Virus record (IMG/VR): IMGVR_UViG_3300042508_000118
Span: 1-29,885 of that record
Source of the DNA: a virus
Length of the DNA stretch: 29,885 bases
Direction: 5' to 3' (one strand)
The translations under genes were made by a program, and so were the position numbers. Below the pieces are notes generated by a model. The model worked only from the letters and a program-made list of their open reading frames with translations. It was not told where the DNA came from and made no database searches. Positions 1 to 29,885 of this stretch are shown here, in pieces; within the stretch, counting starts at the first letter, position 1; the number at the start of each line of letters is the position of its first letter.

Positions 1-312
1 CCACGCCACCGGCTCCTCCTCAGGCTTCGGCGCGTACACCAACAAGTGCTGCCAAACACGCGGATCAACAGTGTCAGCCTCAGACCCCAACCGATCAACG
101 CAGTCCATCAATTCATCGGTCAACGAAGGTGCTTGGCTCAGGGCGTCAATCTCCTCATCCGTCAGCCCAACCCATTCACGCTTAGGCGGTTCCCAACTCT
201 CACACTCACACACATACCTGTCAGCGTTGTGTGATGCGTCACGCATGAAGCCATGCGGTGCATCTGGATGTGGGTTGCATTGCAACCTGTCAGTCATCTG
301 TCTTTTCTTCAT
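1..312 (-). CDS. Conserved phage hypothetical protein, 3' end cut by window edge
   Basis: An open frame of 104 codons reads leftward from ATG at 312 and runs off the left edge with no stop, so only the N-terminal part is seen. The start overlaps the stop of the winged-helix gene (ATGA at 309-312), and a GAGGG motif lies 5 bases upstream, so translation is probably coupled. The visible protein begins MKKRQMTDRLQCNPHPDAPH and has Cys12 followed by several His and a later CEC pair (pattern C..H..H..H..C.C), which could bind a metal. After this comes WVGLTDEEIDAL, a short motif I know from many small phage proteins. The C-terminal part seen is acidic. I cannot assign a function; the family looks like a conserved phage early protein. 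Confidence 0.75.
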   Translation of the reverse strand, partial: MKKRQMTDRLQCNPHPDAPHGFMRDASHNADRYVCECESWEPPKREWVGLTDEEIDALSQAPSLTDELMDCVDRLGSEADTVDPRVWQHLLVYAPKPEEEPVAW

Positions 313-629
313 GATGCCCTCAGATTAAAAGGGTTGTTGAAGTTGATCTCGAATACTTCCTCGACCGACCCGTTTTGCAGAATCTTCTTCTTCACCTTTG
401 AGTCTGCTGCAAGATAAGAATAAGAGAGCCCTGCTTTCTTGGCCGGAGAAGATTGCTTCCAGACCATGCCCCTAATGACCTTGCCATCAAGAATAAGAGG
501 CTCTAACGAGTTCTGGATAGACCGTGGGCTAACTTTTAACTTCTCTGCGAGCTCAACAGTCGTAACCGGTGTCGATCTTGACTGTAGGTACTTTAGACAA
601 AACTCACCCCTGCTAACCTTTTGTCTCAT
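309..629 (-). CDS. Winged-helix/HTH DNA-binding protein (putative early regulator)
   Basis: A 106-aa basic protein. Residues about 10-55 (CLKYLQSRSTPVTTVELAEK, then KVSPRSIQNSLEPLILDGKV) fit a winged helix-turn-helix of the MarR/DeoR/ArsR type: a helix, the HTH with VTTVELAEKLKVS, a recognition helix with RSIQNSLEPL, and a wing near residues 48-58. The C-terminal half is Lys-rich and ends NNPFNLRAS, with no recognised domain. The start at 629 is favoured because it overlaps the stop of the 54-aa gene (ATGA) and has GGAG 8 bases upstream. It sits late in the leftward replication operon. Family knowledge suggests DNA binding, and a role in phage transcription or replication control is inference. 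Confidence 0.7.
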   Translation of the reverse strand: MRQKVSRGEFCLKYLQSRSTPVTTVELAEKLKVSPRSIQNSLEPLILDGKVIRGMVWKQSSPAKKAGLSYSYLAADSKVKKKILQNGSVEEVFEINFNNPFNLRAS

Positions 630-790
630 GCCATATCTCCTGTCATGTCGATTTCTGTTTCTTGCAAGGTCTTGGTTGCCAACTTCAAGTCTTGCAAGAG
701 AATCCGCAACTCTCGGCTGTGGACAATCACATAATCATCTTGCTCTGCCAGCTTTTGTAGCAGTTTGTATGCTCTTTCTTTCTCGTTCAT
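626..790 (-). CDS. Small hypothetical protein (54 aa)
   Basis: A short gene from ATG at 790 to TGA at 626-628. The protein starts MNEKERAYKLLQKLAEQDDY and ends TLQETEIDMTGDMA. It is charged, without Cys or a membrane segment, and probably helical. It is supported by context: its ATG overlaps the stop of the upstream P-like gene (ATGA at 787-790), and its stop overlaps the ATG of the downstream winged-helix gene (ATGA at 626-629), so it fills the gap between two genes exactly. Function unknown. Confidence 0.72.
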   Translation of the reverse strand: MNEKERAYKLLQKLAEQDDYVIVHSRELRILLQDLKLATKTLQETEIDMTGDMA

Positions 791-1125
791 AGAACCTCCT
801 TTTGTTGTCTTGACATCATCGCCTTAATCTTAGCGACCTGTTCTAAGCCTTTAGTCTTATCTATCGTCATTTCGAGACGCTGATAAAACGGAGGAGGAGC
901 CTGTCTGCATAGAGCCCTGAATTGCAAAACATTGGGAGGTTTGTCACCAGGCAAGCACTCAACCGCATAAGAGATGGCATGAGGAAGGTTTGCAAAGCCA
1001 GATAACTCGTGAGCCCAGTTCTCCATAACCTCCTGCATATTCATGTCTCGATACTGGTCGAGAAAAGCCTTTCCGTAGGTCATAGAAAGTTTCTTGAAGA
1101 TGGCTTCGATCACTTGCAAGTCCAT
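787..1125 (-). CDS. Putative replication protein, lambda P-like (helicase loader type)
   Basis: A 112-aa protein directly downstream of the DUF1376 gene (2-bp gap), with a strong GGAGG site 7 bases before the ATG. The central segment, residues about 35-75, reads WAHELSGFANLPHAISYAVE followed by LPGDKPPNVLQFRALCRQAP. This pattern (W-A-x2-L, then PPxxxxFxxLCR) is what I associate with the lambda P/replication protein P family and its shorter phage relatives, which bring the host replicative helicase to the initiator-origin complex. The protein is about half the length of lambda P, so it would be a minimal form. The O-P-like order supports the call. The family link rests on motif memory, not a search. 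Confidence 0.5.
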   Translation of the reverse strand: MDLQVIEAIFKKLSMTYGKAFLDQYRDMNMQEVMENWAHELSGFANLPHAISYAVECLPGDKPPNVLQFRALCRQAPPPFYQRLEMTIDKTKGLEQVAKIKAMMSRQQKEVL

Positions 1126-1127
1126 GA

Positions 1128-1877
1128 TTAGCCCTCCAACAAGTCTTGACGAGGCGTGATGTCCTTCTCGCGCCTGTTTCTGCCGAAGATGATGTCCAAA
1201 GACTGCTTGTAATGGTCATCCTTCTTGAGATCGTCTGTAACCCACTCAGCCTTAAATCCCTGCCAGCCTCTAGCGCAGCAAAGCTGCAAAGCCTTTTCAA
1301 GCGATATGCCTGCGTTAGAAGCCTCTTTCCTGATCCCTTTTATGGCTGTGTCAGTGATAGGCGATTTCTTAGCCTTCCTGAGAGCTTTGAAGTCAGCCCA
1401 AACAGATTCATCAACATCATCAGGACGAAGCGAGCTTGCCGAGCGTGTATTTATAGTTGGTTGTTGGTTATTGGTTATTGGTTGTTGGTTATTGGTTGGT
1501 TGCTCGGTCGTTGAACGCTCGTTGAACGGCTGTTGAACGCCCGTTGAACGCTTGTTCATCGCTCGTTTAGCGGCCGATGCTTTTCCAGCCTTAGAAGCAG
1601 ACTCTAGCTGCTGATGATAGTGTCCTATCTCTCTATCGCATCGCTTGTGATGCCAGCTTCCTTCTTCAAGCGTGAAGAACATATTTAGAAGCCCTGAGAT
1701 CACCTGCTCTTTATCTCGCCCATTGACTTTCATGGAAAGCTCAAACAACGAGTCTGGCAAAGGTTTTTCTGTGTCGTAGTAAAGCCAGAGCAGCTTCATG
1801 TAAATCCCAACCTCTTCGTTGGTCAGGAATGAAGTGTCTTTTATGAAGTCACCGATATGGTGTTGGTAGTAGTGCAT
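1128..1877 (-). CDS. DUF1376 replication initiator-like protein (lambda O-like position)
   Basis: A 249-aa protein if started at the ATG at 1877. The N-terminal 85 residues (MHYYQHHIGDFIKDTSFLTN, then EEVGIYMKLLWLYY) match the DUF1376 domain, found in phage and prophage replication proteins and related to the DnaD/O-type winged helix. The middle (residues about 100-150) is a low-complexity Gln/Asn/Thr/Ser linker coded by DNA with striking repeats (see 1459-1572). The C-terminal part, from about residue 152 (DDVDESVWADFKALRKAKKS), resembles a second small helical domain. The same frame extends upstream to a GTG at 1940 that follows a GGGGGGAAAA stretch; I prefer 1877 because DUF1376 proteins usually begin at this Met and GGGG lies 5 bases upstream. 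Probable role: binds the origin and starts phage replication. Confidence 0.72.
   Translation of the reverse strand: MHYYQHHIGDFIKDTSFLTNEEVGIYMKLLWLYYDTEKPLPDSLFELSMKVNGRDKEQVISGLLNMFFTLEEGSWHHKRCDREIGHYHQQLESASKAGKASAAKRAMNKRSTGVQQPFNERSTTEQPTNNQQPITNNQQPTINTRSASSLRPDDVDESVWADFKALRKAKKSPITDTAIKGIRKEASNAGISLEKALQLCCARGWQGFKAEWVTDDLKKDDHYKQSLDIIFGRNRREKDITPRQDLLEG
1459..1500. repeat. 7-bp tandem repeat GGTTRTT, six units
   Basis: On the plus strand, six contiguous heptamers start at 1459, 1466, 1473, 1480, 1487 and 1494: GGTTGTT, GGTTATT, GGTTATT, GGTTGTT, GGTTATT, GGTTGGT. The array lies within the DUF1376 gene (linker NNQQP/TNNQQP on the minus strand) and touches the 11-bp repeat array. It is a strand-biased G/T run, a candidate unwinding or protein-loading element next to the iterons. 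Confidence 0.85.
1499..1572. other. Candidate replication origin: iteron-like 8-bp repeats at 11-bp period
   Basis: Plus-strand GTTGAACG occurs four times exactly, at 1510, 1521, 1532 and 1543, each separated by three variable bases. The same register continues with degenerate copies at 1499 (GTTGCTCG), 1554 (GTTCATCG) and 1565 (GTTTAGCG): seven units at an exact 11-bp spacing, about one helical turn. Eleven is not a multiple of three, so the repeats fall in different reading frames and are not explained by a repeated peptide of the same period. By analogy with lambda, where the O-binding iterons lie inside gene O, I infer that this is the phage origin bound by the DUF1376 protein. Confidence 0.65.
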
Positions 1878-1984
1878 AAAAACCCCATCAAGGTTAGTCA
1901 TCACTGAAAGATGCAAAGGGCAGGTGGGTGATGAGACCACTTTTCCCCCCGTCGGGGTATCCCTTGCCGTACAACTATAGCAGC

Positions 1985-1990
1985 ATTATA
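1985..1990 (-). promoter_or_regulatory. Possible -10 box (TATAAT) upstream of the DUF1376 gene
   Basis: A perfect TATAAT reads on the minus strand overlapping the stop codon of the 1986-2336 gene. It would give a leader of about 100 bases before the DUF1376 ATG at 1877. No convincing -35 hexamer is visible at 16-18 bp (TTGCAA lies only 12 bp away), so this is a weak call that would need an activator or be incidental. Confidence 0.3.
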
Positions 1991-2336
1991 GCTCTATTAT
2001 TTTGCAAACCCATCCCTCTTTTAGCTTTGCCCAGCCATGAACCTCGATCTTCCAACCTGCTCTCAGGATAGCCGGAAGATGCTCACACTCGCTTATCTTC
2101 TTCACCCTAGCGTTGATATTGGCCCTGCTCGTTGTCTGCACCAGCAGCGTCTCTTCGTCTCTGAGGCAAAGTATGTCTCCGATACTGAAAAGGTCTTGTC
2201 GAATACGAGCCCAAGGGTTCCAGTGCTCGACTATTTGGCATAAATAACCTCGCTCCCTAAGTAAGGCTAGAGACCTCTGAGTAGGACTAACCGACGAACG
2301 GCGTGTTTTCTTGGTGTCAGTGGCAGAGATTGTCAT
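1986..2336 (-). CDS. Small PD-(D/E)XK-like nuclease-fold protein, degenerate motif
   Basis: A 116-aa protein, first gene of the leftward operon. After a basic N-terminus it has SPTQRSLALLRERGYLCQIV (about residues 17-36), then RIRQDLFSIGDILCL and ETLLVQTTSRANINARVKKI. This order (helix with Q/R, R-x-D-L-F-x3-D-I-L, then a strand with Q-T-T-S and an R-x2-K-I helix) resembles the Holliday-junction-resolvase/VRR type of PD-(D/E)XK fold. Asp54 would be the metal ligand; the usual E-x-K is replaced by V-Q-T, so catalysis is uncertain. Similar small proteins occur in many phage genomes. No ribosome-binding site precedes the ATG, so a leaderless start is possible. Confidence 0.55.
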   Translation of the reverse strand: MTISATDTKKTRRSSVSPTQRSLALLRERGYLCQIVEHWNPWARIRQDLFSIGDILCLRDEETLLVQTTSRANINARVKKISECEHLPAILRAGWKIEVHGWAKLKEGWVCKIIEL

Positions 2337-2398
2337 CGTGACGACAGTCTTAAAGGTTTATCGAGCCTAAGATTACTCCATCGCAACAAGGAGAAAAC
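2337..2398. promoter_or_regulatory. Divergent control region between leftward and rightward early operons
   Basis: This 62-bp gap separates the first gene read leftward (start 2336) from the first gene read rightward (start 2399), so it should hold or adjoin divergent promoters and operators. On the plus strand TAAGAT (in GCCTAAGATTAC) could be a -10 box, with only a weak AGTCTT 17 bp upstream. An imperfect dyad GTCATCGTGACGAC (2333-2346) overlaps the leftward start codon and could be an operator. The rightward gene has a strong AAGGAG site at its end. No promoter matches consensus well, and the assignment rests mainly on geometry. Confidence 0.5.
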
Positions 2399-2548
2399 AT
2401 GAAAATCGTACTTACACAAGAGCAGCTAGAAAAAATACTAAAAGAATACTTTTATGACAACTACAACGTAAAGACTGGAGAAATTACGTTTGACTTAACG
2501 AACTATTTAGAAGAATTCTGCGTCATCCATACAAAGGAAGCACCATGA
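2399..2548 (+). CDS. Small hypothetical protein (49 aa), first gene of rightward operon
   Basis: ATG at 2399 follows a very strong AAGGAG-AAAAC ribosome-binding site. The product starts MKIVLTQEQLEKILKEYFYD and ends EEFCVIHTKEAP. It is acidic and probably a short helix plus a beta segment, with no membrane span. Its stop overlaps the next ATG (ATGA at 2545-2548). As the first gene after the divergent control region it should be an early phage gene. Function unknown; such small proteins often act on host factors, but nothing here shows that. Confidence 0.75.
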   Translation: MKIVLTQEQLEKILKEYFYDNYNVKTGEITFDLTNYLEEFCVIHTKEAP

Positions 2549-2679
2549 GCGTTGACTACGATGCTTGGCTTGACAGAAAACTTTACGAATACGACCGCGA
2601 GAGGGAACAAAATGACTACCAACAACAGTTGGAACAACAGGAATTTGAACTTGACGAAGTACAAGCCGACGAGGAGTGA
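2545..2679 (+). CDS. Small acidic, Gln-rich hypothetical protein (44 aa)
   Basis: It starts at the ATG that overlaps the stop of the preceding gene and ends with TGA at 2677-2679. The protein begins MSVDYDAWLDRKLYEYDRER and is followed by a QQQLEQQEFELDE stretch, strongly acidic and likely one long amphipathic helix or coiled coil. It overlaps the next small gene (2612-2743) in another frame by 68 bases. Tight coupling to its neighbours makes it credible despite its size. Function unknown. Confidence 0.6.
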   Translation: MSVDYDAWLDRKLYEYDREREQNDYQQQLEQQEFELDEVQADEE

Positions 2680-2743
2680 CTGGGCACTATGCGCGCTATT
2701 GGGGATTTGCTACGGAACACTGCTCTTCCTGTTCATAAAGTAA
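2612..2743 (+). CDS. Small membrane protein (43 aa) overlapping its neighbour
   Basis: I chose the internal ATG at 2612 because GAGAGGG lies 6-7 bases upstream; a longer frame from 2552 lacks such a site. The product has a polar Asn-rich N-terminus (MTTNNSWNNRNLNLTKYKPT), then RSD and a single hydrophobic segment WALCALLGICYGTLLFLFIK at the extreme C-terminus, so it looks like a tail-anchored or single-pass inner-membrane peptide. The first 68 bases overlap the 2545-2679 gene in a different frame. Function unknown; a role in acting on the host membrane is only a guess. Confidence 0.6.
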   Translation: MTTNNSWNNRNLNLTKYKPTRSDWALCALLGICYGTLLFLFIK

Positions 2744-2754
2744 AGGAGCTAAAC

Positions 2755-3285
2755 ATGAAATTCGCTGAGTTAAACAAAATCAACGTCAACAGCAAGATCG
2801 AGAAGAAGAACAACCTCTCGTATCTATCCTGGGCTTGGGCTGTAGAGCAACTTTTGCTCAACGATCCGAGTGCTACGTGGGAGTACAAGCCTCACCAAAT
2901 GTGGAACGAGACGGTCATGGTGTTCTGCGAGGTAAAGGCTTTCGGAGTTTCTCGCACTGCCCAACTTCCGGTCATGGACCACAGAAACAAGGCCATATCC
3001 AACCCAGATTCCTTCCAGGTCAATACCGCTATGCAGCGATGCTTGGCTAAGGCTATCGCGTTGCATGGTCTCGGTTTATATATTTATGCGGGAGAGGATC
3101 TGCCTTCCGAAGAAAAGGTCGATGAGCTTGAGGCCTACAAGGCAAAACTCGAATCGGCAGAGTCATTAGACGCGTTAAAAGCAGAGTTCTCTCCGGCTTA
3201 TAAAGCTATGAAGGACAAGCCAGAGATCAAAGAACTCGTTGCAGTTTACGAAGCCAAGAAGAAAGCACTCACGGAAGTCAAATGA
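2755..3285 (+). CDS. Single-strand annealing protein, DUF1071/Sak-type recombinase
   Basis: A 176-aa protein started at 2755, where AAGGAG-CTAAAC gives an excellent ribosome-binding site; a longer frame from 2689 would overlap the previous gene and lacks such a site. Residues about 20-30 read NNLSYLSWAWAVEQLL, and residues 85-120 include SFQVNTAMQRCLAKAIALHG, then LGLYIYAGEDLP. These are the signature blocks of DUF1071, which belongs to the Rad52-like phage annealing proteins (Sak/Sak3 group). It should coat and anneal single-stranded DNA made by the exonuclease encoded at 4284, a two-component recombination system like lambda Red. The C-terminal 50 residues are a charged helical region. Confidence 0.75.
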   Translation: MKFAELNKINVNSKIEKKNNLSYLSWAWAVEQLLLNDPSATWEYKPHQMWNETVMVFCEVKAFGVSRTAQLPVMDHRNKAISNPDSFQVNTAMQRCLAKAIALHGLGLYIYAGEDLPSEEKVDELEAYKAKLESAESLDALKAEFSPAYKAMKDKPEIKELVAVYEAKKKALTEVK

Positions 3286-3635
3286 ACCTAGACCGCTTTG
3301 AAGAAGGCTTGATCGACGACATCCAGACTGACCGCTGCAAGAAACTCTTGTGGTCGGTCATCAATTTAGCAGTTGAAGATGCTTGCAGGGCTCCGCATGC
3401 AAAAAAGCCAAGTACCGAGTCAATCACCGCGATGAGGTTCCTGGTCGGGAATGGCAAGGAAGCAGACGTTGATTCTTGGCTTATGTGGTTAGACGTAAAC
3501 GGTCCGGTGTTCAGAAGGAGACTCTTGGAGGCTATGTACGACGATCACACAAACAAGTTCCAGGACATGGCAAAAAGAGCGTTTAGGTTCAACTACAACT
3601 GGTGGAGACAAAATGCGACTGATTTTAACGACTGA
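3282..3635 (+). CDS. Conserved phage hypothetical protein (117 aa)
   Basis: The start overlaps the stop of the annealing-protein gene (ATGA at 3282-3285), and the 3' end overlaps NinB by 23 bases. The protein has a helical N-terminus (CKKLLWSVINLAVEDACR), then STESITAMRFLVGNG and DVDSWLMWLDVNGPVFRRRL, ending with Trp/Asn-rich FRFNYNWWRQNATDFND. The block A-x-RFL...W-L-x-W-L-D...R-x2-LL is common to a family of small phage proteins with no assigned function, found near replication and recombination genes. It is probably cytoplasmic and all-helical, and by context an early accessory protein of DNA metabolism. Confidence 0.7.
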   Translation: MNLDRFEEGLIDDIQTDRCKKLLWSVINLAVEDACRAPHAKKPSTESITAMRFLVGNGKEADVDSWLMWLDVNGPVFRRRLLEAMYDDHTNKFQDMAKRAFRFNYNWWRQNATDFND

Positions 3636-4032
3636 AAATGACCGTAGGAGGGCTGTAGAGGCTCTACAAAGCGCTGAATTGGGTTACATGGTGACTATTA
3701 CCAAACCTCCTCGCACAGCGGCTCAGAATCGGTTTTATTGGGCGATCCTTACTGCGTGTTCTGAGCAACTTATGAACCAGGAATACACACAGGACATCTG
3801 GCACGAGTGGGCTAAGACTCGATTCTTGCCAACAAGGATCGTAGACCTACCTGGAGGCCAGGTGAAGGAGATAGAACCGAGCACCGCTTCTCTCACGATC
3901 TCTGAGTTCTCTGATCTTGTAGAGCAGCTCCTACAGTACGCGTTGGAGAAAGGCTTGATCTGGACTGATGAGATGAAAGACGCTGAACTAGACTTAAGGA
4001 AAATCAATGTACGTCAACAAAAAGCTGCTTGA
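3613..4032 (+). CDS. ninB: NinB-like recombination mediator (lambda Orf family)
   Basis: A 139-aa protein, close to the usual length of lambda NinB/Orf (about 146). Residues 26-48 read MVTITKPPRTAAQNRFYWAI, the typical NinB block (R-x2-x-QN-x2-x-W), and residues 60-75 (DIWHEWAKTRFLPTRI) and 100-115 (LVEQLLQYALEKG) also fit. In lambda, Orf helps load the annealing protein onto SSB-coated single-stranded DNA and can replace RecFOR. The start overlaps the previous gene, with GGAGA just upstream. Position between the annealing protein and the exonuclease supports a recombination role. Confidence 0.78.
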   Translation: MRLILTTENDRRRAVEALQSAELGYMVTITKPPRTAAQNRFYWAILTACSEQLMNQEYTQDIWHEWAKTRFLPTRIVDLPGGQVKEIEPSTASLTISEFSDLVEQLLQYALEKGLIWTDEMKDAELDLRKINVRQQKAA

Positions 4033-4300
4033 GGCTTGCAGGCACATCCCTTGCGGATCGTGTTTTTGCGAAGATGGAACGGTTGTCGCCGCACACAGGA
4101 ACCAAGGAAAAGGCATGGGCATCAAGGTATCTGATGCTTTAGTAGCATCCCTGTGCTTTCGTTGTCACACATACTTAGATCAGGGGAAGGATATGTCTCG
4201 TGAAGAACGTCGAGACTTCTGGAACCAGGCTTACATAAACACGATGCAGGCAATGATCGAACGAGGATTTCTAAAGGTGCAAAATGGAACAAAGAACTGA
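4007..4300 (+). CDS. DUF1364-like Cys/His zinc protein, possible HNH-type nuclease
   Basis: A 97-aa protein with CRHIPCGSCFC at residues 11-21, AAHRNQGKGMGIKVSDAL at 28-45, and LCFRCHTYLDQG at 49-60. The Cys pairs (16/19 and 50/53) with His30 and His54 fit a zinc-binding His-Me/HNH-like fold, and the H...GMG(I/M)K...C-x2-CH order matches DUF1364, a lambdoid nin-region family. A nuclease role in processing recombination intermediates is suggested by family and context, not shown. AAGGA lies 6-7 bases before the ATG. It overlaps NinB by 26 bases and the exonuclease by 17. Confidence 0.7.
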   Translation: MYVNKKLLEACRHIPCGSCFCEDGTVVAAHRNQGKGMGIKVSDALVASLCFRCHTYLDQGKDMSREERRDFWNQAYINTMQAMIERGFLKVQNGTKN

Positions 4301-4880
4301 AGATTGGTACAAAGCAAGACTAGGCCACGTAACGGCTTCTAGGGCTTCAGACGCGATTGCAAAGCAAGGTACGGCTACGCGTAGGAACTACGCAATCCAG
4401 CTCGTCACAGAGCGCTTAACGGGCTTACATAGCGATTCCTTCACGAACGCTGCTATGCAGTGGGGTACAGAACAAGAACCTATCGCTAGGGTCGCTTATG
4501 AGCAGGCTACAGGCTCGATTGTGGAGCAGACAGGCTTTCACAAGCATAAGAGCATAGAATGGCTTGGAGCCTCTCCTGATGGGTTTGTAGGCTCAGGTCT
4601 GATCGAGATCAAGTGTCCTAACAGCAACACTCACGTTGATTATTTACTCGCAAAGGAGGTTCCCACTAAGTACAAAAGCCAAATGCTCACTCAAATGCTC
4701 GTGACAAACAAGACATGGTGCGACTTTGTTAGCTTCGACCCAAGGCTTCCCGATCACTTGCAGTTATTCATTGTTAGATACGAGCCAAAGCCAGAGGAGT
4801 TCAAGATCATTGAGCTACAACTCACGAACTTTCTAGCCGAGGTGAACGAAATGGAGAAATCGCTATGCCAAAAGAACTAA
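4284..4880 (+). CDS. YqaJ/lambda-type alkaline exonuclease
   Basis: A 198-aa 5'-3' double-strand DNA exonuclease of the YqaJ/lambda exo family (PD-(D/E)XK fold). Visible motifs: RTEDWYKARLGHVTASRASD at the N-terminus (W-x3-R-x-G-x-(V/I)-T-A-S), WGTEQEP at 60-66, SPDG with Asp99, and IEIKCP with Glu108 and Lys110, followed by KSQMLTQMLV at 131-140. All catalytic residues expected of the family are present, and the length is near the usual 200-230. It would degrade one strand to provide tails for the annealing protein at 2755. AAGGTG precedes the ATG at 4284. Confidence 0.9.
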   Translation: MEQRTEDWYKARLGHVTASRASDAIAKQGTATRRNYAIQLVTERLTGLHSDSFTNAAMQWGTEQEPIARVAYEQATGSIVEQTGFHKHKSIEWLGASPDGFVGSGLIEIKCPNSNTHVDYLLAKEVPTKYKSQMLTQMLVTNKTWCDFVSFDPRLPDHLQLFIVRYEPKPEEFKIIELQLTNFLAEVNEMEKSLCQKN

Positions 4881-5083
4881 CCGGAAGTATTAGCAAGAAC
4901 AAGAAAAAAGAAAAAGACGCTCACCCAGACTACAGAGGGTCAGCGACTATCGGAGGGGTTGACTACTGGGTATCAGGTTGGGTTAACGAGGGCTCTGATG
5001 GTAAGTATCTGGGTCTAAAGTTCCAACAGAAGGATGGAGAAGCGAAGCCCGTAAAACAAGACGACGATTCCGTACCGTTCTGA
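4865..5083 (+). CDS. Small protein with SSB-like acidic C-terminal tail
   Basis: A 72-aa protein overlapping the exonuclease stop by 16 bases. After a Lys-rich N-terminus (SKNKKKEKDAHPDYRGSATI) come short strands GGVDYWVSGWVNEG and KYLGLKFQQKDGE, resembling the small beta fold of DUF736-like phage proteins. The C-terminus is DDDSVPF, very like the DDDIPF tail by which bacterial SSB recruits partners. I infer a compact DNA-binding or SSB-mimic accessory protein for recombination, but the protein is too short for a full OB fold of SSB. It also resembles small phage proteins of unknown function. Confidence 0.6.
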   Translation: MPKELTGSISKNKKKEKDAHPDYRGSATIGGVDYWVSGWVNEGSDGKYLGLKFQQKDGEAKPVKQDDDSVPF

Positions 5084-5093
5084 GGAGAAAGAT

Positions 5094-5324
5094 ATGCACC
5101 TAAGCAAACACCAAAGCCTGTTGAGGCAGGCTTATATTGTTAGACCCAAGCTCATAACCGACGATTCTCCTGCGCTTGAAAAAGCGATCAAGACCATCGA
5201 GAGTGAGAATCCCAGTGCGTTTTGGAAAGAGAAAGACTTTGAAAAGCGGAGGTTCTACCATGCGCCACGCCCAGGCACTCCTTATGCGTCTGCTGTCCAT
5301 GCGTGGCCGAAAGATCTCTTATGA
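5094..5324 (+). CDS. Small hypothetical protein (76 aa)
   Basis: ATG at 5094 has GAGGAG 6-7 bases upstream and lies 10 bases after the preceding stop. The product (starting MHLSKHQSLLRQAYIVRPKL) contains a short helix DSPALEKAIKTIESE and ends with a basic/aromatic KRRFYHAPRPGTPYASAVHA segment. No known domain, membrane segment or signal peptide. The stop overlaps the next ATG (ATGA at 5321-5324). Function unknown. Confidence 0.65.
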   Translation: MHLSKHQSLLRQAYIVRPKLITDDSPALEKAIKTIESENPSAFWKEKDFEKRRFYHAPRPGTPYASAVHAWPKDLL

Positions 5325-5506
5325 ACTGGAGAGAGCTAATCAAAGAGCAAACCAGGAACGAGAAGTTCAGGCCCGTCGAAGAAATATGGAGGGAATACGG
5401 ATGGAAGCCACCAAGTACCGAGTGCGAGGAAACGATGGCTAAACACAAAGCATTTAAGGAATGGTCGATCCGTGGCATCGTGGATCAACCTTATCAAGCA
5501 AGTTAA
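5321..5506 (+). CDS. Small hypothetical protein (61 aa)
   Basis: I take the ATG at 5321, which overlaps the upstream stop (ATGA), rather than the in-frame GTG at 5303. The product starts MNWRELIKEQTRNEKFRPVE and continues EIWREYGWKPPSTE, then KHKAFKEWSIRG. The EEIWREYGWxPPS motif recurs in small phage proteins I cannot name. Charged and probably helical. It overlaps the next gene by 35 bases. Confidence 0.6.
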   Translation: MNWRELIKEQTRNEKFRPVEEIWREYGWKPPSTECEETMAKHKAFKEWSIRGIVDQPYQAS

Positions 5507-5747
5507 ATCTTCGGACGTAGAGGAGATCGCGGCAGCGTATGAGAAAGCGCTGCCGTTTGTCGTTCAGGATTGGGCGAAGATGATCCTAAAACTTCCTAGG
5601 ACTAAAAGACTCCCAATTATCGAGAAGATAGATAAGGTTCACGGAGACAAGATAGGGCAAATGGTCAGGGACGAAGTTACCGCGCAACACCGCGACTTTT
5701 CTCGAAAGACCTCATCCCAGCAATCCCCAACATCCCGCTCAAAATAA
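5472..5747 (+). CDS. Hypothetical protein (91 aa), last gene of rightward operon
   Basis: It starts at GTG 5472 with AAGGA about 10 bases upstream. The product begins MASWINLIKQVKSSDVEEIA and contains an AAAYEKALPFVVQDWAKMIL helix, then basic KLPRTKRLPIIEKIDKVHG and a Ser-rich basic tail. Function unknown. Its last 71 bases lie opposite the 3' end of the last late gene (5677-6090), so the two operons overlap tail to tail. The low-complexity C-terminus (SSQQSPTSRSK) lies mostly in that overlap and may be unconstrained. Confidence 0.58.
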   Translation: MASWINLIKQVKSSDVEEIAAAYEKALPFVVQDWAKMILKLPRTKRLPIIEKIDKVHGDKIGQMVRDEVTAQHRDFSRKTSSQQSPTSRSK

Positions 5748-6090
5748 CCCATAGAGCCTCCGTATCAAGCATGGGAGGAGGCGATACCTCACGAGGAACA
5801 TAACCCTCTGCCTGCAACCAGGTCCACGCCCAGACGAGAAGAGGGTAAAGCAGGAACTGGTAAAACATCGCACCAGCGCCAACCCAACCTATTGCAGGTC
5901 TCCAGCCAGCCACAAATAAGTTTTGGTTCGCAGCCTCAACCTTATTAACTTCCATCTGACCGAGGTCGATAGCCTGGTCGATGCGTTTGGCCTCGAGCTC
6001 GAGTTGCATCCGCTCTTTATCGGTTGTTATCAGGTCCGATGCGACCTTACCAACAGACTCGATCACCGACCCTATGCCTAAGAAGTTCAT
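5677..6090 (-). CDS. Putative holin of the GTA/3TM type
   Basis: A 137-aa protein started at ATG 6090, which overlaps the endolysin stop (ATGA at 6087-6090); an upstream start at 6114 would add 8 residues and extend the overlap. It begins MNFLGIGSVIESVGKVASDL, then has a charged coiled-coil-like region (KERMQLELEAKRIDQA), a hydrophobic stretch around AIGWVGAGAMFYQFLLYPLL with VWAWTW, and a last segment ALWVILSGMLGIAGM. The order 'amphipathic helix, long charged helix, W-R-P-x-x-G-W, two or three membrane spans' fits the holin_3TM family of gene transfer agents and phages. Placed directly after the endolysin, it probably makes membrane lesions for lysis. It is the last gene of the late operon. 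Confidence 0.72.
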   Translation of the reverse strand: MNFLGIGSVIESVGKVASDLITTDKERMQLELEAKRIDQAIDLGQMEVNKVEAANQNLFVAGWRPAIGWVGAGAMFYQFLLYPLLVWAWTWLQAEGYVPREVSPPPMLDTEALWVILSGMLGIAGMRSFEKSRGVAR

Positions 6091-6596
6091 AATTTCAACG
6101 TCCGATTTAGCCAACCAAGTAAGAACTTCATCTGGCTTCTGTCTCTGGTCACGATGTCACGATAACGAGCGATCTTTGCAAGCGCGTAATAGGCCATAAA
6201 TAGCTCAGGATTGGCTTGGTTGAGTGCTTGTACGGTCTTGGGTCCAATAGAACCGTCTGGAGCGGTTTTAACGCATATCTGGGCGAGTTTAGAAGCGACA
6301 GAAACGCCTGTGTTGACTGCAAAGTTAAAGATAGAAGAAGCGATTACGTCTGACTCGATTTCGTCGCCTCTTATCTTGTCCCAGAAGTTTACTTTGTAGA
6401 AGTCTCGGACTAACTGAGTAGGAGGTGTTTCTGTGTAGTCGATGTACTGCCAACCCTCCCACTTTGGATTCATCTTGCGAGCAATACCTGCGTAGGTCAT
6501 GCCACCTCGATCACCAGGAACCTCATGGAGAACGTAACCACCCTCGTCCTCCATCATCTTATCGAACGCCGACTCAAAGCTAGCCAATTGCTTCAC
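6087..6596 (-). CDS. Endolysin, GH108 N-acetylmuramidase with PG_binding_3
   Basis: A 169-aa lysozyme-like protein. Residues about 10-95 contain EDEGGYVLHEVPGDRGGMTY, the GH108 signature with catalytic Glu18 in EGGY, followed by YAGIARK. Residues about 98-165 (FNFAVNTGVSVASKLAQICV, DGSIGPKTVQALNQ) match the peptidoglycan-binding type 3 domain that follows GH108 in phage and TtsA/ZliS-type enzymes. It cuts cell-wall glycan at lysis. No signal peptide is visible, so export needs a holin. The start is a GTG at 6596 just after AGGG; TTG at 6587, 8 bases after AGGGG, is an alternative. It overlaps the phosphoesterase gene by 17 bases. Confidence 0.85.
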   Translation of the reverse strand: MKQLASFESAFDKMMEDEGGYVLHEVPGDRGGMTYAGIARKMNPKWEGWQYIDYTETPPTQLVRDFYKVNFWDKIRGDEIESDVIASSIFNFAVNTGVSVASKLAQICVKTAPDGSIGPKTVQALNQANPELFMAYYALAKIARYRDIVTRDRSQMKFLLGWLNRTLKL

Positions 6597-7518
6597 CCCT
6601 AAAATAAGCGGTTCCTTCTATCACCTCGCATAACTCCGGCGGAAGAAGCCTGCCGTTTTGGAACTTTAGGACCGCAAAGCCCTGACACCAAGGAACGGGA
6701 TTATCTTCCATGTAACTAAACTGATCGCCATCAGGATCTGCAAGCATACCCGTAGACACACCATATCGACGCCCAGTGTAGTCGCCCCAACCCTTTACTT
6801 CTAAAAGGTGGGTATGCCCTGAGACGGTAGAAATACCAGCTTTCAGGACATTGTTGTATCCAGAGTGGATGCCGCCGTGTTGGAGTCGATGTTTAACCAT
6901 ACAGACCTCGTTAACCATCACCGACCAGGATACCGTCCATTCTGGGATATGATCTTTAAGACATGTTCCACCGATACCCTTGAACTCAGGAACCTGGCCT
7001 GCCAAACGCCTATCGAAGCGTATATCGTGGTTTCCGGTTGTTCTATGCAGGAATGTTCCTAGACCCTTACAAGCCTTGACGATCTTATCCATGTGCCACT
7101 GGACCGCTTCGAGTTCATCCCTAAGACTCGCAACAGGACTCCAATCCATAGGACCAAATCGGCTAATCGAACCTCCGTCTAGGATGTCGCCGTTTGCAAT
7201 AATCGCTTTAGGCTTGAGCATCTTGATGACTTTAAGAAGCGCGTTAAACCCTACGGATGGTTCTCCAGGCATGAAGTGAGCGTCACTAAAGACCAAGACG
7301 TAACCATCAACGGTTAAGATAGATCGTTTGGCGTTTTGAGGAATAGTAAGAGAGTGATCCGAGTCGAGGAATAAACCGTAACGTGACTCGATAGACCTGC
7401 GCCTTAGATAGACGCTGCGTTGTGAGGTGTTAAGAGCCCTAGCAACCCCAGCAGGGCTTTTTAGCTCTCGGAATAGCGCAATGAACTCATCGTCGCTGCA
7501 TTTTGCGTTGTGAACCAT
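6580..7518 (-). CDS. Calcineurin-like metallophosphoesterase with N-terminal HTH
   Basis: A 312-aa protein. Residues about 10-45 (FRELKSPAGVARALNTSQRS, VYLRRRSIE) look like a short helix-turn-helix. From about 70 on, the metallophosphoesterase core shows its motifs in order: FSDAH (Asp79, His81), NGDILDG (Asp111), TGNHD (163-165), a His in VKHRLQHGG, and SGHTH (235-237). Such enzymes bind two metal ions and hydrolyse phosphate esters, from nucleotides to DNA or proteins; the substrate is not evident. Homologues occur in several podoviruses and siphoviruses. Here it sits between the holin-like genes and the endolysin, late in the late operon. The start overlaps the upstream gene by 32 bases with GGGGG upstream. 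Confidence 0.85.
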   Translation of the reverse strand: MVHNAKCSDDEFIALFRELKSPAGVARALNTSQRSVYLRRRSIESRYGLFLDSDHSLTIPQNAKRSILTVDGYVLVFSDAHFMPGEPSVGFNALLKVIKMLKPKAIIANGDILDGGSISRFGPMDWSPVASLRDELEAVQWHMDKIVKACKGLGTFLHRTTGNHDIRFDRRLAGQVPEFKGIGGTCLKDHIPEWTVSWSVMVNEVCMVKHRLQHGGIHSGYNNVLKAGISTVSGHTHLLEVKGWGDYTGRRYGVSTGMLADPDGDQFSYMEDNPVPWCQGFAVLKFQNGRLLPPELCEVIEGTAYFRGEAIG

Positions 7519-7762
7519 GAAGCCCCCAGTGCTCGACGCTTTGGATCATCTTTCGCGGGATCACTAGCGATTGAGCTATTGCGTCATCCGTAACGGACTG
7601 ACAAATCTTCAGGCCACGCTCATTATCTGCAACTAAAAAGCCAATTGAAGTAACAAGCGGAATCTGAAACTCAGCGGCTTTTTCGAGGCTCTCACCCCAT
7701 CCCAAAGTGTCATGCGCTGCATCTTCCCAAACTACATTAACTATCTGCGGAAGAGTTTTCAT
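7487..7762 (-). CDS. Conserved small phage protein (91 aa)
   Basis: The product reads VNVVWEDAAHDTLGWGESLE, then IPLVTSIGFLVADNERGLKI and a later LVIPRKMIQSVEHW. The pattern V-x-W-x-D...GW...(S/T)-x-G-(F/Y)-L-V...IP-(K/R) defines a widespread small phage family with no established role, usually found near lysis or tail genes. It is likely a compact beta-barrel-like cytoplasmic protein. It overlaps the holin-like gene by 26 bases and the phosphoesterase by 32 bases, so all three are probably translated together. Confidence 0.7.
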   Translation of the reverse strand: MKTLPQIVNVVWEDAAHDTLGWGESLEKAAEFQIPLVTSIGFLVADNERGLKICQSVTDDAIAQSLVIPRKMIQSVEHWGLHGSQRKMQRR

Positions 7763-7955
7763 TCTTCTTGTCTTTTATCGCGTGATACCACTTCCAGACA
7801 AGCCAACCGGATTGAAGCACAATATATAACAACGTGGCAAGTGCAACCCATTCATTGAGTGTTAATCCACCAACAGTAACAGCCGTGGTTATGGCTATGG
7901 GAGGCGCTGCTTTTACAGCTTCCGTGATGACATCAGACTTTTGTTCCGGCGACAT
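7737..7955 (-). CDS. Putative class II/T7-type holin
   Basis: A 72-aa protein with a short hydrophilic N-terminus (MSPEQKSDVITEAVKAAPPI), a first hydrophobic segment AITTAVTVGGLTLNEWVALA, a second LATLLYIVLQSGWLVWKWYH and a charged tail (KDKKNENSSADS). This size and layout fit small phage holins of the T7 gp17.5/class II kind. TGAGGT precedes the ATG. It is one of two membrane-protein candidates flanking the endolysin; the other is 5677-6090. Which is the true holin and which an antiholin or pinholin cannot be decided from sequence. Confidence 0.68.
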   Translation of the reverse strand: MSPEQKSDVITEAVKAAPPIAITTAVTVGGLTLNEWVALATLLYIVLQSGWLVWKWYHAIKDKKNENSSADS

Positions 7956-7962
7956 GACAACC

Positions 7963-8622
7963 TCATACGGCTACTTTACGAATGGCTCTTACAACTAAGG
8001 ATTGGTTCTTGGCGTTATTGAACTGACCACCGTCTATAAAGTCAATCCTCGTCGCTGTTGTCAAACCTACACCTGCATTGGTAGAACTCCATGTCCTTGC
8101 TGATGTAGCAAAGGCTTCAGAGCCACCAGATTGAAAGGCAGCTACAGAGGTCTGTGCAGGCGTTCCTGTTGTGTAGTTAGAGCCTCTGGAAGGCACTGCA
8201 TAAGAATTAGTGCCGTAGGATGTAGAGTTGGATGCCGTTGTAGGCTTGAGGTTGTAATAACAGATCTCTAACTCATACAAAGCAGGTAGATACCAATCTG
8301 AGTAACCGTTGATCGTTAGTGCGGCACACCACTGAGCAGCAGGGTAGGTAGCTGAATCTAGCTCTGCTGTATTAGTCGCCCCGTCATAAGAAGATAAACC
8401 TAAAGAGTCTGAGGTTGCAGCGGTCTTGTAGTTCAGAGCCGTGTTCTCGCCCGATGACTTAGGCGAAACAAGTAGATAGTAGGTATTGCCACCAAAGGAG
8501 ATCTGTCCTGCGTAGTAGCCACCTTCCCAGAACTCACCAATGGTAGACGGCCCAAAGCGATTGCGAGCGCCTGGGCCAAAGCCTCTGACAGAACCGCCTC
8601 CTAATGCTTCTAGGACAGGCAT
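7963..8622 (-). CDS. DUF1566 (Lcl-type, C-type-lectin-like) tail protein
   Basis: A 219-aa protein. Residues 1-30 are Gly-rich (GGGSVRGFGPGARNRFGPST), and the rest forms a DUF1566/Lcl domain: GYSDWYLPALYELEICYYNL near 108-127, ARTWSSTNAG near 173-182, and the final VVRAIR. In other proteins this domain has a C-type-lectin-like fold and mediates adhesion, so a receptor-binding or fibre-tip role is likely. The start is TAATG-coupled to the upstream gene. It lies at the end of a run of fibre-type genes, as expected for a host-range protein. Confidence 0.72.
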   Translation of the reverse strand: MPVLEALGGGSVRGFGPGARNRFGPSTIGEFWEGGYYAGQISFGGNTYYLLVSPKSSGENTALNYKTAATSDSLGLSSYDGATNTAELDSATYPAAQWCAALTINGYSDWYLPALYELEICYYNLKPTTASNSTSYGTNSYAVPSRGSNYTTGTPAQTSVAAFQSGGSEAFATSARTWSSTNAGVGLTTATRIDFIDGGQFNNAKNQSLVVRAIRKVAV

Positions 8623-9185
8623 TATGCGTACCTGGATTGACTAGCCAAGACAGTAAACGTTGCTGAACCTGTCTTGATGATGGAGTAGGAATACACGTCG
8701 ATAGAACTAGCATTGCCTGCGGTAGGAGCAGTACCACCTAACCACTTAGGTGTAACCGACGAACCATCTACTTGCACCGCTGAGTTGTAGTAAGCAGTGC
8801 TTCCATTAGTGATTAAGAAGGCACAGGTTAAGACTTCTCCGGTCGCCATTGCGGTATTCAGTGACGTACCAGAAGAGGCTCTGAAGTTTACTGTGAAGTT
8901 CCCAGAAGCGTTAGTTGTGTAGTACAGGACACCTTGGGTTGTCGTGTCAAAGTTGATCGTACCTGTTGCTGCTGTTGCTGATACCGTGATTGTCTCAACA
9001 ACACCTTGTAGCTTTGCACCGATCTGAGAGGATGTGGATGCTAGAGAGAGTTGTTTAGCAAAGGTTGCAGCCTGTGCAGAAGAAATCGTAAGTGCTAGCG
9101 TACCTCCGGTCTTGACCTCTAGGATGTCTGTGTTGTCAGACGTAATCGAGGTTCCAGCGGTAGCTGCGTTTAATACATTAGCCAT
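8622..9185 (-). CDS. Ala/Thr/Ser-rich tail-associated structural protein
   Basis: A 187-aa protein rich in Ala, Thr, Ser and Gly, beginning MANVLNAATAGTSITSDNTD and then ILEVKTGGTLALTISSAQAA. The rest is a string of predicted beta strands (VETITVSATAATGTINFDTT; FTVNFRASSGTSLNT; VLTCAFLITNGSTAYYNSAV). Proteins with this N-terminus and a beta-rich body are common next to fibre genes in aquatic phages and are likely virion components. AGGTGAT precedes the ATG, and the gene is TAATG-coupled on both sides. No enzymatic motif. Exact role unknown. Confidence 0.68.
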   Translation of the reverse strand: MANVLNAATAGTSITSDNTDILEVKTGGTLALTISSAQAATFAKQLSLASTSSQIGAKLQGVVETITVSATAATGTINFDTTTQGVLYYTTNASGNFTVNFRASSGTSLNTAMATGEVLTCAFLITNGSTAYYNSAVQVDGSSVTPKWLGGTAPTAGNASSIDVYSYSIIKTGSATFTVLASQSRYA

Positions 9186-9505
9186 TAGATCACCTGTGAT
9201 GTTGTTAGGTTGGCTACCTGTGAAGAGCTAAAGAAGGTTATGTCGATGGTTGTTAAAGGCTGAATAGGCTCTACAACCTCCACAGTCCCCCACGATCCTT
9301 CTACCCAGCTTCGTGTATCGTGCTGCCAGTTCCATTGGTAACCTGCCCTATCTTGTGGCTTAGGGTCTCTTATGATCCATTCCCAGTTTAGCCACACCAG
9401 TTCCTTGCCTTCAGGAATCTCTGTAGGAGGTGATGGAGCCTGTTGCCAGCCCTCTGTGCCGTCTGTCTCTTGTGATGGGATAGACCCGTTCTTAGTCCAG
9501 TACAT
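9185..9505 (-). CDS. Trp-rich hypothetical protein near tail fibres (106 aa)
   Basis: A 106-aa protein with many Trp residues: MYWTKNGSIPSQETDGTEGW, then LVWLNWEWIIRD and YQWNWQHDTRSWVEGSWGTV. It has a Pro/Glu-rich middle and a beta-rich C-terminus. It could be a small fibre chaperone or a fibre-attachment protein, as genes in this position often are, but no family is recognised. AGGAATAGAT precedes the ATG, and the gene lies 8 bases after the LamG gene. Confidence 0.6.
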   Translation of the reverse strand: MYWTKNGSIPSQETDGTEGWQQAPSPPTEIPEGKELVWLNWEWIIRDPKPQDRAGYQWNWQHDTRSWVEGSWGTVEVVEPIQPLTTIDITFFSSSQVANLTTSQVI

Positions 9506-9513
9506 ATCTATTC

Positions 9514-11610
9514 CTAAAGGGTCGGAAACGCTGCTGTTGGTGCAGTAAAGTTGGCTGTGTAGCGAGCGTAGCCTCGTGTAATTCGGAGATCTTGTAGGTA
9601 GCCGTTTAACTCGTAGGTATATCCGGTCACTGCACCTCTAGCAACTTGTGCATTATTTGATGAAGAACCCCAACTTCCAGTAACTCCTGTCTGAGTTGTG
9701 CCTAATTGCGTTCCATTTAGCCAAAAATATACCGAAGAACCAGATTTAGAAACTGCAATATGATTCCAAACACTTTGCGTTATCGTCCCATTTACACCAA
9801 TAGCACCATTTGTTAGGCTGTAAATTTCAATGCCTGTGCCAGTGGTCGTTGAATTTCCTCTTAAATTAAAAATAAAATCATACGCTGATGTAGTGCCGAC
9901 ACTAAATATAGCTGCGTATCTCCTATTGCTAGCATCAAGTGAAGAATTTCCAGCGATATAAAGCCATGCTTCAACAGTAAAATCACCCGAACCAAAATCA
10001 AATAAAACGCTGTTTCGCAATCCTAAATAATCACCCGTCCCATCAAACGCCATAGAGCTACCACCCCACTTGCTCTGCGCCGTACTTATCTGAGCATTGC
10101 CCACCGTCTCCAGATCATTCTTGCTAGTAGCATCGTAAATACCAGCGTTAGTGTAGTTTAGGAGGAGGGAGGTGTTGGTGATGGCAGTGAGAGGTGCTGT
10201 GGGAAGGGTTATGGTTGACCCTGTTCCATAAGGGTTTGAACCTTTTACTAACCGACAACTGGAAAAATATCCATTAGTGCCGGATATACATTGCATTTCA
10301 CCTTGTGCATAACTAGCGGTATATGAACTGTTTGTAGCAACCCTATCTCCATTCAAATACAGACCGCCAGTCGTACCCGTTCTTGTCGCACAAATGTGAT
10401 ACCACTGACCTGTTGTTAGGGTTACAGATGCGGACATGTCATCAGCAGTACCTACACGGCTAAGGGCTAAAGTTCCACTGAGGTAACGAAGAACAATTGA
10501 ACCTGTGGTAGTAGATCCAAAAAACTCACCAGAAGCACCACCACCTCTTGCCGTACCTAAAAAATATATCCAACATTCAATTGAGAAATCGCCTGTTCCC
10601 ATGGCAAACGCTGCGTTACTAGCTGCGCTTAACGAATCCCCAGTCCCATCGAAATACCCTGACCCACCATAAGTCGCAGCAGACCAGCTAGCACTGGGGT
10701 TGAATGGGGAGAAGGCTTGTACGGAGGGAGAGCCGTTGACTGTGATGGTCAGTGGGCTTGATGCCGGTGTATTAGGCCCATTGCTGTCTAGGAAGCGGTT
10801 GCTCTGGCAGGTAAGCAGAGATGTTTCTGTACCTTGCGGTGGGTTTGTCCCGCCTGTGGTGCGTGTTAATGGTGATGTTGGAGGTGTAAACGATGTGCCG
10901 CTAGGATATACACAGCGACCTTTTACTAAACGAAAGTTTGATATATAGCCGCCAAAATAGTTTCCATTAAATTCACCTGCTCTGCCTATTGCAAACTGGC
11001 TTGAAGAATCATTGACTGATGCGGTTGAAATTGAAGCGGTCCCATCCTGACCGCCGTTGATATATTGACGCAATGTCGGTCCATCACGGACAAAAGCAAT
11101 ATGGTTCCACGTATTTGCTACTAAAGACGCTGTACTTGTACACAAGTAATCTGTAGTTCCAGAAAAAGCACCATTGATTACTTTATTAGAAGCATCAATA
11201 CCGCCGCGAATAGATATTGAAGCTGACGATCCACCACTATCAACCTGCCCATACGCCCTAAACGTACTGCTTGTCCCGTTCCAATACACCCAATATTCAA
11301 CTGTAAAATCCCCAGTTCCCATCGTGAAAGCAGTGCTATCAGCGACACTCAAATACTGCGAACTTCCAGAGAAATAATTCCCCCACCCCGTCTGCGAGAA
11401 CGGTGAGAACGTACCTTGTGTCGTATTGCCGTTACGGGTGATGGTGAAGTTATTGGTAGAGCTATCTAAGAACGTGTTGTTCTGTGCGCCATTGGTTCCG
11501 TTGCCTGGGAGCAGCAGCGTGGTGTATTCGTAGTAAGGATCAGACGTTACTGGAGGTGCAGCGCTCCCAGAGAACGCCGCAGCAATCATCGCCGTTAAGT
11601 TACCAGCCAT
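9514..11610 (-). CDS. Three-domain LamG (concanavalin-like) protein, likely receptor-binding
   Basis: A 698-aa protein. I place the start at ATG 11610: it is TAATG-coupled to the upstream gene and has CAGGAG 9 bases before; the frame extends 18 codons further upstream without support. Three LamG/laminin-G-like modules follow each other, each with an FxxGTGDF(T/S)(V/I)E-x-W core: about residues 85-105 (TAFTMGTGDFTVEYWVYWNG), 335-360 (AFAMGTGDFSIECWIYFLG) and 540-560 (FDFGSGDFTVEAWLYIAG). Each is followed by a WxH(I/V)A or WYHICA strand. LamG folds usually bind glycans or polysaccharides, so this is probably a host-surface-binding fibre. Ser/Thr/Pro-rich linkers join the modules. Confidence 0.8.
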   Translation of the reverse strand: MAGNLTAMIAAAFSGSAAPPVTSDPYYEYTTLLLPGNGTNGAQNNTFLDSSTNNFTITRNGNTTQGTFSPFSQTGWGNYFSGSSQYLSVADSTAFTMGTGDFTVEYWVYWNGTSSTFRAYGQVDSGGSSASISIRGGIDASNKVINGAFSGTTDYLCTSTASLVANTWNHIAFVRDGPTLRQYINGGQDGTASISTASVNDSSSQFAIGRAGEFNGNYFGGYISNFRLVKGRCVYPSGTSFTPPTSPLTRTTGGTNPPQGTETSLLTCQSNRFLDSNGPNTPASSPLTITVNGSPSVQAFSPFNPSASWSAATYGGSGYFDGTGDSLSAASNAAFAMGTGDFSIECWIYFLGTARGGGASGEFFGSTTTGSIVLRYLSGTLALSRVGTADDMSASVTLTTGQWYHICATRTGTTGGLYLNGDRVATNSSYTASYAQGEMQCISGTNGYFSSCRLVKGSNPYGTGSTITLPTAPLTAITNTSLLLNYTNAGIYDATSKNDLETVGNAQISTAQSKWGGSSMAFDGTGDYLGLRNSVLFDFGSGDFTVEAWLYIAGNSSLDASNRRYAAIFSVGTTSAYDFIFNLRGNSTTTGTGIEIYSLTNGAIGVNGTITQSVWNHIAVSKSGSSVYFWLNGTQLGTTQTGVTGSWGSSSNNAQVARGAVTGYTYELNGYLQDLRITRGYARYTANFTAPTAAFPTL

Positions 11611-12299
11611 TAGGTCACTCCTGCACCAGAGACATACCACGTATCCGTAGCCGTTTTCAGACAAGTCGCTAAACCTTTGGTCGCCACTGTCCTGTTACCC
11701 GTAGCACCGTTAGCTAACTGAAAGGTAACACCAGCACCAGAGATCGTAAGGTTGCCTGAATTGTCATTCACCACGAGAATCGTTGTTCCAATGGGAAACG
11801 CTACAGACGAATTAGTTGGCACAGTCAGCGTAGCCGTAGACCCGCCTGTAAAGATAACGTGCTTACCTGAGTCTGTAAGCACTAACGTATAAGCGGAAGC
11901 ACCTCCAGAGGTCTGTGGTGCTGTCCTAAAGCCTACTGTATTAGTACCGTCTACCGTACAGTTGCTTAGGGTTCCTGATGTAGGTGTACCCAGCACAGGT
12001 GTTACGAGCGTTGGCGATGTGGCAAAAACTAACGAGCCTGAGCCTGTCTCATCAGTCACCGCTGCTGCTAGGTTAGAGGATGACGGTGTGGCTAGGAAGG
12101 TAGCTACACCAGTTCCTAAGCTAGCAGACGTTACCGCAGAAGCAAAGGTTAGGTTGCCTGAACCATCAGTCTGTAAAAACTGATTAGCACTACCGTCTGT
12201 GCCAGGAAGCGTAAAGGTTGTATTGCTGCTGGTATTGGCAGATTGGACGGTTGTTGTCCCTGTCCCAGAAGCGTTACCCTGAAGTTTGATCTTTGACAT
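11610..12299 (-). CDS. Fibre-like structural protein (229 aa)
   Basis: A 229-aa protein beginning MSKIKLQGNASGTGTTTVQS and continuing SNTTFTLPGTDGSANQFLQT DGSGNL-type text, a repeat motif also present in the 944-aa fibre upstream (VLPSADGAANTLLGTDGSGN). The C-terminus has a beta-rich domain (SAYTLVLTDSGKHVIFTGGS; FPIGTTILVVNDNSGNLTIS) and ends ATDTWYVSGAGVT, typical of phage fibre or appendage proteins with a jelly-roll-like end. GGGGTAACTT precedes the ATG. It may form part of the same fibre as its neighbours. Confidence 0.7.
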   Translation of the reverse strand: MSKIKLQGNASGTGTTTVQSANTSSNTTFTLPGTDGSANQFLQTDGSGNLTFASAVTSASLGTGVATFLATPSSSNLAAAVTDETGSGSLVFATSPTLVTPVLGTPTSGTLSNCTVDGTNTVGFRTAPQTSGGASAYTLVLTDSGKHVIFTGGSTATLTVPTNSSVAFPIGTTILVVNDNSGNLTISGAGVTFQLANGATGNRTVATKGLATCLKTATDTWYVSGAGVT

Positions 12300-12302
12300 A
12301 AG

Positions 12303-15137
12303 TTACCCCAAAACCATCCACGATTGACCATCTGGAACCGTCACAGCATAACCTGCCGCGACCGTGACAGGACTGACAGACAGTCCGTTTGTGTTGCTCG
12401 TAAGTGTGACATTGCTTGAAATCAAGATTTGCGATTCTAGGATTGGCCCACCTGCACCGCCACCTGTAGCTGTCAATTGGCCTGCCGACAAACTAAGGCC
12501 AGAACCTACCGTGACGTTACTAAACCCGCCCGTACCGTTGTTAGCTAAAAGCTCTGTATTCGCACCCGTAGGGGCAGGAGCAGCACCTAACGTATTGTAG
12601 GAAAGCGTGACTGCTGTAGAACCGTTAAATGTCGTTCCTGACGCTGCACCAGAACCAGAGTTATTAAGCGTTAGTGCATTGGTTGTTGTGCCACTTCCTC
12701 CGGTCACATCTAACGTGCCAGCAGAGAACGATAGCCCCGTTCCTACCGTGACATTAGAAAAGCCACCAGACCCGTTTCCATACAAGATTGACGTACCACT
12801 AGTAGCCGGAGCGTAATCCGTACCTGATGTGGCTGTCGTAAAGCCTGAGCCATTGCCCTTGAGGATACCGTTAAGACTTGTTGTAACCGCAAGCGTTCCA
12901 GAACTCGTTACCGGAGAGTTGGAAACCGTAAAGCCAGAAGGCATGGTGAGGCCAACTGAAGTAACTGTCCCAGAGCCACTTCCTGCCGATGCCCATACAA
13001 ACGCTGAACCATTCCACTGTAAATAAGTAGATGATGTCGTAGGAGCATCTATAAACGATGTCGCACCTACACCCGTCTGGTACACAATCTTGTTAGCAGA
13101 ACCTCCAGATACATTCTGTGCGCCTGTTGCCGTTGTTGCAGAGGCTGCACTTCCAGTAATTGATATGGACCAGGTTCCGCTAGCGTTAGTACCCGTTGTG
13201 GATGGAGCGCCAATCGTGTTGTAACTAATGGTTCGCGCTACCGATCCATCGAAGGTTGTTCCTGAAGCAGCACCGGAGCCTGAGTTGTTGAAGGTTGCAG
13301 CATTGGTAGTCGTTCCACCACCACCAGACGCAGCAGCCCAAACAAACCCTGTTCCATTCCAAGAGAGGTAAGTCGAGCTAACCGTTGGTCCTGCAATAAA
13401 GCTCGTGGTTCCTGAGCTTGTTTGGTAAGGGATCTGGTTAGGACCGCCGCTAGCAAGGTTTGTCGAGGTTGTCGCAGAAGTCGCAGACGTTGCACTTGTC
13501 GCCGTTGCTGCGTTGATATTCCAGTTACCTGTCGCGCCTGTACCTGTGATCGGCACATAGTCCGTACCAGCAGTTGCATTTGCAAAGCCACCAGAACCGT
13601 TAGCCTTTAAGATCGAGGTTCCTGTTGTCGCAGGAGCGTAGTCAATCCCAGACGATGCAGTAGAAAAGCCACCTGCGTTGTCGCCTTTTAGGATGCCTGT
13701 GCCTGACGTTGGTGGAGCGAAGTCAGTACCAGACACTGCCGCAGAGATAACGCCGCTAGCAGCCTTCAGAACGCCCGTAGTGCCTGCTGCTTTAACCAAC
13801 TTGCCCGTACTACCATCAAACAAAACGATTTGATTGGCGGTCGCTCCAGACGGTCCTACAACGTCACCTGTTCCTGCTGGAGTCGCCCAGGTTAGTGCGG
13901 TCCCATTCCAGGATAAGTAAGTTCCTGACGAGGATGGAGCGGTTACAAAGCCTGTTGTATTAGATGCAGTCTGTACCGCAAGACGATTGGCAGCGCCGCC
14001 TGCAAGATTGGTTGCGGTTGTTGCCGATGTTGCACTTGTCGCACTATTGGCAGAACCAAGAATGTCGATGTTCCAGGTTCCAGTAGCGCCAGAACCCGTG
14101 TTAGAAGGAACGCCTAAATTGGTGCGAGCATCACTTGCCGTAGAAGCGCCTGTGCCACCGTCTGCAACGGCCAGGTCTGTAATCCCTGTGATCGAGCCAC
14201 CAGAGATAGAAACCGAGTTAGCCGCTTGTGTAGCGATAGACCCAAGACCGAGGTTCGTTCTTGCGGTTGATGCCGACGATAGGTCAGAGAGATTATTGGC
14301 CCTGTAAGCGTAGGTCGTGTCCTGGCCTGTCGCGGTTACACCTAAGTTAGTGCGAGCATCCAGCGCAGAAGAAGCTCCGGTCCCACCGTCTGCCACGGCA
14401 AGATCGGTAATTCCTGTAATCGAGCCGCCAGTAATAGATACGCTAGCAGCGGACTGTGTGGCAATCGTGCCTAAGCCTAAATTCGTGCGAGCAGTCGATG
14501 CCGAGGAGAGATCAGAGAGGTTATTGGACCTAAAGGCATAGGTTGTATCTTGGCCTGTCTCGGTGACACCCAAATTGGTTCGTGCGGTTGCGGCATCCGT
14601 TGCACCTGTACCACCGCGAGCGACTGTCAGGGTTCCTGTCGTTCCCGCGATAATAGGAAGGCCAGTACCGTTAGTTAAGGTTACCGCAGAAGGTGTACCG
14701 AGATCAGGAGTCGTTAGTGTTGGAGATGTTGCGCGAACAACATTGCCTGTGCCCGTAACGGACGAGAAAGAAAGGTTTCCGGACCCGTCTGTGCCTAGTA
14801 GGGTATTGGCAGCACCATCAGCAGAGGGAAGTACAAAGGTTGTGTTGGTGGAGATAGAGGCGGCAGCGCGTAATTCAACGTAGTTAGAACCGTTGTCTGC
14901 ATCCTCTCCGAGACGAACGCGACCTGCGTTAGCCGTTACACCCTGAACCGTTAAGACATCAGAAGAGGTAAACGAGTCGCCATCTAAGCCTGCCTGTTGA
15001 TTCTTGAGCTGCGACATAAGCTCACGAATCGCGTTGTTGATGTTACTAGGAGCGCAGCCCTCAGCAATATCGATGCCATCAATATCGGTGTTGTTGCCTG
15101 GAGTTGAGGAGAACTCGGAAATCTTTGTCTTTGCCAT
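12303..15137 (-). CDS. Long tail fibre protein with repeated units (944 aa)
   Basis: A Gly/Ser/Thr/Ala-rich fibre. The N-terminus MAKTKISEFSSTPGNNTDID, followed by GIDIAEGCAPSNINNAIREL MSQL, is a common virion-attachment start for podoviral fibres. It is then built from repeats: ARTNLGV/ARTNLGLG units (residues about 170-345), YLSWNGT-type units (about 410, 610 and 710), and GTSILKANGSGGF/GNGSGGFSNV units. Such repeats form slender trimeric beta rods. The C-terminus (SVSPVTVAAGYAVTVPDGQS WMVLG) is a short beta cap also seen in other fibres. GGAGTAATC precedes the ATG. No depolymerase motif is visible. Confidence 0.82.
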   Translation of the reverse strand: MAKTKISEFSSTPGNNTDIDGIDIAEGCAPSNINNAIRELMSQLKNQQAGLDGDSFTSSDVLTVQGVTANAGRVRLGEDADNGSNYVELRAAASISTNTTFVLPSADGAANTLLGTDGSGNLSFSSVTGTGNVVRATSPTLTTPDLGTPSAVTLTNGTGLPIIAGTTGTLTVARGGTGATDAATARTNLGVTETGQDTTYAFRSNNLSDLSSASTARTNLGLGTIATQSAASVSITGGSITGITDLAVADGGTGASSALDARTNLGVTATGQDTTYAYRANNLSDLSSASTARTNLGLGSIATQAANSVSISGGSITGITDLAVADGGTGASTASDARTNLGVPSNTGSGATGTWNIDILGSANSATSATSATTATNLAGGAANRLAVQTASNTTGFVTAPSSSGTYLSWNGTALTWATPAGTGDVVGPSGATANQIVLFDGSTGKLVKAAGTTGVLKAASGVISAAVSGTDFAPPTSGTGILKGDNAGGFSTASSGIDYAPATTGTSILKANGSGGFANATAGTDYVPITGTGATGNWNINAATATSATSATSATTSTNLASGGPNQIPYQTSSGTTSFIAGPTVSSTYLSWNGTGFVWAAASGGGGTTTNAATFNNSGSGAASGTTFDGSVARTISYNTIGAPSTTGTNASGTWSISITGSAASATTATGAQNVSGGSANKIVYQTGVGATSFIDAPTTSSTYLQWNGSAFVWASAGSGSGTVTSVGLTMPSGFTVSNSPVTSSGTLAVTTSLNGILKGNGSGFTTATSGTDYAPATSGTSILYGNGSGGFSNVTVGTGLSFSAGTLDVTGGSGTTTNALTLNNSGSGAASGTTFNGSTAVTLSYNTLGAAPAPTGANTELLANNGTGGFSNVTVGSGLSLSAGQLTATGGGAGGPILESQILISSNVTLTSNTNGLSVSPVTVAAGYAVTVPDGQSWMVLG
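14113..14568 (-). repeat. Two tandem 228-bp units within the fibre gene
   Basis: 14113-14340 and 14341-14568 code almost the same 76-aa block, containing TGQDTTYA(F/Y)R, NNLSDLSSASTARTNLGLG and GGSITGITDLAVADGGTGAS. At DNA level the copies differ at many third codon positions, so the duplication is old and the protein repeat has been kept. Confidence 0.8.
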
Positions 15138-15139
15138 GA

Positions 15140-17044
15140 TTACTCCGCTAGCAACGATGGGGTTAAATAAGCCCCAGCGCCATACGCCCCTGCGCTTCTT
15201 GCGCCTACCGCAGTGCCGCCCATAATTTGACCGACCCTACGCTGTAAATCTGCCATCACGCTATCGTCCTGTAACGCCCTTCTAACAAGAGTTGGGTCTG
15301 TTTCAACCAAAATCTTTGCAACACGCTCACGATCAGGCTCGGAAAGATTTTGAGTTTTGCTACTCAGGATTTTACGGGTTACGTTCAATAAAGCGAAGGG
15401 ATCTCCGCTCATAGCCGAAACCATCTCCTGAGCAGAAACGTTAGAACCAACTTTTTGAGCCTGTAACAGGCTAGGAGCAGTTTGAGATCCACCAAGAACC
15501 GAAGTGGCTGTTTTTTGAGATTGAGACGCAAGATCAATTTTCTTCATCAAGTCGGAAAGCGAATCTTGAGGGTACACAGACCTTAAGATTTTTGCTTCTT
15601 TGCTCTCAGGGTCTGCGAGCGTTGTCATTAAAGACTTGCGCTGCCCAGTTGTGAACTTGTTGCGGAATGAGTCCATAACGCCAGAGCGATATGCTTGTAA
15701 TTGCTGTGCGTTTAGTCCCTGAACTTCCAAATCAACCTGGTCTGCACTTTTCGTAAGAGCTTTCCTGCCCTCGCCAAAAGCGTCTCTTGCTTGACGCAAT
15801 GCAGCAGCACCTGCCCTGGCTTTGGCTAATGGCTGAGATGCTGCGTCCAGTGCCGTTTTGATGTTTAACTCAAGGTTTTTAAGGATCTCTCCATAAGACC
15901 CCTGCCCTGCTCGATAGGCTTGATCTGCCTCGTCGCGCAAAGCCCTTCTTGCAATCTCGAAATCTTCAAGTGTTGCGCCTTTATCAAACTTCACATTGCC
16001 ATCAACAACCTCAAAAAAGTTTTTCTTACCTGTTTCTGCTCGGTAATTGCGGTTGATGTTTTCAACTACATTGGGAACTTTTTTGATTGCATCGCCAAAG
16101 GCTAGTGTTAACTCAGGAGATATGATCCCGCCTTGTTCAAAGGCTTGTTTGTATGCCTGGCGCTCTGCTGCTCTTGCAGCGTCATCAGTCATCTTCATGG
16201 AGCGAAGCACGCTCTTATTAACGCCAGGCGTTAATCCTGCCTGCATCATGCTTTGAGCAGACTTTCTAAACGCTTCAGGTCGGACCGTTAATGCTTCTCT
16301 AAGAATATTGGAAGCAGAGCCACCCTGTGAGTACAGCGCACGAACCGCTGTTCTCAGCGTCTCGTTTTCTGCCATGATTTCGCCCTTAGCGATACGATCA
16401 ACGATCTCATCTGTTGTCATGCCGCTAGTGCTTGCGAGCCTTTGGATTTCCGTTTCGACAGCCTTACTTCCTCGACCGCCTATGTTGCGCCTCGCCCAAT
16501 CAACAACCTTGTCGGCAGTAAACCCAAGAGCCTCCATGCCCTTCTGAGCAATCGGACCTAGCGCAGCGCCTGTAACCGCTCCGGTAACCGCACCAGCGCC
16601 ACGCTCTTGCATACCACCCTCAGCAGACGCAAATCCAGTTATACCACCTTGCGCTCCACTGAGCGCAGCAGCGCGTCCTAACGTCATTGGAATAGATGCG
16701 CCGCCAGTAAGCGGAGCGGTTAGTAAACCCATACCAGCCGCACCCATCAATTCAGCACCAGTTGATTCAACGGGCTGTGCTTGCTGGTAAGCCTTGATTT
16801 TTGTACGGATCTCGCTAAGAACCTCGTCGTACGGCCTTCCCGTCCATCGAGAAACAATCGCGGCCTCAGCCTCGTCAGATGCTCCCATCGTAAAACCTTG
16901 GGCGGCAGTACGAAGTCTTTGCGTAGGAGGCTCCTTTTGAGCTTGCATTAGTGCCGCCTGATACGCTTGCTCGTCCGTAAGTTCTTGCTCGGACTCTACG
17001 CGAAACCGACCTTGGCCTGGAATCTCGACGCTGTAGGTTTTCAT
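15140..17044 (-). CDS. Putative internal virion/DNA-ejection protein (634 aa)
   Basis: The product starts MKTYSVEIPGQGRFRVESEQ, then ELTDEQAYQAALMQAQ, a small N-terminal beta-helix block seen at the front of several podoviral ejection proteins. Residues about 50-180 are Gly/Ala-rich with weakly hydrophobic stretches (GAAGMGLLTAPLTGGASIPM; GAVTGAVTGAALGPIAQKG) that could insert in a membrane. The rest is long charged helices (ARAAERQAYKQAFEQGG; LNAQQLQAYRSGVMDSF). No lytic transglycosylase motif is seen. By position after the head-tail genes it probably belongs to the internal core released into the host on infection. TAATG-coupled to the upstream gene. Confidence 0.65.
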   Translation of the reverse strand: MKTYSVEIPGQGRFRVESEQELTDEQAYQAALMQAQKEPPTQRLRTAAQGFTMGASDEAEAAIVSRWTGRPYDEVLSEIRTKIKAYQQAQPVESTGAELMGAAGMGLLTAPLTGGASIPMTLGRAAALSGAQGGITGFASAEGGMQERGAGAVTGAVTGAALGPIAQKGMEALGFTADKVVDWARRNIGGRGSKAVETEIQRLASTSGMTTDEIVDRIAKGEIMAENETLRTAVRALYSQGGSASNILREALTVRPEAFRKSAQSMMQAGLTPGVNKSVLRSMKMTDDAARAAERQAYKQAFEQGGIISPELTLAFGDAIKKVPNVVENINRNYRAETGKKNFFEVVDGNVKFDKGATLEDFEIARRALRDEADQAYRAGQGSYGEILKNLELNIKTALDAASQPLAKARAGAAALRQARDAFGEGRKALTKSADQVDLEVQGLNAQQLQAYRSGVMDSFRNKFTTGQRKSLMTTLADPESKEAKILRSVYPQDSLSDLMKKIDLASQSQKTATSVLGGSQTAPSLLQAQKVGSNVSAQEMVSAMSGDPFALLNVTRKILSSKTQNLSEPDRERVAKILVETDPTLVRRALQDDSVMADLQRRVGQIMGGTAVGARSAGAYGAGAYLTPSLLAE

Positions 17045-18498
17045 TAGCGTTCCCTAGTAACTCTTACGCCTGGAGGTAATCCGGCAGAACCAACGGACCT
17101 AAGCCCTTCAAACTTGCGCCTCAATTGATCTCCAGACGTTGTGTAAACAGGAGACGTTTGCCTAAAGTTTTCCAAAGCCCTGTCTTGTTCAGCCTTAGCT
17201 TTGATAGGGTTTGACGCAATAATTTTTTCGTTTTCTTGAACCCATCTTGAAGAGAAATCAGCGTCAGCAAGTTGCCGCTCCGCTTTAACTCGTAATGCTT
17301 CGAGTATTAGTTTATTACCTTCAACTGACTTGGATAATTCCGGCGATGATTTAGCAATAAACGCCAAATCCTTGTCTGTTGGATTTGCGCCAAGCGATTT
17401 AACCTGCGGCAAAACAAGCTGCGCCGTAGCCGCCTGAACAGCCTCAATACCAGCGGTTTCTGGAACCTTAAAGTTAGGATCAATTGCCTGACCAATTCGA
17501 TTAAGAGTTGCCCTAGACTCGGCCCCAAAACCTGTTTTTACTCCAGCATCAAGGAATCCTTGTAGCTGACCAACAACACCAAGCGTTGTTCTTGCGTTGC
17601 CAGCAGCCTCTTGAATACCCTGATAGCTAGCAAAAACACCTTTGCCAAATTCACTTTGAGTCGGGACGTTAACCCCAACATTAGTCGCCCCAGCTTTTTT
17701 AGACTCTATGACACCTTTCTGCCAAACGTCTTGCCTTTGTTTTGGGGTTAATTTTGCAGGATCGCTAGTGCCATATTCACTAAGGGCATAATTTGCCGCC
17801 TCCCCTGTAAACCCTTTGCCGCCAGCATCCATAACTCTTACTAAAGACGGTGTTTTTGCATTTTTGTCATAAGCAAAAATACCCTGGTCTGTTGACATAT
17901 AGCCCATCTCAGACTTTTCTGGGACGGTATGCAGCACCTGCCCAGTTACTTCGTCCATGATTACATCACCAGGCTTGTAAACCTTTGTTTGCGGTTTAGT
18001 AAATGATTGAATCTGTTGGCCCAGCGGAATAGCAACCGTGGGCGACACACCGGCAGCAGTTGCTCTTTGCAAAAACTGTTGAGGATCAAATCGAGCTGGA
18101 CCCGTAGCAACAGAAGGAGTTCTCATTTCCATCCGCTCAAGATCCGTCAACTCTCTTTGAGGAGCGACCATAGCGCCCTGAATAAGGCCAGGTAATGCTT
18201 GTTCAGCTCTTTGTTTCTTCGCCATCTCGCCAAGCTGTAGCGCAGTCATCCTATCCTGCACCGCTTGCTGCACAGCACCACGATAGGCTTGCTGGCCTGT
18301 CATAAGACCCTGCCCGATGATCTGGCCTATGTTCTGCCTTTGTGCGGAAGGCCCAGAAGCCATGAGAAGCCCGATACCAGCACCCAACAAGCCTTGGTTT
18401 TGCGCCTCTCTACGTAACCTCTCAGCCTCATCCGCTCCCATGAGTTGCCCCATGTAGGACGGTCCTGAACCAAACAATCTTTGTAAATACTCGTCCAT
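17044..18498 (-). CDS. Putative internal virion/ejection protein (484 aa)
   Basis: I take the second of two adjacent ATGs (18498), for which GAGGG has the best spacing; the frame itself runs up to 18558. The protein begins MDEYLQRLFGSGPSYMGQLM, has a Gly-rich weakly hydrophobic segment (NQGLLGAGIGLLMASGPSAQ), Gln/Ala-rich helices (QQAYRGAVQQAVQDRMTALQ) and a long helical C-terminal half (ATAQLVLPQVKSLGANPTDK; AERQLADADFSSRWVQENEK). Together with its neighbours it resembles the ejection-protein group of podoviruses. No enzymatic motif. The gene ends by overlapping the next ATG (TAATG at 17044). Confidence 0.62.
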   Translation of the reverse strand: MDEYLQRLFGSGPSYMGQLMGADEAERLRREAQNQGLLGAGIGLLMASGPSAQRQNIGQIIGQGLMTGQQAYRGAVQQAVQDRMTALQLGEMAKKQRAEQALPGLIQGAMVAPQRELTDLERMEMRTPSVATGPARFDPQQFLQRATAAGVSPTVAIPLGQQIQSFTKPQTKVYKPGDVIMDEVTGQVLHTVPEKSEMGYMSTDQGIFAYDKNAKTPSLVRVMDAGGKGFTGEAANYALSEYGTSDPAKLTPKQRQDVWQKGVIESKKAGATNVGVNVPTQSEFGKGVFASYQGIQEAAGNARTTLGVVGQLQGFLDAGVKTGFGAESRATLNRIGQAIDPNFKVPETAGIEAVQAATAQLVLPQVKSLGANPTDKDLAFIAKSSPELSKSVEGNKLILEALRVKAERQLADADFSSRWVQENEKIIASNPIKAKAEQDRALENFRQTSPVYTTSGDQLRRKFEGLRSVGSAGLPPGVRVTRER

Positions 18499-18505
18499 CA
18501 TGCCC

Positions 18506-19003
18506 TCATAGCAACGATAAGCGTTTGCGTTGGATAGGTTGAGGTAAATACGATGCAATATCTGGAGCCTGCAAAGCCTGACCTCTTTTTATGCCTGGAG
18601 CCTGCCCCATAGGTCTTGGCTGAGACTGTTGCAGCATACTTACCCCTTGCAGGCCCATTGATGCGGTTTTAGCCGTTCCTGGCGAAAACAAAGCCTTAGC
18701 AAGTGGACCGCCCGCACCTGAGTACGTTGCAGAACCGCCTGTAGACATCAGACCAGGAAGGCCAAACTCTCCCGTCTGTGCAGCTAACATCGCGGCCTGT
18801 TGAGATCCGGCAGTCATGCCAGGCAAGGAGCCATAGGCAGCAGATAAGAACGGATTTGCCGCTCCCGTTGCTGTTGCCGCTGTTTGTGCCGCACTAGCAG
18901 CAGCCGCCGCCTCAGCAGCAGTTGCAGCAGCTGCAGCAGCGCCCTCTGCCGCCGCAGCAGAACCAATAACCTCAGCGGCAATAATTGGCTCCGCACCGCT
19001 CAT
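18506..19003 (-). CDS. Ala-rich putative internal virion protein (165 aa)
   Basis: Residues 1-50 are extremely Ala-rich, helical and weakly hydrophobic (VIGSAAAAEGAAAAAATAAE), then AANPFLSAAYGSLPGM and a Gly/Gln/Pro-rich tail (LQQSQPRPMGQAPGIKRGQA) ending in RKRLSLL. The FLS-x-AYGS motif also occurs near the end of the upstream 297-aa protein (FLSSAYGSPAGM), suggesting the two are related or partners. ATGA overlap with the upstream gene. Probably a small ejection or core protein. Confidence 0.6.
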   Translation of the reverse strand: MSGAEPIIAAEVIGSAAAAEGAAAAAATAAEAAAAASAAQTAATATGAANPFLSAAYGSLPGMTAGSQQAAMLAAQTGEFGLPGLMSTGGSATYSGAGGPLAKALFSPGTAKTASMGLQGVSMLQQSQPRPMGQAPGIKRGQALQAPDIASYLPQPIQRKRLSLL

Positions 19004-19893
19004 GCTAACAACGCCTTTCCTGCCAATGCCGCGCCAAGAACACCAGCTAGCGGATTAGAGTAGGTGGGTTGGATAGTCTGCATACCAGCAGGCGATCCAT
19101 AAGCACTCGACAAGAACGACTGTAGGTTCGCGTAAGGTTGCTGTTGTTGGTAGTTGAACTTCTGAATGGCATCCGCAAGAGCAGCCTGTTGGTATTGCTC
19201 TGCTGTCTGACCAACCTGAGCAAGTTGTGCAATGTCCGTGTAGTCCTGAGCAGCAAGACCTGGCGCAGCACCGATAGCAGCCTGTTGTCTAGCCTTCTCT
19301 TGCTCGTAAAGGTTTGCACTGAGGCCAAGCGCAGACTGCTGTCTTGCTCGCTCGTCTGCATAGTTCTGGTAAGCAAGCTGACCAGCCTGAGAAGTTAGCG
19401 CATTTGCTAACGCGCCCTGAGCACGAGCCTCTTGAGACATCAAAGCCTCGTTCATCCCGTAGCGACCAGAAGCAGACGCTTTAGACCTCATTTGGTTGAT
19501 TGCGTCTTGATAAGACTGCGTTGCTTGGTTAAAGCCAGGCTGTAAGGCTTGCGTAAGGTAAGGATTCGGGTTGAGGTAACTACCTGTAATTGTGCTTTGC
19601 AACAACGGGTTAAATTGACCTTGTAAAGCTGTAGCCTGAGCGCCGCCTATCTGGCCTGCAAGTTGTTGTTGGGCTAAAGGTACAAGCGGATTGCCTTGCA
19701 TAGCCCTTGTCTGCATCGCAGACATTGCTGCCTGAGTCTGTTGCGATGGTCCAACGTACGTCTGCCCTGTGTAGGCTTGTGGGCCTCCAGTTGCGTATAG
19801 ACGTTGAGCCTCAGATAGGCCGTACTGAACGTACGGCTGCATAGACGGATCTAATTCCGTCCTGGTTACTGTGTTTGTTGACCCGCCAGACAT
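19000..19893 (-). CDS. Gln/Ala-rich putative internal virion protein (297 aa)
   Basis: A 297-aa Gln/Ala/Tyr-rich, mostly helical protein. The N-terminus MSGGSTNTVTRTELDPSMQP is a common start of these proteins, followed by GGPQAYTGQTYVGPSQQTQA, a conserved GRYGMNEALMSQEAR segment near 145-160 and helical repeats (SALGLSANLYEQEKARQQAA). It lies at the top of the internal-protein group and resembles the small ejection proteins of SU10-like and other podoviruses. GAGAGGTTTAAT precedes the ATG. No catalytic motif. Confidence 0.65.
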   Translation of the reverse strand: MSGGSTNTVTRTELDPSMQPYVQYGLSEAQRLYATGGPQAYTGQTYVGPSQQTQAAMSAMQTRAMQGNPLVPLAQQQLAGQIGGAQATALQGQFNPLLQSTITGSYLNPNPYLTQALQPGFNQATQSYQDAINQMRSKASASGRYGMNEALMSQEARAQGALANALTSQAGQLAYQNYADERARQQSALGLSANLYEQEKARQQAAIGAAPGLAAQDYTDIAQLAQVGQTAEQYQQAALADAIQKFNYQQQQPYANLQSFLSSAYGSPAGMQTIQPTYSNPLAGVLGAALAGKALLA

Positions 19894-19894
19894 A

Positions 19895-20281
19895 TTAAAC
19901 CTCTCTTACCCATTTCCTGGGCCTGAAACCCAACGCTTGAGCTTTGCGATCCCAGCCTTTACGCCACGAATCAAAGCTGATAGTCCTTGCGCCACCTTCT
20001 CGCGCAATGCGGAGAACATGATCCATGCCTGCATCAAAATCTCCCTTGCCATAAGCGCACCAAATATGCAAATTATCGCCGATAGGCTGCAAAACAACAA
20101 AGCCGCAAGGATAAGTATCCTCAACAAAGACCCAAAGAAGTGATCGCCCTGCAAAACAGTCCGCGTAAATGTCTTCGGGTATCCATGCTTCTGGACTCTT
20201 TCTGAGAATGACTTCCAATCCCTGCCTAACGAACGGCCAGATCTTGCGAAGATTTTCCGGCTTAACGTATTGAACATTCAT
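19895..20281 (-). CDS. GNAT-like acetyltransferase-fold protein (128 aa)
   Basis: A 128-aa protein. RSLLWVFVEDTYPCGFVVLQ followed by LHIWCAYGKGDFDAGMDHVL and a final AQALGFRPRKWVREV gives the order of central strands, the pre-motif-A loop, a helix and the closing G-F of a small GNAT fold. The usual R/Q-x2-G-x-(G/A) acetyl-CoA loop is not clear, so catalysis is doubtful. Genes of this kind are frequent between the tail hub and ejection genes of podoviruses. ATGA-coupled to the upstream gene. The enzymatic role is uncertain. Confidence 0.5.
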   Translation of the reverse strand: MNVQYVKPENLRKIWPFVRQGLEVILRKSPEAWIPEDIYADCFAGRSLLWVFVEDTYPCGFVVLQPIGDNLHIWCAYGKGDFDAGMDHVLRIAREGGARTISFDSWRKGWDRKAQALGFRPRKWVREV

Positions 20282-21060
20282 CCAACCACCACATAACCGT
20301 ACGTCTTATCGGAGGTAGCGTTAGGAAAATGCGTAATCGTCGCGGAGCCATTCGTAACCGAAGAGATATACACCCCACCGTTAGAAAACCCCCCAACAAA
20401 CTGCATCGTGGCAATCACAGAAGGAGTCGCAGGTCTCGTCGGACTCGTTTGAGTGGGGATGTGCTCGATGATGGCAAGCGTTGATGTTGTAGACCACATA
20501 AGCTCAATGTAGTCATTGGCCGCCAGGTCCAAGAAGATGTTAAGCGCAGCAATGATGTGGCCTTTGACCGACCCGTGTTTTGAGTCAATCGAAAACTTAG
20601 AGTTGCTGTCAGCAACGTCAGTGCCGTTTTTTCTTATCCAAACATCTACATCCTGTATCTGCGAGTCATCGTTAGCAAACTGAATCGAGAACTGGAAGTT
20701 GTACTTACCAGCAGCCCTTACATTGATCCTCGACGAGTTTGATAGGTAGACGTTATTAGACAGGTCGGTGTTAGATAACGTAATGGCATAGGCTGTTGTG
20801 GTGCTTGCAGCGGATTGGTCTGTAACGTCAAAAAACGACCCATAAGGGACCGCATCTGCGTAGGCATTGGCAGAGTAAGGAACGAGGATGATCTTGCTTT
20901 CTACCCCTATTCTCGCGTCTGTAATCGTGGTTGTGGTGGCGTTTCCGGTATTAAGCGTTACCGTTCCCGTGTTGTTTGTCTTACCGTCCATGATGTTACG
21001 GACGATTTCGGCAACCGCTCTCGCATCGCCACCAAACGGAGGCAGCGTACGGAAGATCAT
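20278..21060 (-). CDS. Structural protein with C1q/TNF-like beta domain (260 aa)
   Basis: The N-terminus MIFRTLPPFGGDARAVAEIV, then RNIMDGKTNNTGTVTL, is typical of phage virion proteins of this genomic position. The body reads SSRINVRAAGKYNFQFSIQF, DVDVWIRKNGTDVADSNS and YIELMWSTTSTLAII, which fits the C1q/TNF-like jelly roll (x-G-x-Y-x-(F/V)-x-(F/V)-S-x-Q, then W-(I/L)-x-x-N-G). Likely a virion surface or tail-associated protein. It is ATGA-coupled on both sides, with GGGG about 6 bases before the ATG. Confidence 0.65.
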   Translation of the reverse strand: MIFRTLPPFGGDARAVAEIVRNIMDGKTNNTGTVTLNTGNATTTTITDARIGVESKIILVPYSANAYADAVPYGSFFDVTDQSAASTTTAYAITLSNTDLSNNVYLSNSSRINVRAAGKYNFQFSIQFANDDSQIQDVDVWIRKNGTDVADSNSKFSIDSKHGSVKGHIIAALNIFLDLAANDYIELMWSTTSTLAIIEHIPTQTSPTRPATPSVIATMQFVGGFSNGGVYISSVTNGSATITHFPNATSDKTYGYVVVG

Positions 21061-22508
21061 CTCAGCCCCTGCGGTACAACCGTGACATCTATTCCAACCG
21101 CAGAAGTCCAGACCCCAGAAGGCCTTACCTGCAACCGATGGTAGGTTCCAGAAGAACGCAAACCAATGCGGTTGTCATCGTTTGCCGTGTAGCTCGAACC
21201 CGTAAACTGAGCAACCTGGCCCAAACGCTTTCTCGACGAGATTTGCACTGAGCACGATCCCGTATCAATCACGGGTCTTACTAGCGTCACTACGCTAGGT
21301 GTATCGTTGAGCGATAAATCAGGTGTAATGATGTTTGCCGTTAATGCCGACCCAGAGAAAGCCACAATCTTCGCGCCTAGCGTACCCGTAAGCAGGTTGG
21401 ATGTGACCGTATACCCAAAGGAATCAAGGCTTGCAGGAAGCGAATCAATGCTTCCGTAAGCGTCTAATTGCTCTAAGGTTAAGCCAGACGAAGAGGTTGT
21501 CGTGATAGCAGTCGAAGATGAAATCGTGTCTACATTCACCTCACCATAAGACCACTTGTTAAGGTTGAAGTTGTAGATCAGGACGTTGGTTGATTGACTT
21601 GTTGTCTTAAAGCACCAGATAACAAGGTTTTTAAGCGGGTCAATCGCAGCGCTCATCGTAGATAACTGCGATATATCCACGTTGTTGAAGAACCACCTAT
21701 CTACCTTCTCGACAGAAATAGACTCGACTGCCTGACCATTGCAGCGATAAAACCCATCATCAGACAAAAAGAACGACATGCCGCCGTACTGGATGATCGA
21801 GTTGGGTTCCATACAACCCAAGCCCCTAGAGATCGTATCAAACTGGAATACAAGAGGGCTTCCAACGTAGGACATACGGACAACCGCACGATCCATGTAC
21901 ACAAGACCATACTCACCACCCGTCAATCCCTTCACATGCCCACCATCAGGAATGTCCTGGTAGTCAGACTGTGTGAGAGCGGATGGGGTCCAATCGGTTT
22001 CGTCGCCTAACGCGCACCATTCGACGCGGTTAGGGTAGATCGTTGCCCCATTGTTAAAGCCTGCAACCACAAAGTCCCTGACCGTAGTGACGTACCGAGA
22101 CTTAGGCGCAGCAGCACCAAGGTCTGCAAAGAGCGTCGATGAGCCCATGAGGTAGCCCTGGAGCCTGTCACCACCGTTAGCTGCAATCACTCGGTTGCCG
22201 AATTGGGTAAACCGCCACTTCTGATCCGATGGGGTTGTATAACCACCAGACTTTGATACGTCAGACAAAGCTAAGTTCGTACCGAGCTTAAACAACTTCG
22301 TATCGCCGCCAGCAAAGACCGTAACTGCTTCACTAGGTGCAGCAGCAGCAACAACCGAGTTAAGCGTTTCTGATGCTGCGTTAGACCACTCAGCAGGGGC
22401 AGGAAGCGGTCCGTATCCTACCTGTTGCGGAATGACATTCTTAGCATCCACAAGCGCACCAGCCACGCCTGGCTGATCGGGTAACCACTCACCAAAGTTA
22501 ACTCTCAT
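21057..22508 (-). CDS. Tail hub/nozzle-like beta-propeller protein (483 aa)
   Basis: A 483-aa protein starting MRVNFGEWLPDQPGVAGALV, then DAKNVIPQQVGYGPLPA, the usual start of P22 gp10/T7 gp12-like tail hub or nozzle proteins. Repeated WRFTQFGNRVIAANGGDRLQ, YVTTVRDFVVAGFNN, RVEWCALGDETDW and LGCMEPNSIIQYGGMSFFLS segments look like propeller blades. It likely forms the lower tail ring below the adaptor and keeps DNA in the head. ATGA overlaps tie it to the adaptor gene and to the gene that follows. Confidence 0.75.
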   Translation of the reverse strand: MRVNFGEWLPDQPGVAGALVDAKNVIPQQVGYGPLPAPAEWSNAASETLNSVVAAAAPSEAVTVFAGGDTKLFKLGTNLALSDVSKSGGYTTPSDQKWRFTQFGNRVIAANGGDRLQGYLMGSSTLFADLGAAAPKSRYVTTVRDFVVAGFNNGATIYPNRVEWCALGDETDWTPSALTQSDYQDIPDGGHVKGLTGGEYGLVYMDRAVVRMSYVGSPLVFQFDTISRGLGCMEPNSIIQYGGMSFFLSDDGFYRCNGQAVESISVEKVDRWFFNNVDISQLSTMSAAIDPLKNLVIWCFKTTSQSTNVLIYNFNLNKWSYGEVNVDTISSSTAITTTSSSGLTLEQLDAYGSIDSLPASLDSFGYTVTSNLLTGTLGAKIVAFSGSALTANIITPDLSLNDTPSVVTLVRPVIDTGSCSVQISSRKRLGQVAQFTGSSYTANDDNRIGLRSSGTYHRLQVRPSGVWTSAVGIDVTVVPQGLR

Positions 22509-23134
22509 CGTTTAGCAAGCGCCATCGCAAGAGGAACGCCCGAATACTGGCTCTCCTCGTCGGATCTCGTAAGCGCAGTGATCGCACGGTCATACAAAAC
22601 ACCCCAGGTCTGCAACCGAGGGTCGTTCATGAGATAAGGCTCAGCCTCTCCTAAAGCACCGTACAAGAGCGCATCAGGGCAAGTCGTTAGGAAGAGGTTT
22701 GTTGTGTTGGAGGTCGAGAGAAAAGCAGGCGCTGCGTAGTAGAGGATCTTAATCGTGTAATTGCTGTCAGGAATTGGCGCAAGCTGAATGGTCGAACCGA
22801 GGATCGTGTAGAAAGCTGGTACACCACTCTCGTTCGTCCTGCCGTTCCTGATGAAGATACTCGGCGTTGCGAACGTGATCGGGAAGTCGGGATCAGAATC
22901 AACGTACACATCCCGCGCTTGCAGGAAGTCAGTAGGGAGGTTAATTGTTGCGCCACCACCAGTCGCCGTGATCGATGTCTGGGTAAGCATCTGGCGCAGG
23001 CGTAGATCTCTGCGGAGGCGTATTTCCGCGAGTTGGATGAAGTCAGGGATCGCGGTAGTAAGATCATCTCTACTGAGATAATTAGCTATCGTCGTTTGTA
23101 GTTCGCTGTAAGTGCTTAGGGCCATATTCGACAT
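22505..23134 (-). CDS. Head-tail adaptor protein (gp4/SU10-adaptor-like)
   Basis: A 209-aa helical-plus-beta protein: YSELQTTIANYLSRDDLTTA, then IPDFIQLAEIRLRRDLRLRQ and INLPTDFLQARDVYVDSD, later PDALLYGALGEAEPYLMNDP. This pattern (L-x2-I-x2-x-L-x-R-x-D, then F-I-x-L-A-E-x-R-(L/I)-x-R-x-L-R, then L-P-x-D-(F/Y)) is the phage adaptor family beneath the portal. Two ATGs are possible, 23134 (GGAG 2 bases away) and 23125 (GGAG 11 bases away). The gene overlaps the 3' end of the glycosyltransferase gene by 53 bases or slightly less. Confidence 0.78.
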   Translation of the reverse strand: MSNMALSTYSELQTTIANYLSRDDLTTAIPDFIQLAEIRLRRDLRLRQMLTQTSITATGGGATINLPTDFLQARDVYVDSDPDFPITFATPSIFIRNGRTNESGVPAFYTILGSTIQLAPIPDSNYTIKILYYAAPAFLSTSNTTNLFLTTCPDALLYGALGEAEPYLMNDPRLQTWGVLYDRAITALTRSDEESQYSGVPLAMALAKR

Positions 23135-23747
23135 CGCTCCATCGATATTCGTACGTCCCGATGTGTCCTATCTCAAGACTCAATTCGTGATCCACGAACG
23201 TCTGAATACCGTGATCTAGGGCTTTTACACAAAAATGCACATCTTCGCCAATTAGACCACCCGCCCCCCATACTACATCAAACCAAGGTTGGGGCATAGC
23301 CTCAAACACAGATTTATGGGTTAGCACAACCCCAAAACCTACAGCAGTGACAGCCTCGATACCCTTCTTGCCTCTGCTCTCAATCTTCTCAAAGATTTCC
23401 TTGTCTTGATGGAAGTTAATCGCCGTAGGTAAAACGGGCTTTCGTCTCGTGACTGCGTTAACCCCGACGATCTGTTTTCCATGAGCTAACAGACGCTCTA
23501 GGGTGTTCTTGGGGAATCTCATGTCTGAGTCCACCCAGAGAATATATTCCGCACCGTCTGCCAGCGCTTCTTTGGCTAGAGACTCGCGCTGAGAGAAGAT
23601 CAGTGTGCCTGGCGCTGTGTAGAGCAATAAAGCACCGCCGTGTTTGCCGACCCTATTAGCACCGTCATAAGCAGCTAATCGAGCCATGTCAAAAGATGTG
23701 CCGGTCATCATCGTGTCCCTGCATGGGACGCATAGAGCTACTTTCAT
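23082..23747 (-). CDS. GT-A fold glycosyltransferase (GT2-like)
   Basis: A 221-aa protein started at ATG 23747, which overlaps the upstream stop (ATGA) and has AGGAAAAG before it; the frame extends 17 codons upstream without support. It begins MKVALCVPCRDTMMTGTSFD; LFSQ-type residues then lead to the GT-A metal-binding DxD motif in YILWVDSDMRFP (about 66-77). AVGFGVVLTHKSVFE and LIGEDVHFCVKALDHGI follow, the second carrying the acidic ED expected near the catalytic base. It probably transfers a sugar from a nucleotide sugar; the acceptor (virion protein, phage DNA or host surface glycan) is not evident. It is placed between head and adaptor genes. Confidence 0.8.
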   Translation of the reverse strand: MKVALCVPCRDTMMTGTSFDMARLAAYDGANRVGKHGGALLLYTAPGTLIFSQRESLAKEALADGAEYILWVDSDMRFPKNTLERLLAHGKQIVGVNAVTRRKPVLPTAINFHQDKEIFEKIESRGKKGIEAVTAVGFGVVLTHKSVFEAMPQPWFDVVWGAGGLIGEDVHFCVKALDHGIQTFVDHELSLEIGHIGTYEYRWSDVEYGPKHLQRTTNDDS

Positions 23748-24031
23748 ACTTTTCCTGGCCTCGTCCTGAAGTGTCTGTTTTCTGGGTCGTTCATCCACGC
23801 CCTAAATCTTTTCTCGTCAATCACCGCAAACCCGCGCATGATGCCCTTGGCGTTTAGGTCATCAACCACAACAAAGGGAAGTTGTGCGTAGCGTGTCCAC
23901 TCTCCCCATCGCTCACGCTCGTCTGTCGCGTTGTACAAGGCTTTGTTCTGCTCAACGATGTCGGTTATCTCTTGCGTTCTCTGGAACACAAACTGATCGT
24001 CGGTAGCGTGAAATGTTGTCTTTGTGCTCAT
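23744..24031 (-). CDS. Conserved podoviral hypothetical protein (95 aa)
   Basis: A 95-aa protein: NKALYNATDERERWGEWTRY, then AQLPFVVVDDLNAKGIM and FRAWMNDPENRHFRTRPGKV. The last block (KRFRxWxNDPENRxFRTRPG) is a well-conserved signature of a small protein encoded just after the capsid gene in many podoviruses; its role is unknown. It starts right behind the T-run of the terminator hairpin, with no ribosome-binding site in the usual place, so expression probably depends on read-through or a special arrangement. Its stop overlaps the glycosyltransferase ATG. Confidence 0.72.
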   Translation of the reverse strand: MSTKTTFHATDDQFVFQRTQEITDIVEQNKALYNATDERERWGEWTRYAQLPFVVVDDLNAKGIMRGFAVIDEKRFRAWMNDPENRHFRTRPGKV

Positions 24032-24060
24032 AAAAAAAGGGAGGTTGTTACGCCTCCCTT
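24032..24060 (-). terminator. Rho-independent terminator after the major capsid gene
   Basis: On the minus strand an AAGGGAGG/CCTCCCTT stem of about 8 bp (24037-24044 with 24053-24060) and an 8-base loop are followed by seven Ts (24038-24032). It lies about 20 bases after the capsid stop and directly before the ATG of the 95-aa gene at 24031. It should limit late transcription downstream of the capsid gene and so raise capsid level relative to tail genes. Confidence 0.85.
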
Positions 24061-24081
24061 CTTTTTACCACAGTTTATAAC

Positions 24082-25038
24082 TTAGGCAGACTTCAGATCC
24101 GCGAGGATACCGTGAGCTGCTTCGTTACGCATTTCCATCGTGAACTCGGCAAGGATCTGGGTCTTTTCAGAGTCACCAGTTTTTGCAAGTTCGTTCGTCT
24201 GGAACGGACGCAGGTAACCAATCGCTGCGTACTCAGGGTCAAGGATGAACGCATCACGGCTACGAATGAAACGATCTGGTACAACAGAGATCGAACCAAA
24301 GTCGCTGAGATAAACGTCAGCCGCGCCGATGATGGTCGTAGGAGCATCCGAAGGAGCCATGTAACGCTGTGCTGCGATACCAGCAAAGGTAGATACAGTC
24401 TGCTTCAGTGCAGGACCAACAACGAGGATCTTGGGGCTGCCGCCAGAGGTGTAAACCTGCTGAACGCCATCCTTAAGGATTGCCTCGGTAAAGGTACGGG
24501 TCGTACCGTCCGAACGGGTCGAAACACCGATGGTGGTGGGGTTAGCACCGTCCGAGGTGTTGTAGTTCGAGTTGGTCTTGAGCCAAGAAAGCAACGAACC
24601 CATCTTACGGGCGGTCGATGCGCCACCAGCAGAACGGCCCTGGTTAGCAGAAATGATCGTCTCTTGGTCACGCTTGAGTTCCTGCGAAGCCTTCGAGAGC
24701 TGATAAGCCTTTTCTGCGCGGCGACCTGCAAGATCAACAGCCATCATCGTGCCGGAAACCTGGATCGTCTTAGCAACGATCTGGGTATAGTTACCGAGAC
24801 GGGTTGTGGGAGAAAGCGTTGCAGCCGTAGCATCGTCACCTTCAACCTGTGCGTTGTTGGTGGTTGCTGCTGCGAGGGTATCCGTCTGCCACTCGTGGTA
24901 AACAGCGGTTGCCTTCGTGCGAGCAAGCGACGAAAGGATAGGGGTTTCTGTGGGGCTGATGTTGTAGATAACATCAGTCAAGTCCTCACGCTGGCCGACA
25001 GCCGTGAAGGTTTGGTATGTACCTGAAGGGACAGACAT
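24082..25038 (-). CDS. Major capsid protein (SU10/DUF5309-like, HK97 fold)
   Basis: A 318-aa protein. The N-terminus MSVPSGTYQTFTAVGQREDL, then TDVIYNISPTETPILSSLAR, is the clear signature of the DUF5309/SU10-type capsid family. VYHEWQTDTLAAA, VSGTMMAVDLAGRRAEKAYQ and FAGIAAQRYMAPSDAPTTII follow, ending RNEAAHGILADLKSA. It forms the capsid shell with the HK97 fold, assembled on the scaffold protein encoded just upstream. TAGGAG 6-7 bases before the ATG is the strongest ribosome-binding site in the late operon, fitting high expression. A terminator follows it. Confidence 0.9.
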   Translation of the reverse strand: MSVPSGTYQTFTAVGQREDLTDVIYNISPTETPILSSLARTKATAVYHEWQTDTLAAATTNNAQVEGDDATAATLSPTTRLGNYTQIVAKTIQVSGTMMAVDLAGRRAEKAYQLSKASQELKRDQETIISANQGRSAGGASTARKMGSLLSWLKTNSNYNTSDGANPTTIGVSTRSDGTTRTFTEAILKDGVQQVYTSGGSPKILVVGPALKQTVSTFAGIAAQRYMAPSDAPTTIIGAADVYLSDFGSISVVPDRFIRSRDAFILDPEYAAIGYLRPFQTNELAKTGDSEKTQILAEFTMEMRNEAAHGILADLKSA

Positions 25039-25052
25039 CTTAATCTCCTAAA

Positions 25053-25988
25053 TCATAAAAATCGTTCAAACACTCTGGCAGCATCTTGACGAGATCCCGT
25101 CTTCTTTAGCCGCGCAAAGTCCTGTTTTGCAGCCTCTGTGGCTATGGTCTTACCTGTTGCGTTCCCAGCCCTTAGCATCTTGGGAGCCTCGGTAACCTTC
25201 TTGGTTACACCAGGCTTTGCCTTCTGCAACTTCTGGTACTGGCTTGCCATCCACAACGTCAATACAGCACGAGAGTCCGTTGCGTTAGCCAACTCGGTAT
25301 CTGAATACCCGATTGACTTTGCAAAGCTACGAAGTTCAGACCGAACCTTCTCACCCTTTTCGGGGTGGGCATAGTCAGGAATTGCTTCTGCAACCCTCTT
25401 AGCCTCCTCAACAAGATGCTTCTCCAGGTGTGCCTCGCGCTCTGCCTGTTGCTCTCTAGCAATGCGTTGCTGCTCTGCACGAATCTGCTGGACCTGCTTT
25501 TCCTGCTGGGTTCGTTCTGCGACCTTCACTGCGTAAGCAATGGGGTCGGTTTCCTTCAAGCTCTCAATATCCTCGCCACGCATTTGTTGGCTCAGGAAGT
25601 TATCCATCGCCTGCAAACGCTGCGAGTACGCATCTCTCGCCTGCTTTGCTTGCTCGATTGCGGTCTTTTCTGCCTCTACTGCCTTCCGCTGCTCGGCAAG
25701 CTGATTAGTCTTTTTGTGGTAATCCGTACCCTTTTGGTAGCCTTCGATCAGTTCTTGGAGGGTCACCTCGCGTTCTTCGCCTGCTGCTTTAACGATAAAA
25801 CGCTGTTCCTCCTCTTGAACTTCCTCTCCAGACTCCTCGGACTCAGATTCACTGGCAACAAGTTCTTGCTCGTCTGTCTGGTCTTGAACTTGCTCCTGCG
25901 GAGGTTCGCCACCATCCATCATCCCTAAGAACGCATTTGCTGCCTGTCCCACCGTCAAGCTAGTCCCTTGCGGGTTGCTGCTATCCAT
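25053..25988 (-). CDS. Capsid assembly scaffolding protein
   Basis: A 311-aa, strongly charged protein directly upstream of the capsid gene. Residues 1-60 are Gln/Glu-rich and acidic (EQVQDQTDEQELVASESESE); FIVKAAGEEREVTLQELIEG near 62-85 is a conserved strand-helix block of scaffold proteins. A long coiled coil follows (EKTAIEQAKQARDAYSQRLQ; QRIAREQQAEREAHLEKHLV), and the C-terminus is basic (KKTGSRQDAARVFERFL), as needed for capsid binding. It should shape the procapsid and leave before or during packaging. GAGG precedes the ATG. Confidence 0.82.
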   Translation of the reverse strand: MDSSNPQGTSLTVGQAANAFLGMMDGGEPPQEQVQDQTDEQELVASESESEESGEEVQEEEQRFIVKAAGEEREVTLQELIEGYQKGTDYHKKTNQLAEQRKAVEAEKTAIEQAKQARDAYSQRLQAMDNFLSQQMRGEDIESLKETDPIAYAVKVAERTQQEKQVQQIRAEQQRIAREQQAEREAHLEKHLVEEAKRVAEAIPDYAHPEKGEKVRSELRSFAKSIGYSDTELANATDSRAVLTLWMASQYQKLQKAKPGVTKKVTEAPKMLRAGNATGKTIATEAAKQDFARLKKTGSRQDAARVFERFL

Positions 25989-26002
25989 AAACTAACCTCA
26001 AT

Positions 26003-26236
26003 TCAAAATATACGAAACCGTTTCTTGACCATCTCGCCTTCGGCGGCAATAGCCTCCAAACGGGCTTTTACCTGGTTGACTGCGCGAATTGAGCTGTAAG
26101 CCTCTTCACGTTGGTCAATCTCATCAGGATTGCTTCGGATAATACGCTCGATGTTGTCTTTTTCCAACTCAGCAAAGACTTCTTGCAAAAACTCATCGCC
26201 TAGTAATGCCTTGGCTCGCTCCCATCGTTGCGTCAT
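26003..26236 (-). CDS. Small conserved head-module protein (77 aa)
   Basis: A 77-aa charged helical protein (MTQRWERAKALLGDEFLQEV; NPDEIDQREEAYSSIRAVNQ; ending VKKRFRIF). Its ATG overlaps the stop of the 522-aa gene (ATGA at 26233-26236), and it lies just before the scaffold gene. Small proteins with the pattern R-x-(A/K)-LLxDE...R-E-x-A-Y...L-x-x-I are common in this position and are sometimes annotated as structural or hypothetical. Role unknown. Confidence 0.65.
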   Translation of the reverse strand: MTQRWERAKALLGDEFLQEVFAELEKDNIERIIRSNPDEIDQREEAYSSIRAVNQVKARLEAIAAEGEMVKKRFRIF

Positions 26237-27801
26237 AACAGGCTCTTCACTTTCTCTTTAGAAATCCTTGACTCGTTCAAGGCTTCTAGGAAATCTTCGC
26301 CGTACTTGTTGACAGCCTTCTTTCTGATGACAAATTCTCCGTACTGGAGCGCACCAAAACCATCGTCATCGTTACTTGGGTTGGGTCCAAGCAGAGACTT
26401 AACCTTGCCGCCCTTTGCGCTACTTGTTTGCTGCGCTGCATCGTCTGCCGCTTGTTGCGCCTGCTGTGCTGCTTGTTGAGCCAACTGAGCGTCAGTCTTT
26501 GCCCAATCGTAGTTAGCGATAAGGCCTGAGCGGTTAAACGGCCCAGGCTGAAACTGTTGTACCTGAGATACGTTTGCAGGCACACCAAACTCTAGGGTCA
26601 TAGGGCGCAGGTTTGTGTATCCCGCTGCGCCAGATTGAAACTGGAATGGAACTTCAGGTGTTGGTGTTGTCTTGTAAAAGAAACCCGTAGTAGGGGCAGC
26701 AAGGCTTGTCTGTCCGCCGCCCGTAGCAAACGGCACAAAGTTAGTCGCAGGAAGATTGTAGGCAGGCGGCAAAAAATCTTCTGGCCTGAAAGTTGGCGTT
26801 GTTGGCGTTGTTGGTGTCGTTGGTTTTGGTGTTGTTGTCGGTGTTGATCCAAGCCCCAACGTAATCGCGCCCTGTACGTCTGTCTCAGGTACACCCATTG
26901 CTCGCAGCATATCTGCTGTGACTTTGTTCTGGTTGTACCAATCGACCTTTTGTTGACCCGTGAAGGTAGACCAGCCGGAAGGAAGCGTCATACCCGTTGG
27001 AAGTTGCCAAGATGGAGCAGGAGCGGTAGTTGTGCCGAGGCCTAATTGTTTAGCGTAGTCAATATCTGCTTGCGGAACTTTGTAGTCCTTAAGCGTCTGC
27101 TCGGTAATCTTGTTGGCGTTAAACCAGTTAACCTTATCTTGTGCAGTGTAATAAGGCCATTCAGCAGGCAGCCCTAAACCTAACTGCGCTGCCATCAGCG
27201 TTACAGCGTCTTGTGATGCGTTTCTTGGTTGCTCAACGATTGTCGTTGTTGGCGCAGTTACCGTAGGGGTAGGAGTTGGAGTTGGAGTTGGAGTTGGAGT
27301 TGGAGTTGGAGTTGGGGCTGGAATACCAAGCAGATCAAAGTTAGCCTGTGTTGCGTTGGCTGGGTCTAGCTCGGTAATCCTAGCCTTTATTTGATCTGGC
27401 GTAATACCTGCGGAAAGCAATGACTGAATGTATCCCTGCTTCGTCGCAAGGCTCGCACCAGAGTTCCAAGACAAACCAAATACGTTGTAAGTCGGAGCGG
27501 CAGGAGGAGGCGTGTATACGGGTTGTGTATACACGGGCTCTTGATAGACAGGCTCTTGATAGACAGGTTCTTGGTAAACGGGCTCTTGATATACGGGTTC
27601 TGGCTGCGTGTAGACAGGTTCTTGCTGCACAGGCTGCGGAGGGCTGAACCCATTAGACAGCATCCAGGTAATGTCTGACTGTGGAACCCCAGCACCTACA
27701 AGTTCCTCGACAGTCGTTCCTGCCGCATTAAAGGCAGCGATCTTCTGCGAAGGTGTATAGCTGGCCCAGGCTGAGGTATAGACTGCTGATGGAATAGCCA
27801 T
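26233..27801 (-). CDS. Repeat-rich virion-associated protein (522 aa)
   Basis: A 522-aa protein between portal and scaffold. Four related helical units of about 42 aa occur at residues about 12-52, 111-150, 214-256 and 275-317; two read YYTAQDKVNWFNANKITEQT and TFTGQQKVDWYNQNKVTADM. They are separated by PVYQE repeats (residues 61-97) and a (PT)n run (about 161-180). The C-terminus (SKG GKVKSLLGPNPSN, then GFGALQYGEFVIRKKAVNKY) has a (G/D)GEFV(I/M)x2-AVxKYG-type motif seen at the ends of other phage structural proteins. AGGG lies 6 bases before the ATG. Likely a virion protein or assembly factor; no known domain. Confidence 0.65.
   Translation of the reverse strand: MAIPSAVYTSAWASYTPSQKIAAFNAAGTTVEELVGAGVPQSDITWMLSNGFSPPQPVQQEPVYTQPEPVYQEPVYQEPVYQEPVYQEPVYTQPVYTPPPAAPTYNVFGLSWNSGASLATKQGYIQSLLSAGITPDQIKARITELDPANATQANFDLLGIPAPTPTPTPTPTPTPTPTPTVTAPTTTIVEQPRNASQDAVTLMAAQLGLGLPAEWPYYTAQDKVNWFNANKITEQTLKDYKVPQADIDYAKQLGLGTTTAPAPSWQLPTGMTLPSGWSTFTGQQKVDWYNQNKVTADMLRAMGVPETDVQGAITLGLGSTPTTTPKPTTPTTPTTPTFRPEDFLPPAYNLPATNFVPFATGGGQTSLAAPTTGFFYKTTPTPEVPFQFQSGAAGYTNLRPMTLEFGVPANVSQVQQFQPGPFNRSGLIANYDWAKTDAQLAQQAAQQAQQAADDAAQQTSSAKGGKVKSLLGPNPSNDDDGFGALQYGEFVIRKKAVNKYGEDFLEALNESRISKEKVKSLL
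27272..27313. repeat. Perfect hexanucleotide repeat (GGAGTT x7)
   Basis: Seven exact copies of GGAGTT on the plus strand code the Pro-Thr run of the 522-aa protein on the minus strand. Changes by whole units add or remove two residues without a frameshift. Confidence 0.9.
27533..27600. repeat. 15-bp repeats coding PVYQE units
   Basis: About four and a half copies of a 15-bp unit like ACGGGCTCTTGATAG, starting at 27533, 27548, 27563, 27578 and 27593, code EPVYQ repeats of the 522-aa protein. The copies differ at one to four positions. Confidence 0.85.
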
Positions 27802-27804
27802 GAT

Positions 27805-29772
27805 TTACCCTGGTATCTCGATGTTGGAAGTAATACCCGCGCCGACCTTCATAGCCTTCATCTGAGCCTCGGCCTCGAACTCCATCTTCTTAAGCTCTAA
27901 CTCTGCTATGGCCTTTTCTCTTGCAAGCTGAATGTCTGCCATTGCTTTCTGACGCTTGATCTCGATGTCTGCTTGAGCCTGCGCCATCATCATCTGAACC
28001 GCAGGATCTGGACCTTGTTGTTGAGGTTGTGCAAGTGCTTGATCGACCTCTTGTGTTACTGGCTTGAAGAACTCAGCAGAATCCGCAAACCCTGCCGCTT
28101 CAACCAGTTTGCCAAGCGTTGCACGATATTGCGAGAGCGACACTAAAGGATTGTTTGGCCCCAGCATCTGGAGCATTTGCTCTTGTTTTGAGAGAACCAT
28201 TGAGAGCATCGCCATCTTTTGCTCGATGTTGCCTGTCCCAAGACCCACATTCACTGAGACATCGTATTGGTTCGACCACTCTCTCGGATCGTACTGGACG
28301 TACTGCCCACGCATCCGAAGGATAACTGCCTTGTCCTGGTACTTGCATAAGAGATGTAAAAGCCCTTTGAATAAGTCTTTTACACCTGTCTCCGCAAAGA
28401 CACGAGCGATAAGTTCGATCTTGCCTTGTGACGCTTGCGTGAGAGCCGCAATAGCCGCAGCAGTCACGTTCTGCAAGATGTTGGGGTCTAACCCCTGGGA
28501 AGCCTCTGTTAGGCCTGTTCTCTTGGCTTGTACCTGGTCTAGGTACTCTAAGAGCGGAAAGGCTTGCTGACCGACAGGAGGTGTTTGTATGGGAACCAAA
28601 GCACCAGGATTCTTGAGCCTGATAACACCACCAGGTGTAACGCTTAAGAGGTCATCTAGGTTGACCTGACCTTCTACAGCACCCATACGGGTATTGTTTT
28701 GAAGGTACATATTGTCCAGCATCTGCCTCGTTACAGTAGTCTTGATAAGCTGGAGATCAACTGTACGATCAGCAGGGCAATCCCCAAAAAAGCGATGAGG
28801 TATCGGAATAGGGCAGATAGAGTAAAACGGCACATAGTCGGTTTCTTCATTCGCAAGTATCTCGTTTCCAGATACATAGATTTGCCTTAACTCAGCAATC
28901 CCATCTCCGTCATAGTCTGTCTTTAGGTAGCACTCGAACACCTCAACCGTCTGCATCGACTTATCAAGACTAGGCTCCATGAAGGGCTGCTCGTCTCGGT
29001 TGTATCTGGCGATGTACTCAGCAGAAAACTCAAGGTCGTTGTAGACCGGCAGGTTCATGATGATCTCTGCATCGAACCCCATCGCTATTAAGTCAGACCT
29101 TGTGATGAGTTTCCTGTGCGCGACAAATGGTGTGTCTCTTACGGTCTTGCCTGCCTTAGAGATCAAGAACTCCTCTGGAGGCACGTTCTCGACCTTGACC
29201 TTGCCTGCCTTGGTCTTTCTCATCAGAGCCACGTTATGGACACGCATGACTTGCCCGTCCATCTCTTGCTCTATCGTCTCCTGACCTGCGATCTCCATCG
29301 TCCCATCAGACAAAAGCATTGCAAGCTCATCATCGGTCAGGTTCGCGTACTGCTCCTTCGTAACCGAAATGGAGTCATCCCAGTAAGCCTTGACGATCCC
29401 TACCTTCTGAAGGATCGCATCCTTGAACCAATCGTGCATGATCGCAATACCTGGGTTCTGTTTCATCAGCACCCAGTTGCAGTATTCGGTAGCCTGCTCT
29501 GCTAATGGCTCATCGCCTGGGCCTACAGGCTCGAACACACCGATCTGATCCGCAGAGGTAAAGAGACGCATGAGAGGCGGCAGCATCCCGTCCACAGCCT
29601 CGGCAACCTCACCTGTGACAATCTGAGACCTGCCCTCGACCTCGTTGCCGTAGGGGTCTCGCATGTACGCGGTAAGCGCGTTCTTGCGTTGCTCGACGGT
29701 CTCTGTCTCTAAGAAACCAATGGCGTTGTCGATCTCGCCTTGTAGGATTGCTTTTAGCCGACCATCATCCAT
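27805..29772 (-). CDS. Portal protein (SU10/P22-like)
   Basis: A 655-aa portal. The N-terminus MDDGRLKAILQGEIDNAIGF leads to RKNALTAYMRDPYGNEVEGR SQIVTGEVAEAVD, the usual block of P22/SU10-type portals (Y-x-D/G-P...GRS-x-(V/I)-V). YCNWVLMKQNPGIAIMHDWF KDAIL and KAYWDD follow, then VPPEEFLISKAGKT, RQIYVSGNEILANEETDYVP and a helical C-terminal barrel (ADIEIKRQKAMADIQLAREK). It forms the dodecameric ring for DNA packaging and exit. It starts directly after the terminase stop (TAAATG), with GGTGG upstream. Confidence 0.88.
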   Translation of the reverse strand: MDDGRLKAILQGEIDNAIGFLETETVEQRKNALTAYMRDPYGNEVEGRSQIVTGEVAEAVDGMLPPLMRLFTSADQIGVFEPVGPGDEPLAEQATEYCNWVLMKQNPGIAIMHDWFKDAILQKVGIVKAYWDDSISVTKEQYANLTDDELAMLLSDGTMEIAGQETIEQEMDGQVMRVHNVALMRKTKAGKVKVENVPPEEFLISKAGKTVRDTPFVAHRKLITRSDLIAMGFDAEIIMNLPVYNDLEFSAEYIARYNRDEQPFMEPSLDKSMQTVEVFECYLKTDYDGDGIAELRQIYVSGNEILANEETDYVPFYSICPIPIPHRFFGDCPADRTVDLQLIKTTVTRQMLDNMYLQNNTRMGAVEGQVNLDDLLSVTPGGVIRLKNPGALVPIQTPPVGQQAFPLLEYLDQVQAKRTGLTEASQGLDPNILQNVTAAAIAALTQASQGKIELIARVFAETGVKDLFKGLLHLLCKYQDKAVILRMRGQYVQYDPREWSNQYDVSVNVGLGTGNIEQKMAMLSMVLSKQEQMLQMLGPNNPLVSLSQYRATLGKLVEAAGFADSAEFFKPVTQEVDQALAQPQQQGPDPAVQMMMAQAQADIEIKRQKAMADIQLAREKAIAELELKKMEFEAEAQMKAMKVGAGITSNIEIPG

Positions 29773-29885
29773 TTAGACCACCCAAGATACGTTAGGTTTC
29801 AGAGGCTTGGACCAACTTGTTGTCTCATTCATTCCAACCGCTAAATACCGGAACGCGTCTGCTGCATGAGATGCCCAATCGTGAA
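29773..29885 (-). CDS. terL: Terminase large subunit, C-terminal end (partial)
   Basis: Only the last 36 codons lie in the window; the 5' part is beyond the right edge. The visible protein starts HDWASHAADAFRYLAVG and ends in PKLKP-like KPLKPNVSWVV. The D-W-x-S-H-x-A-D-A-(F/L)-RY motif is the well-known C-terminal nuclease-domain end of phage large terminases, with the metal-binding Asp in HAADA. It cuts and pumps phage DNA into the head. Immediately followed by the portal ATG. Confidence 0.88.
   Translation of the reverse strand, partial: HDWASHAADAFRYLAVGMNETTSWSKPLKPNVSWVV

Follow-up and report, generated by a model that had tools for sequence, protein, structure and literature searches.

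What does a short, exactly phased repeat array do when it lies in the middle of a phage gene? The question is raised by a 29,885-nucleotide stretch of IMG/VR virus record IMGVR_UViG_3300042508_000118, here called the window, in which GTTGAACG occurs exactly at positions 1510, 1521, 1532, and 1543, at a period of 11 bp, and degenerate units stand in register at 1499, 1554, and 1565. A first-pass annotation had reported these seven units and proposed that they mark an origin, and both the exact and the degenerate positions were recovered here. Because the host gene is on the minus strand, the sense motif on the coding strand is (C)GTTCAAC, and because GTTCAAC and GTTGAAC are mutual reverse complements, the site is the pseudo-palindrome GTTSAAC, present once per 11 bp. 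The features of the locus are collected in Table 1.

Table 1. Features of the initiator locus (positions in the window)
Feature	Position	Strand	Basis or remark
DUF1376 replication-initiator gene	about 1128..1877	-	ORF; ATG at 1877, in-frame ATG at 1901 possible
DUF1376 N-domain, predicted winged-helix-like fold	1626..1874	-	Pfam; AlphaFold2 model
Codons of SKAGKASAAKR, putative specificity peptide (AGKxSAxxR)	1563..1595	-	Motif-peptide association; helix in model
Iteron-like array, seven 11-bp units	1499..1572	-	Four exact GTTCAAC (at 1510, 1521, 1532, and 1543 on the + strand), three degenerate
Heptamer tract, six AACCAAT/AACCAAC (coding strand), DNA-unwinding-element-like	1456..1498	-	TRF, 7-lag segment, composition
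Helical C-terminal domain (O-like)	1182..1439	-	phrog_678 match; model; tblastn
Short next gene in operon, P-like by one annotated relative	787..1125	-	BLASTP

In the whole window, GTTSAAC stands four times in a row at 11-bp steps in just one place. In a first-order Markov control (200 sequences of window length), the mean number of GTTSAAC pairs with 11-bp spacing was 0.005, and runs of three units were absent. Synonymous recoding of the gene, repeated 20,000 times, never gave four GTTSAAC sites; therefore, chance was ruled out for the array. Elsewhere in the window, TRF reported two 228-bp tandem copies at 14113-14576 (75% matches), (GGAGTT)7 at 27272-27315, and about five copies of a 15-bp repeat at 27529-27601.

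The gene that holds the array matched Pfam DUF1376 (PF07120) at 9e-23, with 80.9 bits against a curated cut-off of 30.1, which agrees with the earlier placement of the array inside a DUF1376 gene. Its PHROGs matches were to a primosomal protein and to an O-like replication initiation protein (phrog_678, residues 116-237 of 270). No lambda O-type N-domain was found in it, DUF1376 being the sole Pfam match and the O-like match being confined to residues 116-237. The C-domain is common to initiators with other N-domains, and its tblastn matches were phages annotated with a replication initiation protein or a putative replication protein O. Read in the direction of the gene, the locus comprises the DUF1376 domain, SKAGKASAAKR (the codons of which overlap the first array unit), seven 11-bp units, six heptamers, and the helical, O-like C-domain, which places the array between the two domains of the initiator. 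In an AlphaFold2 model, the N-domain was predicted with high confidence as helices and two strands, and the peptide formed the last part of a long predicted helix (residues 78-111). Alignment of the N-domain with VIA-align gave many winged-helix rows with Z values up to 6.5, which were not family specific, and the N-domain of DnaD (2vn2), at Z 4.7, was tied with many unrelated rows; the best Foldseek row was 9a5c_B (GLPD-DNAD model; E = 0.025). Since Foldseek returned no structure match at E ≤ 0.001 and all VIA-align rows were below Z 7, no structural homology is claimed.

The heptamer tract, which the first-pass annotation did not mention, adjoins the array directly on its downstream side in the direction of the gene. 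Its + strand holds 16 G, 24 T, 3 A, and 0 C, and it is thus strand biased and only moderately AT rich (27/43 A/T). The bias extends to the wider DUF1376 gene set, in which the coding strand of the heptamer tract is 82% A+C versus 55% in the genes. The array precedes the tract in 49 of the 50 DUF1376 genes in which both repeats are clear, a count to be read with the array having more room before the tract than after it. Cumulative GC skew over the window showed no clean turning point at the array.

The operon continues with a short gene that had been called P-like. Its product is 35% identical (40/113; BLASTP, 3e-22) to one annotated replication protein P, from MW202520, and its sole PHROGs match was weak and to a family without an assigned function (phrog_1524, 0.0015), so that the P-like label rests on a single depositor's annotation. 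Among 22 named phage regions that matched the window protein (one record being unannotated), a helicase, loader, P, or ATPase was annotated directly next to the matching gene in 9; the remaining annotated neighbors were hypothetical, except for one "replisome organizer," one endonuclease, and one cell wall hydrolase. Recombination genes (a Sak-type annealing protein, NinB, and a YqaJ-type exonuclease) lie in the opposite direction at 2689-4880 of the window.

This anatomy, together with the covariation described below, very probably identifies the array and the tract as a phage replication origin inside the gene of its own initiator, resembling that of lambda O and built from unusually short, helically phased iterons, and from it we infer binding, dimeric recognition, unwinding, helicase loading, and origin firing as follows. 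The DUF1376 protein, through its winged-helix-like domain and the basic helical segment SKAGKASAAKR, would bind the seven GTTSAAC pseudo-palindromes. At 11 bp these would be successive sites on one face of the DNA, and the bound proteins would stack into an ordered, compact complex. Strain from the stacked complex would open the strand-biased heptamers, (AACCAAT)n, next to it, and the helicase would be recruited jointly by the P-like neighbor and the O-like C-domain.

Alignment across relatives, which had been suggested as a check, showed the repeats persisting while the peptide varied. Among 47 viral loci collected by similarity to the whole window protein, 40 retained two or more exact units spaced by 11 or 22 bp; four of the seven others (L012-L014 and L042) have other linkers, and three (L045-L047) end near or inside the N-domain. 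The array codons vary between VQ and VE and between FN and LN, corresponding to C versus G at the center of the palindrome. A broader DUF1376 gene set was assembled from whole-protein relatives, N-domain searches, and named phages matched by the window protein (226 loci, 221 usable) and reduced to 82 nonredundant clusters at 70% identity, the linker being taken as the 240 nt after the domain. The dominant linker lags were 7, 14, 21, and 28 and 11, 22, and 33. At Z > 3, lag 7 was found in the linkers of 66/82 genes and lag 11 in 44/82, compared to 0/82 and 3/82 in the control N-domain, 1/64 and 0/64 in the control C-part, and 2/79 and 1/79 in other ORFs (one per locus, 79 loci). Linker Stouffer Z values were 65 for lag 7 and 42 for lag 11; weaker rises were seen at lags 6, 12, 23, 24, and 34 (Stouffer Z of 5 to 10), and the N-domain gave 5.1 at lag 11. 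With a protein-preserving null, the Stouffer Z values were 28.5 (lag 7) and 14.9 (lag 11) for the 62 genes without GTTSAAC and 15.2 and 20.2, respectively, for the 20 genes with it. Both periods are a family trait and are constrained beyond the protein.

Five named phages share the C-domain of the window and not its N-domain. Two of these (L439 and L443) have an 11-bp array by eye, one (L440) has a longer C-rich repeat by eye, and in the other two (L441 and L442) no array was visible by eye. In the two array-bearing phages, Limnohabitans phage DC33 and MW202640, GATATC occurs three times at 11 bp and is followed by GAGACA repeats. The taxonomy line of the DC33 record (L439, PQ492659) reads Inoviridae for a 39-kb genome, a label that is probably wrong. 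In Vibrio phage 1.183.O, a "CRISPR spacer" is annotated at 2870-2899 of L430, inside the DUF1376 gene near its repeat-bearing linker, and looks like a mis-call of the array repeats; a "CRISPR spacer" is also annotated at 1306-1325 of L476 (1.184.A), in a gene other than DUF1376.

The 82 genes do not all carry the same site. Other subfamilies have GCAATGCGAAC, AACCCA..GGTT, or TGCCGACGGCA at 11 bp or about two turns, and 25/82 genes, including a subgroup with an arginine-rich linker, belong to no motif class of the four. Which motif a gene carries goes with a short basic segment directly after the DUF1376 domain. GTTSAAC (class A) was present in 17/20 genes with AGKxSAxxR and in 0/62 others, AACCCA (AACCCA/TGGGTT; class C) in 20/23 genes with GGR[PKN] and in 0/59 others, GCAATGCG (class B) in 16/22 genes with SAxxRW and in 1/60 others, and TGCCGACGGCA in 3/3 genes with QRE..LKRY. 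One gene (L424) has the class B motif and no match to the peptide regular expression, reading NAESRW. Fisher values for the association were 7e-15, 3e-11, and 3e-16, which are optimistic because the peptide and motif classes were defined post hoc on the same 82 genes. For the 56 genes classified for both, the peptide and motif classes agreed in all 1540 pairs, including 67 pairs with differing motifs and N-domains that are 60-77% identical; the window and L325, for example, have N-domains that are 74% identical and differ in both peptide and array. Overall identity of the DUF1376 domain was also considered as the sole predictor of the motif and was ruled out by these 67 pairs.

A held-out set comprised 36 loci, of which 5 were lost to the HMM and 31 were scored. 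Of the held-out genes with AGKxSAxxR, three had class A and three had no motif; for SAxxRW, the numbers were two with class B and one without a motif, and for GGRP, four with class C and two without. All 16 held-out genes without a peptide also lacked a motif. Thus, the held-out genes classified for both agreed in 9/9 cases, 7 of which were not close to the first set; L447, L476, and L478 were within 70% identity of a first-set gene. Lag 7 was found in 10/31 and lag 11 in 13/31 of these loci, or in 9/30 and 12/30 without L452, whose linker is a run of N that makes its Z values meaningless and inflates the held-out Stouffer values. Two further loci may extend the series: L450 has the variant peptide AGKASVQAR and a variant array, GTTCCAAC, at 11 bp (lag-11 Z of 12.0), possibly a further letter of the code, and L339, from the Lin1244_N search, has the peptide VANEVRW and three units of TCCGA at 11 bp by eye, possibly a further class.

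Together, these results favor, with a fair margin of doubt, the view that DUF1376 and Lin1244_N initiators carry a portable cassette in which a short basic peptide reads a matching phased array, usually encoded directly downstream by the same gene (AGKxSAxxR for GTTSAAC, GGRP for AACCCA/TGGGTT, SAxxRW for GCAATGCG, and QRE..LKRY for TGCCGACGGCA). One crossover would then move the origin and its reader together, and origin specificity in many phages could therefore be predicted from about ten residues. The covariation could be mimicked by physical linkage of the peptide codons and the array, against which arrays outside the reading frame argue, although these number only four loci.

A search of IMG/VR found four GTTSAAC units at 11 bp in 113 stretches versus 2 stretches at 10 bp. 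The reversed core gave 3 stretches at 11 bp, and a 12-bp control gave 49, which may be in-frame peptide repeats because 12 is a multiple of 3. The 113 stretches yielded 109 examined loci, 108 of them with an ORF over the array, in 57 clusters. At E ≤ 0.001, 33 of the 57 clusters matched DUF1376 and 11 matched Lin1244_N; a primosomal-protein PHROG was matched by 40. The peptide, under a looser regular expression, was present within the 70 residues upstream of the array in 45/57 clusters, and the same expression matched anywhere in 28/1096 other ORFs. Twelve clusters missed the peptide (L054, L060, L065, L074, L075, L079, L092, L099, L136, L148, L149, and L159). The misses of L074 and L148 look like anchor failure or truncated sequence, L075 has lost part of the peptide, and in L099, L136, L159, and (partially) L079 the peptide is in a neighboring or broken DUF1376/Lin1244_N gene. 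No peptide-bearing ORF was found within 1.5 kb of the arrays of L065, L092, and L149, which are one phage group, or of L060, whose array is at the contig end. The GTTSAAC arrays of that group (L065, 4150-4250; L092, 3966-4060; L149, 11705-11820) are flanked by heptamers, (TAATGGG)n, and that of L065 is about 800 bp from a terminase large-subunit gene; these arrays might mark a displaced or additional origin.

The array of L099 occupies an intergenic stretch about 370 bp ahead of a Lin1244_N gene whose peptide reads AGKKSAEAR, and the gene after that one encodes a DnaC-like helicase loader. In L159, about 260 bp separate the array from the DUF1376 gene downstream of it, which has AGKASAEAR; L079 has a layout like that of L159, its peptide being cut by the contig edge. 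The array of L233 comes immediately after the end of a Lin1244_N gene whose peptide is AGRVSAAKR. The arrays of these four loci encode no part of the initiator, and their position beside initiator genes argues for a DNA site. In L136, the DUF1376 frame is cut short by a stop codon within the array, yet array and heptamers are both in place. When Lin1244_N loci were chosen by family, 1/12 had AGKxSAxxR (L336, the same gene as in L233), in a locus with five GTTSAAC sites; the other 11, for which a simple ORF pick was used, had neither peptide nor array and held 0 to 2 single GTTSAAC sites.

A DNA site might also serve as an operator, through which the DUF1376 protein would control its own operon instead of starting replication. 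Binding of this kind would be expected to leave the same covariation, and the upstream arrays of L099, L159, and L079 are at operator-compatible places. However, in the window and the classified genes the array is mid-gene, between the domains of an initiator and before a heptamer tract (49 of 50), the initiator ends in an O-like domain, and its annotated neighbor is a replication gene in 9 of the 22 named phage regions, all of which makes an operator unlikely.

We consider it more unlikely still that the array codes for a repetitive peptide linker (NERSTxVQxxFN, NNQQPITNNQQP), disordered and drifting by slippage, with the DNA repeats as a by-product. In keeping with such a linker, residues 112-146 were modeled with low confidence and without secondary structure, and the arrays of L317, L323, and L329 are shorter, by eye, by about one 33-bp (11-amino-acid) step. 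Tandem copies also occur outside initiators in cellular genomes: a collection of 84,980 species gave 35 stretches with an 11-bp array, of which, by eye, a few were in initiator-like ORFs (e.g., L217, L244, and L245) and many were long tandem repeats or noncoding. Ordinary tandem repetition can thus give rise to array-like sequence, which is by itself no proof of an origin. Two of the cellular stretches, L236 (1208-1335) and L219 (148-352), have long GTTSAAC tandem arrays of 12 or so units and more; no ORF with AGKxSAxxR was found within 1.5 kb in L236, and the L219 stretch is too short to tell. Against the linker, neither 7 nor 11 is a multiple of 3, the synonymous null fails to reproduce these periods, GTT..AAC stays constant while the amino acids vary, and arrays occur out of frame beside matching initiators. 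The first-pass annotation had likewise argued that a repeated peptide explains the repeats poorly, a point strengthened here by the protein-preserving and synonymous nulls.

Least probable of the three is a conserved recombination junction for swapping initiator N- and C-domains, as L014, which from the tract onward shares 97.0% identity with the window gene across 369 nt and differs in N-domain and array, might suggest; a junction requires shared sequence, yet the array differs between the partners, and helical phasing and peptide covariation would be left unexplained, although such a role may be a side benefit of the array.

A replication origin within the initiator gene is thus the reading that we prefer, and the first-pass annotation was right in substance, having overlooked the heptamer tract, the subfamily-specific motifs, and the covarying peptide. 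If it is true, a function would be found for a domain of unknown function present in many phages and prophages, and predicted replication origins could be placed in many uncharacterized phage genomes. The peptide-to-DNA code would be testable by a single peptide swap, and it would explain how mosaic phages swap replication specificity with the match between initiator and origin intact. Intragenic origins as such are familiar; what is new is the proposed peptide-array code. No description of such arrays was found in literature searches on DUF1376, on Lin1244/DUF4373, and on 11-bp phage origin repeats, which does not imply their absence from print.

Several known systems offer comparisons. In iteron plasmid origins (R6K, P1, and RK2), a winged-helix initiator binds direct repeats that adjoin an AT-rich element, but those iterons are 17 to 22 bp long and usually lie outside the rep gene, whereas the window array is short and intragenic. 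AP-1/GCN4-type sites (TGASTCA) are odd pseudo-palindromes with a central S that are read by basic helices; the layout of GTTSAAC is similar, and its putative reader would be the end of a basic helix, an analogy for which no homology is claimed. Lambda iterons are about 18 bp long at roughly two-turn spacing. The window units, at 11 bp with a 7-bp pseudo-palindromic core, are shorter, and the tract next to them consists of heptamers biased in A/C versus G/T. The N-domain also differs, being DUF1376 and not that of lambda O, and the motif tracks a peptide outside the globular domain. The repeats of SPP1 are likewise of a different type. The likeness lies in the arrangement. In the ori of lambda and its Stx-phage relatives (PMC7466680), iterons and an AT-rich tract lie in the middle of gene O, with P in the same region; in the window, the repeats similarly lie mid-initiator gene beside a tract, with the P-like gene next. 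In SPP1 (PMC6316719), oriL has direct repeats and an unwinding element within the initiator gene, gene 38 (gp38), with gp39 as the helicase loader, and the phage has a second origin, oriR; the direct repeats and putative unwinding tract inside the initiator gene of the window resemble oriL.
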